Assembly (NCBI RefSeq): GCF_902498185.1
Contig: NZ_CABVIX010000008.1
Location: 1-64,000, forward strand
Source: Pseudomonas fluorescens
GTDB lineage: Bacteria > Pseudomonadota > Gammaproteobacteria > Pseudomonadales > Pseudomonadaceae
DNA length: 64,000 bases
Reading direction: 5' to 3'
Shown in pieces: positions 1 through 64,000 of this stretch. The position numbers were made by a program, and so were the translations under genes. The notes under the pieces were generated by a model. The model searched no databases. It was not told the origin of the DNA and worked only from the letters and a program-made list of their open reading frames with translations. Position 1 is the first letter of the stretch, and each line of letters opens with the position of its first letter.

Positions 1-327
1 TTTGGGATAAGAAGTTCTTTGGCGCATGGCAATCCTGACGGTAAGGGCGATGGTGTCCACCTGTTTTTAAGTGGAGAACATCGCCCTTATCGAAGGTATC
101 GGCTAGGTGTCTTTGCCGGACGCTTACGTGCGAGGGGCCGGACTACAGTTTCATCAATATTTACATGCGTAAACATTTCGGCAATGGATACCACAACCTC
201 TGTCACACTGTGGGTAAAGGTTAGCGGAAATAGGCTTCTAATGAAGGCTGGCGGCGCAGCGCCGACCGTAAGGCGTACGTCAACCAGGTAAAGGCGACTT
301 ATGGTTACATTCCTGCAGGAATATTAA
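1..327. other. No supportable gene; decayed sequence
   Basis: All reading frames here are short or interrupted, and I recognise no protein. One plus-strand frame (positions divisible by 3) gives plausible protein-like stretches near 3-35 and 117-225 but carries stops between them, which suggests remains of an older gene. No ribosome binding site precedes any ATG convincingly. Together with the frameshifted regulator downstream, this looks like the eroded edge of an accessory region. I cannot name the ancestral gene. Confidence 0.4.
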
Positions 328-516
328 TTACAGCTCAGATCCCTTTTTTATCGCAACTCCTGCATTGACATTAAGACCATTCAACTCCCATGGCAATAGA
401 ATTGGGTCGTAGGACACTTCGCTTATGCATGTAGGATTTTTTCTCGGAGCATAGCCTACATTCCAATCACTCTTCCTCCAAGTCACTAAATCACCAGAGC
501 TTTCAAGCGAATACAT
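328..516 (-). CDS. Hypothetical 62-aa ORF overlapping the XRE pseudogene
   Basis: This short ORF starts at an ATG inside the last codons of the frameshifted XRE gene, overlapping it by 14 bp, an arrangement typical of translationally coupled antitoxin-toxin or regulator-partner pairs. The product (begins MYSLESSG, ends KKGSEL) has no signal peptide, membrane segment or motif I recognise. It may be the 5' stub of a longer partner gene whose remainder has been lost, or a chance ORF. No upstream Shine-Dalgarno sequence is obvious apart from the coupling. Confidence 0.3.
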   Translation of the reverse strand: MYSLESSGDLVTWRKSDWNVGYAPRKNPTCISEVSYDPILLPWELNGLNVNAGVAIKKGSEL

Positions 517-755
517 CGCTCAACTCTTCCAGCGTAGGCAATCGCCGCGGCCCGACTTCAAGCTCGCATCCAAGGGCAGTCAATGCCCGACAGTAGTAAA
601 ACATCGCAACAGATATGGAGCCTTTCTCCAGTTTGCTCAGCTTCTGTCGAGTGATGCCCAGCCGCTTGGCGAACTGGACCTTTGTTCATGCCGCGATGCT
701 TGCGCATCTCGGCGATACTTCTCCCTAGCCGTTCAGCAATCAGTGATTCGTACAT
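503..755 (-). pseudogene. XRE/HipB-like HTH regulator, frameshifted
   Basis: Read from the ATG at 755 the protein starts MYESLIAERL and carries the beginning of a helix-turn-helix. The frame then breaks near 681-685 (minus-strand run AACAAAGG). Removing one base restores an 83-aa protein with a complete XRE fold: a QFAKRLGITRQKLSKLEKG recognition region, then MFYYCRALTALGCELEV and the ending LEELSDVFA, with stop at 503. XRE proteins of this size usually act as antitoxins or autorepressors (HipB/HigA type). The unshifted frame runs on to a 558 stop with non-homologous residues. A sequencing error or a genuine inactivating +1 insertion are both possible. Direct repeats overlap its start region. 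Confidence 0.72.
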
Positions 756-798
756 GTTACGCATACCTGACATTATTATTGGAATGTTACGCATACCT
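754..798 (-). promoter_or_regulatory. Tandem 15-bp direct repeats at the XRE gene start
   Basis: AGGTATGCGTAACAT on the minus strand occurs twice, at 784-798 and 754-768, exactly 30 bp apart (about three helical turns). The second copy overlaps the start codon region of the XRE pseudogene. Spaced identical repeats at the start of an XRE gene are what an autoregulatory operator would look like. Binding itself is inference. Confidence 0.5.
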
Positions 799-829
799 AC
801 CACTGAGCGATCCTGATTACGGCTATGGA

Positions 830-1714
830 TTACCGTCTCGAATCAACCCGCTGCCCAGCAATCGAGCGCCGCTGCCCAAGCCTACTCATCCACACCGACC
901 CAAGAATCACACCTCCCCCCACCAGCAGCCGCCCCAGCGGCTCGTCCTGGTTCCAGATCAACAGATTGATCAACAACCCCACCGGCACATGCAGGTTATT
1001 CATCACCGCCAGCGTCGCACCGGGGACCATGCAGGCGCCCTTGTTCCACCAGTAGAGGCCAAGGGCGGTCGGGCACAGGCCGAGAAACAGCAGCACCAGC
1101 CATTGCACGTCAGTGCTGGGCAGGTGCTGGCTGTTGCCGAACAGCAGGAAGGCTGGCAGCACGACGAGCAAGGCGCCGAGGTAGAAGTAGCCGAAACGCC
1201 GGTAATGCGGCAGGTCGCTGGGATTGCGGGCGATAAGGTGACGGTACAGCACCTGCCCGGCAGCGTAGGTGAAGTTGGCCAATTGGAGCAGCAGGAAACC
1301 GATGAAGAAGTCGCCGGTGATGCTGTCGAAGCGGATCACGGCGGCCCCCGCGACGGCCACCAGGGCGGCGACCAGGGCCCAGGGATTGAAGCGGCGGTTG
1401 AGGGCGTCTTCGATCAGGGTGACGTGCAGTGGGGTGAGGATGGTGAACAGCAGCACCTCGGGCACGGTGAGCACGCGGAAGCTCAGGTACAGGCACACGT
1501 AGGTGATGCCATATTGCAGTGCGCCGATCAGCAGCATGGAACGCATGAAGCGTGGCTCGACCTGGCGCCAGCGGGTCAGCGGCAGGAACACCAGCCCGGC
1601 CAGCACCACGCGGGCGAGTACGGCGAAGTAGCTGTCGACGTGGCCGGCCAGGTATTCGCCAATCAGGCTGAAGGAAAACGCCTGGATCAGCGCGACGATA
1701 ATCAGGTAGCCCAT
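830..1714 (-). CDS. EamA/DMT-family transporter
   Basis: The 294-aa product is almost entirely hydrophobic, with about ten predicted transmembrane helices in two EamA-like halves (roughly residues 3-130 and 145-280), the normal size of drug/metabolite transporters. Starting at the N-terminus it reads MGYLIIVALIQAFSFSLIGE. The conserved feature of the second half is TALGLYWWNKG followed by two helices, and the tail is basic and cytoplasmic. Such proteins export or exchange small metabolites, amino acids or amines across the inner membrane; the substrate cannot be read from the sequence. It lies downstream of azoR on the same strand, separated by a strong hairpin, so it is probably transcribed separately. 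Confidence 0.85.
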   Translation of the reverse strand: MGYLIIVALIQAFSFSLIGEYLAGHVDSYFAVLARVVLAGLVFLPLTRWRQVEPRFMRSMLLIGALQYGITYVCLYLSFRVLTVPEVLLFTILTPLHVTLIEDALNRRFNPWALVAALVAVAGAAVIRFDSITGDFFIGFLLLQLANFTYAAGQVLYRHLIARNPSDLPHYRRFGYFYLGALLVVLPAFLLFGNSQHLPSTDVQWLVLLFLGLCPTALGLYWWNKGACMVPGATLAVMNNLHVPVGLLINLLIWNQDEPLGRLLVGGGVILGSVWMSRLGQRRSIAGQRVDSRR

Positions 1715-1786
1715 GGGTGGCCCTCGGAAAACAAGGCGGGGACCTTAGCGGGTTGAGTGGGCTTGGGCAACAGCTGCATCGACGGT

Positions 1787-1816
1787 GCCCTTTCGCTGGC
1801 TTGTCAGCGAAAGGGC
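1787..1816 (-). terminator. Perfect 12-bp hairpin, azoR terminator or REP-like unit
   Basis: GCCCTTTCGCTG (1787-1798) and its exact complement (1805-1816) enclose a 6-base loop, starting 10 bp beyond the azoR stop codon. A long T-run is absent, so it could be an intrinsic terminator of modest strength or a REP-type extragenic palindrome, both common after Pseudomonas genes. Confidence 0.6.
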
Positions 1817-1825
1817 CGGTACGGC

Positions 1826-2425
1826 TCAAGCCACCGCGGCAAGCTGGGCCTTGGCCTGGTTCAGGCCTTTCTCGTGGAAGTCGCCGCTCATGTTCAGGCC
1901 TTCGGCGTGGATGAAGGTCACATCGTGGATGCCGATGAAGCCCAGCACCTGGCGCAGGTACGGTTCCTGGTGGTCGGTGACGGCGCCGGCGTGGATGCCG
2001 CCACGGGCCGTCAGTACGTAGGCGCGCTTGCCCGTGAGCAGGCCTTGCGGGCCGGTAGGGGTGTACTTGAAGGTGATGCCGGCGCGCAGCACGTGGTCCA
2101 GCCAGGCCTTGAGCGTGCTGGGTATCGCGAAGTTGTACATCGGCGCGGCAAGCACCAGCACATCGGCCGCCAGCACCTCATCGGTCAGCTCGTTGGAGCG
2201 CGCCAGGGCCTGCAGCTCGTCGCTGCTACGCTGGTCTTCAGGCTTCACCCAGCCGCCAAGCAGATTGGCGTCCAGGTGCGGCACTGGGTTGACGGCCAGA
2301 TCCCGCACTGTGACCGCGTCCGCCGGATGCGCCGCTTGCCACTGCTGGATGAAATCGCGGGTCAGTTGGCGAGAAACGGAATCCTGCTGGCGGGCGCTGC
2401 TTTCGATGATCAATACGCGGGACAT
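1826..2425 (-). CDS. azoR: FMN-dependent NADH-azoreductase
   Basis: This 199-aa flavodoxin-fold NAD(P)H:quinone/azo reductase begins MSRVLIIESSARQQDSVSR, the FMN-phosphate-binding loop of AzoR. It has the flavin-contacting APMYNFAIPSTLKAWLDH segment at about residues 95-112 and the TARGG motif near 140, all typical of the family, and family length is about 200 aa. AzoR reduces azo dyes, quinones and nitro compounds with NADH in the cytoplasm and helps with quinone and thiol stress. I chose the ATG at 2425 because GGAGG precedes it at good spacing; an upstream in-frame ATG at 2479 would add 18 residues without homology. Monocistronic, with a strong hairpin downstream. Confidence 0.93.
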   Translation of the reverse strand: MSRVLIIESSARQQDSVSRQLTRDFIQQWQAAHPADAVTVRDLAVNPVPHLDANLLGGWVKPEDQRSSDELQALARSNELTDEVLAADVLVLAAPMYNFAIPSTLKAWLDHVLRAGITFKYTPTGPQGLLTGKRAYVLTARGGIHAGAVTDHQEPYLRQVLGFIGIHDVTFIHAEGLNMSGDFHEKGLNQAKAQLAAVA

Positions 2426-2534
2426 GGTTGCCTCCATCGGCATAAAGGGCTGCGATTCGATGAAGGTAAGATTATCCATTGACCTATCGATAAAAAAGCG
2501 TAAAAAGTGGGGCGAACATATCGATCAATCCGTT

Positions 2535-2849
2535 CTATTGCGGTTTGCAGTCCAGCGCGATCCGCAGCTTGATGATCTGCCGGTTGAACTTGGCATTCAC
2601 ATCCACGCTGTTGCCGGCAGGCACCTGCACCCGGCGCACGCGGGGCGCCTCGGGGCCGTTGCGGAAGGTCACCCGGCACTGGGCAGGCACTTGCCCATAG
2701 TTGTTGAGGGTGATCGAGCCCATGTCCCGGTCCGTGTCGTAGGGGGTGTAGTCGATCTTCACGCCGGTGATCTGTTTCTCGACATCGATGGGATAGGCAA
2801 TGGCGCTCAGGGGCAGTAGCAACAGCAGTACCGCACAACTCTTCTTCAT
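2535..2849 (-). CDS. Small periplasmic protein, conserved hypothetical
   Basis: This 104-aa protein has a clear signal peptide (MKKSCAVLLLLLPLSAIAYP, cleavage after AIA) and a mature domain rich in beta-strand patterning, with single cysteines near residues 60 and 101 that could form a disulfide. Pseudomonas annotations sometimes call relatives 3-phosphoglycerate kinase, which is clearly wrong: there is no kinase motif and the size is a quarter of that enzyme. The function is unknown; a periplasmic chaperone-like or pilus-like beta fold is possible but unproven. AAGGAG lies 8 bp before the ATG, exactly where the right end of the TnpB element stops, so the native promoter has probably been displaced by the insertion. 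Confidence 0.8.
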   Translation of the reverse strand: MKKSCAVLLLLLPLSAIAYPIDVEKQITGVKIDYTPYDTDRDMGSITLNNYGQVPAQCRVTFRNGPEAPRVRRVQVPAGNSVDVNAKFNRQIIKLRIALDCKPQ

Positions 2850-2861
2850 ATGGCGCTCTCC

Positions 2862-2990
2862 TTGACGTCCTCCCCCACCTCGATCTTCGATCGCCGCCTT
2901 AGCCGGGAAGGAAGGGGATTCCTGCTTCACCGAGCACAGCCTCAGGCTACTTGAGCCGTCGGTCTTACACGCTCTCCACAGGCTAGCACC
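2862..2990 (-). ncRNA. Candidate omega-RNA (reRNA) region of TnpB
   Basis: In characterised TnpB systems the guide RNA overlaps the 3' end of tnpB and runs through the right end, and its guide is the first bases outside the element. Here that would be the tnpB 3' end plus the structured 2862-2941 segment, with a guide reading into 2861 and below, across the Shine-Dalgarno sequence and start codon of the 104-aa gene. The sequence contains short complementary G- and C-rich arms (2871-2876 with 2912-2917), but I have not folded it. The assignment is by position only. Confidence 0.35.
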
Positions 2991-4072
2991 GTGAGTCCCA
3001 CGGCTCGTATGTTCTTTGCAGCATTGGTATCGCGGTCGTGCTTTTCACCACAGACTGGACATGTCCAACTGCGAGTGGAGAGCGCGAGTTTTTGCAGTAC
3101 ATGGCCACATCCCGAGCACGTCTTACTGCTGGGATACCACTGATCTATTTTGACCAGTTGGCGACCAGCCCAATCACCCTTGTAGTCGAGATGGCGCACG
3201 AACTCGCCCCAACCAGCATCGGCGATAGCTTTCGCCAACTTGGGGTTCCTGATCATGTTTTTCACTTTCAGCGACTCGACGCAGATCACTTGGTTTTCGT
3301 TGATCAATCTGCGGGACACCTGGTGAAGGTTGTCCTGGCGAGTATCTGAAATTTTTGCATGAAGCCTGGCCACCTTGCGTTTAGCTTTGAGACGGTTGGC
3401 CGAGCCGAGCTTCTTCTTTGCCAACCTACGCTGCAGCAGGGCGAGCTGGGCAGCGTATTTGGCCGTATGTCTGGGATTGGGCTCCTTCACCCCATTGCAG
3501 CGGGTGAAGAGATCAGTGAGGCCCAGATCGATACCGACCATCAGCGGTGAGACGGGGAGCTTTTCAGGCTCAAACTCACACAGGCATGAGACGAAATAGC
3601 GCCCTGCACAGTCCCTGGAGACCGTCACAGTCGAAGGGGCGCTAGGCAGATCGCGGCTCCACCGGACATCCAACGGTACCTTGCTCTTGGCCAGGAACAG
3701 CTGGCCACCCACATATTTGAAAGCGCTGCGGGTGAATTCAGCAGACTGGCGATGGTGTTTCTTCTTGTACGAAGGGTAACCCGCCCGCTTTTCGAAGAAA
3801 TTGGTGAAGGCCGTCTGTTGATGACGTAGCACCTGCTGCAGCGGCACGCACGACACGTCATTGAGCCAGGCTTTCTCTGGGTCTTTCTTGAGCAGCGTGA
3901 GCGCAGCATTGGCCTCTCTAAAGCCAATTCGTGCCTTATCCTCTGCGTAAGCTTTGGAGCGAAAATCCAGGATGTGATTATACACAAACCGCACGCAGCC
4001 AAAGGTTTTCTCTAGCAGCAGCTTCTGTTCTGCAGTCGGATAAACCCTGAATTTATAGGCGCGTTTGCTCAT
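2942..4072 (-). CDS. tnpB: TnpB RNA-guided endonuclease, OrfB family
   Basis: The 376-aa protein is a complete TnpB. Its N-terminal HTH_OrfB-type region begins with YKFRVYPTAEQKLLLEKTFG. The RuvC-like nuclease motifs follow as GIDLGLTDL (Asp about 182), VICVESLKVKNM (Glu about 266) and HDRDTNAAKNI (Asp about 348). The zinc ribbon is CSGCG...CPVCG (Cys 319, 322, 338, 341). All catalytic and zinc residues are present, so the enzyme should be active. Characterised TnpBs cut double-stranded DNA next to a transposon-associated motif, using a guide RNA from the element's right end, and help retain the element at its donor site. A LexA-like box lies 21 bp before the ATG. No tnpA is nearby. Confidence 0.95.
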   Translation of the reverse strand: MSKRAYKFRVYPTAEQKLLLEKTFGCVRFVYNHILDFRSKAYAEDKARIGFREANAALTLLKKDPEKAWLNDVSCVPLQQVLRHQQTAFTNFFEKRAGYPSYKKKHHRQSAEFTRSAFKYVGGQLFLAKSKVPLDVRWSRDLPSAPSTVTVSRDCAGRYFVSCLCEFEPEKLPVSPLMVGIDLGLTDLFTRCNGVKEPNPRHTAKYAAQLALLQRRLAKKKLGSANRLKAKRKVARLHAKISDTRQDNLHQVSRRLINENQVICVESLKVKNMIRNPKLAKAIADAGWGEFVRHLDYKGDWAGRQLVKIDQWYPSSKTCSGCGHVLQKLALSTRSWTCPVCGEKHDRDTNAAKNIRAVGLTVLACGERVRPTAQVA

Positions 4073-4092
4073 GGGTCGATGATGCCATTAAG

Positions 4093-4108
4093 CTGTATAT
4101 ATGCACAG
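4093..4108 (-). promoter_or_regulatory. LexA-like (SOS) box upstream of tnpB
   Basis: CTGTATATATGCACAG is a 16-bp near-palindrome of the form CTGT-N8-ACAG, differing from the gammaproteobacterial LexA consensus only in two central bases. It lies within the element's left end, 21 bp before the tnpB start, and its TATATA core could be the tnpB -10 region. LexA binding is inference; an intrinsically AT-rich transposon end could give the same pattern. Confidence 0.45.
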
Positions 4109-4210
4109 ACTTTGCGGCTCCGCCGCGCTCCTTTCTCTCCTACCTGAAGGAAGGGGTTTCTCGGAGCCATTTGGATGAAAGAGCGCAGCTTAGGACAACA
4201 GGAGCCGTAC

Positions 4211-5134
4211 ATGAAAGCGCCGCGCGTTACCCTGGACCAGTGGAGGACCTTGCAGGCGGTGGTCGATCACGGCGGATTTGCCCAGGCAGCCGATGCCTTG
4301 CACCGTTCGCAATCATCGGTCAGCTACACCGTGGCGCGCATGCAGGAGCAACTCGGTGTGCCGCTGTTGCGCATCGACGGGCGCAAGGCGGTGCTGACCG
4401 AGGCCGGCAGTGTGCTGCTGCGCCGCTCTCGCCAACTGGTCAAGCAGGCCAGCCAGCTCGAAGACCTGGCGCACCACATGGAACAGGGATGGGAGGCCGA
4501 GGTGCGCCTGGTGGTCGATGCCGCCTACCCCAGCGCCCGGCTGGTACGCGCCTTGAGCGCGTTCATGCCGCAGAGCCGCGGCTGCCGCGTGCGCCTGCGC
4601 GAAGAGGTGCTGTCAGGGGTCGAGGAGGTCCTGCAGGATGGCATCGCCGACCTTGCCATCAGCGCCGTGAGCATCCCGGGCTACCTGGGCAATGAGCTGA
4701 GCGCCGTCGAATTCGTCGCCGTCGCCCACCCCGAGCATCCCTTGCACCGCCTGGGACGGGAACTGAATTTCCAGGACCTCGAAAGCCAGTTGCAGGTGGT
4801 GATCCGGGACTCGGGCCGGGCTCAGCCCCGGGATGTCGGCTGGCTGGGCGCAGAACAGCGCTGGACCGTGGGCAGCCTGGCCACCGCCGCCACCTTCGTC
4901 GGCAGCGGCCTGGGCTTTGCCTGGCTGCCACGCCACCTGATCGAACGCGAACTGCGCGACGGCGTGCTCAAGCCGTTGCCCATGGATAAAGGTGGCAGCC
5001 GCCACCCGCTGTTCTACCTTTACTCCAACAAGGACAAGACCCTCGGCCCGGCCACGCAGATTCTCATCGAGCTGCTGCGCAATTTCGATACCGCGCCACT
5101 GGACGTGCCTTTCGCTGCTCCCGCCCAAGCCTGA
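4211..5134 (+). CDS. LysR-family transcriptional regulator
   Basis: The 307-aa regulator has an N-terminal winged HTH (residues about 4-62: VTLDQWRTLQAVVDHGGFAQ, then DALHRSQSSVSYTVARMQEQLG) and a LysR substrate-binding domain over residues 85-295. That domain resembles regulators of stress or metabolite genes, and the ligand cannot be inferred. The ATG at 4211 is preceded by AGGAG; an in-frame ATG at 4175 lies close to the TnpB element edge and lacks a good ribosome site. Fourteen bases downstream begins an alpha/beta hydrolase on the same strand, so the two are likely co-transcribed. The adjacent TnpB element probably removed or replaced part of the upstream regulatory DNA shared with the gene on the other side. 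Confidence 0.92.
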   Translation: MKAPRVTLDQWRTLQAVVDHGGFAQAADALHRSQSSVSYTVARMQEQLGVPLLRIDGRKAVLTEAGSVLLRRSRQLVKQASQLEDLAHHMEQGWEAEVRLVVDAAYPSARLVRALSAFMPQSRGCRVRLREEVLSGVEEVLQDGIADLAISAVSIPGYLGNELSAVEFVAVAHPEHPLHRLGRELNFQDLESQLQVVIRDSGRAQPRDVGWLGAEQRWTVGSLATAATFVGSGLGFAWLPRHLIERELRDGVLKPLPMDKGGSRHPLFYLYSNKDKTLGPATQILIELLRNFDTAPLDVPFAAPAQA

Positions 5135-5147
5135 AAGGACTGCGCCC

Positions 5148-5960
5148 ATGGCCTTTTTCGAACACGAAGGTTGCTCGCTGCACTACGAGGAATATGGTCA
5201 GGGCGAGCCCGTGGTATTGCTCCATGGATTGGGCTCCAGTTGCCAGGACTGGGAGCTCCAGGTACCCGAGCTTGCCCGCCATTACCGGCTGATCCTCATG
5301 GACATCCGGGGTCATGGCCGCTCGGACAAGCCGCGCGACGGCTACACCATCGCCACTTTCAGCGAAGACCTGCTGGCCCTGCTGGAACATCTGCAGACCG
5401 GGCCTGTGCACTTCATCGGGCTGTCCATGGGCGGCATGGTCGGCTTCCAGTTCGCCGTCGACCATCCCGGCTGGCTGCGCAGCCTGTGCATCGTCAACAG
5501 TGCCCCGGAGGTCAAGCGCCGCACCCGCCAGGACTGGATCTGGTGGGCCAAGCGCTGGAGCATGGCGCGCATCCTCAGCGTCGAGACCGTGGGCAAGGGC
5601 CTGGCCCAGCGCCTGTTTCCCAAACCCCGGCAAGCCGACCTGCGGCGCAGGATGGCCGAGCGCTGGGCGCGCAACGACAAACGCGCCTACCTGGCCAGTT
5701 TCGATGCCATCGTCGACTGGGGCGTGGCGGAACGCATCAATCAGATCCGCTGTCCTACGCTGGTGATCAGTGCGGATCAGGATTACACCCCGATACAACT
5801 GAAGGAACGTTATGTGGCCCTGATACCTCAGGCGCGACTGGCGGTCATCGAGGATTCGCGGCACGCTACGCCGCTTGACCAACCTCAGGTATTCAACCAG
5901 ACCGTGCTGCAGTTTCTGGCAGCCGTATCCACCTCTCAAGGATCATTGAGCCCATGCTGA
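5148..5960 (+). CDS. Alpha/beta-fold hydrolase
   Basis: The 270-aa cytoplasmic hydrolase has the oxyanion-hole HG motif ([10 protein letters not shown], about residue 27) and a [11 protein letters not shown] strand-loop. The nucleophile elbow is GLSMGGM (Ser about 100), the acid-bearing region is ISADQDYTP (Asp about 212), and His about 240 ([12 protein letters not shown]) completes the triad. The closest general family is the 3-oxoadipate enol-lactonase/BioH/esterase group, and the natural substrate is not evident. The start codon follows AAAGGA. The C-terminus overlaps the ppiA start by 7 bp (ATG at 5954 inside its last codons), implying translational coupling in a LysR-hydrolase-cyclophilin run. 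Confidence 0.9.
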
Positions 5961-6508
5961 AGAAAATCCTCCTCGCCGCCTGCTCCGTCGCCTTCGCCAC
6001 CAGCCTGATGGCTGCAGAAAAGACCCATGTACTGCTGGACACCAGCGTTGGCCAGATCGAGGTCGAGCTCGACGGCGACAAGGCGCCGATCAGCACGAAG
6101 AACTTCCTCGAATACGTCGACAGCGGCTTCTACAACAACACCATCTTCCACCGCGTGATCCCGGGCTTCATGGTCCAGGGCGGCGGCTTCACCGACCAGA
6201 TGGTGCAGAAGAACACCCGCGACCCGATCCGCAACGAAGCGAGCAACGGCTTGCACAATGCCCGCGGCACCCTGTCCATGGCCCGTACCTCCAACCCGAA
6301 CTCCGCCACCAGCCAGTTCTTCATTAACGTTGCCGACAACGCGTTCCTCGATCCAGGCCGCGATGCCGGCTACGCCGTGTTCGCCAAGGTGACCAAGGGC
6401 ATGGAGGTGGTCGACCAGATCGTCAATTCGCCGACCACCGTCAAGAAGGGCATGCGCGATGTCCCGGCCGACCCTGTCTACATCAAATCCGCCAAGCGCC
6501 TCGACTGA
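5954..6508 (+). CDS. ppiA: Periplasmic peptidyl-prolyl cis-trans isomerase A (cyclophilin)
   Basis: The 184-aa precursor has a signal peptide ([22 protein letters not shown]) followed by a bacterial cyclophilin domain with the catalytic and cyclosporin-site motifs [29 protein letters not shown] and FLD. It catalyses cis-trans isomerisation of Xaa-Pro bonds and assists folding of exported proteins in the periplasm. Length and motifs match PpiA. It is translationally coupled to the upstream hydrolase; the ABC exporter gene follows after 54 bp. Nothing is missing from the active site. Confidence 0.95.
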
Positions 6509-6562
6509 ACATGAGCATCACAGGGACGTGATCTCGATGCGCAGTCGAGCCGAACAGGAGTC

Positions 6563-8404
6563 ATGATTTCCATGCTGTACCGTCGCTTCGAGCAACTCAT
6601 CGACATCTTCCGCGAAGCGCCGACCGAGGCGCCGCCCAGCGGTGTCCTGCGCTTCTACCTGTACTACCTGCGCCAGGTCTGGCCGACCTTTGTCGCCTTG
6701 CTGGTCGTGGGGCTCGTGGTGGCGTTGGTCGAGGTGGCGCTGTTCAGCTACCTGAGCCGGATCATCGACCTGGCCCAGGCGGGCTCCGGTGAAGACTTCT
6801 TCAGCGAGCACGGCGGGGAGCTGGCCTGGATGGCCGTGGTGGCCTTGTTGATTCGGCCAGTGTTCGTCGGCTTGCACGACCTGCTGGTGCACCAGGCGAT
6901 CAGCCCGGGCATGACCAGCATGATCCGCTGGCAGAACCATACCTACGTGCTCAAGCAGAGCCTCAACTTCTTCCAGAGCGATTTCGCCGGGCGCATCGCC
7001 CAGCGCATCATGCAGACCGGTAACTCGCTGCGCGATTCGCTGGTGCAGGCCATGGATGCGCTCTGGCATGTGCTGGTCTACGCCATCAGCGCCCTGGTGC
7101 TGTTCGCCGAAGCCGACTGGCGGCTGATGCTGCCGCTGATCGTCTGGATTTTCTGCTACAGCGCCTCACTCTATTATTTTGTGCCACGGGTCAAGGAACG
7201 TTCGGTGGTGTCGTCCGATGCCCGCTCCAAACTCATGGGACGGATCGTCGACGGCTATACCAACATCGCCACGCTCAAGCTGTTCGCCCATACCGACTTC
7301 GAGCAGCAGTACGCCCGTGAAGCGATCACCGAGCAGACCAGGAAAACCCAGCTGGCGTCGCGCGTCATCACCAGCATGGACGTGGTCATCACCAGCCTGA
7401 ACGGTCTTCTGATTGTCGCCACCACAGGCCTGGCGCTGTGGTTGTGGACCCAGTCGATGATCACCGTGGGTGCCATTGCCCTGGCGACCGGCCTGGTGAT
7501 CCGTATCGTCAACATGTCGGGCTGGATCATGTGGGTGGTAAACGGCATTTTCGAGAACATCGGCATGGTCCAGGACGGACTGCAGACCATCGCCCAGCCC
7601 GTCTCCGTTACCGACAAACCGAACGCTCCACGGCTCAAGGTCGAGCGCGGTGCGGTACGCTTCGATTCGGTCAGCTTTCACTATGGCAAGACGCGCAAGG
7701 TCATCGATGGCCTGAACCTGGACATCCGCCCCGGCGAGAAGATTGGCCTGATCGGGCCCTCGGGCGCTGGCAAGTCGACCCTGGTCAACTTGCTGTTGCG
7801 CCTGTATGACCTGGACGGCGGACGCATCCTGATCGACGGCCAGGACATCGCCGACGTCACCCAGGCCAGCCTGCGTGCGCAGATCGGCATGATTACCCAG
7901 GACACCTCGCTGCTGCACCGTTCGATCCGCGAGAACCTGCTCTACGGCCGTCCCGATGCCACCGAAGAAGAGGTCTGGAATGCGGTGTGCGGCGCCCGTG
8001 CCGACGACTTCATCACGCAGCTCAGTGATGCCCAGGGCCGCACCGGCTTCGATGCGCAGGTCGGCGAGCGGGGGGTCAAGCTATCGGGGGGCCAGCGCCA
8101 GCGCATTGCGATCGCCCGCGTGCTGCTCAAGAATGCGCCGATTCTGATCATGGACGAGGCCACGTCGGCGCTCGATTCAGAGGTCGAGTCGGCGATCCAG
8201 GAGAGCCTCGAGACCTTGATGCAAGGCAAGACCGTGATCGCGATCGCTCACCGGCTGTCGACCATCGCCCGCATGGACCGCTTGGTAGTATTGGACAAGG
8301 GGCACATCGCCGAAACCGGCAGCCACAGCGAGCTGCTGGCCCGGCAAGGGCTGTATGCGCGGTTGTGGCATCACCAGACTGGCGGATTCGTCGGGGTGGA
8401 CTGA
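6563..8404 (+). CDS. ABC exporter, fused permease and ATPase
   Basis: The 613-aa half-transporter has a six-helix transmembrane domain (about residues 35-330) and a C-terminal nucleotide-binding domain with Walker A GPSGAGKST (about 398-406), signature LSGGQRQR (about 507) and Walker B ILIMDEATSALD (about 527). The architecture matches multidrug/lipid exporters of the MsbA-like ABCB class; it would act as a homodimer in the inner membrane, and its substrate is unknown. Two starts are possible. The ATG at 6563 sits only 2 bp from AGGAG, while the in-frame ATG at 6572 has better spacing, so translation may begin at MLYRRFEQ. Confidence 0.93.
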   Translation: MISMLYRRFEQLIDIFREAPTEAPPSGVLRFYLYYLRQVWPTFVALLVVGLVVALVEVALFSYLSRIIDLAQAGSGEDFFSEHGGELAWMAVVALLIRPVFVGLHDLLVHQAISPGMTSMIRWQNHTYVLKQSLNFFQSDFAGRIAQRIMQTGNSLRDSLVQAMDALWHVLVYAISALVLFAEADWRLMLPLIVWIFCYSASLYYFVPRVKERSVVSSDARSKLMGRIVDGYTNIATLKLFAHTDFEQQYAREAITEQTRKTQLASRVITSMDVVITSLNGLLIVATTGLALWLWTQSMITVGAIALATGLVIRIVNMSGWIMWVVNGIFENIGMVQDGLQTIAQPVSVTDKPNAPRLKVERGAVRFDSVSFHYGKTRKVIDGLNLDIRPGEKIGLIGPSGAGKSTLVNLLLRLYDLDGGRILIDGQDIADVTQASLRAQIGMITQDTSLLHRSIRENLLYGRPDATEEEVWNAVCGARADDFITQLSDAQGRTGFDAQVGERGVKLSGGQRQRIAIARVLLKNAPILIMDEATSALDSEVESAIQESLETLMQGKTVIAIAHRLSTIARMDRLVVLDKGHIAETGSHSELLARQGLYARLWHHQTGGFVGVD

Positions 8405-8416
8405 CCCACCTCGTTC

Positions 8417-9544
8417 CTACGCCTTGCGGTACGGCAATGCCGCCCATGCTTCCTCGGCGTAGGCACGGACCCCCGCCCGCTCCTGCTGCAGGAAATCCTC
8501 CACCGCCCGGCGCAGGCCGGGGTGCAGGAGGTAATGCCAGGAGCGCGTCAGCACCGGCTCGAAACCCCTGATCAACTTGTGCTCGCCCTGGGCGCCGGCG
8601 TCGAAGCGCTGCAGCCCCTGGGCGATGGCGTAGTCCATGCCCTGGTAGAAGCACGTCTCGAAATGCAGACGGTCGAACTCATCCAGGCAACCCCAATAGC
8701 GGCCATACAGGCTATCGCCACCGATCAGGCTCAGGGCCATGGCGACTTCGCGGCCGCCCTGCACCGCCATTACCACCCTTAATGACTCGGGCATGCGCTC
8801 GGCCAGCAGGCTGAAGAATTCGCGAGTCAGATACGGTGCCCGCCGGCGCACCGCATAGGTGTTGGCATAACAGGTGTACACAAAGTCCCACTGCGCCTCG
8901 CTCAGCTCGTGCCCCTGATACCAGCGAAATTCCATTCCATGCCCCGCTACCTGCTCGCGCTCCTTGCGGATCTGCTTGCGCTTGCGCGAACTCAGGGTAT
9001 CGAGAAAGTCCTGGAAATCCCGGTACCCACGGTTGCGCCAGTGAAACTGGCAGCCCAGGCGCTCCATCCAGCCGGGCAGTTGCCCGATCTGTGCATCGAG
9101 CGCACTGTCGGTGAAATTCAAGTGAGCGCTCGAGAGTTCGCCTTGGATCAGGTACTCGGGAATGGCTTGTAACAAAAGCAATGCATCGGCCGGGTCGACG
9201 GCCAGCAAGCGCGGGCCGGTAACCGGGCTGAACGGTACGGCGCCCAGCAACTTGGGATAGTACGGGATACCGGCGCGCTCGCAGGCGTCGGCCCACCCGT
9301 GATCGAACACGTATTCGCCAAACGAATGCCACTTGCGATAGCCCGGCAAGACGGCGCGCAACTGCCCGTCGCGCTCTAGCAGCAAATGCTCGCTGGCCCA
9401 GCCTGTGCCGGGGCCGAGGCTGCCGCTGTCTTCCAGGGCGCTTAAAAAGGCATGCCGCAAAAAAGGCTGGCCCGCAGGCACCAAGGCATCCCATGAAGCT
9501 GCTGGCAAGTCGCGCAAGTGGGCAATGCTCTGCAAGGTAGTCAC
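8417..9544 (-). CDS. DUF482 / FemAB-like GNAT-fold protein
   Basis: The 375-aa protein belongs to the DUF482 (PF04339, COG3146) family, recognisable from RHAFLSALEDSGSLGPGTGW near the N-terminus, LSSRKRKQIRKERE in the middle and YGRYWGCLDEFDRLHFETCFYQGMDYAI towards the C-terminus. The family has a double GNAT fold like the FemAB aminoacyltransferases. Its biochemical role is not established; a peptidoglycan or aminoacyl-transfer function is only inference. It is convergent with the ABC exporter (12 bp between the stops) and divergent from the porin gene. Confidence 0.88.
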   Translation of the reverse strand: MTTLQSIAHLRDLPAASWDALVPAGQPFLRHAFLSALEDSGSLGPGTGWASEHLLLERDGQLRAVLPGYRKWHSFGEYVFDHGWADACERAGIPYYPKLLGAVPFSPVTGPRLLAVDPADALLLLQAIPEYLIQGELSSAHLNFTDSALDAQIGQLPGWMERLGCQFHWRNRGYRDFQDFLDTLSSRKRKQIRKEREQVAGHGMEFRWYQGHELSEAQWDFVYTCYANTYAVRRRAPYLTREFFSLLAERMPESLRVVMAVQGGREVAMALSLIGGDSLYGRYWGCLDEFDRLHFETCFYQGMDYAIAQGLQRFDAGAQGEHKLIRGFEPVLTRSWHYLLHPGLRRAVEDFLQQERAGVRAYAEEAWAALPYRKA

Positions 9545-9783
9545 GGTGTCGACTCATCGCGTAGGGGTTATCAGTGTCCCAGAAAAACCTTGAAACGCCC
9601 ACCGCAGAGCATGGCGCCTCTTAACATCAGTGCCACCAAATAGACATTATTCTGTAATGCCTCCCCGCAATACTTGCGCCTGTTTTCGGGAACCCCAGAA
9701 CCTGTCTAGCCAGGCCTTTCCCGGAGACATGCCAACACGGGGCGGGCGCAAGCCTCCCCATTTTTTTCAAGAGGGAGAACCTT

Positions 9784-11034
9784 ATGCGTCTTGTTTCTAC
9801 ACTAACCGGAGCGAGCCTGTGCACCGGCATGATGCTGGCTCTGAGTGCTCCGGCCAGTGCTGCGGTCGACGCCAAGCTGCTCGAAATGCTCCGCGCCAAT
9901 GGCTCTATCAACCAAGCGCAGTACAGCGAACTGCAAGCCGACCTGGCTAACGAGACCAAGGAAAAGGCCGTCCAGAAGGCGCAGACCGAACGCCTGAGCT
10001 CCTTTGAATCAAAACTGGCATGGGCCGCCAAGACCCAGATGAAGGGTGACCTGCGCCTGCGCCACGAGGACGTCGACGCCGACGGCCCGACCAACTCCAG
10101 CAGCCGTGACCAGGACCGCCAGCGCATCCGCGCCCGCTTTGGCCTGTACAGCGAGATCAACCCCCAGGTTGACGCCGGTATCCGCGTGGCCACCGGCAGC
10201 AGCAGCGATGCGCGCTCGACCAACCAGAGCATGGACAACTACTTCGACAAGAAGCAGCTGTGGCTCGACCTTGCCTACATCGATTACCACCCCACTGCCC
10301 TGCCCAACCTGCACCTGATAGGCGGCAAGATGAACCAGCCCTGGGTCAGCATGGGTGATGTGATCTGGGACAGCGACATCAACCCCGAAGGCTTCGCCAC
10401 CACCTACAAGGCCGACCTGGGCGGCGCCGAACTGTTCGGCAGCGCGGGCTACTTCGTGCTCAAGGACAACGTCGACGGCGACGGCGTGCAGTTCCGCCAC
10501 GACCTGCGCCTGTACAGCGGCCAGCTGGGCGCGCGCTTCGCGCCGACCGACAACCTCAAGGTCACCCTGGGCGGCAGCATCTACAGCTACGACAATGACA
10601 AGGACAGCGCGGCGCTGGCGGTCAATGGCAACACCACCAACGAATTCACCCTGTACGAAGGCTTCGGCCAGATCGACCTGACTGGGCTGGTGGTTCCGTT
10701 GTCGGCCTACGGCCAATACGTTGTCAACGGCGAGACCGACAGCAACCAGGACACGGCCTGGCTGGCCGGCCTGAAGACCAAGCTGGGTGCCTTCAGCCTC
10801 GACTACAACTACCGCGATGTGCAGCGCAACGCAGTGGTCGGCGCCTTCACCGACTCTGACTTCGCCAACGGCTTCACCGCCTCGCGTGGCCACAAGGTCA
10901 AGGTCGGCTACGAGATCGACAAGAACTTCTCGGTGGGCGCCGCTTACCTGATGGCCAAGTCGGATGCTTCGAACCCGCCAACCAGCGATGCCAACATCGA
11001 CACGTTCCAGCTGGACCTGGAAGCCAAGTTCTGA
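9784..11034 (+). CDS. Putative outer-membrane porin
   Basis: The 416-aa precursor has a signal peptide ending ALSAPASAAVDA (about residue 28), a short alpha-helical or coiled-coil stretch (about 30-80: LEMLRANGSINQAQYSELQ), then a long beta-barrel domain with alternating amphipathic strands. It ends in a terminal phenylalanine (LDLEAKF), the outer-membrane assembly signal. It fits the putative porin family (Porin_5-like) of Pseudomonas; substrate and pore properties are unknown. A GAGGGAG ribosome site sits 5 bp before the ATG. The upstream 240 bp contain a small inverted repeat (CATTA/TAATG at 9645-9659), and a strong terminator follows the stop. Confidence 0.85.
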   Translation: MRLVSTLTGASLCTGMMLALSAPASAAVDAKLLEMLRANGSINQAQYSELQADLANETKEKAVQKAQTERLSSFESKLAWAAKTQMKGDLRLRHEDVDADGPTNSSSRDQDRQRIRARFGLYSEINPQVDAGIRVATGSSSDARSTNQSMDNYFDKKQLWLDLAYIDYHPTALPNLHLIGGKMNQPWVSMGDVIWDSDINPEGFATTYKADLGGAELFGSAGYFVLKDNVDGDGVQFRHDLRLYSGQLGARFAPTDNLKVTLGGSIYSYDNDKDSAALAVNGNTTNEFTLYEGFGQIDLTGLVVPLSAYGQYVVNGETDSNQDTAWLAGLKTKLGAFSLDYNYRDVQRNAVVGAFTDSDFANGFTASRGHKVKVGYEIDKNFSVGAAYLMAKSDASNPPTSDANIDTFQLDLEAKF

Positions 11035-11055
11035 GTTGATGTAGCGAAAGCAGGC

Positions 11056-11086
11056 ACGGGGGCACTGACTGGATCAGCGCCCCCGT
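11056..11086 (+). terminator. Porin terminator hairpin
   Basis: ACGGGGGC (11056-11063) pairs perfectly with GCCCCCGT (11079-11086) around a 15-base loop, followed by TCTGTCTG. It lies between the convergent porin and FabH-like genes and may serve both strands. Confidence 0.7.
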
Positions 11087-11114
11087 TCTGTCTGACCCAC
11101 CGCCTGGTTTTCGG

Positions 11115-12236
11115 TTAGCGCTTGCGCAGGATGACGCTGCCGATCGAATACCCCGCGCCGAACGAGCTGAGCACGCCCAGCGCACCTTGGGGCAGGTCAT
11201 CCTGGTAGCTGTGCAGTGCGATCACCGAGCCGGCGGAGCTGGTGTTGGCATAGCGGTCCAGAATCACCGGCGCTTCTTCTTCCAAGGCATCACGCCCCAG
11301 CAGTTTCCTGACGATCAGGTGGTTCATGCTCACGTTCGCCTGGTGCAGCCAGAAGCGTTTGACGTCGGCGATGTCGATCTGGTTTTCCGCCAGGTGCTGG
11401 GCGATAAGCTCGGCGACCATGGGGCAGACTTCGCGGAACACCTTGCGCCCTTCCTGGACGAACAGCTTGTCTGACGCCTCGGCCCCTTCTTCGCCTGCGC
11501 GATTGAGAAAGCCGAAATTGTTGCGGATGTTATTGGAAAACTGGGTCAGCAGCCTGGTGCTGAGAATGTCGAACTGGTGCGCGGAGGTGGCAAGGTCCGC
11601 CCGCTCGACCAGCACTGCGGTCGCGCCATCGCCGAAGATGAAGTGACTGTCGCGGTCGCGGAAGTTCAGGTGACCGGTGCAGATTTCCGGGCTGACCACC
11701 AGCACGGCACGGGCCTGGCCCAGTTGCACGCAGTTGCTGGCGGTCTGGATGCCGAAGGTGGCCGACGAACAGGCGACGTTCATGTCGAAGGCAAAACCCT
11801 GGATGCCAAGGGCTTGCTGCACTTCGATGGCGATTGCCGGATAGGGCCGCTGCAGGTTGGAACAGGCGACGATCACGGCGTCGACATCGGCGGCGGTGCG
11901 GCCGGCCCGCTCCAGCGCCTGCAGGGCGGCAGCCACGCCCATTTCACAGAGAATCGACGGCTCGTCGTTGCTGCGCTCTGGCAGGCGCGGCTTCATGCGT
12001 TGCGGATCGAGGATGCCGGCCTTGTCCATCACATGGCGGCTCTTGATCCCCGATGCCTTTTCAATGAAGGCTGCGCTGGATTCGGCAAGCGGTTCCAGCT
12101 CGCCCCGCTCGATGGCGGCAGCGTTATCGGTGTTGAACTGCTGCACCCAGGTGTTGAAGGACTCCACCAGCTCTTCGTTGGAAATACTCATGGCCGGGGT
12201 ATACAGGCCGGTGCCGCTGATCACGACGTTGTGCAC
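11115..12236 (-). CDS. Beta-ketoacyl-ACP synthase III (FabH2-like)
   Basis: The 373-aa thiolase-fold enzyme has the complete KAS III triad: Cys in [10 protein letters not shown] (about 145), His in [10 protein letters not shown] (about 283) and Asn in [10 protein letters not shown] (about 323). It is longer than E. coli FabH (317 aa) because of an insertion around residues 25-85, as in the P. aeruginosa FabH2 protein PA3286. PA3286 has been described as using medium-chain acyl-CoA from beta-oxidation to prime fatty-acid synthesis. That role fits its position just past hrpA and two fadD genes. A 16-bp palindrome lies 54-69 bp before its start. Confidence 0.88.
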
Positions 12237-12289
12237 GGTCGTTCCTCTGTTCTAAGGCCTTCACCACTGGGCTGGGCCAGGCAGGATAA

Positions 12290-12305
12290 TGGCACTTTAG
12301 TGCCA
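12290..12305 (-). promoter_or_regulatory. Palindromic operator candidate for the FabH-like gene
   Basis: TGGCACTTTAGTGCCA has perfect 7-bp arms around a 2-base centre and sits 54 bp before the FabH-like start codon, between that gene and the hrpA terminator. Its size and symmetry fit a dimeric repressor site or overlap with a promoter (the minus strand continues ATTATCC). It has no T-run and so is unlikely to be a terminator. Confidence 0.4.
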
Positions 12306-12321
12306 ATTGTTATTCGCAGAA

Positions 12322-12339
12322 GGGCCGCGCGAGCGGCCC
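12322..12339 (-). terminator. hrpA terminator hairpin
   Basis: On the minus strand, GGGCCGC and GCGGCCC form a perfect 7-bp stem with a 4-base loop, 33 bp after the hrpA stop and followed by TTCTG. The stem is strong and the T-run weak. Confidence 0.5.
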
Positions 12340-12372
12340 ATTGGCTTTGAAGTTTGCCACAAATCGGTGCAG

Positions 12373-15300
12373 CTAGCCTTCCACCTGGCTCCACTGCTTG
12401 CTCAGGCGCTTGTCGGAAATCGCGACCTTGGTGCCCAGTTGCTGGCCGAACAGCGAGACCCTGTATTCCTCCAGCAACCACCGATACAAGACCAGCTGCT
12501 CGTCGCGCTTGCCCTCCTGGGCATGCTTGTCGGCACGGGCTTTGTACTGGCTCCAGAGGTTGCCCAGCTCGCCACTCCAGACACGGTCCTTCTGCACCTG
12601 CGAGCCGAGCTTCTCAAGGCGCAGCTCGATCGCCTTCAGATACCGCGGCAGCTCTTTGAACCAGGCGCCGGGCGTCTGCCGGACAAAGCCGGGATAGACC
12701 AGATTGCCCAATTGCTGCTTGATATCGTTCAGGGCCACGGCGTGGCTCAGGTCGATCTTGCCCTTGAAGCGCTTCTGCAGGTCATGCCAGAGTTTGAGCA
12801 CTTCAAGGGTCAGGCGGGCGAGGCGTTCGGCATGTTCGGTCCAGCTGCCGCGCTTGCGCTCGGCCAACGAAGCGAGGCCGGCGCCGTCGCGCGGCAAGGT
12901 GCTTTCGCCTTCGAGGATGCAGCTGTCCAGGCTGGCCAGAAGGATGTCCTCGACCAGCGCCTCCACCCGGCCCAGCTCCCGGTACAACAAGCCTAGTTCG
13001 GTCAGCCCGGGCAGCCGGGTGCGCAAGAACTTCGCAGGTTCGGCCAACTGTTGCAGCAACAGGCGCTGGAGGGCGCGGCGGTGCTGGAATTCGGCTTCCG
13101 CCTGGGTCGAGAACCGTCCTTCCTTGACCGTGCCGTTGTCCTCGACCAGCGCTGGATAGACCGTCAGCGACAGCCCGGCGATCTTCTGCTGGGCGGTCTG
13201 CGCCACCTCCGGGAAAGCCTTGGCCTGTACCGGCTGGTCACGCTTGTGATCACGTGGCACGGCCAGGGCGGCCTGGCTTGCGGCGGCGAAGCGAGCGGTC
13301 AGTTCGGCCAGGTCGCGGCCTTCGCCCAGGAACTTGCCTTGACCATCGACCACTTCAAGGTTCATCCGCAGATGGCCTTCGACTGCGCTGGTGGATTCTT
13401 CCCAGGCCTCGTCGCTGACCCGTGCGCCGGTCATGCGCAACAGCTCCTGACCCAGGGCCTGGGGCAACGCGCCCTGGCCGAAGGTGAGGCGCTGCAGGGC
13501 TGCCTTGACGAAGTCGGGCACGGGCACGAAGTTCTTGCGCAGGGCCTTGGGCAAGTTGCGCACCAGGGCAACGCACTTGGCCTCGAGCAAGCCCGGCACC
13601 AGCCATTCCAGGCGCTCACCCGGCAGGCTCGGCAACAGCGGCGCGGGCACCCGGACGGTCACGCCGTCACGCGGGTGGCCCGGTTCGAAGTGGTAGCTCA
13701 GCGGCAGGCTCAACTCACCGACGCGCAGGCTGTCCGGATACTGCGTGGCTGTCACCTCGCTGGCCTCGCGGGCGAGCACGTCTTCTTCGCGCATGATCAG
13801 CAGCTTTGGATCCTGCTGGCTGGTCGTGCGGTACCAGCTGTCGAAGGTCGCCGTCTGGTGAATCTCGGCCGGCAGACGTTCCTCGTAGTAGCCGTAGAGC
13901 GTTTCTTCATCGGCCAGGATATCGCGACGGCGGGCCTTGGCTTCGAGCTCATCGAGCTGTTCGAGCAAGCGTTTGTTGGCCGACAGGCACTTGGCGCGGG
14001 AGAGGATCTCGCCGCCCACCAGCCCCTCGCGGATAAACAGCTCGCGCGACACCACCGGATCGATCGGGCCGTAGTGCACGGGCCGGCGGCCGACCAGGAT
14101 CAGGCCATAAAGAGTGATCTGCTCGAAGGCGACGACCTGCCCGCGCTTCTTCTCCCAGTGCGGCTCGAAGTGGTTCTTCTTGATCAGGTGTCCAGCCAGG
14201 GGCTCGATCCAGTCGGGCTCGATCTTGGCGACCATGCGTGCATACAGCTTGGTGGTCTCGACCAGCTCGGCGGCCATCACCCACTGCGGACGCTTGCGCC
14301 CGATCCCCGATGACGGATGCACCCAGAAACGCCGCTGCCGCGCGCCCTGGTAATCGCCTTCTTCGGTCTTCTGGCCGATCTGGCTGAGCAGGCCGCTGAG
14401 AATGGCCTTGTGCAGACGGGGAAAGTCCGCCGGGTCCTTGTTGACCGTCAACTGCAGGTCGCGGCAGATCAGGCTGAGCTGCCTGTGGGCATCACGCCAT
14501 TCGCGCAGTCGCAGGTAGTTGAGAAACTGCTTGCGGCACCAGTTGCGCAGCGGACTGGCGGTCAACGCCTGGCGCTGCTCCTCGAAACCGCGCCACAGGC
14601 TCACCAAGGCGGCGAAGTCCGAGTCGGGGTCTTTCCACTGGGCGTGAGCCTGGTCGGCGGCTTGCTGGCGCTCCGGCGGACGCTCGCGCGGGTCCTGCAC
14701 GGACAATGCACTGGCGACGATCAGCACTTCCTGCAGGCTGCCCAGGCGCGCGCCTTCGAGCAGCATGCGGCCCAGGCGAGGATCGACTGGCAGACGCGCC
14801 AACTGGCGGCCCAGCGGCGTGAGCTGGTTCTCGCGGTTGACCGCCGAGAGCTCCTGCAACAGGTTGAAGCCATCGCTGATGGCCTTGCCGTCTGGCGGCT
14901 CGATGAACGGAAACGCATCGATGGCACCCAGGCGCAGGTGCAGCATCTGCAGGATCACCGCGGCCAGGTTGGTGCGCAGGATCTCGGGATCGGTGAAGGC
15001 CGGGCGGGCGTTGAAGTCTTCCTCGCTGTACAGGCGCACGCAGATACCCGGCTCGACCCGGCCGCAACGCCCCTTGCGCTGGTTGGCGCTGGCCTGGGAC
15101 ACAGCCTCGATGGGCAGGCGCTGAACCTTGGCGCGGTAGCTGTAGCGGCTGATGCGCGCTGTACCGCTGTCGATCACATAGCGAATGCCTGGCACGGTCA
15201 GCGAGGTCTCGGCGACGTTGGTCGCCAGCACTACCCGGCGACCGGCATGGGTCTGGAAAATCCGCTGCTGTTCGGCTGGCGACAGGCGCGCGTACAGGGG

Positions 15301-16278
15301 CAGGATCTCGGTGTGGCGCAGCTGGGCCTTGCGCAGGATCTCCGCGGCATCGCGAATCTCGCGCTCACCCGGCAGGAACACCAGCACATCGCCAGGGCCC
15401 TTGCCCTCGCGACGCTCGAAGTGAGCAATCTCGTCCAGCGTCGCGAGGATGGCCTGGTCGACGCTGAGGTCATCCTCGACCCGATTGCCCTCCTCGTCCT
15501 GCTCGCTGGCCAGCGGTCGATACCAGGTATCGACCGGGTAGGTGCGGCCGGACACCTCGATGATCGGCGCGTCGTCGAAGTGCTTGGAGAAACGCTCGAG
15601 GTCGATGGTGGCCGAAGTGATGATCAGCTTGAGCTCGGGCCGGCGGTGCAGCAGGGTCTTGAGGTAGCCCAGCAGGAAATCGATGTTGAGGCTGCGCTCG
15701 TGGGCTTCGTCGACGATGATCGTGTCGTAGCGTTCGAGCAGGCGGTCATGCTGGGTTTCGGCCAGAAGGATGCCGTCAGTCATCAGTTTGACCAGGGTAT
15801 TGGCGTCGCTCTGGTCCTCGAAGCGCACCTGGTAACCGACCAGCGCGCCCAAGGGTGTGCCCACTTCTTCGGCAACGCGGCTGGCGACACTGCGCGCGGC
15901 GATCCGCCGAGGTTGGGTATGGGCAATCAGGCCATGCTGGCCGCGCCCCAGCTCCAGGCAGATCTTGGGCAACTGGGTGGTCTTGCCCGAGCCGGTCTCG
16001 CCAGCGATGACCAGCACCTGGTTCGCCTGCAGGGCCTTCTTGATCTCTTCACGCTTGGCGGCGATCGGCAGGCTGTCGTCGTAACGGATGCGCGGCACAC
16101 TGGCGGCGCGCGCGGCAACCTGGGCGCAGGAGGCTTGCACCTTTTCGGCCCACTGGGCCAGGCGCGCCTCGTCCGGGCGCTTGCGCAATTCATGCAATTG
16201 CCGGCGCAGGCGATGGCGGTCGGCAATCATGGCGTGGTCGAGGTTTTTCAGCAGCTGGTCTATCGCGTGATCTGTCAT
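12373..16278 (-). CDS. hrpA: ATP-dependent RNA helicase HrpA
   Basis: The 1301-aa DEAH-box helicase has Walker A GETGSGKTT (about 93-101), DEAH (190-193), SATIDLERF (about 219), GDVLVFLPGEREI (about 305) and QRKGRCGRVEPGICVRL (motif VI, about 398-414). These are followed by HA2, OB-fold and the long DUF3418 C-terminal extension typical of HrpA, whose usual length is about 1300 aa. In E. coli HrpA works in mRNA processing and rescues collided ribosomes. The ATG at 16278 (MTDHAIDQLL) is preferred over an in-frame ATG 90 bp upstream, whose extra 30 residues are low complexity. The gene lies between fadD1 and the FabH-like gene on the same strand. Confidence 0.95.
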   Translation of the reverse strand: MTDHAIDQLLKNLDHAMIADRHRLRRQLHELRKRPDEARLAQWAEKVQASCAQVAARAASVPRIRYDDSLPIAAKREEIKKALQANQVLVIAGETGSGKTTQLPKICLELGRGQHGLIAHTQPRRIAARSVASRVAEEVGTPLGALVGYQVRFEDQSDANTLVKLMTDGILLAETQHDRLLERYDTIIVDEAHERSLNIDFLLGYLKTLLHRRPELKLIITSATIDLERFSKHFDDAPIIEVSGRTYPVDTWYRPLASEQDEEGNRVEDDLSVDQAILATLDEIAHFERREGKGPGDVLVFLPGEREIRDAAEILRKAQLRHTEILPLYARLSPAEQQRIFQTHAGRRVVLATNVAETSLTVPGIRYVIDSGTARISRYSYRAKVQRLPIEAVSQASANQRKGRCGRVEPGICVRLYSEEDFNARPAFTDPEILRTNLAAVILQMLHLRLGAIDAFPFIEPPDGKAISDGFNLLQELSAVNRENQLTPLGRQLARLPVDPRLGRMLLEGARLGSLQEVLIVASALSVQDPRERPPERQQAADQAHAQWKDPDSDFAALVSLWRGFEEQRQALTASPLRNWCRKQFLNYLRLREWRDAHRQLSLICRDLQLTVNKDPADFPRLHKAILSGLLSQIGQKTEEGDYQGARQRRFWVHPSSGIGRKRPQWVMAAELVETTKLYARMVAKIEPDWIEPLAGHLIKKNHFEPHWEKKRGQVVAFEQITLYGLILVGRRPVHYGPIDPVVSRELFIREGLVGGEILSRAKCLSANKRLLEQLDELEAKARRRDILADEETLYGYYEERLPAEIHQTATFDSWYRTTSQQDPKLLIMREEDVLAREASEVTATQYPDSLRVGELSLPLSYHFEPGHPRDGVTVRVPAPLLPSLPGERLEWLVPGLLEAKCVALVRNLPKALRKNFVPVPDFVKAALQRLTFGQGALPQALGQELLRMTGARVSDEAWEESTSAVEGHLRMNLEVVDGQGKFLGEGRDLAELTARFAAASQAALAVPRDHKRDQPVQAKAFPEVAQTAQQKIAGLSLTVYPALVEDNGTVKEGRFSTQAEAEFQHRRALQRLLLQQLAEPAKFLRTRLPGLTELGLLYRELGRVEALVEDILLASLDSCILEGESTLPRDGAGLASLAERKRGSWTEHAERLARLTLEVLKLWHDLQKRFKGKIDLSHAVALNDIKQQLGNLVYPGFVRQTPGAWFKELPRYLKAIELRLEKLGSQVQKDRVWSGELGNLWSQYKARADKHAQEGKRDEQLVLYRWLLEEYRVSLFGQQLGTKVAISDKRLSKQWSQVEG

Positions 16279-16447
16279 CGGGCTTTCTGGTTGCGCAGGT
16301 GAGCCTGCTTTTTCATGATCGGTATCAACAGGGGGCGATTGTCGCAGATTTGATGGGGTACGGCACACAACGGCAATTCCAGAGCGGATCGGGGCTGCGC
16401 AGCGGCCTTGCGCCGCGATGGGGCCGCAAACCGGCCCCAGGGATCTG

Positions 16448-18145
16448 TCAGGCGATTTTTTTCAAACCAAGTTTCTTCATTTCTTCATCGCGCAACTCGC
16501 GGCGCAGGATCTTGCCCACGTTGGTGGTCGGCAGCGCATCGCGAAACTCGATATGGCGCGGGACCTTGTAGCCGGTGACATTGGCGCGCATGTGCTCCAT
16601 CACCTGCTCCTTGGTCAGGGTCATGCCCGGCTTGACCACGATGAACAACTTGATCACCTCGCCCGACTTCTCGTCAGGCACGCCGATCGCGGCACACTGG
16701 ACCACTCCGGGCAGGCCGGCCAGCACGTCCTCGAGCTCGTTGGGATAAACATTGAAACCCGATACGAGGATCATGTCCTTCTTGCGATCGACGATGCGCA
16801 TGTAGCCATCGGGCTGGATCAGGGCGATGTCACCGGTCTTCAGCCAGCCCTCGCTGTCGAGGATCTCGGCGGTGGCCTCTTCGCGCTGCCAGTAGCCCTT
16901 CATCACCTGCGGGCCCTTGACGCACAGCTCGCCGACTTCGCCCAGGGCGAGCTCGTTGCCGCTGTCGTCGATGATCTTGCACAAGGTCGACGGCACCGGA
17001 ATCCCGATCGTGCCGATCTGGTTCTGCTCGGAGGGATTGACCGTCGCCACCGGGCTGGTCTCGGTCATGCCATAGCCTTCGCAGATGGCACAGCCGGTCA
17101 CGGCCTTCCAGCGCTCGGCCACGCTCATCTGCAGCGCCATGCCACCGGACAGGGTGATCTTCAGCGACGAGAAGTCGAGGTTGCGGAAGGCTTCGTTGTT
17201 GCACAGGGCCACGAACAGCGTGTTCAGGCCGACAAAACCGCTGAACTTCCATTTGGACAGTTCCTTGACCATCGCCGGCAGGTCGCGGGGGTTGCTGATC
17301 AGCACGTTGTGGTTGCCGATGAGCATCATGGCCATGCAATGGAAGGTGAACGCGTAGATGTGGTACAGCGGCAGAGGGGTAATAAGGATCTCGCAACCTT
17401 CCTGGAGGTTCGCGCCCATCAGGGAGCGGCACTGCAGCATGTTGGCCACCAGGTTGCGGTGGGTCAGCATCGCGCCCTTGGCAACGCCTGTGGTGCCACC
17501 GGTGTACTGCAGCACGGCCACGTCATCGCCCTGTGGGTTGGCCTCGGCCAGCGCCGCGTGCTTGCCCTTGCTCAGCGCGTCATTGAAACGCACCGCCTTG
17601 GGCAGATGGTAGGCGGGTACCATCTTCTTCACATACTTGATGACGCTGTTGATCACCAGCCGCTTGAGCGGCGGCAGCAGGTCGGCGACCTCGGTGACGA
17701 TCACATGCCTGACTTGAGTCCTGGGCACCACCTTCTCGGCCAGGTGCGCCATGTTCGCCAGGCACACCAAGGCCTTGGCGCCGGAGTCGTTGAACTGGTG
17801 CTCCAGCTCGCGCGCGGTGTACAGCGGGTTGGTGTTGACCACGATCAGCCCGGCGCGCATGGCGCCGAACACGGCCACGGGGTACTGCAGGACATTAGGC
17901 AGTTGCACGGCAATCCGGTCACCTGGCTTGAGGTCGGTATGCTGCTGCAGGTATGCGGCGAACGCCCCGGACAGGGCATACAGCTCGCCATAGGTGATGG
18001 TCTTGCCCAGGTTGCTAAAGGCCGGTTTGTCGGCAAAGCGTTGGCAGGATTGTTTCAGCACCGACAGGATATTCGGAAATTCATCCGGATTGATGTGTGC
18101 CGCAATCCCCGCTGGGTACTTATCCTTCCAAAAATGTTCGATCAT
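16448..18145 (-). CDS. fadD1: Long-chain fatty-acid-CoA ligase, first paralogue (hrpA-proximal)
   Basis: The 565-aa adenylate-forming enzyme has the AMP/P-loop motif YTGGTTGVAKGA (about 213), GYGMTETSP (about 340) and the FACS signature region GWLKTGDIALIQPDGYMRIVDRKKDM, with the C-terminal catalytic lysine region NVGKILRREL. It activates long-chain fatty acids to acyl-CoA at the inner membrane for beta-oxidation. The ATG at 18145 has AAGGAG 9 bp upstream; the upstream in-frame ATG would place that site inside the coding region. Downstream of the second fadD on the same strand with a 211-bp gap, so each may have its own promoter, as in P. putida and P. aeruginosa. Confidence 0.95.
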   Translation of the reverse strand: MIEHFWKDKYPAGIAAHINPDEFPNILSVLKQSCQRFADKPAFSNLGKTITYGELYALSGAFAAYLQQHTDLKPGDRIAVQLPNVLQYPVAVFGAMRAGLIVVNTNPLYTARELEHQFNDSGAKALVCLANMAHLAEKVVPRTQVRHVIVTEVADLLPPLKRLVINSVIKYVKKMVPAYHLPKAVRFNDALSKGKHAALAEANPQGDDVAVLQYTGGTTGVAKGAMLTHRNLVANMLQCRSLMGANLQEGCEILITPLPLYHIYAFTFHCMAMMLIGNHNVLISNPRDLPAMVKELSKWKFSGFVGLNTLFVALCNNEAFRNLDFSSLKITLSGGMALQMSVAERWKAVTGCAICEGYGMTETSPVATVNPSEQNQIGTIGIPVPSTLCKIIDDSGNELALGEVGELCVKGPQVMKGYWQREEATAEILDSEGWLKTGDIALIQPDGYMRIVDRKKDMILVSGFNVYPNELEDVLAGLPGVVQCAAIGVPDEKSGEVIKLFIVVKPGMTLTKEQVMEHMRANVTGYKVPRHIEFRDALPTTNVGKILRRELRDEEMKKLGLKKIA

Positions 18146-18309
18146 GGAAGCCCACTCCTTCAGCACTGCGAATTCTTCATCGCATCGATGCGATTATTAT
18201 TGATATGCGAGGAGGGATCTTAAACATTCCGTTCCTCAAAAACGCGCCGAGAGTAGCAGCTTTGCCTGGGGTCGCCTAGGGCCAAGCCGGGCCTGACAGT
18301 CACAAAACC

Positions 18310-18331
18310 GACCAGAACGACAGATCTGGTC
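18310..18331 (-). terminator. Hairpin after fadD2
   Basis: GACCAGA (18310-18316) and TCTGGTC (18325-18331) form a 7-bp stem with an 8-base loop, 26 bp beyond the fadD2 stop. There is no T-run, so it could equally be a dyad operator in the fadD1 upstream region. Confidence 0.3.
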
Positions 18332-18356
18332 ACACCCTGATCGCGGCGCACAGCCT

Positions 18357-20045
18357 TCAGGCGGTGTCGCGCAGTTCGCGCCGCAGGATCTTGCCAACGG
18401 GGGTCATTGGCAGCGAGTCCCGCAGGACGATGTGCTTGGGCACCTTGTAGCCGGTGAAGTTGGCCTTGCAGAAGGCCTTGAGGTCGTCGACGCTCACCCC
18501 GCCATCGCGCGGCACCACGAACAGCTTGACCGCCTCGCCCGAACGCTCGTCCGGTACGCCGATGGCGGCGCAGCTGGCCACCTGGGGGTGACCCATGACG
18601 ATTTCCTCGATCTCGTTGGGATACACATTGAAGCCCGACACGATGATCATGTCCTTCTTGCGGTCGACGATGCGGGTAAAGCCGTCGGGGTCGATCACCG
18701 CGATGTCCCCGGTCTTGAGCCATCCCTCGCTGTCGAGCGCCTCGGCGGTGGCTTCTGGCTGCTGCCAGTAGCCTTTCATCACCTGCGGGCCCTTGATGCA
18801 CAGCTCGCCCCGTTCGCCCAGCGGTTGCTCGACACCATGGTCGTCGATGACCTTGAAGGCCGTGCCGACGACGGGAATACCCACAGTGCCCAGGCGGGCC
18901 TGGTCGCCATAGGGATTGGTGCTGGCGACCGGCGACGTTTCGGTCAGGCCGTAGCCTTCGACGATCCGGCAACCCGTGAGCGCTTCCCAGCGCTCGGCGG
19001 TTGCCGTGACCAGCGCCGTGCCGCCAGAGTTGGTGACCTTGAGCGCCGAGAAGTCGAGCGTCCTGAATTGCGGATTATCCATCAGCGCGACAAACAGGGT
19101 GTTCAGACCCAGCAGCGCGGAAAAGCGCCATTTCTTCAGTTCTTTGATGAAACCGGGAATGTCCCGCGGGTTGGTGATGAGCACGTTGTGATTGCCGGTG
19201 GCCATCATGCACATGCAGTTCGCGGTGAAGGCGTAGATGTGGTAAAGCGGCAGCGGCGCGATCATCACCTCCTGGCCGTCCTCGATCAGTTTGTGCCCAT
19301 CCGGGCCCTGCTGGGAGAAACACGCCAGCACCTGCAACATGTTGGCCACCAGGTTGCCGTGGGTCAGCATGGCGCCCTTGGCCAGGCCCGTGGTCCCACC
19401 GGTGTACTGCAGCACGGCGATATCGTCCAGTTTCAGGCTGACGGGAACCGGCACCTGGCCGCGTCCCTGGCGCAGCGCCTGCTTGAACGGCACGGCCTGC
19501 GGCAGGTGGAAGGCCGGTACCATTTTCTTTACCTTGTCGACCAGGGTATTGACCAGCCACCCCTTGGCCGCTGGCAGGAAATCGCCCATCTTCGCCTCGA
19601 TGAGGTATTCGATGCCGGTGTCGGGCAGGACCTGCTGCACCCGCTGGCCGAACAGGTTCAGGTAGACCAGCGCGCGGGCCCCGGAGTCCTTGAACTGATG
19701 GCGCATCTCGCGTTCGGTGTACAGGGGGTTGGTGTTCACCACGACAAGACCGGCGCGCAGGGCGCCGAACACCGCGATGGGATACTGGAGCACATTGGGC
19801 ATCTGCACGGCGATGCGGTCGCCCGGTTTCAGGCCGGTGTGGTGTTGAAGGTAGGCAGCAAACGCCGCGGAATGACGCTCAAGGTCGGCGTAGGTCAGGG
19901 TTACCCCAAGGTTGCTGAAAGCCGGGCGGTCGGCGAAGCGCGAGCAGGAACGCTCGAAGACCTCCACTACCGAGCGGTACGCATTGATGTCGATATGCGA
20001 GGGAACACCCTTGGGGCGTTTGTCATTCCAGAAGTCAGCGTGCAT
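18357..20045 (-). CDS. fadD2: Long-chain fatty-acid-CoA ligase, second paralogue
   Basis: This 562-aa paralogue of the neighbouring ligase shares the same order of motifs: YTGGTTGLAKGA, GYGLTETSP, GWLKTGDIAVIDPDGFTRIVDRKKDM and the C-terminal VGKILRREL. The two proteins are of nearly equal length and clearly arose by tandem duplication; in Pseudomonas the two isoenzymes differ in expression and chain-length preference. The ATG at 20045 is preceded by AGGAACAACAATAA, in which the sequence AACAACAA overlaps the ribosome-binding region and matches the Crc/Hfq target motif. This suggests catabolite repression of translation. It is divergent from the phaJ-like gene with 247 bp between them. Confidence 0.95.
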   Translation of the reverse strand: MHADFWNDKRPKGVPSHIDINAYRSVVEVFERSCSRFADRPAFSNLGVTLTYADLERHSAAFAAYLQHHTGLKPGDRIAVQMPNVLQYPIAVFGALRAGLVVVNTNPLYTEREMRHQFKDSGARALVYLNLFGQRVQQVLPDTGIEYLIEAKMGDFLPAAKGWLVNTLVDKVKKMVPAFHLPQAVPFKQALRQGRGQVPVPVSLKLDDIAVLQYTGGTTGLAKGAMLTHGNLVANMLQVLACFSQQGPDGHKLIEDGQEVMIAPLPLYHIYAFTANCMCMMATGNHNVLITNPRDIPGFIKELKKWRFSALLGLNTLFVALMDNPQFRTLDFSALKVTNSGGTALVTATAERWEALTGCRIVEGYGLTETSPVASTNPYGDQARLGTVGIPVVGTAFKVIDDHGVEQPLGERGELCIKGPQVMKGYWQQPEATAEALDSEGWLKTGDIAVIDPDGFTRIVDRKKDMIIVSGFNVYPNEIEEIVMGHPQVASCAAIGVPDERSGEAVKLFVVPRDGGVSVDDLKAFCKANFTGYKVPKHIVLRDSLPMTPVGKILRRELRDTA

Positions 20046-20048
20046 TTA

Positions 20049-20056
20049 TTGTTGTT
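20049..20056 (-). promoter_or_regulatory. Crc/Hfq CA-motif at the fadD2 start
   Basis: AACAACAA lies 3 bp upstream of the ATG, between the AGGA ribosome site and the start codon, and is an exact match to the AANAANAA motif bound by Hfq with Crc in Pseudomonas. Location and match are seen in the sequence; repression is inferred from the known mechanism. Confidence 0.55.
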
Positions 20057-20158
20057 CCTCTTACCTGAGCTGTCCGTAGCCGGACACTAGCAGGTCTGCC
20101 GGGGCTGGCAACCGGACTCGGCGCGCCATTAACATCCTGAATGGTATTGCTGCCGATG

Positions 20159-20208
20159 CCAGGATCCAGGGGCTTGCGTACAGCGTGCGCGCCCCCTGAG
20201 AATCCTGG
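20159..20208. repeat. Long imperfect inverted repeat in the fadD2-phaJ spacer
   Basis: CCAGGAT (20159-20165) pairs with ATCCTGG (20202-20208), and inside it AGGGGC pairs with GCCCCT allowing one extra C, with a GC-rich loop of about 17 bases. It sits in the divergent 247-bp spacer, 85 bp before the phaJ-like start. It could be a cruciform or operator, or a hairpin in an untranslated leader; nothing in it identifies the ligand. Confidence 0.4.
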
Positions 20209-20292
20209 CGATCCACAGCGGATGTGATCCGGTCCGTGCCGGCAAGCGTCACAGGATGATTGCAACCCAGTCCGAACCTGAAGGAACCCCCG

Positions 20293-20763
20293 ATGACCCA
20301 GGTCACCAACACGCCATACGAAGCCCTCGAAGTCGGCCAGACCGCCACCTACAGCAAGTCCGTCGAAGAACGTGACATCCAGCTGTTCGCAGCGATGTCC
20401 GGTGACCACAACCCCGTGCACCTGGACGCCGAGTTCGCCGCCAAGAGCATGTTCCGCGAGCGCATCGCCCATGGCATGTTCAGCGGCGCCCTGATCAGCG
20501 CGGCCGTGGCCTGCACACTGCCGGGACCTGGCACGATCTACCTGGGCCAGAAGATGAGCTTCCAGAAACCGGTGAAGATCGGCGACGAGCTCACCGTGCG
20601 CCTGGAGATCCTCGAGAAGCTGCCCAAGTTCAAGGTGCGCATCGCCACCAATGTGTACAACCAGAACGACGAGCTGGTGGTCGAAGGCGAAGCCGAGATC
20701 CTGGCACCACGCAAGCAGCAGACCGTCGAACTGGTCAGCCCACCGAACTTCGTCGCCGGCTGA
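20293..20763 (+). CDS. phaJ: MaoC-like (R)-specific enoyl-CoA hydratase, PhaJ type
   Basis: The 156-aa hot-dog-fold hydratase has the hydratase-2 motif AAMSGDHNPVHLDAEFA (catalytic Asp and His near residues 35 and 40), followed by AHGMFSGALISAAV. It converts trans-2-enoyl-CoA to (R)-3-hydroxyacyl-CoA, linking beta-oxidation to polyhydroxyalkanoate monomers or to acyl recycling. Its position next to fadD1-fadD2 corresponds to the phaJ1 locus in P. aeruginosa as I recall it, so I use the symbol phaJ with caution. The ATG at 20293 follows GAAGGA. It is convergent with the sigma-factor gene, whose stop abuts it (20763/20764). Confidence 0.85.
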   Translation: MTQVTNTPYEALEVGQTATYSKSVEERDIQLFAAMSGDHNPVHLDAEFAAKSMFRERIAHGMFSGALISAAVACTLPGPGTIYLGQKMSFQKPVKIGDELTVRLEILEKLPKFKVRIATNVYNQNDELVVEGEAEILAPRKQQTVELVSPPNFVAG

Positions 20764-22002
20764 TCAATCCAGCTCGCGCAGACGGCGTTCGATGTATCGC
20801 CGCTCCGGCCCCTGTCTCGCGAGGTCCAGCGCATCCCGCCAGGCGGCCCTGGCTCGCTCGGCGTGCCCGAGCTGGCAATGCAGTTCGGCCCGCGCGGCAT
20901 GGGCCAGGTGGTAATCGGGCAATTGCCCACGCGCCAGGATCGCTTCGACCGCCTCAAGCCCCGCCTCTGGTCCGTCCCTCCGTGCCACCGCCGCCGCCCG
21001 GTTGAGCTCGACCACGGGCGAAGGCCAGCCACGCTGCAGCACATCGTAAAGGCCGACGATCTGCTCCCAATCCGTCTGTTGTGCGCTGCCAGCTTCGGCA
21101 TGCACCGCGGCAATCGCCGCCTGCAGGGTGTAGGCGCCGAAGTTTTGGCTGCGCAAGGCACGTTCGACCAGCAGACTGCCTTCTTCGATCATCGCCCGGT
21201 CCCACAGGCCGCGGTCCTGGTCGTCCAGCACGACAATTTCACCACGGGCGTCGATGCGCGCCTTCTGCCGCGAGGCTTGCAGCAGCATCAGCGCAAGCAG
21301 GCCATGCACCTCGGGGTCCGGCAGCAGTTGCGCCAGCAAGCGGCCCAGGCGAATGGCTTCGTCGCTCAGCGCCTGCTGCATCAAGGCTTCGCCAGAAGAG
21401 GCCGAGTAACCCTCGTTGAACACCAGGTAGATGACGCGCAGCACGCTGTCCAGGCGTTCGGGCAGTTCAGCCAGTTCCGGTACCTGATAGGGAATGCCCG
21501 CATCCCGGATCTTTGCCTTGGCGCGCACGATGCGCTGGGCGATGGTCGCGGGGCTTTGCAGAAATGCCCGGGCGATCTGTTCGGTGGTCAGGCCGCAGAC
21601 CTCGCGCAGGGTCAGCGGCACCTGGGCGTCGGCAGCCAGGGCTGGGTGACAGCACGTGAAGATCAGCCGCAAACGGTCATCGGCCAGCATCTCGTCCTCG
21701 CTTGGCTCCTCTGACTGGCGATCGAGCATCAAGACCAGCTGCGCCTGAGACCGGTCGAAGCGCGCGCGCCGCCGCAGTGCATCGATGGCCTTGAAGCGGC
21801 CCGTCGACACCAGCCAGGCACGCGGATTTGCCGGCATGCCGTCACGCTCCCACCGCTCCACGGCGATGAAGAAGGCGTCATGCATGGCCTCCTCGGCCAG
21901 GTCGAAATCGCCCAGCAGGCCGATCAACGTGGCCAGGATCCGCCGCGATTCCCGCTTGTAGATCGCCTCGACCTGGCAACGCAGCACAGCATCAGGTGCC
22001 AT
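20764..22002 (-). CDS. ECF42-type RNA polymerase sigma factor with C-terminal extension
   Basis: The 412-aa protein has an ECF sigma core: region 2 in residues about 12-80 (AEEAMHDAFFIAVERW, PRAWLVSTGRFKAIDALRR) and region 4 in about 110-165 (LTLREVCGLTTEQIARAFLQSPATIAQRIVRAKAKIR). A long DUF6596/TPR-like extension follows (VFNEGYSAS, then PVVELNRAAAVARRDGP and AARAELHCQLGHAERARAAW). This architecture and linkage to a DGPF (YciI) protein define group ECF42. No anti-sigma gene is adjacent, as usual for the group, and the C-terminal part is thought to regulate activity. The ATG overlaps the preceding SRPBCC stop by one base (TGATG), so it is translationally coupled as last gene of a four-gene operon. 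Confidence 0.93.
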   Translation of the reverse strand: MAPDAVLRCQVEAIYKRESRRILATLIGLLGDFDLAEEAMHDAFFIAVERWERDGMPANPRAWLVSTGRFKAIDALRRRARFDRSQAQLVLMLDRQSEEPSEDEMLADDRLRLIFTCCHPALAADAQVPLTLREVCGLTTEQIARAFLQSPATIAQRIVRAKAKIRDAGIPYQVPELAELPERLDSVLRVIYLVFNEGYSASSGEALMQQALSDEAIRLGRLLAQLLPDPEVHGLLALMLLQASRQKARIDARGEIVVLDDQDRGLWDRAMIEEGSLLVERALRSQNFGAYTLQAAIAAVHAEAGSAQQTDWEQIVGLYDVLQRGWPSPVVELNRAAAVARRDGPEAGLEAVEAILARGQLPDYHLAHAARAELHCQLGHAERARAAWRDALDLARQGPERRYIERRLRELD

Positions 22003-22493
22003 CAGTCCGGCATCCGGTTGGTCACCACCTCGACCAGGCGATCCAGGCTCTCTCCCCAGCCACGATAGAAACCCATTTCCTCGTGGGCCCGGCAGTCTGT
22101 AGCGTTCCAGTGCCAGGCGCTGGCGGTATAGCGGGTCCGGCCCAGCTCTTCCTCGAAGGTGATCACCGCCGTCATGAATGCCTGGGCAGACGGTACCCAG
22201 CCAGGGGTGAATGCATCGGTAAAGACCAATCGACGCGGGGCGATGATTTCCAGGAACACACCCTGGTTGGGGTATTCGGTGCCATCCGGAGCGCGCATCA
22301 GCGTACGCAGCAAACCGCCGACCCACAGCTGCATCTCGCATTCGGGGGTTGTCATGCCGTGGGGGCCCCACCATTGCTGGAGCCACCTGGGCTCGGTCCA
22401 GGCGCGGAACACCTTGCTGCGCGGCGCGTCTATCAAGCGGGTAATGGATAATTCGTGTCGAGGCTCTCCCTGGCCTGGTTGTTCAAAGGTCAT
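22002..22493 (-). CDS. SRPBCC/AHSA1-domain protein
   Basis: The 163-aa protein is of the activator-of-Hsp90-ATPase-like (AHSA1/CalC) START-fold family. It has ELSITRLIDAPRSKVFRAWTEP at the N-terminus, WWGPHGMTTPECEMQL in the middle and MGFYRGWGESLDRLVEVV in the C-terminal helix. These domains bind hydrophobic ligands; in ECF42 loci they occur repeatedly beside DGPF proteins but have no settled role. The ATG at 22493 is preceded by the weak sequence GAATCACCACA. It is third in the operon, between the YciI-like gene (19-bp spacer) and the sigma factor (1-bp overlap). Confidence 0.87.
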   Translation of the reverse strand: MTFEQPGQGEPRHELSITRLIDAPRSKVFRAWTEPRWLQQWWGPHGMTTPECEMQLWVGGLLRTLMRAPDGTEYPNQGVFLEIIAPRRLVFTDAFTPGWVPSAQAFMTAVITFEEELGRTRYTASAWHWNATDCRAHEEMGFYRGWGESLDRLVEVVTNRMPD

Positions 22494-22512
22494 TGTGGTG
22501 ATTCTCCGTCTG

Positions 22513-22857
22513 TCAGGGTTGCAGCTCGCGCACTGGACGCACCTCCACACTGCCGACACGCGCTGCCGGGATGCCCTTGGCGATGATCAAGGCTTCATTG
22601 AGGTCTCGGGCGTCGACCAGGTAGAAGCCGGCAAGTTGCTCCTTGGTTTCGGCGAAGGGGCCGTCGGTCAGGCTCATCTGACCACCCCGCACGCGTACCG
22701 TCGTGGCCGTGCGCACCGATTTCAGCGCCTCGGCCGCCAGCATGCGGCCCGCGCCATGCAACGATTCGGCGTAGGCATTGCACTCCGCGTCGGCGGGGCT
22801 CTCGGGCAGGCTGTGCAGCAGCTCCTCGTCACAATAGACCAGGCACAGGTATTTCAT
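22513..22857 (-). CDS. YciI/DGPF-family protein
   Basis: The 114-aa ferredoxin-like-fold protein starts MKYLCLVYCDEELL and carries the family hallmark TDGPFAETKEQLAGFYLVDA, with the catalytic-type His/Asp arrangement of YciI proteins only partly evident. DGPF proteins are the standard partners and targets of ECF42 sigma factors. In Streptomyces venezuelae the ECF42 factor controls DGPF genes, though their chemistry is unclear. Second in the operon, 57 bp after the SnoaL-like gene and 19 bp before the SRPBCC gene. The ribosome site is a GAGACG-type sequence. Confidence 0.92.
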   Translation of the reverse strand: MKYLCLVYCDEELLHSLPESPADAECNAYAESLHGAGRMLAAEALKSVRTATTVRVRGGQMSLTDGPFAETKEQLAGFYLVDARDLNEALIIAKGIPAARVGSVEVRPVRELQP

Positions 22858-22914
22858 GGTCGTCTCCAGCGCGAGCGGAAAGTGCGTTTGGCGATAAGCC
22901 GTGAATTTTTAGCT

Positions 22915-23340
22915 TCAAGGCTTGAGGTTGAACAACGCCTTTTGGGATTCCATGTCGAACGGCGCTGACCAGTGCTCGTGGATCACCTGCCACTTTCCGC
23001 CCCTGCGCCGGTAGCCGACGGTGGCGCGCATGAAGCCGCACTGGCTTTCATCATCCGCCGGGCCGCAGCGATTGAGCCAATGGGCGAACGCCAGGTCGCC
23101 CTCTGCCTGCACCGACAGCTGGGCCACCTCGAAGACCATTGGGCCTGAGCAGTAGCCCATGCACATCTCCCAGTGCGCCCGGTAGGACGCCTTGTCCGTG
23201 AATTGCAGTGTCTGGATCGCGTCGAACGCAACGATGTCATCGGCGTAAGGCGCGGCGATTGCATCCAGGTCACGGTCGCGCACCGCCTGTACCCAATGCT
23301 CGATCAATTGACGGATTTCGCTTTCGGCTGCGGTGTTCAT
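22915..23340 (-). CDS. SnoaL/DUF4440-like protein, NTF2 fold
   Basis: The 141-aa protein is of the SgcJ/EcaC nuclear-transport-factor-2-like family. It has EIRQLIEHWVQAVRDRDLDAI (N-terminal helices), PYADDIVAFDAIQ and, towards the end, GGKWQVIHEHWSAPF, the usual C-terminal signature. No catalytic residues can be named with confidence. It is first gene of the ECF42 operon and sits 57 bp below the predicted ECF42-type promoter. GGAGG lies 8 bp before the ATG. The mRNA leader contains a perfect 7-bp hairpin at 23369-23386. Confidence 0.88.
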   Translation of the reverse strand: MNTAAESEIRQLIEHWVQAVRDRDLDAIAAPYADDIVAFDAIQTLQFTDKASYRAHWEMCMGYCSGPMVFEVAQLSVQAEGDLAFAHWLNRCGPADDESQCGFMRATVGYRRRGGKWQVIHEHWSAPFDMESQKALFNLKP

Positions 23341-23368
23341 CGGTTCTACCTCCGACCAATCAGGGTGT

Positions 23369-23386
23369 GCGCCGCGGGTGCGGCGC
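23369..23386 (-). promoter_or_regulatory. Leader hairpin at the 5' end of the ECF42 operon mRNA
   Basis: GCGCCGC (23369-23375) pairs with GCGGCGC (23380-23386) around a 4-base loop. If transcription starts about 7 bases below the predicted -10, the hairpin begins within about 5 bases of the RNA 5' end, a position that often protects transcripts from decay. Confidence 0.4.
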
Positions 23387-23397
23387 GTTCATGGGTG

Positions 23398-23424
23398 GTC
23401 GAATGGCGGGCGCGAATTTCGACA
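23398..23424 (-). promoter_or_regulatory. Predicted ECF42-dependent promoter
   Basis: On the minus strand TGTCGA (23419-23424) and CGAC (23398-23401) are separated by 17 bp, 58 bp before the SnoaL-like start. This is the -35/-10 pair (TGTCGA and CGA/TC) I recall as the ECF42 consensus from Streptomyces venezuelae work. The match is exact in both boxes, so autoregulation of the whole operon is likely. Confidence 0.65.
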
Positions 23425-23450
23425 GACTGACCGAGACTAATGCGCTTTAT

Positions 23451-23705
23451 TCATCCCTCTTCACACCCCTGCCCCATCGCACGGTACTGCAGGACATGGA
23501 TCTGGCCCTGATGGTCCTCATAGGTCATGGTGGCCGGGACCACTTCGCAGACATCGGGAATGGTCGAGAGGCTGATGACGCGCTTTATGTCGAGGTTGAC
23601 GGAGTAGTCGTACTGCTGGACGACGGGCTGGCTGGCGGCGGCGGGCTCGTCGGCGAGGGCGAACGGGGACAGGCCAAGCAGTGCAAGTATCAGGAGTGGT
23701 TTCAT
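23451..23705 (-). CDS. DUF2790 secreted small protein
   Basis: The 84-aa precursor has a signal peptide (MKPLLILALLGLSPFALADE, cleavage after ALA) and a mature region with VVQQYDYSVNLDIKRVISLSTIPDVCEVVPATMTYEDHQGQ, the DUF2790 pattern. This is a Pseudomonas-specific periplasmic protein group of unknown function with one or two cysteines. The start at 23705 avoids seven non-signal residues of a longer frame. Its stop lies 27 bp upstream of the ECF42 -35 box on the same strand; no terminator was seen, so some read-through into the operon is possible. Confidence 0.85.
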   Translation of the reverse strand: MKPLLILALLGLSPFALADEPAAASQPVVQQYDYSVNLDIKRVISLSTIPDVCEVVPATMTYEDHQGQIHVLQYRAMGQGCEEG

Positions 23706-23981
23706 GGGTAGAGGCCTTGAAAGCAATCAAGCGAACGATTGACTTCATGTGCCACAGTGGCGCGGAGAAGTTGTCATATCAACTGCTGGAAATGACACGA
23801 AGTACCGATCCCGCTGGGTACTGCCGGGGATGGGTACAGTCTACTCCCGGCCCCGCAGACGGGAAGTCCGCAAGCCGCCATTCACTTTTACCGCAGCTGC
23901 AACAATTTGACGACTGACGCTCGACAACACTTCCTGAGCCCTGTAAAAGCCGCAATCCAGAGCGCTAGCAGGAATCTCGAC

Positions 23982-24431
23982 GTGTCTCACTTGCAGATCG
24001 GTCCGTTGGTCGGACCCGAGCGCGGACTGCTCGATCGTTTCTACCGCCAGCACCGTTCACGCATGCGAGCCAGTGCCGAAGGGAAGTTGTGGGTTGCCCG
24101 CTCCAGTGGCATCGTCGGTGGGCTGTGCCTGAGCGAGGTGCCCGGCGGACTCTGGCTGACCGGGCTGTTCGTCGAGCCGCAACAACGTGGTCAACGGATC
24201 GCGTCTAAGTTGGTGAGCACCGCGCTGGCAAGCACCGACGATGACGTCTGGTTGTTCTGCCACCCTGATCTGTCGTCGTTCTACGAGCGTCTGTGCTTCA
24301 GCCCAGCCGACTATCTGCCGTCCGTACTGGCCGACCGGCTGGCCCGCTACCAGCGCACCAAGGCTTTGGTGGCGCTGGTTCGGAGTCAGTCGTCGGCGAC
24401 TTCCAGCCCTGGCAGCAGCACCTCGGTGTAG
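23982..24431 (+). CDS. GNAT-family N-acetyltransferase
   Basis: The 149-aa protein has the GNAT acetyl-CoA loop [22 protein letters not shown] (the Q/RxxGxG/A-type motif is QRGQRIA) and the closing [21 protein letters not shown], typical of small bacterial acetyltransferases. Substrate unknown. GTG at 23982 follows AGGA at 8 bp; an upstream in-frame ATG at 23907 would add 25 residues without homology and lacks a good ribosome site. The C-terminal 46 bp overlap the end of the convergent deformylase gene, which is unusual for two full-length genes. Confidence 0.78.
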
Positions 24432-24922
24432 CCGAATCTGGCGAAATCACGGATACGCGAGGGGTACAACCGCCCGATCAGATGGTCGCATTCATGCTGG
24501 ACCACTCGTGCATGAAAACCGTCGGCGAGACGATTGATGGCCTGGCCCTGCGGATCGATTCCTTCATAGCGGATATGCCGCAAGCGCGGCACCACACCAC
24601 GCAGGCCAGGGACTGAGAGGCAGCCCTCCCAGCCATCCTCGACTTCGGTGGTTACAGGCGTGATCAGCGGGTTGAGCAGGATTGTCTGCGGCACCGCCTC
24701 TGCATCCGGGTAGCGTTCACTGCGCTCGAAGCCGAAGATCACCAGTTGCAGGTCGACGCCGATCTGCGGCGCGGCCAGGCCGACACCCCCGACATGGCGC
24801 ATGGTCTCGAACATGTCATCGATGAGCTGCTGCAGTTCGGGACTGCCGACCAGGCGGTCGGGCACCGGCGGGGCGATGCGTAGCAAGCGCTCATCGCCCA
24901 TCCTCAGAATGTCGCGGATCAT
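24386..24922 (-). CDS. def: Peptide deformylase
   Basis: The 178-aa metallo-deformylase carries all three motifs: [10 protein letters not shown] (about 47), EGCLSVPG with the metal-binding Cys (about 100) and QHECDHLIG with the HExxH pair (about 143). It removes the formyl group from nascent N-terminal methionine, using Fe2+ or a similar metal, at the ribosome. Pseudomonas genomes usually have another def beside fmt, so this is probably the second copy. Its start overlaps the YihY stop by 4 bp (ATGA), making a coupled pair. The 3' end overlaps the GNAT gene. Confidence 0.95.
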
Positions 24923-25878
24923 CGCGCAGGGGTCTCGTGAGATTGCGGGCTGGCCGTCTGCGACTGGTCATGTCCTAACACAGTCTTGTGCTTCTCGGGC
25001 GCCGCGCCCTGGTCCGGCACCTTCTCGCCCTTGTCCTTGCCCTCGGCGGACATGTGTTCGATCACTGCGTTCATCTCGGCGCCCAGCAGCAGCACTGCCG
25101 CAGAAATGTAGAAATACAGGAGCAGTACGATGATCGCCCCGATACTGCCATACATGGCGTTGTAGTCGGCGAAGGTCTTGACGTAGTAGCCAAAGCCCAG
25201 CGAGGCGATGATCCAGACCACCACGGCAAGCACCGAGCCTGGAGTGATGAAACGGAAGTTCTGCTTCACGTCGGGCATGACATAGTAGATCAGCGCCACC
25301 GCGATCATCAGCAACAGTATGATCACCGGCCAGCGCAGGATGGTCCACAAGGTGACAATGAACTCCTCCACGCCGATCTGCGAGGCGATCCACTCCATGA
25401 CTTGCGGGCCGAGCACCATCAGCGCGGCCGCGGCCAGCATCATCCCGGCGATGCCGATGGTGTAGACCACTGACAAGGGGATACGCTTCCACACCGGACG
25501 GCCTTCCGGCACGTCGTAGGCGGCGTTCATGGCGCTCATCATCAGGCGCACCGCAGCAGAGGCGGTCCACAGGGCGATGACGATACCGATTGAAATCAGC
25601 CCACCCTTGGACTGCTGCAACTGGTCGATGACCGGGTTGACCAGGTCCAGCGCCTGGGGCGGCAGGACCAGCTCCGATTGCAGGCGCAACCAAGAGAAGA
25701 AGTCCGGCAGGTGCAGGAAACCGATCAGGGCGATGAGAAACAACAGGAAGGGAAACAGCGAGAACAACATCTGATAGGCCAGCGCCGAGGCGTAGGTCGA
25801 CATCTCGTCGTCGAGAAACTCATTGACCGTGCGGATCAGCACACGGTGCAGGGGCAGGCCTTGCAGAACGGGTAACAT
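24919..25878 (-). CDS. YihY/BrkB-family inner membrane protein
   Basis: The 319-aa protein has about six transmembrane helices and the family signatures [39 protein letters not shown] and [22 protein letters not shown]. Homologues were once called ribonuclease BN by mistake; they are membrane proteins of unknown function, some thought to be transport-related. The C-terminal tail (about 265-319) is charged and cytoplasmic. It is translationally coupled to the downstream deformylase. Confidence 0.92.
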
Positions 25879-26000
25879 AGAGCGTCTCCTTTCGCCGCTT
25901 GTCTGTCGTCAGTACGGATGTCATACCAGGTGATGCGTGCATGCACGCGCGTCAGTCCAATAGACCACGATCCTACCGTGACGACTCATCAGCCGCGCAA

Positions 26001-26027
26001 TAAAAACGGCCACCCGCAGGCAGCCGT
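26001..26027 (-). terminator. csbD-like gene terminator
   Basis: On the minus strand ACGGC and GCCGT (26006-26010 and 26023-26027) form the base of a hairpin extended by GGC/GCC, followed by TTTTTA. It is placed 21 bp after the CsbD-like stop. Confidence 0.75.
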
Positions 26028-26047
26028 CAGGGGGCACTTGCAATGCA

Positions 26048-26227
26048 TCAAGGCTTCTTGACTGCATCCTTGACCTTGCCGACGGTTTGCTGGGCTTCGC
26101 CCTTGATTTCCTGAGCCTTGCCTTCGGTTTTCAGTTTCTCACTACCGGTAACCTCACCAACGCCTTGCTTGACGTTGCCGACCGCTTCGTTGGCCATGCC
26201 TTTGGCTTTGTCTTTGGTACCACTCAT
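26048..26227 (-). CDS. CsbD-family stress-response protein
   Basis: The 59-aa, lysine- and glycine-rich, hydrophilic protein starts MSGTKDKAKGMANEAVGNVK and repeats the A-K-G and G-E/Q-V patterns of CsbD, ending VGKVKDAVKKP. CsbD-like proteins are small, probably disordered stress proteins induced in stationary phase or osmotic stress. AGGAG sits 7 bp before the ATG. A 12-bp perfect palindrome, CTCTGCGCAGAG (26287-26298), lies 60 bp upstream and could be an operator. A terminator follows. Nothing connects it functionally with its neighbours. Confidence 0.85.
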   Translation of the reverse strand: MSGTKDKAKGMANEAVGNVKQGVGEVTGSEKLKTEGKAQEIKGEAQQTVGKVKDAVKKP

Positions 26228-26453
26228 GGGAATACTCCTGAAAGGTAAGGCACTGATCCGTGCCGACGTAACAATCGACCTGCGTGCTCTGCGCAGAGTT
26301 TCATTTTTTCTTCGGCGCTGGCCAAACGGTAAACAGCGGGCGAATACCGCACCAAATCCTCAAGGACGCCTGCGCAAAGCCTTGGCGCTTCCCTAGAATC
26401 CGGCCAAGCGCAGCAGTGCTGCCACATAAAAACAACAGCTATTGGAACCCTCA

Positions 26454-27920
26454 ATGCGCCTTGCATCCATACTGGCAGCCCTGCTGCCGTTGCTTCCCCT
26501 GTCTGCCTTCGCTCAATCCACCGATATCGAGGTACTGAGCGTTGATCGCTATGCTGATGATGAGCAACCCGGCAGTCTGCGCTGGGCCATCGACACCAAC
26601 AACCGGAATCCCGGCCACTATCGCATCGAGATCCAGGCGGTGGGACAGGCCCCGTATGTCATCCGCCCCACCCACGCACTTCCCGCCATCAAGGGCCCAG
26701 TGCAGATCAGCGGCAGCGCCTGGGTGCGCGATGGCCAATATATCGCCATTGATGGCTCGTCCTATATCAAGGGCGAAGGTGCCCACGCCTGTCCCGGCGC
26801 CCTGCCCGGCCAATACGGCACCAATGTACGTACCACCACGGGTCCGGGCCTGGTGCTGCGTGACACACAGGGCGTGACGCTGACCGGCCTCGAGGTGCGC
26901 AACTTCTGCATCGGCATCCTGGTCAACCGCGCCAGCCACAACGTCATCCAGGACAATCGCATCATCGCCAACAAGGGCGGCGCCGGGATCATGCTCACCG
27001 GCGACGATGGCCAGGGCAATCCGACTGCCACCAGCACGGTGAACAACAAGGTGCTGCGCAACCAGCTGATCGACAACGGCGACGGCCTGGAACTGACCCG
27101 CGGCGCGGCATTCAACCTGATCGCCGACAACCTGTTCCGCTCAACGCCGGCCAATCCCGAGCCCTCACAGGGCATCGAGATCCTGCTGGGCAATGACAAT
27201 ACCGTGGTGCGCAATCGTTTCGAGAACTACTCCGACGGCTTGCAGATCAATTGGGGCCACCGCAACTACCTGGGAGCCAACACCTTCAGCGGCAACTCCA
27301 TCGGCGTCAGCATCACGGGCGACGGCAACATGCTCGACGGCAACCTGATCCATGGCAACCGCATCGGCGTGGCGCTGCGTCCTGAGCCGAACACCACCCG
27401 CACACGCCTGTCGGCCAATCGCATCTGGGGCAATGGCCTGGATATTCGCCGTTGCGAGGCCGGCGGCTCGTGCGTGCCCGACCAGCGTACTGGCGCCATC
27501 GTCTTTGGCGTGCCGGCACAGGCTCATGCGTTGTATGTGGGATCACGGGGGATCGGTGCCGATTTGCCGAGCAAGGATCAAGTGGCCATCTGCGACGCCC
27601 AAGGCGCGCCGAGCGGCTGCCAGCCGCTGCCCAATCAGAACCAGCAGCCGCCCAGGCTGACCGGCCTCAAGGCAGATCGATTGCTGGGTGAAGTGCAGGG
27701 CCCGCCCTCTAGCCGTCTGCGGGTCGAAGTGTTTGGCAACGTAGGTGCTGGCAACGAAGCGGAGCAGTATCTTGGCGACGTGCTGGTGACCAGTGATGCG
27801 CATGGATTGGGCCGGTTCGAATACGCGATAGGAGACGCCACGGGAGTGGGCAGCTTTACCACGACAGTGACCACTGCCGAGGGCGCGACTTCGGCGCTGA
27901 GCCAGCCCATCAGGCGGTGA
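26454..27920 (+). CDS. Secreted right-handed beta-helix repeat protein
   Basis: The 488-aa precursor has a signal peptide (MRLASILAALLPLLPLSAFAQ) and, from about residue 115 to 320, a series of beta-helix coils with Asn-rich ladder positions (NFCIGILVNRASHNVIQDNRI, LIADNLFRSTP, NTVVRNRFENYSDGLQI, NYLGANTFSGNSIGV, NMLDGNLIHGNRIGV). This repeat architecture belongs to pectate-lyase/NosD-like solenoids that bind or cleave polysaccharides. No catalytic triad can be assigned from sequence alone. The C-terminal 130 residues look like a separate beta-rich domain. It is a lone gene with its own promoter region; a hairpin follows it. Confidence 0.82.
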   Translation: MRLASILAALLPLLPLSAFAQSTDIEVLSVDRYADDEQPGSLRWAIDTNNRNPGHYRIEIQAVGQAPYVIRPTHALPAIKGPVQISGSAWVRDGQYIAIDGSSYIKGEGAHACPGALPGQYGTNVRTTTGPGLVLRDTQGVTLTGLEVRNFCIGILVNRASHNVIQDNRIIANKGGAGIMLTGDDGQGNPTATSTVNNKVLRNQLIDNGDGLELTRGAAFNLIADNLFRSTPANPEPSQGIEILLGNDNTVVRNRFENYSDGLQINWGHRNYLGANTFSGNSIGVSITGDGNMLDGNLIHGNRIGVALRPEPNTTRTRLSANRIWGNGLDIRRCEAGGSCVPDQRTGAIVFGVPAQAHALYVGSRGIGADLPSKDQVAICDAQGAPSGCQPLPNQNQQPPRLTGLKADRLLGEVQGPPSSRLRVEVFGNVGAGNEAEQYLGDVLVTSDAHGLGRFEYAIGDATGVGSFTTTVTTAEGATSALSQPIRR

Positions 27921-27923
27921 CAT

Positions 27924-27954
27924 CTGTGGGAGCGGCCTTGTGCCGCTCCCACAG
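27924..27954. repeat. REP-like palindrome or terminator after the beta-helix gene
   Basis: CTGTGGGAGCGGC (27924-27936) and its complement GCCGCTCCCACAG (27942-27954) form a perfect 13-bp stem around a 5-base loop, 4 bp after the stop codon. The core GTGGGAGCGGC is common in Pseudomonas REP units, and this is the only copy I noticed in the window. It may also terminate transcription. Confidence 0.65.
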
Positions 27955-28045
27955 AGTCATGCGTCGTGGTTGCAACCGACTTGCCCGGCATCATGCACAC
28001 CCCGCACAATGCCGGGTCTCTAACGCGTCAACCGCAGGAATCTGC

Positions 28046-28426
28046 ATGAAACTCGACAAACCCACCGCCATCGCCCGGCGTAACGCCTCGCTGGCCAGGC
28101 CGGTGCTCACCAGCGACAACACCTTGTTCGCCATTCTCGACCGCAAGCGCAACCTGTGGTGGTTCGAGGTTCCAGTGGGACTGCTGCGCAAGGGCCAACC
28201 CGACTGGGTCAACCTCTTGCTGCACACCCCTGAATCCGATGATCTGCAGCACCTGAAGGTGCCGATCAATTTCCTCAGCGCGCATCTGGAGCAGTTGGAA
28301 GTGCGTCACCCGGGCAAGCGACGCTCTACCATCAGCCTGGCCCTGAGCGCCGACCGCGACTCGCTGCTGCGCGACATCCGCCCAGGCGGCGAGAACCTCG
28401 ACTTCAAGACCTTCGTGCAGCCCTGA
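28046..28426 (+). CDS. Conserved hypothetical protein, 126 aa
   Basis: The ATG at 28046 is preceded by GCAGGA at good spacing. The soluble protein contains a compact beta-rich stretch (TLFAILDRKRNLWWFEVPVGLL, VNLLLHTPE) and a basic region, SAHLEQLEVRHPGKRRST, near residue 90. No signal peptide or membrane segment. I do not recognise the family; the size suggests a small single-domain protein, perhaps a DNA- or nucleotide-binding beta protein, which is speculation. It is convergent with the CvfB gene, stop codons directly adjacent at 28426/28427. Confidence 0.7.
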   Translation: MKLDKPTAIARRNASLARPVLTSDNTLFAILDRKRNLWWFEVPVGLLRKGQPDWVNLLLHTPESDDLQHLKVPINFLSAHLEQLEVRHPGKRRSTISLALSADRDSLLRDIRPGGENLDFKTFVQP

Positions 28427-29263
28427 TCACTTTCGCTCGATGCGATCGTCAAGGATGACGATCCGGCCTTCCTTGTACAGCGCGCCGATGGCCTTCTTGA
28501 AGTTGCCCTTGCTGACGCTGAACAGGTCGCTGATCAACTGCGGGTCGCTCTTGTCGCTGACCTTGAGCACGCCATCGTTGGCCAGCAGTCGCTCCATGAT
28601 CTGCTCCGGCAGGCTGACGGCCAGGGTTTCACCCGGCGGCTGCAGGCTCAGGGCGATCTTGCCGTCGCTGCGCACTTCCTTGATGTAGCCGGTCTCGTGC
28701 ATGCCCGAACGCAGGAAACCGAACACTTCGTTCTTGTGGATCAGTCCCCAGTGACGGTTGTTGATGATCGCCTTGAAACCCATGGGCGACTGTCCTGCCA
28801 CCAGCAGCTGCACCGGCTGACCGGGCTTGTAGTCCACCGGCGTCTTGTCCAGGTAGCGGTCGAGCTTGGACGTTGCGGTGATGCGCCGGGTACGCTTGTC
28901 GAGGTAGGCATGCACCACGCAGTAGTCACCGACCTTGAGCGGATGCTTCTCCTCGGAGTACGGCATCAGCAGGTCCTTGGGCAGGCCCCAGTCCAGGAAG
29001 ATCCCGATACTGTTGATGTCCTTGACCTTGAGACTGGCGAACTCGCCGACCTGCAGCCTGGACTTCTCGGTGGTGGCGATCAGCTTGTCTTCACTGTCGA
29101 GATAGACAAAGACATTCAGCCAGTCCTCGTCCTCGGTCGGCTGGTCCTTGGGGATATAGCGATTGGGCAGGAGGATCTCGCCATCGGCCCCGCCGTCCAG
29201 GTACAGACCGAAGTCCGTGTGTTTCACGATTTGCAAACTGTTGTAACGCCCGACTAGAGCCAT
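28427..29263 (-). CDS. S1-domain RNA-binding protein, CvfB/YitL family
   Basis: The 278-aa protein has repeated S1-like OB-fold modules (GRYNSLQIVKHTDFGLYLDGG; VGEFASLKVKDINSIGIFLDWGLPKDLLMPYSEE; later GFKAIINNRHWGLIHKNEVFGF) and a C-terminal winged-helix-like region (LISDLFSVSKGNFKKAIGALYKEGRI). This matches CvfB of Staphylococcus and YitL of Bacillus, which bind single-stranded RNA and influence virulence and toxin expression there. In Pseudomonas the role is unstudied as far as I know. No Shine-Dalgarno sequence stands out, but the N-terminus aligns well with the family. Confidence 0.88.
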   Translation of the reverse strand: MALVGRYNSLQIVKHTDFGLYLDGGADGEILLPNRYIPKDQPTEDEDWLNVFVYLDSEDKLIATTEKSRLQVGEFASLKVKDINSIGIFLDWGLPKDLLMPYSEEKHPLKVGDYCVVHAYLDKRTRRITATSKLDRYLDKTPVDYKPGQPVQLLVAGQSPMGFKAIINNRHWGLIHKNEVFGFLRSGMHETGYIKEVRSDGKIALSLQPPGETLAVSLPEQIMERLLANDGVLKVSDKSDPQLISDLFSVSKGNFKKAIGALYKEGRIVILDDRIERK

Positions 29264-29392
29264 ATCCAGAAATCCTCATCACAAGGCGACCATTCTACAC
29301 CCGAACCGGCCCGATCGGCCGACTGCACGTTTGCGGAACCGCCGCGGCCATCCTGCGTCTACAACCAGGCCAGCCCTTGCAAGGATTCGCTC

Positions 29393-30259
29393 ATGTCGCC
29401 CAGCCTGTCCAAAGCCCTGCGTCCCTTGTTGCTGATAGCCGCAAGCCTGCTGATGGTGGCGTGCAGCCGCATCGACCTGGCCTACCGCAACCTCGATGTG
29501 CTGGTTCCCTGGTCGCTGGGCGACTACCTGGACATGAACCGCGAGCAGAAAGGCTGGCTCGACCAGCGGCTCAAGCAGCACCTGGCGTGGCATTGCCAGA
29601 CACAGCTGCCAGGCTACCTCGCCTGGCTCGACCAGATCCGCCAGATGGTTGCCGAAGACGACGTCACCGACCAGCAGTTGCAGCAACGCACCGCCGAGGC
29701 CCGCGAAGCCATTGGCCGTGTCACCGAAGAGATCACCCCTTCGGCTGCGCAACTGCTGCGCGGGATGGATGACCAGCAAGTGCGCGAGATGCGCGAAGCC
29801 TTCAGCGAAGATATTCGTGAACGCCAGGCCAAATACGTGGACACCCCACTCGTGCGCCAGATCGAGAGACGCGCCGAGCGCATGGAAAAACGCCTCAAGC
29901 CCTGGCTGGGCGAGCTCAGCGCCGAGCAGCGCGTGCGCGTCATGGCCTGGTCTCAGGCGTTGGGCGAGCAGAACCGACAATGGATCGCCAACCGTGCCCA
30001 TTGGCAACAGCAGTTGAGCCTGGCGATGGACCAGCGCCAGGACGCCAGCTTCGAGCCACGCCTGGCGCAGTTGCTGCAGCAGAAGGAACGCTTGTGGACC
30101 CCCGAGTATCGCGCGGCGTTCCAGAACACCGAAGCCCAGGCACGCAGCCTGCTGGTCGACCTGATGCGCCAGAGCAGTCCGGCGCAACGTCAGTTCCTGC
30201 AGGAGCGGCTGACCAGAGTACGGGCTGATTTCAGTGGGATGAAATGCCTCAAGGGCTGA
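29393..30259 (+). CDS. DUF6279 lipoprotein
   Basis: The 288-aa protein has a lipoprotein signal (LLLIAASLLMVAC, lipobox LMVAC with Cys about 24), so it is lipidated and anchored in a membrane facing the periplasm. The rest is helical and highly charged (QREMREAFSE-like repeats of Glu/Arg/Gln), consistent with an extended alpha-helical structure; the DRxxGL-type tail is missing. It fits the DUF6279 Pseudomonas lipoprotein family of unknown function. The Ser following Cys is at +2, a residue usually sorted to the outer membrane, so outer-membrane location is the expected outcome. Convergent with aceK. Confidence 0.85.
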   Translation: MSPSLSKALRPLLLIAASLLMVACSRIDLAYRNLDVLVPWSLGDYLDMNREQKGWLDQRLKQHLAWHCQTQLPGYLAWLDQIRQMVAEDDVTDQQLQQRTAEAREAIGRVTEEITPSAAQLLRGMDDQQVREMREAFSEDIRERQAKYVDTPLVRQIERRAERMEKRLKPWLGELSAEQRVRVMAWSQALGEQNRQWIANRAHWQQQLSLAMDQRQDASFEPRLAQLLQQKERLWTPEYRAAFQNTEAQARSLLVDLMRQSSPAQRQFLQERLTRVRADFSGMKCLKG

Positions 30260-30276
30260 CTTGAAGGATCCCGCTC

Positions 30277-31992
30277 TTACCGTTGCTTGCGCCGGTACGG
30301 GAACACATCGATCATTTTCCCCTCACGGATCGCTGCCTGGAGGCTCTTCCAGTAGTCCGCGTCATACAGCTCCCCATGCAACCGGCTGAACAGCCGCCGC
30401 TGGCCCATATCGGCGAACAGGAACGGAGGAAATTCCTCGGGGAACACGTCGTGCGGCCCGATTGAATACCAAGGCTCGCCCGAAAGCTCATCTTCGGGAT
30501 ACCGCGCAGGCGGAATATGACGGAAGTTGACCTCGGTCAGGAAACTGATCTCGTCATAGTCATAGAACACCACCCGGCCATGGCGGGTGACGCCAAAGTT
30601 CTTGAGCAGCATGTCGCCCGGAAAGATGTTCGCCGCTGCCAGTTGCTTGATCGCCAGCCCATAATCCTCCAGCACTTCGAGCACCTGGCCTTCGCTTGCG
30701 TGCTCAAGGTACAGGTTGAGCGGAGTCATGCGGCGCTCGGTCCAGCAGTGACGCACCAGCACGGTGTCGCCTTCGAGGCTGACGGTGGAGGGCGCGACCT
30801 CGAGCAGCTCGGCCAGGCACTCGGTCTCGAACTTGTCGAGCGGGAAGCGAAAGTCGGCGAACTCCTGGGTATCGGCCATTCTCCCCACCCGGTCGACGCT
30901 CTTCACCAGCCGGTACTTTTCGATCACCGTCGCCCGGTCAACCGTCTTGGAAGGTGAGAAGCGGTCCTTGATGATCTTGAACACTGTATTGAAGCCCCGC
31001 AGCGTGAACACGGTCATGACCATGCCGCGCACCCCGGGCGCCATGACGAAACGGTCGTCGGTGGTCGCCAGGTGGTTGATCAGTGCGCGGTAGAACTCCG
31101 ACTTGCCCTGCTTGTAGAAGCCGATCGAGGTATACAGCTCTGCGATGTGCTTGGCGGGCAGGATGCGCTTGAGAAAGCCGACGAACTCGGCTGGTGCCGG
31201 CACATCGACCATGAAGTAGGAGCGTGTGAACGAAAAGATGATCGATACCTGCGCCTCGTCGGTGATCAAGGCATCTATCTCGATCCCATGGCCTTCCCGA
31301 TGCAGCAGCGGGATCACCAGTGGCCACTGCTCGTCCAGGGTATGCAACCGCCCGACCAGATAGGCGCCCTTGTTGCGGTAGAGCACCGGCAGGAACAGCT
31401 CCACGGTCAGGTCGGGATCCTTGCACACCCAATCGGGCAGGCTTTCGCGCAGCTGGGCCTCGAGGCGGGCCAGGTCGCCCTCGAGATCGCCATAAGGGAC
31501 GCTGAAGCCATAGTCGTCGAAGATCTGCTGCAACAGCCAGGACAGCTTGCCCTGCGGACGGTAGGTACGCGTCTGGGCCGCACGGTGATGGGCGCGTGGA
31601 GACGGCCTTGTCGTATGGATGAACATGCAGCCATCGCTGATCAGGTCGTGGCTGAACAGGCTGCAGAAGATCGAGTTGTACCAGGTTTCGGAGAGCTCAT
31701 CGTCCAGCCGCGGGTCGATCAGGTTGATATACGCGTTCTTGACCAGCGGCCACTGGCTGACGTCCAGCAGCACCGGTTCGGCGAATCCCCCACGCAGCCA
31801 ACCGCCGACCTCGCTGACTTTCTCCTCGTAGAGATTGATGCGCGCCGCGGCCTCGTGCTGGATGTCCTGCCAGCGAGCCTGCTCGAAGCGCTCGCGGGCA
31901 CCCATGGTGATCTGCCGGAAGTGCTCACGGTAGCTATCGAATCCGTCGAGGATCATCCGGGCGATCTCGACCGCCGGCCATGACGGGGGCAT
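30277..31992 (-). CDS. aceK: Isocitrate dehydrogenase kinase/phosphatase
   Basis: The 571-aa bifunctional enzyme matches AceK in length and in conserved segments: [16 protein letters not shown] (about 9), [22 protein letters not shown] (about 312), and [29 protein letters not shown] (about 446-474) containing the kinase DYDE motif. It phosphorylates and dephosphorylates isocitrate dehydrogenase and so controls the TCA-glyoxylate branch point in acetate or fatty-acid growth. The ATG at 31992 follows GAGG at 8 bp and gives the usual N-terminus. Unlike in enterobacteria it is not beside aceA/aceB here. Convergent with the DUF6279 gene. Confidence 0.95.
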
Positions 31993-32139
31993 AAGCAGCA
32001 CCTCAGCAAAGGGGTCAAGGGCTGAGCTTAGCCAGGGGTCAGGCAGATTTGCCAGTGCCAATGCACCGCAAGAAAGCACAAGAAGCCCGCGCGCGTGGTG
32101 GCGTACACTCGCGCCCTGCCCTCGTTGCCGGAGACCTGC

Positions 32140-33021
32140 GTGAACCCCATTGCCTTTACTCGCCTGCTGACCCTCGCCGCTGTGTGGGGCGCCAGCTTCC
32201 TGTTCATGCGCATCATCGCGCCAGTGCTTGGCACGGTGCCAACGGCTTTCTTCCGGGTGTCGATCGCCTGCCTGGGACTGATGGTGATCCTCGCGGTGAT
32301 GCGGGTCCGCTGGGATTTCCAGGGCAAGCTGGGCGCCTGCCTGGTGCTGGGCATGATCAACTCGGGGATTCCGGCCACCTTCTATTCAGTGGCGGCGCAA
32401 GTGCTGCCAGCCGGCTATTCGGCGATCTTCAACGCCACCACGCCGCTGATGGGCGTGCTGATCGGCGTGCTGTTTTTTCGTGAACCGATGACCGCCGCCA
32501 AGCTGTGCGGCATTTTCCTTGGCCTGTTCGGCGTCGGAATTCTCAGTGGCGCCGGCCCGGTGGCACTGGACATGGCGCTGCTGCAAGGCGCGCTGTCGTG
32601 CCTGGCGGCTACCACCTGCTACGGTTTCGCCGGATTTCTCGCGCGCCGCTGGATCGATGGCCTGGACAGCCGCCTGGCGGCGCTGGGCAGCATGCTGGGC
32701 GCAACCTTGCTGCTGTCACCGCTGTTCATCTGGAGCGCGCTGACCCAGCCGCCGGCCAGCTGGGGCGGCTGGCCGGTATGGTCGTCGCTGCTGGGGCTGG
32801 GGCTGGTATGCACGGCCTTTGCGTACATCCTGTACTTCCGGCTGCTCGCCGAGATTGGTCCGGTCAAGGCCAGCACCGTGACCTTCATGATCCCGGCGTT
32901 TGGCGTGCTGTGGGGGGCCTGGTTGCTGGATGAGCCACTGTCGATGGCACATCTTCATGGCGGGGTGCTGATTGCGGCTGCATTGTGGCTGGTGCTCAAG
33001 CCAACCCGGCGCCGGGGCTGA
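32140..33021 (+). CDS. EamA/DMT-family transporter
   Basis: The 293-aa integral membrane protein has ten predicted helices in two EamA repeats, with the characteristic [10 protein letters not shown] start (about residue 15), FSVAA-type helix IV ([20 protein letters not shown]) and [16 protein letters not shown] (about 250). Its paralogue at 830-1714 is only distantly similar. The substrate is unknown; the family exports amino acids, nucleosides or drugs. GTG at 32140 follows GGAG and gives the expected N-terminus; a longer frame from 32095 starts without homology. It is convergent with lpxO and divergent from aceK. Confidence 0.86.
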
Positions 33022-33042
33022 GCCCCGTGGGCCGGGCCTGAA

Positions 33043-33978
33043 TCAGAACAACCAGCGATACAGCAGATACGCGACCACAATCGCCAGTACCGGCCGCAAC
33101 ACGCGGTAGGCCTTGGGATTGGCGCGCTTGAATGTTTTCACCCGGGCGCTGATGACATTGCTGAAGCGCTTGCTCCACGCATACGCCTGGTTGATGCCGC
33201 CCACGCGCTCGTCATCGGTGTTCTGCGGCGCAGTGGCGCGGCCGAGGAAGGCACTGACCTTGCGGTTGATACGGGTCATCAGCGGGCTGGTGAGAGGACG
33301 CTCGATGTCGCAGAACAGGATCACGCGGGTAACGTCGGTCTCGTTCTTGACCCAGTGCACGTAGGTTTCGTCGAACATCACATCTTCGCCGTCGCGCCAG
33401 GCATAGACCTGGCCGTCGACGTAGATGCGGCAATCATCGGAGTTGGGCGTGGACAGCCCCAGGTGATACCGCAGGGAACCGGCGAACGGGTCGCGGTGCG
33501 GGTTCAGGTGGCTGCCCCCGGGCAGCAAGGCGAACATCGCGCCTTTGACGTTGGGAATGCGGCTGACCAGTTCGACGGTCTTGGGGCACAGGGCCTCGGC
33601 CGATGGCAGCGGCTTGTCGTACCATTTCAGGTAAAAGCGCTTCCAGCCCTTCTTGAAGAACGAGCCGAAGCCTGCATCGTTGTCTTTTTCGGCGGCGCGG
33701 ATGTAACCCTCGTCGAACAGGCGCATCGCCTCCTCGCGGATCTCCTGCCAGTTGTCCTTGAGCACGTCGAGTTCAGGGAAGCGGGTACGGTCCAGGTACG
33801 GCTTGGACGGCACCCCGGAAAACAGGTACATGAGGGCGTTATACGGTGCGAACAGCGCCGAATGGTTGACGAACTGGCGCAACACCGGCAACCGCGCCTT
33901 GCCGCGCAGGTGCACGAACAGGACACTGCCGATAAACAACAGCAGGACTCCCGCCTTGGCGACAAAGGAAAAGGTCAT
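33043..33978 (-). CDS. lpxO: Aspartyl/asparaginyl beta-hydroxylase-type lipid A hydroxylase, LpxO-like
   Basis: The 311-aa protein has an N-terminal transmembrane anchor (AGVLLLFIGSVLFVHLRG), a middle double-stranded beta-helix domain and a C-terminal membrane helix (VLRPVLAIVVAYLLYRWLF). The Fe(II)/2-oxoglutarate dioxygenase elements are MFALLPGGSHLNPHRDPFAGSLRYHLGL and FDETYVHWVKNETDVTRVILFCDIERPL; the NPHRDPF His-Asp and the later His-Glu stretch bind iron. LpxO 2-hydroxylates the secondary acyl chain of lipid A. In Pseudomonas this changes outer-membrane properties and peptide resistance. The start has GGAGTG before it. Confidence 0.88.
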   Translation of the reverse strand: MTFSFVAKAGVLLLFIGSVLFVHLRGKARLPVLRQFVNHSALFAPYNALMYLFSGVPSKPYLDRTRFPELDVLKDNWQEIREEAMRLFDEGYIRAAEKDNDAGFGSFFKKGWKRFYLKWYDKPLPSAEALCPKTVELVSRIPNVKGAMFALLPGGSHLNPHRDPFAGSLRYHLGLSTPNSDDCRIYVDGQVYAWRDGEDVMFDETYVHWVKNETDVTRVILFCDIERPLTSPLMTRINRKVSAFLGRATAPQNTDDERVGGINQAYAWSKRFSNVISARVKTFKRANPKAYRVLRPVLAIVVAYLLYRWLF

Positions 33979-34149
33979 GCAACACTCCTTGAATAGGGAT
34001 CAGGCCATCACTGCCTGCCTGCATACGAAATCAGCCGACCATGATAAACCCATCCAGCCCCGGTAAACACATCCGGAGCTGGACAGCAGTGTTGAAGATC
34101 TTGCAACAAAGCCCGAGCGACACCTTGCCAGGGCTCAGCAGGGCTGCGC

Positions 34150-35124
34150 TTACTGCTGGATTTCCTGGTCGGTGAACAGGTCAGCGAAGAGCATGCTCGA
34201 CAGGTAGCGCTCGCCCGAATCCGGCAGGATCACCACGATGGTCTTGCCCTGCATCTCGGGCTTCTCCGCGAGGCGCACCGCTGCGGCCATGGCCGCGCCG
34301 CAGGAAATTCCGCAGAGAATTCCCTCCTCCTGCATGAGGCGCAACGCCATCGCCTTGGACTCTTCGTCACTCACAGTCTCGACCTGATCGACCACCGCCA
34401 GGTCAAGGTTCGCGGGCACAAAGCCCGCGCCGATGCCCTGGATCTTGTGCGGGTTGGGCTTGAGTTCCAGGCCGGCCAGGGTCTGGGTAATCAGCGGCGA
34501 AGCCTCGGGCTCGACCGCCACCGCCAGGATCGACTTGCCCTGGGTGTGCTTGATGTAGCGTGACACGCCAGTGATGGTGCCGCCAGTGCCCACGCCCGCC
34601 ACCAGCACGTCCACCGCGCCGTCGGTGTCGTTCCAGATCTCTGGGCCAGTGGTCTTTTCATGAATCGCAGGGTTGGCCGGATTGTCGAACTGGCCAGGCA
34701 TGAAGTACTGCGCGGTATCACTCGCGACGATCTCGGCGGCCTTCTCGATCGCGCCCTTCATGCCCTTGGCCGGATCGGTCAGCACCAGCTCGGCACCCAG
34801 GGCCTTGAGCACCTTGCGGCGCTCCAGGCTCATCGAGGCCGGCATGGTCAGCATCAGCTTGTAGCCGCGGGCGGCAGCGACGAAAGCCAGGCCGATGCCG
34901 GTGTTGCCCGAAGTGGGCTCGACGATGGTCATGCCAGGCTTGAGCTTGCCGCTGCCCTCGGCGTCCCAGATCATGTTCGCGCCAATCCGGCACTTGACCG
35001 AATAACCAGGGTTGCGTCCCTCGATCTTGGCCAGGATGGTCACGCCGCGCGGGGCGATGCGGTTGATCTGCACCAGCGGCGTGTTGCCGATGGAATGCGC
35101 GTTGTCAGCAAAGATACGGCTCAT
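34150..35124 (-). CDS. cysK: Cysteine synthase A (O-acetylserine sulfhydrylase)
   Basis: The 324-aa PLP enzyme has the lysine-containing motif [15 protein letters not shown] (Lys about 44), [10 protein letters not shown] (the Asn loop, about 73), [14 protein letters not shown] (about 182) and [12 protein letters not shown]. It condenses O-acetylserine with sulfide to give cysteine in the last step of assimilation. The ATG at 35124 ([20 protein letters not shown]) gives the family N-terminus; a longer frame to 35292 has 56 unrelated residues. The gene is flanked by lpxO (same strand, 171 bp) and the divergent DUF748 gene. Confidence 0.95.
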
Positions 35125-35252
35125 GACAGGGGTTCCTATTACACCGTGCGGAAAACCCAAAGGGTAAGCCTGCCGCAGGAGGTCGTCTACCCCGTCGAAC
35201 TCCCCGCCGCAGACGACGGTCAACCGATCGGTCACCCGCTGGAGAATTGTCC

Positions 35253-36326
35253 ATGAAACGCCGCTACAGTTGGCCCTTGATCGGGCTGGCAAGCCTCATC
35301 GTGCTATTGGTCGCACTGCATCTGGCGCTGCCAGGACTGGTGCGCGACTACCTCAACGACAAACTCGCCGACATGGGTGATTACCGTGGCCAGGTCACCG
35401 ACGTCGACCTGGCGTGGTGGCGCGGCGCGTACCAGATCAATGGCCTGGAAATCGTCAAGACCACGGGCAAGGTGCCGGTACCGTTCGTGCAGGCGCCGCT
35501 GATCGACATCTCGGTCAGCTGGCATGCGCTGTGGCATGACCACGCCGTGGTGGCCGAGGTGGCCTTCGTCAAACCGGTGCTCAACTTCGTCGACGGCGGC
35601 AGCAAGCAGGCCTCCCAGACCGGTCAGGGCACCGATTGGCGCCAGCAGCTGGACAAGCTGTTGCCCATCACGCTCAACGAAGTGCGCATCGACGACGGCA
35701 CCCTGACCTTCCGCAACTTCAATTCCAAGCCACCGGTCGACCTCAAGGCCACCGAACTGCAGGCCAGCATTCGCAACCTGACCAACGTCAAGGACGTCAA
35801 GGGACGCCGCGATGCCAGCTTCGAAGCCACCGCCCGCATGCTGGGCGACGCCCGCGTCGAGACCCGTGCGACGTTCGATCCGTTCAGCGAGTTCGAGGAT
35901 TTCGATTTCCGCCTGCGAGCCAACGGCATCCAGCTGCGTCGACTCAACGATTTCGCCAGTGCCTACGGCAAGTTCGACTTCAATGCCGGCCACGGCGACG
36001 TGGTGATCGAGGCCCAGGCCAAGGACGCCCAGCTCAGTGGATACATCAAGCCGCTGTTGCGGGATGTGGACGTGTTCAATTGGCAACAGGACGTCAAGGA
36101 CGCGGACAAGGGCTTTTTCCGCTCGATCTGGGAAGCCGTGGTCGGCGCCAGCGAAACGGTGCTCAAGAACCAGCGCAAGAACCAATTCGCCACCCGGGTC
36201 GAACTCAGCGGCAGCGTGCATAAAAGCGACATCAGCGCGTTCGAGGCTTTCTTGCAGATTCTGCGCAATGGTTTCGTCCAGGCGTTCAGCGCGCGGTATG
36301 AGCAAGAACCGCCCAAGTCTGACTGA
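35253..36326 (+). CDS. DUF748 (AsmA-like) membrane-anchored protein
   Basis: The 357-aa protein has one N-terminal transmembrane helix ([23 protein letters not shown]) and a periplasmic domain with repeated AsmA-type beta strands ([78 protein letters not shown]). DUF748 and AsmA proteins form elongated beta-taco structures that span the periplasm and are thought to move lipids between the membranes, which is an inference for this member. The ATG at 35253 follows GGAG at 9 bp. The stop is followed by a short inverted repeat (36344-36360) before the MoxR gene. Confidence 0.82.
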
Positions 36327-36343
36327 GTCACCGGAAGACGGGT

Positions 36344-36360
36344 CATTCAGGGTCTGAATG
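36344..36360 (+). repeat. Inverted repeat between DUF748 gene and MoxR gene
   Basis: CATTCAG (36344-36350) and CTGAATG (36354-36360) form a perfect 7-bp dyad with a 3-base centre, 17 bp after the DUF748 stop and 104 bp before the MoxR start. A terminator without T-run or an operator are both possible. Confidence 0.35.
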
Positions 36361-36463
36361 GCTCGTGCGCGTTCACAGCCGGGCAGACGCCGCGCTATAG
36401 TCCTCAATGACAATTCCAATACTCGAGGCCCGCCCTGCGGCGCCCTTTCCAGAGGACCGGTTC

Positions 36464-37309
36464 ATGAAGTTCGAAGGCACCCGCGACTACGTCGCCACAG
36501 ACGACCTGAAACTGGCAGTCAACGCGGCGATCACCCTCGAGCGTCCCCTGCTGGTCAAAGGCGAGCCGGGCACCGGCAAGACCATGCTTGCCGAACAACT
36601 GGCCGACTCCTTCGGCGCCCGCTTGATCACCTGGCACATCAAGTCCACCACAAAGGCCCATCAGGGCCTCTACGAGTACGATGCTGTCAGCCGCCTGCGG
36701 GACTCGCAGCTGGGCGTGGACAAGGTCCACGACGTGCGCAACTACCTGAAGAAGGGCAAGCTCTGGGAAGCATTCGAGGCCGACGAACGGGTCGTTCTGC
36801 TCATCGACGAGATCGACAAGGCCGACATCGAGTTCCCCAACGACCTGCTGCAAGAGCTCGACAAGATGGAGTTCTATGTCTACGAGACCGACGAAACCAT
36901 CAAGGCCAAGCATCGCCCGATCATCATCATTACCTCGAACAATGAAAAGGAGCTGCCCGACGCCTTCCTGCGCCGCTGCTTCTTCCACTACATCGCGTTT
37001 CCGGATCGCCACACGCTGCAGCAGATCGTCGACGTCCATTATCCCACCATCAAGCAATCGCTGGTCAGCGAGGCACTGGACGTGTTCTTCGATGTCCGCA
37101 AGGTGCCGGGTCTGAAGAAAAAGCCCTCCACTTCCGAACTGGTCGACTGGCTCAAGCTGCTGATGGCCGACAACATCGGCGAAGCCGTGCTGCGTGAGCG
37201 AGATCCGACCAAGGCAATCCCGCCGCTGGCAGGCGCCCTGGTAAAAAACGAACAAGACGTGCAACTGCTCGAACGCCTGGCGTTCATGAGCCGGCGCGGC
37301 AACCGTTGA
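36464..37309 (+). CDS. MoxR-family AAA+ ATPase
   Basis: The 281-aa ATPase has Walker A GEPGTGKTM (about 36-44), Walker B VVLLIDEIDKAD (about 108), sensor 1 IIIITSNNEKELPDAF (about 150) and the arginine-finger segment FLRRCFFHY (about 166). MoxR ATPases work with von Willebrand A partners as chaperone-like assemblies, for example in inserting metals into enzymes such as methanol dehydrogenase or CO dehydrogenase. The VWA partner lies 14 bp downstream, the canonical pair. ATG at 36464 has GAGGA upstream; earlier in-frame ATGs lack one. No target enzyme gene is adjacent in this window. Confidence 0.92.
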   Translation: MKFEGTRDYVATDDLKLAVNAAITLERPLLVKGEPGTGKTMLAEQLADSFGARLITWHIKSTTKAHQGLYEYDAVSRLRDSQLGVDKVHDVRNYLKKGKLWEAFEADERVVLLIDEIDKADIEFPNDLLQELDKMEFYVYETDETIKAKHRPIIIITSNNEKELPDAFLRRCFFHYIAFPDRHTLQQIVDVHYPTIKQSLVSEALDVFFDVRKVPGLKKKPSTSELVDWLKLLMADNIGEAVLRERDPTKAIPPLAGALVKNEQDVQLLERLAFMSRRGNR

Positions 37310-37322
37310 CGGGAGCCGGGCC

Positions 37323-38501
37323 ATGCTGCTCAACCTGTTCAATGAAATGCGCGCGGCAAAGGTGCCGGTGTCTGTGCGCGAGCTGCTCGATCTGCTCAAT
37401 GCCCTGCAGCAGCGGGTCATCTTTGCCGACATGGACGAGTTCTACTACCTGGCGCGCGCGATCCTGGTCAAGGACGAGCGGCACTTCGATAAATTCGACC
37501 GCGCGTTCTCGGCTTACTTCAACGGCCTTGAGCACCTTGACCAACACCTTGAGGCCCTGATTCCCGAAGACTGGCTGCGCAAGGAATTCGAGCGGTCACT
37601 CAGTGCCGAGGAGCGCGCGCAGATCCAGTCCCTGGGCGGGCTGGACAAGCTGATCGAAGCGTTCAAGCAGCGCCTGCAAGAACAGAAGGAGCGCCACGCC
37701 GGGGGCAACAAGTGGATCGGCACCGGTGGTACCAGTCCATTCGGGTCCGGCGGTTACCATCCTGAGGGCATCCGAGTCGGCGAGGCTGGCAAGCGCCAGG
37801 GCAAGGCAGTGAAGGTCTGGGAACAGCGCGAGTACAGGAACCTCGACGACCAGGTCGAGCTCGGCACTCGGAACATCAAGCTGGCCTTGCGCCGCCTGCG
37901 CAAGTTCGCCCGCCAGGGCGCGGCCGAGGAGCTGGACATCGACGGCACCATCGACCATACCGCCCGTGATGCCGGCCTGCTCAATATCCAGATGCGCCCC
38001 GAGCGGCGCAACAGCGTCAAGTTGTTGTTGCTGTTCGATATCGGCGGTTCGATGGACGCCCATGTCAAAGTCTGTGAAGAGCTGTTCTCGGCCTGCAAGA
38101 CCGAGTTCAAGCACCTTGAGTACTACTACTTCCACAACTTCGTCTACGAGTCGGTGTGGAAGAACAACCTGCGCCGCACTTCCGAACGTCTCTCGACGTT
38201 CGACCTGCTGCACAAGTACGGTGACGATTACAAAGTCGTCTTCGTGGGCGACGCGGCCATGGCACCCTACGAGATCACCCAGCCCGGCGGCAGTGTCGAG
38301 CACTGGAACGAGGAGGCAGGGTATGTGTGGATGCAGCGGTTCATGGAGAAGTTCGGAAAGCTTATCTGGATCAACCCCTACCCCAAGGACACCTGGGGAT
38401 ATACCGCATCGACGCATCTCGTGCAGGAGCTTGTCGAGCAGCGGATGTATCCGCTGACGCTGCAGGGGCTTGAGGATGGCATGAAATTCCTGTCGAAATA
38501 A
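37323..38501 (+). CDS. VWA-domain protein, CoxE/YehP family
   Basis: The 392-aa protein has an N-terminal helical region (about 1-140), a Gly-rich linker (GGNKWIGTGGTSPFGSGGYHPEGIRVG) and a C-terminal VWA domain. The VWA domain bears a MIDAS-like sequence LLLLFDIGGSMDAHVKV (DxGxS, Asp about 239) and later VFVGDAAMAPYEI. It is the substrate-recognition partner of the preceding MoxR ATPase, with which it is translationally close (14 bp). Relatives include CoxE, needed for maturation of CO dehydrogenase, but no molybdoenzyme is nearby, so the target is unknown. Convergent with the DUF2937 gene. Confidence 0.9.
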   Translation: MLLNLFNEMRAAKVPVSVRELLDLLNALQQRVIFADMDEFYYLARAILVKDERHFDKFDRAFSAYFNGLEHLDQHLEALIPEDWLRKEFERSLSAEERAQIQSLGGLDKLIEAFKQRLQEQKERHAGGNKWIGTGGTSPFGSGGYHPEGIRVGEAGKRQGKAVKVWEQREYRNLDDQVELGTRNIKLALRRLRKFARQGAAEELDIDGTIDHTARDAGLLNIQMRPERRNSVKLLLLFDIGGSMDAHVKVCEELFSACKTEFKHLEYYYFHNFVYESVWKNNLRRTSERLSTFDLLHKYGDDYKVVFVGDAAMAPYEITQPGGSVEHWNEEAGYVWMQRFMEKFGKLIWINPYPKDTWGYTASTHLVQELVEQRMYPLTLQGLEDGMKFLSK

Positions 38502-38516
38502 GCGCCGAAGAGCTGG

Positions 38517-39038
38517 CTACCGCCAGCTCTCCTTCACGGGCTTGCGCCGTCCGCCAAGCGCGGCCCAGGCCAGCAGCATCAACACGCTCTCGATGACCAG
38601 CGCCAGCAACAGGCCACAGCTCAGCCCCCAGGCGACCGCCTCGGGCACCAGCAGGACCTGGTAGCTGTAGCCTTTGAGTGTTTCCTCCCGCAGTTGTGCA
38701 TCCGGGGTCACCAGCACATGCCAGGTGCGCGCCAGCCAGGGGCCCTGAAGGATCCGCCATTCACGTTCGAACGTCTGGTTGCGTATCAGGATGCTTTCGA
38801 TGCTGTTGGCATCGCTGTTGAACACCGGGTCGTCACTGCTGCGGTAATGCCGCACCAGTGCCTGGAGGTCGCCGTTGAAGAAGCGTTGGGCGGTCTGCTC
38901 GAAACCCTTGAGCGCTTCGCGCGATTCCAGCAGGTGCGCCTGCACGCGCTGGGTATAGTCGGTGATCAGGCCCGGGACCTGGATGCCGGCCAGCAGGCCA
39001 AAGGTGAACAGCAGCAACCGCAGGTAACTTCTGAACAT
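38517..39038 (-). CDS. DUF2937 membrane protein
   Basis: The 173-aa protein has an N-terminal transmembrane helix (RLLLFTFGLLAGIQVPGLI), a central periplasmic coiled or helical domain (TQRVQAHLLESREALKGFEQTAQRFF) and a C-terminal helix (WGLSCGLLLALVIESVLMLLAWAAL). This matches the DUF2937 family of Pseudomonas. Function unknown. It ends a run of three closely packed minus-strand genes (39845-40339, 39057-39830, this one), so it is probably co-transcribed with the glutamine amidotransferase upstream (18 bp gap). Confidence 0.8.
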   Translation of the reverse strand: MFRSYLRLLLFTFGLLAGIQVPGLITDYTQRVQAHLLESREALKGFEQTAQRFFNGDLQALVRHYRSSDDPVFNSDANSIESILIRNQTFEREWRILQGPWLARTWHVLVTPDAQLREETLKGYSYQVLLVPEAVAWGLSCGLLLALVIESVLMLLAWAALGGRRKPVKESWR

Positions 39039-39056
39039 GAGGCGACTTCCCTGGCT

Positions 39057-39830
39057 TCAGCTCTGCCCCTGGGCGACGCACTCGCCATGCCGCCACAGGG
39101 CCCATTGACCCGGCGTGTAGCGGTGCCAGGTCTCGTTTTCGGTGAGCGGCTCGGTGGCAATCACCGTGACCACGTCATTGGGGGTGGTCTCGGCCTGGAA
39201 GTCGACGATCACATCGACATCCTTGAGCCGCGCCGGACCGAATGGCGCGCGCCGGGTGATGTGCACGAGCTTGGTCGAGCAGAAGCAGAACAACCAGTCG
39301 CCATCGCTGAACAGGCAGTTGAACACACCCTTGCCGCGGTACTCCGCACAAGCTTCGACCAGCACAGGGAGCAGTTGTTCGACCTCGACAGGCTCGGGAA
39401 ACGCCGAACGCACGCGGTTGAGCAGATCACAGAACGCCGCTTCGCTGTCGGTGTCGCCCACCGGGCGGTAGAAGCTGACCTGCCCGTCGAGGCCGGCAAG
39501 CTGGCCGTTGTGCGCGAAGCACCAGTTCCGGCCCCAGAGTTCGCGCACGAACGGATGGGTATTGGTCAGGCAGACCTTGCCCACGTTGGCATGGCGAATA
39601 TGCCCGATGACCACTTCGCTCTTGATCGGGTAACGCTGCACCAGGTTGGCGACCTCGGACTCGCTGCTCGCCGCCGGGTCCTGGAACAGGCGCAGGCCGC
39701 GCCCTTCATAGAATCCGATGCCCCAGCCGTCGCGGTGCGGGCCGGTACGCCCTCCCCGCTGCATCAGGCCGGTGAAGCTGAACACGATATCGGTCGGGAC
39801 GTTGGCACTCATGCCCAGCAGTTCACACAT
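39057..39830 (-). CDS. Class II glutamine amidotransferase (YafJ-type)
   Basis: The 257-aa Ntn hydrolase begins MCELLGMSANVPTDIVFSF. Cys2 becomes the N-terminal nucleophile after Met removal. It also shows the class II sites GPHRDGWGIGFYEG, HIRHANVGK, HPFVRELWGRNWCFAHNGQL and GDTDSEAAF. Similar stand-alone proteins are thought to hydrolyse small glutamine-containing compounds such as gamma-glutamyl products; the real substrate is unknown. It lies between the two membrane-protein genes on the same strand and appears to be part of their operon. Confidence 0.92.
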   Translation of the reverse strand: MCELLGMSANVPTDIVFSFTGLMQRGGRTGPHRDGWGIGFYEGRGLRLFQDPAASSESEVANLVQRYPIKSEVVIGHIRHANVGKVCLTNTHPFVRELWGRNWCFAHNGQLAGLDGQVSFYRPVGDTDSEAAFCDLLNRVRSAFPEPVEVEQLLPVLVEACAEYRGKGVFNCLFSDGDWLFCFCSTKLVHITRRAPFGPARLKDVDVIVDFQAETTPNDVVTVIATEPLTENETWHRYTPGQWALWRHGECVAQGQS

Positions 39831-39844
39831 GGCTTGGCTCCGAC

Positions 39845-40339
39845 TTATAGCTTGGGCTCGACCCGGCCACGGCCGGTGGTGCCCGGCATCGCAGGATGCG
39901 GGTCCTGATAGCGATCGCGGTGGTCGGCGGCGAAGGGCTCGTCCGCCACCACGTCCTGGGCGGCGTCGCGGGCAGCGGCCGCCTCGGCGAGCTCGCGGCG
40001 CTCACGGGCACGCTTTTCAAGCGGCCAGCGCAGCAGTGCGAAGATAAAGTACACACCGAACGCGATCATTGCGTACATGGCAAGGTCGGACGCCGCGCGC
40101 CAGGCGTTGTTACCTACCTTGAACAGCAGGTCGAGGGCAGAGATCGCGATCGCGGGGGCAAAGCTTTCCTTGACCGGGTCGATGATGGTCGGCGTCAGCA
40201 ACAGTACGGCCATCAACACGCGCAGGGGTTCGCGCAACCAGCGCCACATCCAGCGGGTCAGGCGAAAACCTACCAGCAGGCAACCCAGGGCGGCCACGGC
40301 ATACAAGCCCCAGGCCATCAAGTAATCGTTCTCGGTCAT
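39845..40339 (-). CDS. Hypothetical inner-membrane protein
   Basis: The 164-aa protein has three predicted transmembrane helices (YLMAWGLYAVAALGCLLVGF, VLMAVLLLTPTII, LAMYAMIAFGVYFIFALLRW), followed by a charged cytoplasmic tail rich in Ala, Arg, Glu and Asp (EKRARERRELAEAAAARDAA). I do not recognise the family; it seems restricted to Pseudomonas and its relatives, though I cannot check. It is first of the three-gene minus-strand run and is divergent from ptrB, with 105 bp between their starts. Confidence 0.72.
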   Translation of the reverse strand: MTENDYLMAWGLYAVAALGCLLVGFRLTRWMWRWLREPLRVLMAVLLLTPTIIDPVKESFAPAIAISALDLLFKVGNNAWRAASDLAMYAMIAFGVYFIFALLRWPLEKRARERRELAEAAAARDAAQDVVADEPFAADHRDRYQDPHPAMPGTTGRGRVEPKL

Positions 40340-40444
40340 GGTGTTCGTGCAAGCCAGGCAAAGAGGCGCTTATCATAAACACTTTTGCGTGCACAGGCGC
40401 CCTTATCCAGGCCCGTGTGGCAATTCCAGCCAAGAGAGCCCCGC

Positions 40445-42496
40445 ATGCCAGCCAACAATACCGCTCCCCATGCCCCGATCGCCCACCAGGACCCGGGGGC
40501 CGATCCCTACGCCTGGCTGCAAGCACGCGACACGCCCGAGGTGCTGGCCTACCTGCAGGCAGAGAACGCCTATCAGGAGGCGCTGCTGGCCGATCAGGCA
40601 CCCCTGCGCGAGCAGCTGTTCGAGGAGATCAAGGGCCGCATCCTCGAGACCGACCTGTCGCTGCCCTCACCCTGGGGGCCCTGGCTTTACTACACCCGCA
40701 CCACTGCGGGTGACGAATACCCTCGCCATTACCGCTGCCCCCGCCCGGCCGACGATTCCAACAGCGTCGATCAGTCCCGGGAGCAACTGCTGCTCGACCC
40801 CAATGCGCTGGCCAACCACGGCTTCCTTTCGCTCGGCACGTTCAGCATCAGCCAGGACCACCGCCTGCTCGCCTACAGCCTGGATACCACGGGCGACGAG
40901 GTCTACACGCTGTACGTCAAAGACCTCACCACTGATGCTGTCACCGAACTGCCTTTCGAGGATTGCGACGGCAGCATGACCTGGGCCAATGACAGCCAGA
41001 CGCTGTTCTTCGCCGAGCTCGACGACACTCATCGCCCGTGGCGTCTGATGCGCCACCACCTGGGCCAGGACGGCGCCGAGCAGGTATTCGAGGAGCCTGA
41101 CGGACGATTCTTCCTGCATTGCTACCGCACCAGTTCCGAGCGCCAGCTGGTGCTGCTGCTCAACAGCAAGACCACCAGCGAAGCCTGGGTGCTGGATGCC
41201 GAAACCCCACAGGCCGCATTCACCTGCCTGGCCCCGCGTGTCGAAGGGCACGAATACTTCGCCGACCATGGCCGGCTCGATGGCCAGTGGCGCTGGTTTA
41301 TCCGCAGCAACCAAGACGGCATCAACTTCGCGCTGTTCCATGCCCCGGCCGATCGCGTACCGGCTCGCGGGCAATGGCAGGTGCTGGTACCGCACAGCGA
41401 CACCGTGATGCTCGAGGGCCTGAGCCTGAACGCCACCGCCCTCTGCCTGAGCCTGCGCGAAGGCGGCCTGCCCATCATCGAGGTCCGCCCGCAAGGCCTG
41501 GCCGCCTATCGCGTGGAACTGCCGGACGCGGCCTACAGCCTCTATGTGCAGGACAGCCTGGAATTTTCCAGTACGCGCATCCGCCTGCGCTATGAATCGC
41601 TGAACCGTCCCGCGCAGGTCCGCCAGCTCGACCTGCACACCGGCGCCCAGCAAGTGCTCAAGCAGACTCCGGTCCTGGGCGCCTTCGATGCCGATGACTA
41701 TGTCAGCCAGCGCCTGTGGGCCACGGCGGGCGATGGCACCCAGGTGCCGATCAGTTTGGTACGCCGACGCAGCGACCTGGACCGGCCGGTGCCGCTGTAC
41801 CTCTACGGCTATGGTGCCTACGGAGAAAGCCTCGACCCGTGGTTCTCCCATGCCCGCCTGAGCCTGCTGGAGCGTGGCATGGGCTTTGCCATCGCCCACG
41901 TGCGCGGTGGCGGCGAGCTGGGTGAGGGCTGGTATCGCGCTGGCAAGCAGGCGCACAAGCAGAACACCTTCGATGACTTCATCGCCTGCGCCGAGCACCT
42001 GATCGCCGAAGGCGTCACCGCGCCCGACCGTCTCGCGATCAGTGGAGGAAGCGCTGGAGGCCTGCTGATCGGCGCCGTGCTCAATCAGCGTCCGGAGCTG
42101 TTCCGCGCGGCGATCGCCGAAGTGCCCTTTGTCGATGTGCTCAACACCATGCTTGACCCGGAGCTGCCGCTCACCGTCACCGAGTATGACGAGTGGGGCA
42201 ATCCGCAGGAACCGGACGTCTACCAGCGCATCAAGGCCTACGCCCCGTACGAAAACGTCAAGGCCCAGGCCTATCCCGCGATGCTGGTGGTGGCAGGCTA
42301 CAACGACAGCCGCGTGCAGTACTGGGAGGCTGCCAAGTGGGTGGCGCGGCTGCGCACGCACAAGACCGACGACAACCTGCTGCTGCTCAAGACCGAAATG
42401 GGCGCAGGGCATGGCGGGATGAGCGGGCGGTACCAGGGGCTGCGGGATGTGGCGCTAGAGTATGCGTTTGTGTTTGGCGAGATGGGGATTGCCTGA
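40445..42496 (+). CDS. ptrB: Oligopeptidase B (S9 prolyl oligopeptidase family)
   Basis: The 683-aa serine peptidase has an N-terminal seven-bladed propeller (about 70-410) and a C-terminal alpha/beta hydrolase domain. The catalytic Ser is in ISGGSAGGLLIG (about 536), Asp in VVAGYNDSRVQYWEAAKW and His in GAGHGGMSGR. It cleaves short peptides after basic residues in the cytoplasm. Family length is about 690 aa. The ATG at 40445 agrees with the normal N-terminus (HQDPGADPYAWLQARDTPEVL follows it); an upstream in-frame ATG is 60 bp earlier. No frameshift or missing residue is visible. Confidence 0.93.
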   Translation: MPANNTAPHAPIAHQDPGADPYAWLQARDTPEVLAYLQAENAYQEALLADQAPLREQLFEEIKGRILETDLSLPSPWGPWLYYTRTTAGDEYPRHYRCPRPADDSNSVDQSREQLLLDPNALANHGFLSLGTFSISQDHRLLAYSLDTTGDEVYTLYVKDLTTDAVTELPFEDCDGSMTWANDSQTLFFAELDDTHRPWRLMRHHLGQDGAEQVFEEPDGRFFLHCYRTSSERQLVLLLNSKTTSEAWVLDAETPQAAFTCLAPRVEGHEYFADHGRLDGQWRWFIRSNQDGINFALFHAPADRVPARGQWQVLVPHSDTVMLEGLSLNATALCLSLREGGLPIIEVRPQGLAAYRVELPDAAYSLYVQDSLEFSSTRIRLRYESLNRPAQVRQLDLHTGAQQVLKQTPVLGAFDADDYVSQRLWATAGDGTQVPISLVRRRSDLDRPVPLYLYGYGAYGESLDPWFSHARLSLLERGMGFAIAHVRGGGELGEGWYRAGKQAHKQNTFDDFIACAEHLIAEGVTAPDRLAISGGSAGGLLIGAVLNQRPELFRAAIAEVPFVDVLNTMLDPELPLTVTEYDEWGNPQEPDVYQRIKAYAPYENVKAQAYPAMLVVAGYNDSRVQYWEAAKWVARLRTHKTDDNLLLLKTEMGAGHGGMSGRYQGLRDVALEYAFVFGEMGIA

Positions 42497-42527
42497 CGGC
42501 AGTCGTGGCTGATGTTCAGCACCCACC

Positions 42528-42812
42528 TCAGGGACGCTCCAGCTTGGGTTTTGGCTTGGGCTGCTCATGCTGCAGGCCCGGCAGCGGCTGGTCACGTGGC
42601 GGCCCGGGCACAGGCATCGGTGGCAGCAGCGGCGCTCCCGGCCTGATGTCGCCGGCCCTGGGCGGAGTGACAGGGGTGATCTGCGGATAAGGCGTGGGCG
42701 TGGCTGTGCCAGGTGCACCGGGCACGGAGCCGATGCTGCGCGGTTGCAGCTCGGCGGCCTGCGCCAGTTGCAGCCCGGCGAGCAGCAGCGCTGCAAGGAT
42801 TGCGAGGGGCAT
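42528..42812 (-). CDS. Small secreted proline-rich protein
   Basis: The 94-aa precursor has a signal peptide (MPLAILAALLLAGLQLAQAAE, cleavage near AQA) and then a low-complexity mature part in which about a third of residues are proline (TPTPYPQITPVTPPRAGDI, LLPPMPVPGPPRDQPLPG), ending KPKPKLERP. AGGAGG lies 7 bp before the ATG. Such proteins can act as periplasmic or wall-associated spacers or in SH3-like interactions, but no function is known. Its start is the one preceded by the ribosome site. Confidence 0.65.
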   Translation of the reverse strand: MPLAILAALLLAGLQLAQAAELQPRSIGSVPGAPGTATPTPYPQITPVTPPRAGDIRPGAPLLPPMPVPGPPRDQPLPGLQHEQPKPKPKLERP

Positions 42813-42943
42813 GCGCGGCCTCCTGTCGGATACGTTCTTACAGCCTACCTGCAACCGCACGCTTTTGCCTGTTCGCCATGCACCAGGGCGCGCTAGACTC
42901 CCGGTATAACCGTCATCAGCCAGACCAGAAAAAGGTAATTCCC

Positions 42944-43315
42944 ATGAGTTCGGCCTCCAACGCCGCCGCTACCGCCCGCCTCGACCGCATCCTCGCCGAT
43001 GCCAAGCGCGACAAGGAAATGGGCTATCGCGACAAGGCCCTGAAGATGTATCCGCATGTCTGCGGCCGTTGCGCCCGCGAGTTCGCGGGCAAGCGCCTGA
43101 GCGAGCTGACCGTTCACCACCGCGACCACAACCATGACAACAACCCCCAGGACGGCTCCAACTGGGAGCTGTTGTGCCTGTACTGCCACGATAACGAACA
43201 CTCGCGCTACACCGACCAGCAGTACTTCAGCGAGGGCTCGCTGAGCAGCCCAAGCATCGCCAAGGCGACCCACAACCCGTTCGCGGGACTGGCGGGGTTG
43301 TTGAAAAAGGATTGA
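42944..43315 (+). CDS. yajD: HNH nuclease-like protein YajD
   Basis: The 123-aa protein has the HNH/beta-beta-alpha-metal core: HVCGRCAREFAG (first zinc Cys pair), LSELTVHHRDHNHDNNP (His-rich catalytic strand) and NWELLCLYCHDNEHSRY (second Cys pair). It matches the YajD subgroup, whose biological role is unknown although the fold is that of a small endonuclease. ATG at 42944 is preceded by AAAAAGG. Next on the same strand, 47 bp on, is the RNA methyltransferase. Confidence 0.88.
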   Translation: MSSASNAAATARLDRILADAKRDKEMGYRDKALKMYPHVCGRCAREFAGKRLSELTVHHRDHNHDNNPQDGSNWELLCLYCHDNEHSRYTDQQYFSEGSLSSPSIAKATHNPFAGLAGLLKKD

Positions 43316-43362
43316 CCGCAATCGCGTATAATCACGTTCTTTTTTGCGAAGGCACATCGAAC

Positions 43363-43833
43363 GTGGCGAACAAACGCTATAGCTGCATTGGTCTGTTCAA
43401 CCCCAAGTCAGCAGAGAACGTAGGTTCGGTGATGCGCGCCGCGGGCTGTTATGGCGTCAATTCGGTGTTCTACACCGGCAAGCGCTACGAGCGCGCCCGC
43501 GACTTCGTCACTGACACCAAGCGCGTGCACTACGATATTCCGCTCATCGGCATCGACGACCTGCAACGGATCATCCCCCTGGGCTGCACGCCGGTAGCCG
43601 TCGAACTGGTCGACGGTGCCCGACCGCTGCCTGAGTACACTCATCCGGACCGTGCCATCTATATCTTTGGTCCCGAGGACGGCTCGCTCGATGCCAGCGT
43701 GCGGGCCTGGTGCGAAGAAACCATCTATATCCCGACCCAGGGCTGCATGAACCTTGCCGCCACGGTCAACGTAGTGCTCTACGATCGCCTGGCCAAGGGC
43801 CTGAACACCCGCTCCGGGCCGAAATTCAAGTAA
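43363..43833 (+). CDS. SPOUT-family RNA 2'-O-methyltransferase (TrmH-like)
   Basis: The 156-aa SpoU/TrmH-type protein has motif 1 NPKSAENVGSVMRAAGCYGV, motif 2 IYIFGPEDGSLDASV and motif 3 IPTQGCMNLAATVNVVLYDRL, which form the SAM-binding knot. It methylates ribose 2'-OH in tRNA or rRNA; which one cannot be decided. GTG at 43363 (VANKRYSCIGLFNPK) starts the conserved part, with a GAAGG-like ribosome site. An upstream frame to 43312 would add 17 unrelated residues. Adjacent to yajD on the same strand. Confidence 0.88.
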   Translation: MANKRYSCIGLFNPKSAENVGSVMRAAGCYGVNSVFYTGKRYERARDFVTDTKRVHYDIPLIGIDDLQRIIPLGCTPVAVELVDGARPLPEYTHPDRAIYIFGPEDGSLDASVRAWCEETIYIPTQGCMNLAATVNVVLYDRLAKGLNTRSGPKFK

Positions 43834-43899
43834 GCCGAATGAACACTTTGGCAAGGGCGCCAGTCTGCTGATAACCATCGCCCTCACCGGAGAATCATC

Positions 43900-44262
43900 A
43901 TGCTTGAGAAACCGACCCTCATCTCGAATCATTCGACGCCTTCGACCGAACACAATGTCCATGGCCTGGAACGTGCGGGCTCCCTTGCCGGCGGGGCGCT
44001 GATGCTCGCCAAAGGCGTGCGCCGCGGCGGCGTGGTGGGCATCTTGCAAGCAGTGGTTGGCGGCCTGGCACTGGTGCGCGGTGTACGCGGACAATGTGCG
44101 ACCAAAGCGTGGCTGCAACGCCACCGCAGTGAGCTGGACAGCCTGCGCGGCGATGTCGAGCGTGGCGCAGCCGACCTGGCCCTGCTCAAGGCCAGCGCCG
44201 ACGCCGCGACACGAACCGCTACCGTCACCGGCAATACGTCGCTGAATACGCCAAAGCTCTAG
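43900..44262 (+). CDS. Small DUF2892-like membrane protein
   Basis: The 120-aa protein has two weakly hydrophobic, glycine-rich segments (GLERAGSLAGGALMLAKGV, GGVVGILQAVVGGLALVRGV) separated by RRG, resembling the DUF2892 inner-membrane pattern, then a soluble helical tail (WLQRHRSELDSLRGDVERGAADLALL). The ATG is preceded by CGGAG. Function unknown, and assignment to DUF2892 is by eye. It is convergent with the M61-like gene, 3 bp between stops. Confidence 0.6.
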   Translation: MLEKPTLISNHSTPSTEHNVHGLERAGSLAGGALMLAKGVRRGGVVGILQAVVGGLALVRGVRGQCATKAWLQRHRSELDSLRGDVERGAADLALLKASADAATRTATVTGNTSLNTPKL

Positions 44263-44265
44263 TCT

Positions 44266-45486
44266 CTAGCGCAGCAGCTTGCTATCGAGTACCTCGGAGC
44301 GGCGGCCCAGAACGTTTTCGCTGATCTGCACGAAATCGTCGGTGCTGACGCTCTGCAAGCGCATCAAGGCGCGCGTAACGTCGTCCAGCGAACGCTTTTC
44401 CTGATTGTGCAGGCGGATCTCCCGATCCAGGGCCTGCAACAGCAGTACCCCCCGCGCAATCTGCTGAGCGCTTGCCTGCTCCCCGCGCAAGTGAGTCACC
44501 TTGGCCCCTTGCCTGTGCAGCCGCGCCTGCAATGCGCGATAGCGGTCTTCACTCATCCCCCCCGAGCGATAGAGCAGGACCGTGGCGTAGTAGTCGGCCA
44601 GGCTTTCGCTGAGCCAGTCGCTGTCATCCCGGTCGTGGATCTGGGCGAACTGATGCACCAGCTCACGCAGCAGGGCACTGGTGCCGTTCTCGCTGATCAG
44701 CGGCCGGCTGCTGTGCAGGTAGATCGAATGGTAAGCGCTGCGCGCACCGCGCCACATCTCGTCACGAGCCCCGACCAACAGTAGCTTGGATGGATTGCGC
44801 GGGAACACTGCCTGCAGTTGCGGCCAGATGAACGTCAGCAAGGTCAGGGTATCCATGCGGTGCATACCTTGCCCCTGCGGTGCGGCGACCGTGACTTGCG
44901 TGTCTCCCAGCCGCGCCCGGCGGCTGCCGCTGGTGCCAGCGAGCATCCAGCCGGTGGGACGGTCGAACAGGCGTGAGACGTTGTCGATGCGAAAGCGCTG
45001 CTTGCCGATCCGCGGCCACGGCGTTTCGACACTCTTCCAGCCGGCGGGCAGCTCGAAGCTCAGGCGTGATACCAGTTCGGTGCCGTCCTGCTGGTCGAGC
45101 CGCGCCGGGGGGACGAGCTGGTCACCGCGAAACAGCGCCCACTGGGGAGTGATGCGGGTTTCATACGTGCCGCCGGGCTGGCGCTGGTCAAGCTTCACGC
45201 GATAACTCAGGCTCGTCTTGCCCGGCCCGGGTTGCCAGAAACCTCGCTGGCCCTGCTCCTTGAGCAGCCACTGGCCGTCGGACTTGAAATCGCTGTAGTC
45301 GCTGCCCTTGCCGAGGTCGAAATCGAGGCTTCGCACCACCGCGCCGTCAGCCAGGGTCAGCCGTACTTCGGCCTGGCCGCTTTCAGGTAGCAGGCGCACG
45401 TGATAGTCCAGGTCGACCTTCTCGGCCCAGGCGGACGTACAGGCCAACAATCCCAGGGCCAGCACCAGGCTGCGACGCACACGCAT
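44266..45486 (-). CDS. Periplasmic M61-like protein with altered metal site
   Basis: The 406-aa precursor has a signal peptide (MRVRRSLVLALGLLACTSAWA) and resembles M61/M1 gluzincins in its beta-sandwich N-terminal part and in the segment LLRELVHQF...WLSESLADYYATVLLYRSGG. In active enzymes the first part reads HExxH. Here the first metal-ligand His is Arg274 (codon CGT), while Glu275, His278 and the later Glu294 of WLSESLADYY are kept. It is therefore probably not an active zinc peptidase but could bind peptides or act as a scaffold. Its function is unknown; relatives in Pseudomonas need comparison. It is convergent with the DUF2892-like gene and follows YcgN. Confidence 0.72.
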   Translation of the reverse strand: MRVRRSLVLALGLLACTSAWAEKVDLDYHVRLLPESGQAEVRLTLADGAVVRSLDFDLGKGSDYSDFKSDGQWLLKEQGQRGFWQPGPGKTSLSYRVKLDQRQPGGTYETRITPQWALFRGDQLVPPARLDQQDGTELVSRLSFELPAGWKSVETPWPRIGKQRFRIDNVSRLFDRPTGWMLAGTSGSRRARLGDTQVTVAAPQGQGMHRMDTLTLLTFIWPQLQAVFPRNPSKLLLVGARDEMWRGARSAYHSIYLHSSRPLISENGTSALLRELVHQFAQIHDRDDSDWLSESLADYYATVLLYRSGGMSEDRYRALQARLHRQGAKVTHLRGEQASAQQIARGVLLLQALDREIRLHNQEKRSLDDVTRALMRLQSVSTDDFVQISENVLGRRSEVLDSKLLR

Positions 45487-45535
45487 ACACAAACTCCTTG
45501 TTGCCAACGGTTGCAATCCGGCAAACCCGGGCGGC

Positions 45536-45985
45536 TCAACCGGCGCGGAATATCAGATGGTCTTCCCAGTCGTCTTCGGCCACGTCGCTCTCGCTGAGCA
45601 TGCGCCCGGACTGGGAGATACGCTGTTCATGCACCTGCTGGCGGTCACCGCAGACCAGATGGTGCCAGCTTGGCAGGTCCTGCCCCTCGCTGACCAGGCG
45701 ATAACCGCAGGTAGTCGGCAGCCATCTGAACTGGTCAGCCTTGCCCGGTGTGAGCTGGATGCAGTCGGGCACATGCTTGAAGCGCCCGGGATAGTCACTG
45801 CACTGGCAGGTCTTGAGGTCGAGCAGTTTGCAGGCAATGCGCGTGTAATAGACGCTGTTGTCGTCCTCGTCCTCGAGCTTCTGCAAGCAGCACAAGCCAC
45901 AGCCATCGCACAGCGATTCCCACTCTTGCGGGTCGAGTTGTTCGAGGGTCTTGCGCTTCCAGAAGGGCGCGGGGTTGGCATTCAT
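45536..45985 (-). CDS. YcgN-family cysteine cluster protein
   Basis: The 149-aa protein has a cysteine-rich pattern ([53 protein letters not shown]) that matches UPF0260/YcgN and is likely to bind zinc or an iron-sulfur cluster. The CDGCGLCC core is the hallmark. Function unknown. The ATG at 45985 ([14 protein letters not shown]) gives the family's usual N-terminus; an upstream alternative adds 11 residues. It precedes the M61-like gene by 49 bp on the same strand. Confidence 0.9.
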
Positions 45986-46134
45986 CAAGCGGTGGTCCTG
46001 TCCGAATCGGTACGCCAAGGCGTGGCGGCGCCAGTCTAGGGCCTGTCCCCGGCCAATACCAGACCGCTTGTCAGTGTTCGCCGGACGCAGTAGCGTGGGC
46101 CGCGTTATCTCACTTCATTCCTGCAGGAGCAGCC

Positions 46135-46728
46135 ATGAGCGCCAATCTTCGCGTCGCCGACTACGCCATCCACGAACAGTTCACCAACCGCTGGTCGCCA
46201 CGCGCTTTCAATGCCGAGCCGATCAGCCAGGAAACGCTGCTGAGCTTCCTCGAAGCCGCGCGCTGGGCACCGTCGGCGTACAATTCCCAGCCCTGGCGCT
46301 TTCTGTATGCCCGCCGCGACACGCCCCAGTGGGAGCGCTACCTGGAACTGCTCAATCCTTTCAATCGCAGCTGGGCCCAGCAGGCCTCGGCGCTGGTGCT
46401 GATCATTTCGAAAACCACGTTCACCGCCCCAGGTGCCAGCGAAGAGTCTCCGGCGCTATGGCACACCTTCGACACCGGTTCAGCGTGGGGTCATCTGGCA
46501 TTGCAGGCAAGCTTGAGCGGCTGGCACACCCACGGCATGGCCGGTTTCGATCAGGCTCTGGCACGCCAGGAACTGCAGATTCCCGAGGGCTACGAGCTGC
46601 ATGCCATGGTGGCAATCGGCAAGCTAGGCGACAAGGCAAGCCTGGCGCAGGGCCTGCAGGCGCGCGAAGTGCCAAGTCCGCGCCGCCCGCTGAGCGAGCT
46701 GGCGGCTGAAGGAACGTTCACACTGTGA
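46135..46728 (+). CDS. Nitroreductase-family flavoprotein
   Basis: The 197-aa protein belongs to the NAD(P)H nitroreductase superfamily. FTNRWSPRAFNAEPISQETLL contains the FMN phosphate RxSxRxF-type site (RWSPRAF). AARWAPSAYNSQPWRFLYARRD is the second flavin region, and GWHTHGMAGF with a C-terminal segment closes the site. The enzymes are FMN-dependent homodimers reducing quinones or nitro compounds; the natural substrate is not known. ATG follows GCAGGAG. It is convergent with the LapA-like gene. Confidence 0.9.
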   Translation: MSANLRVADYAIHEQFTNRWSPRAFNAEPISQETLLSFLEAARWAPSAYNSQPWRFLYARRDTPQWERYLELLNPFNRSWAQQASALVLIISKTTFTAPGASEESPALWHTFDTGSAWGHLALQASLSGWHTHGMAGFDQALARQELQIPEGYELHAMVAIGKLGDKASLAQGLQAREVPSPRRPLSELAAEGTFTL

Positions 46729-46745
46729 AGCACGGCTGACACCCT

Positions 46746-46771
46746 GCCGCCGTCCCATCACTAGCGGCGGC
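46746..46771 (+). terminator. Hairpin between convergent nitroreductase and LapA-like genes
   Basis: GCCGCCG (46746-46752) pairs with CGGCGGC (46765-46771) across a 12-base loop, 17 bp after the nitroreductase stop. It lacks a U-run and may be a weak bidirectional terminator. Confidence 0.4.
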
Positions 46772-46791
46772 AGATGTAACCTGGTCAGGTG

Positions 46792-47034
46792 CTATGCAGT
46801 ACGGCTGCGCATGCGACGCTTGCTGCGCAGTACGCCGTAGGCGCCGAGCAGTGGGCCGATCGCAAGGCCGATGAGCAGGGCTGCGATCACTGGCACTGCT
46901 ACCGGCACCACTGGGGCGGTCCAGCCAAACATGACAAGCCCTACGGCTTGCTGGTTCTCCAGTACGAAGAACAGCACCAGCGCGGCGAGCGCGAATACAA
47001 ACAGCGCCGCGAGGACGCGCTTCAGGTTACGCAT
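46792..47034 (-). CDS. LapA-like DUF1049 membrane protein
   Basis: The 80-aa protein has two transmembrane helices (VLAALFVFALAALVLFFVLEN and VPVAVPVIAALLIGLAIGPLLGA) joined by a short loop, then a basic cytoplasmic tail. This is the DUF1049/LapA type involved in lipopolysaccharide assembly. In E. coli LapA acts with LapB to tune LpxC degradation. Placement after ihfB (18 bp) on the same strand resembles the order in other gammaproteobacteria, where lapA/lapB follow the ihfB region. No lapB follows here. Confidence 0.85.
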   Translation of the reverse strand: MRNLKRVLAALFVFALAALVLFFVLENQQAVGLVMFGWTAPVVPVAVPVIAALLIGLAIGPLLGAYGVLRSKRRMRSRTA

Positions 47035-47051
47035 GGGTCATTCCCCCGACT

Positions 47052-47351
47052 TCAGGTGATCTCGTGTTCATCTTCTTCGTTGACCCGGTCGCGGAGCTCC
47101 TTGCCGGGCTTGAAATGCGGCACGAACTTGCCGTCGAGGCTGACGGACTGACCGGTCTTTGGATTGCGCCCAACGCGAGGGGCGCGGTAATGCAGAGAAA
47201 AGCTGCCGAAACCGCGGATTTCAATGCGATCGCCAGTCGCGAGGCATTGGGACATCTGTTCAAGCATGGTCTTGATGGCCAGCTCGACGTCCTTGGACGA
47301 GAGTAGCCCTTGATGGGTGACAATACGTTCGATCAGCTCCGACTTCGTCAT
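47052..47351 (-). CDS. ihfB: Integration host factor subunit beta
   Basis: The 99-aa DNA-bending protein starts [23 protein letters not shown], with [33 protein letters not shown] containing the conserved arm tip (RNPKTG) and the DNA-contacting arginines. It is the full-length beta subunit and pairs with IhfA encoded elsewhere. It shapes promoters, recombination sites and nucleoid structure. It lies after rpsA (250-bp spacer with a strong rpsA terminator), so it probably has its own promoter. Confidence 0.96.
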
Positions 47352-47564
47352 ATTTTTCCCTTCTTTATCAAGCAGCTAGATCATTGCTCTGATTGTTTGT
47401 AGCACGCTCGGGGGGATTTGAACAGGGCGAGTCTTGACTTGATTGGGAAATTCAAGATGAAGGGTCTTGATGCTGGACGGGGTTATATGTGCGTATGAAT
47501 GGCGGGAAGGTAGAAGCGGCGGGAGATGGGGATGGATACGGCAGGAAACTGCAGGCATGAAAAA

Positions 47565-47587
47565 GGGCGACCGAAGTCGCCCTTTTT
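47565..47587. terminator. Strong terminator between rpsA and ihfB
   Basis: GGGCGAC (47565-47571), loop CGAA and GTCGCCC (47576-47582) are flanked by five A on one side and five T on the other, a textbook intrinsic terminator that works in both directions. It begins 15 bp after the rpsA stop on the minus strand. Confidence 0.92.
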
Positions 47588-47601
47588 CTTCCAATCAGAA
47601 C

Positions 47602-49278
47602 TTAGTTCTGTTTGGCCATAGCCTGGCGCAGCAGCGCAGCCATGGTGGTGTCGGCGGCAGCTTCTGGAGCGTCTTTCAGGCTCTGGATAGCTTCGCGCTC
47701 TTCAGCATCGTCCTTCGACTTGATGGACAGGCTGATGACACGGCTCTTGCGGTCGACGCTGATGATCTTGGCTTCGATCTCTTCGCCTTCCTTCAGAACG
47801 TTACGCGCGTCTTCTACGCGGTCACGGCTGATTTCGGAAGCTTTCAGAGTGGCTTCGATGTCGTCGGCCAGGGTGATGATGGCGCCCTTGGCGTCAACTT
47901 CTTTAACGATACCTTTTACGATAGCGCCTTTGTCGTTGACAGCAACGAAGTTGGAGAACGGATCGTCTTCCAGCTGCTTGATGCCCAGGGAGATGCGCTC
48001 GCGCTCCGGGTCAACCGACAGGATGACGGTTTCCAGCTCGTCGCCCTTCTTGAAGCGACGCACGGCTTCTTCGCCGGCTTCGTTCCAGGAGATGTCCGAC
48101 AGGTGAACCAGACCGTCGATGCCGCCGTCCAGGCCGATGAAGATACCGAAATCGGTGATCGACTTGATGGTGCCCGAGATCTTGTCGCCCTTGTTGAACT
48201 GGCCAGAGAAGTCTTCCCATGGGTTCGACTTGCACTGTTTGATGCCCAGGGAGATACGACGACGCTCTTCGTCGATGTCCAGAACCATGACTTCCACTTC
48301 GTCGCCGACTTGAACGACTTTCGACGGGTGGATGTTCTTGTTGGTCCAGTCCATTTCGGAAACGTGCACCAGGCCTTCAACGCCTTCTTCCAGCTCAGCG
48401 AAGCAGCCGTAGTCGGTCAGGTTGGTGACGCGCGCCATGACGCGGGTGCTTTCTGGGTAACGAGCCTTGATAGCAACCCATGGGTCTTCACCCAGTTGCT
48501 TCAGACCCAGCGAAACGCGGTTGCGCTCGCGATCGTACTTCAGGACCTTGACGTCGATCTCGTCACCAACGTTGACGATTTCCGACGGGTGCTTGATACG
48601 CTTCCAGGCCATGTCGGTGATGTGCAGCAGGCCATCGACGCCGCCCAGATCCACGAATGCGCCGTAGTCGGTGAGGTTCTTGACGATACCCTTGACCTGT
48701 TGGCCTTCCTGCAGCGATTCCAGCAGAGCTTCGCGCTCGGCGCTGTTTTCGGCTTCCAGGACACTGCGACGGGAAACGACAACGTTGTTGCGCTTCTGGT
48801 CCAGCTTGATGACCTTGAATTCCAGCTCTTTGCCTTCGAGGTGGGTGGTGTCGCGCACTGGGCGGACATCAACCAGCGAACCTGGCAGGAACGCACGGAT
48901 ACCGTTAACGTCGACAGTGAAGCCGCCTTTAACCTTACCGTTGATAACGCCCTTGACCACTTCTTCGGCGGCGAAAGCTGCTTCCAGAACAATCCAGCAC
49001 TCGGCGCGCTTGGCTTTTTCACGGGACAGTTTGGTTTCGCCAAAGCCGTCTTCGACCGCGTCCAGCGCAACGTGAACTTCGTCACCGACCTTGATGGTCA
49101 GCTCGCCAGCTTCGTTGTAGAACTGCTCGAGCGGGATGACGCCCTCGGATTTCAGGCCAGCGTGAACGGTCACCCAGTCGCCGTCGATGTCGACAACGAT
49201 ACCGGTGATGATCGCACCAGGCTGAAGGTTGAGGGATTTCAGGCTTTCTTCAAAGAGTTCTGCAAAGCTTTCGCTCAT
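47602..49278 (-). CDS. rpsA: 30S ribosomal protein S1
   Basis: The 558-aa protein contains six S1 OB-fold repeats, with motifs such as [59 protein letters not shown] and [30 protein letters not shown]. Length and order match Pseudomonas S1 (about 559 aa). It binds mRNA at the ribosome and helps initiate translation on structured or weak-SD messages. A hairpin in the leader (49319-49338) and AT-rich 49345-49352 could form the autoregulatory leader and the promoter; E. coli S1 represses its own synthesis in a similar leader. Operon-adjacent to cmk (123 bp). Confidence 0.97.
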
Positions 49279-49318
49279 TTTAATTCCTGTAGATTCGGGC
49301 GAAACAGACGCCCATCAG

Positions 49319-49338
49319 CCACATTCCAGACAATGTGG
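49319..49338 (-). promoter_or_regulatory. rpsA leader hairpin
   Basis: CCACATT and AATGTGG (49319-49325 and 49332-49338) form a perfect 7-bp stem with a 6-base loop about 40 bases before the rpsA start. On the same strand an AT-rich TTATATAA at 49345-49352 could be the -10 box. The position resembles the structured leader through which S1 regulates itself in E. coli, but the sequence is not the same. Confidence 0.4.
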
Positions 49339-49401
49339 GTTTCGTTATATAAAGAAAAGCAAACAGGCCGTTGACTGGTGCCCCTGCCCGCTTTCCTGTC
49401 A

Positions 49402-50088
49402 TCAGGCGAGATCGCGGAGTGCGATTTCGCTCTTGATGCGTTGCAACACCTGCTCGATGGACAACGTCGTGGAATCCAGCACTAACGCATCGGCCGCCGG
49501 CTTGAGCGGGGCCACTGCGCGCTGGGTGTCGCGCTCATCACGCGCACGTATCTCATCTAGCAGACTCGACAGACTAACAGCTTCGTCCTTGTCCTTCAAC
49601 TGCAGGTAGCGGCGGCGGGCGCGCTCCTCTGCACTGGCAGTGAGGAAAACCTTGAGCGGCGCGTCCGGGAACACCACGGTTCCCATGTCGCGGCCGTCTG
49701 CAACAAGGCCTGGCGCCTCGCGGAAAGCACGTTGGCGCTGCAGCAAGGCGTCGCGTACTGCCGGCAAGGAGGCGACCATCGATGCACCGGCACCGACGGT
49801 TTCGGTGCGGATGACGTGGCTGACGTCCTCGCCTTCAAGGATGATCTGTTGCAGTTTACCCGGCTCGGCGGCGATGAACTGCACGTCCAGATGGGCGGCC
49901 AATGCCTTGAGCAGCTCTTCGTTGGTCAGGTCGACGCCGTGATTGCTGGCGTTGAAGGCCAGCAGGCGGTACAGGGCGCCAGAGTCGAGCAGACGCCAGC
50001 CCAGCTCGCGCGCAAGGATACCGGCGACGGTGCCCTTGCCCGAGCCGCTCGGACCGTCGATGGTGATGACCGGAGCTGGGGTTTTCAC
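49402..50088 (-). CDS. cmk: Cytidylate kinase
   Basis: The 228-aa kinase starts with [23 protein letters not shown], with Walker [10 protein letters not shown], and continues with the CMP-binding region [14 protein letters not shown] and the lid and dNMP contacts [32 protein letters not shown]. It phosphorylates CMP and dCMP. GTG at 50088 overlaps the TyrA-AroA stop by four bases (GTGA), so the two are translationally coupled. A longer frame would start 13 residues earlier without homology. Confidence 0.95.
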
Positions 50089-52322
50089 GACTTGCCCTCT
50101 TCGGCTACGCGGATGCCGACTTCGGCGCACAAGGCGAGGAAGTTGGGGAACGAGGTGGCGACGTTGGCGCAGTCATGGATACGGATCGGCGCGCTGGCAC
50201 GCAGCGAGGCAACGCTGAAGGCCATGGCGATGCGGTGGTCGCCGTGGCCGTGCACTTCGCCGCCGCCAAGCTGGCCGCCATCGATGATGATGCCATCAGG
50301 CGTCGGTTCGCACTTGACGCCCAGGGCAATCAGGCCGTCGGCCATGACCTGGATACGGTCCGATTCCTTGACGCGCAGTTCTTCGGCACCCCGCAGAATG
50401 GTGCGGCCTTCAGCGCAGGCGGCGGCAACGAACAGCACCGGGAATTCGTCGATGGCCAGCGGAACGAGGTTTTCGGGAATCTCGATGCCTTTGAGCCGAG
50501 CCCCCCGCACACGCAGGTCAGCCACCGGCTCGCCGCCGACTTGACGCTGGTTTTCCAAGGTGATGTCGCCACCCATCAGGCGCAGGATGTCGATCACGCC
50601 AGTCCGGGTCGGGTTGATGCCGACGTGTTCGAGCACCAGCTCCGAACCCTGGGCGATGGAGGCTGCCACCAGGAAGAACGCCGCCGAGGAAATGTCGGCA
50701 GGGACTTCGATGCGGGTAGCGGTGAGCTTGCCGCCGGACTGCAGCGAGGCGACCGGGCCGCTCGTGTCGACCGGATAACCGAAACCACGCAACATGCGCT
50801 CGGTGTGGTCGCGGGTCGGGGCTGGCTCGGTGACGGTGGTCTTGCCTTCGGCGTAGAGGCCAGCCAGCAGCAGGCAGGATTTGACCTGGGCACTGGCCAT
50901 CGGCAGCGTGTAGGTCAGGGCCTTGAGCTTGCTGCCGCCACGAATGGTCATCGGCGGACGGCCTTCAGGGCCGGTCTCGATGACCGCGCCCATCTCGCGC
51001 AGCGGATTGGCGACGCGGTTCATCGGGCGCTTGGAAAGCGAGGCGTCGCCGGTCATGGTCACGTCGAACGGCTGTGCGGCGAGCAGGCCCGAGAGCAGGC
51101 GCATGGAGGTGCCCGAGTTGCCGAGATAGATCGGGCCAGGCGGCGGCTTGAGGCCATTGAGGCCTACCCCATGGATCGTCACGCGGCCGTGGTGCGGGCC
51201 TTCGATGACCACGCCCATGTCTCGGAAGGCTTGCAAGGTTGCCAGGGCGTCTTCGCCCTCGAGGAAGCCTTCGACTTCGGTGGTGCCTTCGGCCAGGGAG
51301 CCCAGCATGATCGAGCGGTGCGAGATCGATTTGTCGCCGGGTACGCGAATGCGTCCGGACAGTTGGCCACCAGGTTGTGCCAGGAAAATCAGGTCGTTGG
51401 AGTTCATAGCGTCCACATAGGCCCGGCGGGCCAGGATTTTACTGAAATGCTCGCGGGCAACCCGAGCGCGGGTGAATACACCCAGCAACTGGCGCCCATC
51501 CCCTGCATCGACCGCGTCGCGCAAGGCGTCGAGGTCGCTGCGAAATGTATCCAGTGTGCGCAGGACGGCCTCGCGATTGGCGAGGAAGATGTCGTGCCAC
51601 ATGACAGGGTCGCTGCCAGCGATTCTTGTGAAATCGCGGAACCCACCGGCAGCGTACCGGAAGATCTCGAGGTTTTCATTGCGCTTGGCCAAAGAGTCGA
51701 CCAGACCGAAGGCCAGCAGGTGCGGCAAGTGGCTGGTCGCGGCCAGGACTTCGTCGTGGCGTTCGACCGCCATGTGCTCGACATCGGCGTCCAGTGCACG
51801 CCACAGGCGGTCGACCAGCGCCAGGGCCTGGGGGTCTGTCTCGGGCAGAGGGGTGAGGATGACCTTGTGACGGCGGAACAGGGTCGCGTTGGCGGCCTCT
51901 ACCCCGCTCTGCTCGGAGCCCGCGATCGGATGACCGGGGACGAAGCGTGACAGCCCCTGAGTGAACACCTGCCGCGCCGCGCGGGTGACATTGCCCTTCG
52001 CGCTGCCGACGTCTGTGACGATGGCGCTGCCCAGGTCGAGCGTCGCCAGATGGCCGAGGAGCTTCTCCATGGCCAGGATCGGCACGGCGAGCTGGATGAC
52101 GTCGGCGCCGACGCAGGCGGCGGCGAGGTCTTCTTCACAGCGGTCGACCACGCCGAGGGACACGGCGAGCTTGCGGGACTGGGCGTCCAGGTCGACGCCC
52201 ACTACCTCCCGGCACAGGCCGCTTTCGCGCAGGCCCTTGGCAAAGGAGCCGCCAATGAGCCCCAGCCCCACGACGACGAGGCGGCCGATGACCGGGGGCA
52301 ATTTGTTTGTTACATCAAGCAC
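50085..52322 (-). CDS. tyrA-aroA: Prephenate dehydrogenase fused to EPSP synthase (TyrA-AroA)
   Basis: The 745-aa bifunctional protein has an N-terminal TyrA domain (residues about 10-300: [18 protein letters not shown] Rossmann start, [42 protein letters not shown]). The C-terminal AroA domain (about 315-745) has [47 protein letters not shown] and [12 protein letters not shown]. It makes 4-hydroxyphenylpyruvate and 5-enolpyruvylshikimate-3-phosphate. The fusion is typical of Pseudomonas. GTG at 52322 gives a length of about 746 aa as in P. aeruginosa; the ribosome site is weak and other starts cannot be excluded. Followed by cmk with a 4-bp overlap. Confidence 0.94.
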
Positions 52323-52403
52323 GAGCGCGAACCCTGTTGTCGATGGCAGTGCTGCCGGGGGAAGTTGCTGTCTTGCTCTGTGCAGGGCACACATGCATCA
52401 GGC

Positions 52404-53498
52404 TCAGAGCACCGCTTTGGGATACGAGCCCAACACTTTCAACGCCACGGCTTCCTGGCTGATCTGCTCCAGCACGGCCTTGATCAGCGGATCGCGGTGG
52501 TGACCGACGAAATCGATGAAGAAGACGTACGTCCACTTGCCACTGCGCGACGGACGGGTCTCGATGCGGGTGAGGTCGATACCATTGGCATGGAACGGCA
52601 CGAGCAATTCGTGCAGTGCGCCAGGCTTGTTGCTCATCGACACGATGATCGAGGTCTTGTCGTCACCCGTCGGCGGGACTTCCTGGCTGCCGATCATGAG
52701 GAACCGCGTGGAGTTGTCCGGGCGATCCTCGATTTTTTCGGCAAGGCGGGTCAGGCCGTAGAGCTTGGCCGCCATGTCACCGGCAATCGCCGCGGAATTC
52801 CACTCGCCCTTGACCCGCTTGGCCGCTTCGGCGTTGCTCGAGACCGCGATGCGCTCGACGTTCGGATAATGCGCATCCAGCCACTTGCGGCACTGGGCCA
52901 GCGACTGGGCGTGGGAGTAGATGCGGGTGATGCTGTTGGTCTTGGTGCTCTCGCCCACCAGCAGATGATGGTGGATGCGCAGCTCGACTTCGCCGCAGAT
53001 CACCATGTCGTGCTCGAGGAAGCTGTCCAGGGTATGGCTGACCGCGCCTTCGGTGGAGTTCTCGACGGGCACCACGCCGAAGTTGACGGCTCCAGCCGCC
53101 ACTTCGCGGAACACTTCGTCGATCGCCGCCATCGGCAGGCTGATCACCGCATGGCCGAAATGCTTCATGGCCGCGGCTTGGGTGAACGTGCCCTCAGGGC
53201 CGAGGTAGGCCACCTTGAGCGGTTCTTCGAGGGCCAGGCAGGAGGACATGATTTCGCGGAAAAGCCGGGCCATTTCCTCGTTGCCGAGAGGACCCGGGTT
53301 GCGCTCCATCACCCGCTTGAGCACCTGAGCTTCGCGCTCGGGGCGGTAGAAGACTGGCTTTTCGCCAGCCGGCAGCGAGGCCGTCTTGACCCGGGCAACT
53401 TCCTGGGCGCAACGGGCACGGTCGCTGATCAGCTCGAGAATTTTCTCGTCGAGGCTGTCGATGCGTACGCGCAGTGCCTTGAGCTCGTGTTCGGACAT
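52404..53498 (-). CDS. pheA: Chorismate mutase/prephenate dehydratase (P-protein)
   Basis: The 364-aa bifunctional enzyme contains an AroQ chorismate mutase (about 1-90: ELKALRVRIDSLDEKILELISDRARCAQEVA), a prephenate dehydratase (about 95-270: VAYLGPEGTFTQAAAMKHFG, VPVENSTEGAVSHTLDSF, NSTRFLMIG) and an ACT domain (about 280-360: SMSNKPGALHELLVPFHANGIDLTRIETRPSR). The ACT segment, with GALxxLL and ETRP in place of the E. coli ESRP, is the probable phenylalanine site. ATG at 53498 overlaps serC by one base (TGATG). No hisC2 lies between pheA and tyrA-aroA here; the spacer is only 81 bp. Confidence 0.96.
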   Translation of the reverse strand: MSEHELKALRVRIDSLDEKILELISDRARCAQEVARVKTASLPAGEKPVFYRPEREAQVLKRVMERNPGPLGNEEMARLFREIMSSCLALEEPLKVAYLGPEGTFTQAAAMKHFGHAVISLPMAAIDEVFREVAAGAVNFGVVPVENSTEGAVSHTLDSFLEHDMVICGEVELRIHHHLLVGESTKTNSITRIYSHAQSLAQCRKWLDAHYPNVERIAVSSNAEAAKRVKGEWNSAAIAGDMAAKLYGLTRLAEKIEDRPDNSTRFLMIGSQEVPPTGDDKTSIIVSMSNKPGALHELLVPFHANGIDLTRIETRPSRSGKWTYVFFIDFVGHHRDPLIKAVLEQISQEAVALKVLGSYPKAVL

Positions 53499-54583
53499 CA
53501 ACCGTGCTCCTTCTCGAATTCGGCCATGTAGGCGACCAGGGCTTCCACCGCGTCCAGCCCCAGGGCGTTGTAGATGGAGGCACGCATGCCGCCAACCGAA
53601 CGATGACCCTTGAGGTTGAGCAGGTCGCGGGCGTCCGCGCCGGCCAGGAAAGCCTTGTCGAGGCGCTCGTCAGCCAGGCGGAAAGGCACGTTCATCCACG
53701 AACGGGCGTTGACGCTGATCGGGTTGGTGTAGAACTCGCTGTTATCGATAAAGCCGTACAGCCGCTCTTTCTTGGCGCGGTTGCGCTGCTCCATCGCCTC
53801 GACGCCGCCCTGCTCCTTGACCCATTCGAACACCAGGCCCGAGAGATACCAGGAGTAGGTGGCGGGCGTGTTGTACATCGAGCCGTTGTCGGCAGCGACC
53901 TTGTAGTCGAGCATGGTCGGGCAGCTGCTGCGGGCGCGGCCGAGCAGGTCTTCCCGCACGATCACCACGACCAGGCCGCTTGGACCGATGTTCTTTTGCG
54001 CACCGGCGTAGATCATGCCGTAGTCGGCGACGTTGATCGGGCGCGAAAGAATGTCTGACGACATGTCGACCACCAGCGGGACGTCGCCGGTCTGGGGGAC
54101 CCAGTCAAACTGCAGTCCGCCGATGGTTTCGTTGGATGCATAGTGAACGTAGGCGGCGTCGGCAGTCAGGTTCCACTCGTTCTGACCCGGAATGGCCAGG
54201 TAATCGAGAGGCTTGGCGCTGGCGGCGACGTTGACGTAGCCGAAGCGGCGGGCTTCTTCGATAGCCTTCTTCGACCAGATACCGGTCTCGATGTAATCGG
54301 CGGTACCGCCTTCAGGCAGCAGGTTGAGCGGGATCTCGGCAAACTGCTGGCTGGCGCCACCCTGCAGGAACAGCACTTTATAGTTCGAGGGGACGCACAG
54401 CAGGTCGCGCAGGTCTTGTTCGGCCTTCTCGGCAATGGCCACGTAGTCGTCGCTGCGGTGGCTCATTTCCATCACGGACAGGCCCTTGCCGTGCCAGTCC
54501 AGCATCTCGGCCTGGGCACGCTGCAGGACAGCGCTGGGAAGCGCAGCAGGGCCTGCGCAGAAGTTAAAGGCTCGTTTGCTCAC
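53498..54583 (-). CDS. serC: Phosphoserine aminotransferase
   Basis: The 361-aa PLP enzyme begins SKRAFNFCAGPAALP and continues with GLSVMEMSHRSDDYVAIAEKAE and VLFLQGGASQQFAEIPLNLL. The PLP-lysine lies in IYAGAQKNIGPSGLVVVIV (about 196), and the C-terminus is typical (GGMRASIYNALGLDAVEALV). It makes phosphoserine for serine and pyridoxal phosphate synthesis. GTG at 54583 fits the family N-terminus (MSKRAFNF); GTG at 54589 is an alternative adding two residues. It begins the serC-pheA-(tyrA-aroA)-cmk-rpsA set after the gyrA terminator. Confidence 0.95.
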   Translation of the reverse strand: MSKRAFNFCAGPAALPSAVLQRAQAEMLDWHGKGLSVMEMSHRSDDYVAIAEKAEQDLRDLLCVPSNYKVLFLQGGASQQFAEIPLNLLPEGGTADYIETGIWSKKAIEEARRFGYVNVAASAKPLDYLAIPGQNEWNLTADAAYVHYASNETIGGLQFDWVPQTGDVPLVVDMSSDILSRPINVADYGMIYAGAQKNIGPSGLVVVIVREDLLGRARSSCPTMLDYKVAADNGSMYNTPATYSWYLSGLVFEWVKEQGGVEAMEQRNRAKKERLYGFIDNSEFYTNPISVNARSWMNVPFRLADERLDKAFLAGADARDLLNLKGHRSVGGMRASIYNALGLDAVEALVAYMAEFEKEHG

Positions 54584-54612
54584 ATCCACTCTCGCTCTGC
54601 TCTAGGAAGTCA

Positions 54613-54636
54613 ACGGGGCGACCATGGCCGCCCCGT
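54613..54636 (-). terminator. gyrA terminator
   Basis: ACGGGGCG (54613-54620) pairs with CGCCCCGT (54629-54636) in a perfect 8-bp stem around an 8-base loop, 17 bp after the gyrA stop and 24-30 bp before serC. On the minus strand it is followed by TGACTT. Some transcription may pass into serC. Confidence 0.75.
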
Positions 54637-54652
54637 CCGGGTTGTTGCGCTG

Positions 54653-57433
<2,781 letters not shown>

Positions 57434-57846
57434 GAGAAGCCTGATTCCTTTTTCTGGTGAAACTTCGTCACATCCATAGGGGGGCGAACGAAGCTCGCCG
57501 CCGCAGCGCTTGGCCATGCGACGACTTACGACAAATCAACGAGTTGAGGCATGGATCTGCGCAAAGAAGGCCGCCTGTATGGGCGACCTTGGAAACCGTC
57601 GGATGTTACCACAAAGGCTGGGCGCTTGGGAGGGTGGGGATAGCGGTGAAACGGTGATGTTTTCCCCGGCGCAGCCGTCACCGCGGGCGCGGGCCTTGTG
57701 TCGCGCAAGGGGTGGGCAGGCAGCCCCTGGCATGCAGGTATATGTGCGTGGAGCACAGAGGCAGGGCACAGATTCCGAAACAATACCCCACTGGCCAACC
57801 GGGGCCTGGAGGCTAGCGTTAGCCACTCGTCCACAAGGAGAACGAC
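57434..57846. other. Spacer between gyrA and the RAYT gene
   Basis: This 413-bp stretch must hold the gyrA promoter (minus strand, nearest 57434) and the promoter of the RAYT gene (plus strand). No coding sequence is convincing. A notable element is an imperfect palindrome at 57643-57684. A long GC-rich tract at 57685-57730 also looks like an eroded REP unit. I see no rRNA, tRNA or further ORF. Confidence 0.5.
57643..57684. repeat. Imperfect palindrome upstream of RAYT, REP-like
   Basis: GCGGTG-AA-ACGG (57643-57654) pairs with CCGT-CACCGC (57675-57684) with two bulged A bases, around a 20-base loop. RAYT genes are normally flanked by REP units they recognise, and an imperfect palindrome with a bulge is that form. 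No copy lies on the other side of the gene, because the mtnA gene abuts it. Confidence 0.4.
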
Positions 57847-58302
57847 ATGGAACGTCCAAACTCCCATCTGCTGCGCCGGGGCCGCGTGTCCGAGCCGGGC
57901 AGGATCTATCTGCTCACGACCGTGACCCGAGACCGGATTCCTTTTTTCACGACACTTCCCATGGCAAGGACGGTCATCCAGCAAATGCGCCAGGCCGACC
58001 GGGAAAACGCATGCCGCTCGCTGGCATGGGTCGTCATGCCAGATCACGTCCACTGGATGATCGAACTCCAGGACTCAACGCTCTGCAGCCTGATGCGCCG
58101 GTTCAAATCCCGCAGCAGTTGCGCGCTATACAAGACCGGCAATGTCCAAGGCCGTATCTGGCAACAGGGGTATCAGGACGAGGCTCTGCGACGGGACCAG
58201 AACGCACTGACCGCCGCCCGCCACATCATCGCCACCCCCCTGCGCGCAGGCCTCGCCGAGCACGTTGGCGACTACCCGCACTGGGACTGTGTCTGGCTCT
58301 GA
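57847..58302 (+). CDS. REP-associated tyrosine transposase (RAYT) with altered active site
   Basis: The 151-aa protein is of the Y1/HUH type (TnpA_REP). It has RGRVSEPGRIYLLTTVTRDRIPFF at the start, HVHWMIEL (HUH motif, His67 and His69), QDEALRRDQNALTAARHI, then ATPLRAGLAEHVGDYPHWDCVWL. In the family I know this last part reads ARYIVANPLRAGL, with the catalytic Tyr in the helix; here that position is His126 (codon CAC). The protein probably cannot form the 5'-phosphotyrosine intermediate, though it may still bind REP DNA. AAGGAG lies 6 bp before the ATG. It ends one base before the mtnA-type gene, to which it is convergent. RAYTs are usually immobile host-domesticated genes. Confidence 0.82.
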   Translation: MERPNSHLLRRGRVSEPGRIYLLTTVTRDRIPFFTTLPMARTVIQQMRQADRENACRSLAWVVMPDHVHWMIELQDSTLCSLMRRFKSRSSCALYKTGNVQGRIWQQGYQDEALRRDQNALTAARHIIATPLRAGLAEHVGDYPHWDCVWL

Positions 58303-58303
58303 T

Positions 58304-59380
58304 TCAATGCAAACGCTTGCGACACATGAGCTGGGCCAGCTTGGCGGTATCCGGCCGCTCGACGATGCCCTTCTCGGTGACGATCACGTCGATCAGGTCT
58401 GCCGGGGTCACGTCGAATACCGGGTTGACGGCGTCGACCTCGGCACCAAGACGCTGCCCTGCCAGTTCGAGCGTGTCACTGGCGACTCCTTCCTCGATGA
58501 ACACGTCTTCGCCGCTGGCCAGATTCAGGTCGATGCTGGAGCTGGGCGCGACCACCATGAAGCGTACGCCATGGTGCATCGCGGTAACGGCGAGCTGGTA
58601 GGTGCCGATGCGGTTGACCACGTCGCCATTGGCGGTGATGTGCTCGGCGCCGACGATCACCCATGTTATGCCCTTGGTCTTCATCAGGTGGGCTGCGGCG
58701 GAGTCTGCATTGACGGTGACCGGGATGCCGTCGGCTTCCAGCTCCCAGGCGGTCAGGCGCGAGCCGAGCAGCGCTGGCCGGGTTTCGTCGGCGTAGACAC
58801 GCTCGACCATGCCTTCCAGGTAAGCGGCGCGGATCACCCCCAAAGCGGTGCCAAACCCTCCAGTGGCGAGGGCGCCAGCGTTGCCATGGGTCAGCAGGAT
58901 CTGCTCGCTGCCCTGGTGCCTGCGGATCAGGTCGACGCCGAACTGCGCCATGGTGAGGTTGGCCTCGCGGTCGCTGTCATGGATGGCGATCGCTTCGGCC
59001 TCCATGATGGCCAGCACGCCGTCGCCTTCGCGCACCCGCAACAGCCGGTCGCGCATGCGGTTGAGCGCCCAGGCCAGATTGACGGCGGCAGGCTGGGTTT
59101 GCGCGAGCGCCTCGAAGTCTTCTTCAAGGGCCATCTCCCAGTCGTCATCGACACCCAGGCGTTCGCGCAACCCAAGGACGATGCCGTAGGCGGCGGCAAT
59201 GCCAACGGCCGGAGCACCCTGCACCACCTCTGCACGGATGGCATCGGCGACAGCGGCAGCGGTGGCAAGCGGCAACCAGACGGGTTCGAACGGCAGGCTG
59301 CGCTGGTCGAGCAGATGCAGGACGCCATCACACCACTTGATGGACGTCACCTTCTCTGCCGCCAAAAGTCGCTCGCGCAT
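58304..59380 (-). CDS. mtnA: MtnA-family protein lacking canonical catalytic residues
   Basis: The 358-aa protein has the length, start ([11 protein letters not shown]) and fold of S-methyl-5-thioribose-1-phosphate isomerase, which converts methylthioribose-1-phosphate to the ribulose form in methionine salvage. Family motifs I know are [29 protein letters not shown] and NKIGTYQLA. The corresponding segments here are QGAPAVG (Gln54), QPAAVNL (Gln96), [10 protein letters not shown] (Gly166), GAEHI (Glu246, His247) and NRIGTYQLA. Both catalytic residues (Cys, Asp; Bacillus numbering 160 and 240) and two phosphate-binding arginines (51, 94) are thus changed in an intact frame. It is beside the divergent mtaD, as in P. 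aeruginosa. Read as an impaired or repurposed enzyme; the symbol names the family. Confidence 0.85.
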
Positions 59381-59487
59381 TGCTTCTCCCCATCGTTCGG
59401 ACATCAAAAGCGGGCGATTATAGCGAGCCTCAGGCGCGGACGCTCGGGTATACTGCGCCTTTCGCCCTTCAACCCCAGGTTACCTGC

Positions 59488-60813
59488 ATGCCTACACCCG
59501 CCGCGCCTCTCGACCTGCTGCTCCTGCCCACTTGGCTGGTGCCCGTCGAACCGGCCGGAGCGGTACTGGAGAACCATGCGCTGGGCATACGCGACGGACT
59601 GATCGCCTGGCTCGGCCCACGCGAACAGGCGCCGGAGGCGCTCGAAACCCGCGAACTGCCTGACCAGTTGCTCTGCCCCGGGCTGATCAACGCCCACGGT
59701 CATGCCGCAATGACGCTGTTGCGCGGCATGGCTGACGACCTGCCACTGATGACCTGGCTGGAAGACCATATCTGGCCAGCCGAGGGACGCTGGGTCGACG
59801 AAGCGTTTGTGCGCGATGGCACCGACCTCGCCATCGCCGAGCAGATCAAGGGCGGCATCACCTGCTTTGCCGACATGTACTTTTTCCCGAAGGAAGCCAG
59901 CGAGCGGGTGCACCAGAGTGGTATCCGCGCGCAGATCAGCGCCCCGCTGCTGGACTTCCCGATCCCGGGGGCGCGCAGTACCGAAGAGGCGCTGAACCTT
60001 GCCGTAGAGCTGTTCAACGACCTGCGTCACCATCCGCGCATCACCGTTGCCCTGGGCCCTCACGCCCCCTATACGGTAAGTGACCAGAACCTCGAGAAGA
60101 TCCGCGTCATCGCCGAAGAGCTGGACGCACCGCTGCAGATGCATATCCACGAAACCGCTTTCGAGGTCGAGCAGTCCCTGGCCGAGCGCGGTGAACGTCC
60201 GCTGGCGCGTCTTGCCCGGCTAGGCCTGCTGGGCCCGCGCCTGCAGGCGGTGCACATGACCCAGATCAGCGACGAGGACCTGGCCCTGCTGGTGGAAACC
60301 AATACCAGCGTGGTCCATTGCCCCGAGTCGAACCTCAAGCTGGCGAGCGGTTTCTGCCCCGTCGAGCGGCTGTGGCAGGCGGGTGTGAACGTGGCCATCG
60401 GCACCGACGGCGCGGCCAGCAACAACGATCTCGACCTGCTGGGCGAGACCCGCACCGCCGCGCTGCTGGCCAAGGCCGTCGCAGGCTCGGCCTCGGCGCT
60501 GGATGCACATCGCGCCCTGCGCATGGCCACGCTCAACGGCGCCCGCGCCCTGGGGCTCGAAGCATGCATCGGCTCGCTGGAAACCGGCAAGTCCGCTGAC
60601 CTGGCCGCCTTCGACCTTTCGGGACTGGCCCAGCAACCGGTCTATGACCCGGTTTCGCAACTGATCTATGCCACGGGCCGCGACTGTGTGCGGCACGTCT
60701 GGGTCGCTGGCAGGCAGCTTCTCGACGACCGCCGTCTTACCCGCCTGGACGAACAGGCCCTGACCGCCACCGCCCGCGCATGGGGTGATCGTATCGCCGG
60801 GCGTACCGAATAA
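59488..60813 (+). CDS. mtaD: 5-methylthioadenosine/S-adenosylhomocysteine deaminase-type amidohydrolase
   Basis: The 441-aa TRZ/ATZ-type amidohydrolase has the zinc-binding [10 protein letters not shown] (HxH, about 72), MHIHET (about 215), VHMTQ (about 252) and [13 protein letters not shown] (Asp about 308); all are intact. In P. aeruginosa the gene next to mtnA (PA3170) makes methylthioinosine from methylthioadenosine, the entry step of its methionine salvage route. The ATG at 59488 gives the usual N-terminus. It is divergent from mtnA (107 bp) and upstream of ubiG. Its good active site contrasts with the altered neighbour. Confidence 0.92.
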
Positions 60814-60875
60814 CCGGCCGGCAGCCGCCGCTGCTGGTCCGTGACACCTTTATCGAAGTTTCAGAGGACTGTTCA

Positions 60876-61574
60876 ATGAGCAACGTCGACCACGCCGAAA
60901 TCGCCAAGTTCGAAGCCCTGGCCCACCGCTGGTGGGACCGCGAGAGCGAGTTCAAGCCGCTGCACGACATCAACCCGCTGCGCGTCAACTGGATCGACGA
61001 GCGCGTGAGCCTGGCCGGCAAGAAAGTGCTGGACGTCGGCTGCGGCGGCGGCATTCTCAGCGAGGCGATGGCCCTGCGCGGCGCCACCGTCACCGGCATC
61101 GACATGGGCGAAGCGCCCCTGGCCGTGGCCCAGCTGCACCAGCTCGAGTCTGGCGTCGAGGTCGAATACCGGCAGATCACCGCCGAAGCCCTGGCCGAGG
61201 AAATGCCCGGGCAGTTCGACGTGATCACGTGCCTCGAGATGCTCGAGCACGTGCCCGACCCGTCGTCGGTCATCCGCGCCTGCTTCCGCATGGTCAAGCC
61301 GGGCGGCCAGGTGTTTTTCTCGACCATCAGCCGCAATCCGAAGGCCTACCTGTTCGCGATCATCGGTGCCGAATACATCATGAAGCTGCTGCCACGCGGC
61401 ACCCATGACTTCAAGAAATTCATCCGCCCCTCCGAGCTGGGCGCCTGGAGCCGCAGCGCCGGCCTGGAGGTCAAGGACATCATCGGCCTGACCTACAACC
61501 CGCTGACCAAGCACTACAAGCTGAGCAGCGACGTGGACGTCAACTACATGATCCAGACCCTGCGCGAGGAATGA
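60876..61574 (+). CDS. ubiG: Bifunctional ubiquinone biosynthesis O-methyltransferase
   Basis: The 232-aa SAM-dependent methyltransferase has [15 protein letters not shown] (motif I, about 50), [11 protein letters not shown] (motif II), [16 protein letters not shown] and [20 protein letters not shown] with ISRNPKA as a ubiquinone-family mark. It carries out the two O-methylations in ubiquinone biosynthesis. AGGA precedes the ATG. It overlaps the next gene's start region (see mupP), consistent with co-translation in a run mtaD-ubiG-mupP-yciK. Confidence 0.95.
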
Positions 61575-61576
61575 GC

Positions 61577-62248
61577 ATGCGTTTGCGAGCAGTACTCTTC
61601 GACATGGACGGCACCTTGCTGGACACCGCGCCGGACTTCATCGCCATCTGCCAGGCCATGCTCGCCGAACGCGGCCTGCCGGCGATCGAGGACAAGTGCA
61701 TCCGCGACGTGATCTCGGGCGGCGCGCGGGCAATGGTCGCGGCGAGCTTTGCGATGGACCCGGCGGACGAGGGCTTCGAGGCGTTGCGCCTGGAATTCCT
61801 GGAGCGTTACCAGCGTGACTGCGCAGTGCACAGCAAGCTGTTCGACGGCATGCACGAACTGCTGGCCGATATCGAAAAGGGCAACCTGATCTGGGGCGTG
61901 GTCACCAACAAGCCGGTGCGTTTTGCCGAGCCGATCATGCAGCGCCTGGGGCTGGCCGAGCGTTCGGCAGTATTGATCTGCCCGGACCATGTGAAAAACA
62001 GCAAGCCTGATCCCGAGCCGCTGATCCTTGCCTGCGCAACGCTGGGCCTGGATCCGGCCAGCGTATTGTTCGTGGGTGATGACCTGCGTGACATCGAGTC
62101 TGGCCGCGACGCCGGTACCCGGACGGCGGCAGTGCGCTACGGCTATATTCATCCTGAGGACAACCCCGACAACTGGGGTGCGGACGTGGTGGTGGATCAT
62201 CCGCTGGAGCTGCGCAAGGTGCTCGATAGCGCGCTTTGCGGCTGCTGA
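61577..62248 (+). CDS. mupP: N-acetylmuramic acid 6-phosphate phosphatase (HAD family)
   Basis: The 223-aa HAD phosphatase starts [21 protein letters not shown] with the DxDGT nucleophile, then VTNKPVRF (motif II), [13 protein letters not shown] (motif III) and [18 protein letters not shown] (motif IV). MupP removes the phosphate from MurNAc-6-P in the Pseudomonas recycling pathway that bypasses de novo UDP-MurNAc synthesis and gives intrinsic fosfomycin tolerance. The ATG at 61577 has GAGGA at 6 bp; the alternative at 61571 has the ribosome site too close and overlaps the ubiG stop. Confidence 0.93.
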
Positions 62249-62293
62249 CCCCGGGATCGCTCCGCGCTCCCCCGTACTGAAAAGGACAACTCC

Positions 62294-63034
62294 ATGTTCG
62301 ACTACACCGCCCGCCCCGACCTGCTCAAGGGCCGCATCATCCTGGTCACCGGCGCTGGCCGTGGTATCGGCGCGGCCGCTGCCAAGAGCTATGCAGCCCA
62401 TGGCGCCACCGTGCTGTTGCTGGGCAAGACCGAGGCAAACCTCAACGAGGTCTATGACGAGATCGTCGCCGCAGGCCACGCCGAACCTGTAGTGGTGCCG
62501 TTCAATCTGGAGACCGCCCTGCCCCACCATTACGAGGAGCTGGCGGCAATGATCGAGGACACCTTCGGTCGCCTGGACGGTCTGCTGCACAACGCCTCGA
62601 TCATCGGCCCGCGCACACCGGTCGAGCAGTTGTCGGGGGAGCACTTCATGCGGGTGATGCACATCAACGTCAATGCGATGTTCATGCTGACCAGCACCCT
62701 GCTGCCGTTGCTCAAGCTGTCCGAGGACGCCTCGGTGGTGTTCACCTCCAGCAGTGTCGGGCGCAAGGGCCGGGCCTACTGGGGCGCCTATGGCGTGTCG
62801 AAGTTCGCCACCGAGGGGCTGATGCAGACCCTCGCCGACGAACTCGAGAACGTCGCTGCGGTGCGCTCCAACAGCATCAACCCGGGCGCCACCCGCACCA
62901 GCATGCGCGCCCAGGCCTATCCTAGCGAGAACCCGCAGAACAACCCCCTGCCCGAGGAAATCATGCCGGTCTACCTGTACCTGATGGGCCCGGACAGCGT
63001 CAGCGTCAACGGCCAGGCCCTCAACGCCCAGTAG
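62294..63034 (+). CDS. YciK-type short-chain dehydrogenase
   Basis: The 246-aa SDR has the NAD(P)-binding loop VTGAGRGIGAAAAKSYA (TGxxxGIG), DGLLHNASIIGP (the NNAG-like strand) and the YxxxK catalytic pair in YWGAYGVSKFA (Tyr about 160, Lys about 164), with Ser in FTSSSVG. It is of the YciK subgroup found next to mupP in Pseudomonas. Substrate unknown. ATG follows AAAGGA. It ends 3 bp before the convergent TenA-like gene, completing the mtaD-ubiG-mupP-yciK run. Confidence 0.92.
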   Translation: MFDYTARPDLLKGRIILVTGAGRGIGAAAAKSYAAHGATVLLLGKTEANLNEVYDEIVAAGHAEPVVVPFNLETALPHHYEELAAMIEDTFGRLDGLLHNASIIGPRTPVEQLSGEHFMRVMHINVNAMFMLTSTLLPLLKLSEDASVVFTSSSVGRKGRAYWGAYGVSKFATEGLMQTLADELENVAAVRSNSINPGATRTSMRAQAYPSENPQNNPLPEEIMPVYLYLMGPDSVSVNGQALNAQ

Positions 63035-63037
63035 GCC

Positions 63038-63826
63038 TCAGCCAGCAGCCAGGGCCGGGCGCACACGCCGGGTCTCGTGCTGCTGCTCCATCTGCAGGCA
63101 ACGCTCCAGGAAGTGGAACATGCAGTCGTAGCTCTTGCAGATAGCCTTGCGCAGCTCAGCGCGCAGGGCCTGGGAAGGGTTTTCCCCGGCCAGCGTGCAG
63201 ATGATCTCCAGCGCTTCCCACGGGTGCGCATCGTCGTAGTGAGCGTGCATCTTCAGCCATTTCATGGCGCGCTTGCGGCCTTCCTCGGGGAAACCTTCGG
63301 CATAGCCGCCCGTGGAGCAGACCAGCGCCGACCATTCGCCGGTCGCGCCTTCGATGGCGTAGTTGGTGGCGGCAATGGCCACCACCAGCGACTCCGTCGC
63401 GCACACCCGCCAACACCAGTCATTGAGCGCATTGAGCTCCAGCGGCACTTCCTGAGCCTGCAGGTCGTGCAGGCTGACGCCATGGGCGTGGCACCAGTTC
63501 ACCCAGTAGTCGGCATGGTTCAGTTCGACGCGGATATTGCGCATCAGCCAGCGCCGGGCCAGATCCTCGCCGGGGTGGCGGGCGTAGCGCGTCTTGGTGA
63601 GGTTGTGGGCCATGTACAGTGAAAACTGCTCGACCACCGGCCAGCCACCGATCAGGTACTGGCGGATGGTCTTCTGGTCGAGCCGACCATCACGCAGACG
63701 ATGGTAGAACTCATGGTCGACCACCCGACGCTTGCTCTCGCTGCAGTCTTCGATCAATTGCTGGGCCCAGGTGGGGTAGCTGTTGGGGTCCATCAGTGGC
63801 CCGAGGCGGATGAATGCGTTGCTCAC
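63038..63826 (-). CDS. TenA/PqqC-like haem-oxygenase-fold protein, possible diiron enzyme
   Basis: The 262-aa helical protein (begins MSNAFIRLGPLM) is of the TenA/PqqC/CADD superfamily. Candidate metal ligands are arranged as Glu101-xx-His104 (RVELNHADYW), Glu159 (NYAIEG), and His194-xxx-Asp198-xx-His201 (MHAHYDDAH). This last HxxxDxxH spacing resembles the haem-oxygenase-like diiron oxidases and CADD rather than the thiaminase TenA. GTG at 63826 follows AAGGAG at 6 bp. Often annotated as a transcriptional regulator because of old TenA naming; I see no HTH. Substrate unknown. Confidence 0.78.
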   Translation of the reverse strand: MSNAFIRLGPLMDPNSYPTWAQQLIEDCSESKRRVVDHEFYHRLRDGRLDQKTIRQYLIGGWPVVEQFSLYMAHNLTKTRYARHPGEDLARRWLMRNIRVELNHADYWVNWCHAHGVSLHDLQAQEVPLELNALNDWCWRVCATESLVVAIAATNYAIEGATGEWSALVCSTGGYAEGFPEEGRKRAMKWLKMHAHYDDAHPWEALEIICTLAGENPSQALRAELRKAICKSYDCMFHFLERCLQMEQQHETRRVRPALAAG

Positions 63827-63877
63827 TTCACACTCCTTGTATCCCTGTGATTGTTTTGGCAGAACACAAACACGGAC

Positions 63878-64000
63878 TCAACGAAACGTCCCCGGCGCCT
63901 TGCAGAGCAGAGGCCTGGCAGCGGTCCGTTTACGCTGCAAGCTGTCGCAGGTGAATACCTGAGGGCGTTCGATCAGGTATCCCTGGGCGTAATCCACACC
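63878..64000 (-). CDS. EAL-domain phosphodiesterase, 3' end only
   Basis: The window edge cuts the gene; 40 codons and the stop (63878-63880) are visible. The retained segment GVDYAQGYLIERPQVF is the end of an EAL domain (canonical DYxQGY/LI), showing a cyclic-di-GMP phosphodiesterase, possibly with GGDEF or sensory domains upstream. The rest of the protein is outside the window. It would be transcribed towards the TenA-like gene. Confidence 0.75.
   Translation of the reverse strand, partial: GVDYAQGYLIERPQVFTCDSLQRKRTAARPLLCKAPGTFR

Follow-up and report, generated by a model that had tools for sequence, protein, structure and literature searches.

The gene at the mtnA position of the window (here, the whole 64,000-nucleotide stretch of DNA that was analysed) is an mtnA orthologue whose product is most likely no longer a methylthioribose-1-phosphate isomerase. 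With a probability of about 0.68, MtnA would be retained for a second, catalysis-independent function that is common to most or all Pseudomonas. Five observations, each made directly, lead to this reading, namely the active-site substitutions, the losses of pathway genes, the retention of mtnA, the purifying selection acting on it and the dependence of its active site on mtnP. The proposal of a pseudoenzyme, made in the earlier note on this DNA, is supported as probable.

The window (G000:C8) belongs to a 4.85 Mb Pseudomonas draft genome of 80 contigs. The gene (positions 58,304–59,380 including the stop codon, minus strand), delimited by its ORF and by alignment, is intact, with the ATG at 59,380, the stop at 58,304 and 358 codons encoding a protein of 358 aa. 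A second mtnA copy was searched for in the same genome and none is present, the only match being the gene itself. The protein passes the NCBIfam equivalog model for MtnA (TIGR00512; 382.8 bits against a cut-off of 279), and IF-2B was the sole Pfam family found in it. Divergently from mtnA lies mtaD (59,488–60,813, plus strand), which was assigned by its family match (NCBIfam PRK09045, TRZ/ATZ family hydrolase) and has intact metal ligands; we take it to be an MTA deaminase by homology to the P. aeruginosa enzyme. Downstream of mtnA, the first large gene to follow in the same orientation is gyrA (54,653–57,517, minus strand), named from its sequence, with the true start probably at about 57,433. 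Between gyrA and mtnA, a gene for an IS200-like Y1 transposase (Pfam PF01797, 151 aa; 57,847–58,302, plus strand) was found, which we assume may be a REP-associated transposase.

Alignment with the solved MtnA chains of T. maritima (1t9k), P. horikoshii (6a34) and B. subtilis (2yrf), together with reading of the codons on the minus strand, revealed substitutions of Arg54 to Gln (CAG, 59,219–59,221), Arg96 to Gln (CAG, 59,093–59,095), the catalytic Cys166 to Gly (GGC, 58,883–58,885), Gln205 to Leu (CTC, 58,766–58,768), the catalytic Asp246 to Glu (GAG) together with Arg247 to His (CAC; both at 58,640–58,645) and Lys257 to Arg (CGC, 58,610–58,612). Every change listed in the earlier note (Q54, Q96, G166, E246, H247 and R257 in an uninterrupted 358-codon gene) is therefore real, and the list lacked two more: Leu205, which replaces the conserved Gln of the RPxLQG motif, and Ala203, which replaces Trp in the alignment with relatives. 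Positions 166 and 246 match Cys160 and Asp240 of the Bacillus MtnA, presumably the catalytic pair, and the pocket residues Arg, Arg, Gln, Asn and Lys were likewise taken from the Bacillus structure. Neither catalytic residue is present in the window protein, and of these five pocket residues only Asn256 is retained. For a pocket set of eight columns (Arg, Arg, Cys, Gln, Asp, Arg, Asn, Lys), drawn from the earlier note and from the literature, seven columns are changed. Near-invariant columns, for which the threshold was conservation in 98% or more of 97 canonical orthologues from mtnP-containing genomes, number 193, and 20 of them differ in the window protein. The changes are concentrated in the active site (7 of 8 columns against 13 of the other 185; Fisher p = 3e-7, with kinship ignored).

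To place the gene in the genus, 298 genomes of Pseudomonas species were compared. In a protein search mtnA was matched in 297 of them, including all 288 with a completeness of 90% or more and a contamination of 5% or less, each with one match; the genome without a match, G284, is 86% complete. Outside Pseudomonas, 21 genomes from other families in the order were searched, and 10 gave no mtnA match (two of the ten are less than 90% complete), so that mtnA is dispensable elsewhere. MtnP, which makes the MtnA substrate, was matched in 164 of the 298 genomes at an E value of 0.001, 161 of these being above the family cut-off, and mtnB was above its cut-off in 121; weaker mtnB matches were attributed to other aldolases, since control genomes, that of E. 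coli among them, give them too. The searches for mtnC and for the E. coli-type nucleosidase MtnN covered 80 chosen genomes. In this set mtnC was above the cut-off in 15 genomes (all 14 tested genomes with mtnB, plus G034, in which mtnB is split). MtnN was above the cut-off in none of the 80, ten of which gave weak sub-threshold matches, and a replacement of MtnP by MtnN was rejected on this basis. Loss of methionine salvage, one of the readings offered in the earlier note, is supported for the window genome: mtnP, mtnB, mtnC and MtnN are all without a match, and its MtnD homologue has lost metal ligands (see below). The genus-wide pattern also rules out a peculiarity of one genome. Across the genus mtnP, mtnB and mtnC disappear cleanly, whereas mtnA stays open.

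The earlier note had also drawn on the conserved synteny with the divergent mtaD. This turned out to be weak evidence, and the synteny was rejected as a sign of pathway function, since 21 genomes without mtnP have lost mtaD too and still retain mtnA. In all 21, in which mtaD was not seen beside mtnA, the best mtaD matches had 26–35% identity, compared with 76–83% for the orthologues in eight other comparison genomes. The only mtaD-less genome whose locus was inspected, G215 (L240:692–2574), has ubiG (named from sequence) directly adjoining mtnA. Where mtaD of mtnP-less genomes was in view, its metal-site residues are kept (H in 113 of 113, H in 113 of 113, H in 111 of 112, E in 112 of 112 and H in 110 of 110).

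Reading of the MtnA active site covered 233 of the 297 matched genomes, namely all 134 without mtnP and 99 with it; the 64 unread genomes all contain mtnB. With mtnP present, the canonical pocket RRCQDRNK was found in 97 of 99 proteins. The two exceptions are G085, where a run of N interrupts the gene near a contig end (by its look an assembly gap, counted here as non-canonical), and G133, an 88% complete genome with Gly166. All 57 of the mtnB-containing genomes that were read are canonical. Without mtnP, the pocket is canonical in 12 of 134 genomes and altered elsewhere than at the Cys in another 13; the Cys itself is gone from the remaining 109. The loss of Cys166 is not peculiar to the window gene. 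Arg54 or Arg96 is also lost in nine mtnP-less genomes from about six lineages, the window genome among them; one of the nine, G205, keeps the Cys.

The number of independent events was estimated by parsimony on a tree of 228 of the 233 genomes, which was built from gyrA and mtaD pieces of about 2 kb and has modest supports, so that local recombination could inflate the counts. About 23 losses of mtnP were obtained, and for Cys166 either 19 changes (18 of them losses) or 21 losses only, depending on the cost set for regain. The 21 Cys166 events led to Gly in 17 cases, to Gly or Ala in one and to Ser in three, and one of them falls in the mtnP-containing G133. At Arg247, 8 of 11 inferred events include Cys.

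A parallel pattern was found for the acireductone dioxygenase MtnD (PF03079), which was matched in 293 of the 298 genomes and had no match in five, with scores that tend to be lower where mtnB is absent. Its metal ligands (H, H, E, H) were read in 90 of the 293 genomes and are intact in all 7 genomes with mtnB against 6 of 83 without it, the latter being a non-random sample, as genomes were picked partly for low scores. Changed ligands were thus seen in 77 of the 83 mtnB-less genomes read. The MtnD homologue of the window genome (166 aa; G000:C1:4505–5005, that is L349:4505–5005), directly after an MFS_1_like gene, reads F, L, E and R at these positions and has lost the three metal-binding His residues. 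Its model (mean pLDDT 87.2; best match 1zrr) nevertheless has a predicted acireductone dioxygenase fold. MtnD evolves faster than MtnA, with a median dN/dS of 0.34 in mtnB-less genomes (maximum 0.84, 380 pairs) against 0.09 where mtnB is present (13 pairs). The N-terminal residues K17, L19, H21, D24, L29 and G33 are nearly invariant, and from this conservation the stretch was considered a candidate interaction surface. The whole segment of the first 33 residues (L349:4505–4603; NKVLTH..DI..TLA..G) is nearly invariant despite the loss of the metal site. The mtnD gene is located tens of kilobases or more from mtnA. Where mtnB and mtnC are present they flank mtnD (for example, in G141 and G019), which indicates that both neighbours were lost and mtnD was left behind.

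Selection on mtnA was estimated from pairwise Nei–Gojobori dN/dS values, for non-independent pairs with dS between 0.1 and 1. The median was 0.196 among genes without the Cys (maximum 0.489, 3848 pairs) and 0.124 among canonical genes from mtnP-containing genomes (2338 pairs), and in both sets mtaD gave 0.13–0.14 and gyrA 0.04–0.05. Selection is a little weaker on mtnA without the Cys than on canonical mtnA. For the single pair of the window protein and its nearest relative (G226), dN was 0.146 and dS 0.756. No internal stop was found in any of 233 mtnA frames, and 232 of them run from residue 1 to 358, G085 being the exception. Selection on the fold, as had been proposed, is supported by the dN/dS of about 0.2 and the open frames. 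The AlphaFold2 model of the window protein had a mean pLDDT of 92.2, and its best match in the PDB was the MtnA structure 1t9k (TM scores 0.88 and 0.92). Accordingly, the predicted fold is kept while the catalytic residues are lost, and the gene is under purifying selection, as would be expected of a pseudoenzyme. The rise in relative variability is largest in the pocket block 241–270 and hardly detectable in blocks 61–90, 121–150 and 331–358. Some of the invariant columns (R354, L357 and H358, at the C-terminus) are far from the pocket motifs in the sequence.

The main rival to a second function is a neofunctionalised enzyme, whose pocket would have been re-tuned to another sugar phosphate, often with Cys247 replacing the lost Cys166. 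It owes this rank to the convergent pocket changes and to the retention of both Arg54 and Arg96 in 101 of the 109 proteins without the Cys. Gly166 (105 of 109) and Cys247 (89 of 109) are two of just three new consensus positions in these proteins, and Glu is the outcome of 7 of the 8 events inferred at Asp246, so that the convergent choice of Gly166, Glu246 and Cys247 could mean a re-tuned rather than a dead enzyme. However, Cys247 is missing in several independent lineages, the parallel loss of MtnD ligands would not be explained by a new MtnA substrate, and the window protein, although it has neither Cys, neither pocket Arg, nor Gln205 and Lys257, belongs to a set under purifying selection. 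Taken over the genus, we consider a new enzymatic activity rather unlikely. For the window protein itself it is unlikely because both possible Cys residues, both Arg and the Lys are absent. The new sugar-phosphate substrate suggested in the earlier note is not supported for this protein; it may apply to milder Gly166/Cys247 forms elsewhere. Cys at position 247, adjoining the catalytic Asp, was observed in 92 of the 134 mtnP-less genomes, and it is possible that this residue is a relocated catalytic or ligand-binding one.

The frame could also be kept without any function, either passively, if stop codons in mtnA were polar on gyrA downstream, or because decay is slow. In the window mtnA does adjoin gyrA, and the active site does drift once mtnP is lost. 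Against this, the dN/dS in genes without the Cys is about 0.2 and not 1, and of the 193 columns that canonical proteins conserve, 74 (R354, L357 and H358 among them) are free of substitutions in all 134 mtnP-less genomes. Moreover, mtnB, mtnC and mtnP have vanished cleanly, as has mtaD in 21 genomes, and MtnD is also retained at its separate place in the genome. Absence of function is therefore considered improbable.

It is still less probable, and indeed very doubtful, that the protein remains a methylthioribose-1-phosphate isomerase that works with Gly and Glu and receives its substrate by another route. Its score above the MtnA equivalog cut-off speaks for this, and Glu can stand in for Asp in some enzymes. 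However, of the possible sources of the substrate (MtnP, or MtnN together with a kinase), MtnP and MtnN were searched for in the window genome, and both are without a match there, as are mtnB and mtnC. In addition, according to the titles of PDB entries, the related ribose-1,5-bisphosphate isomerase was crystallised with ligands as the C135S and D204N variants, in which the residues matching the Cys and the Asp are replaced. Finally, a sequencing or assembly error, which a draft of 80 contigs might suggest, was rejected as having a negligible probability, because the frame is open and its seven changes are all clean missense ones, because Gly166 was found in 105 other genomes among the 233 read, and because positions 54, 96, 246 and 257 are changed repeatedly, in other lineages as well.

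A catalysis-independent role of MtnA, which remains the preferred reading, would have arisen before the pathway losses. The supply of substrate would have been lost first, as neither MtnP nor MtnN was found; the catalytic and phosphate-binding residues would then have drifted or been remodelled, and the folded protein would have been retained for a role that most likely consists in the binding of a partner or ligand. MtnD appears to have followed a parallel course less strictly. Two genes of the pathway stay, and in both the catalytic residues rather than the frames are lost, for which the simplest account is a second role for MtnA and probably for MtnD. The role of MtnD is less sure than that of MtnA because of its faster evolution and the lack of a match in 5 of 298 genomes. 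The 12 mtnP-less genomes with a canonical pocket and the Gly166 of the mtnP-containing G133 count against a second function. A bolder version may be put forward tentatively, in which both MtnA and MtnD are two-function proteins and the loss of salvage, about twenty times over, lets only the catalytic half decay. The MtnA pocket would converge on Gly166, Asp or Glu246 and often Cys247, making the protein a bacterial counterpart of eIF2B alpha with a regulatory role, as a sensor of ligands or a binder of partners, perhaps in concert with the pseudo-dioxygenase MtnD.

The resemblance to known systems was assessed next to these readings. By sequence, predicted fold, length and genome place the window protein is an orthologue of MtnA (TIGR00512; 1t9k, 2yvk, 6a34), with 78% identity to the nearest Pseudomonas MtnA and 37–44% to the three solved proteins. 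It differs from them in lacking the catalytic Cys and Asp, both pocket Arg, the Gln and the Lys, and its genome lacks matches to MtnP, MtnB and MtnC. The ribose-1,5-bisphosphate isomerase (TIGR00511; 3a11, 5yfj) belongs to the same superfamily and uses the same kind of Cys/Asp chemistry, but the window protein scores 143.3 bits against a cut-off of 314.1 and lacks the catalytic residues. The alpha, beta and delta subunits of eIF2B share the fold family (Pfam IF-2B, Foldseek hits) and set a precedent, an isomerase fold having become a regulatory subunit. The window protein, however, falls well short of the IF-2B models, at 64.4 bits where 339 are required and 54.9 bits where 249 are required, and bacteria are not known to have eIF2. 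By analogy only, eIF2B alpha may be regarded as the nearest precedent. One report places the binding and sensing of sugar phosphates by eIF2B alpha in its ancestral catalytic pocket (PMC8187479).

Human MRI1/MRDI (4ldq) is similar in being an MtnA orthologue for which a second function, in cell invasion, was proposed; unlike the window protein, it works in a complete pathway. A cancer-related phenotype is mentioned in another paper (PMC6302742). In P. aeruginosa, MtnA was among the proteins lowered by umbelliferone and was treated as a salvage enzyme (PMC9748083), and PA3169 was among the genes lowered in par mutants (PMC3909081); the portions of these two papers that were available propose no second role. 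Likewise, the available portions of the work on P. aeruginosa and on MtnA promiscuity do not mention an MtnA without the Cys or one kept after loss of the pathway. Among the matches listed in a search of open-licence literature, which leaves most subscription papers outside, there was no report of a non-catalytic MtnA function or of the present pattern.

In our sample, 109 species without mtnP carry a protein at the mtnA position that lacks the catalytic Cys. Annotation would probably still name such proteins S-methyl-5-thioribose-1-phosphate isomerase, since the equivalog cut-off is exceeded by the window protein and TIGR00512 is matched by each of the 54 sampled sequences at an E value of 0.001 or better, and this would mislead metabolic models of Pseudomonas. 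The repeated loss of a pathway that spares two of its genes offers a natural experiment in which the chemistry of the enzymes is separated from a hidden second role. In strains without mtnP, no methionine-salvage phenotype can confuse tests of a role of mtnA or mtnD.

Of the 42 genomes read that have mtnP but no mtnB, 40 have a canonical MtnA along with MtnP and no MtnB above the cut-off; in such genomes the intermediate would have to go elsewhere, possibly into an aldolase shunt. The most diverged proteins at the mtnA position, L210, L211 and L212 (from G164, G147 and G001), share 54–55% identity with the window protein. The two that were scored, L210 and L212, are below the MtnA equivalog cut-off (256.8 and 240.2 bits) and above the broader subfamily model. 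All three have LSIGxAG in place of the THxN motif, and their frames are still open.
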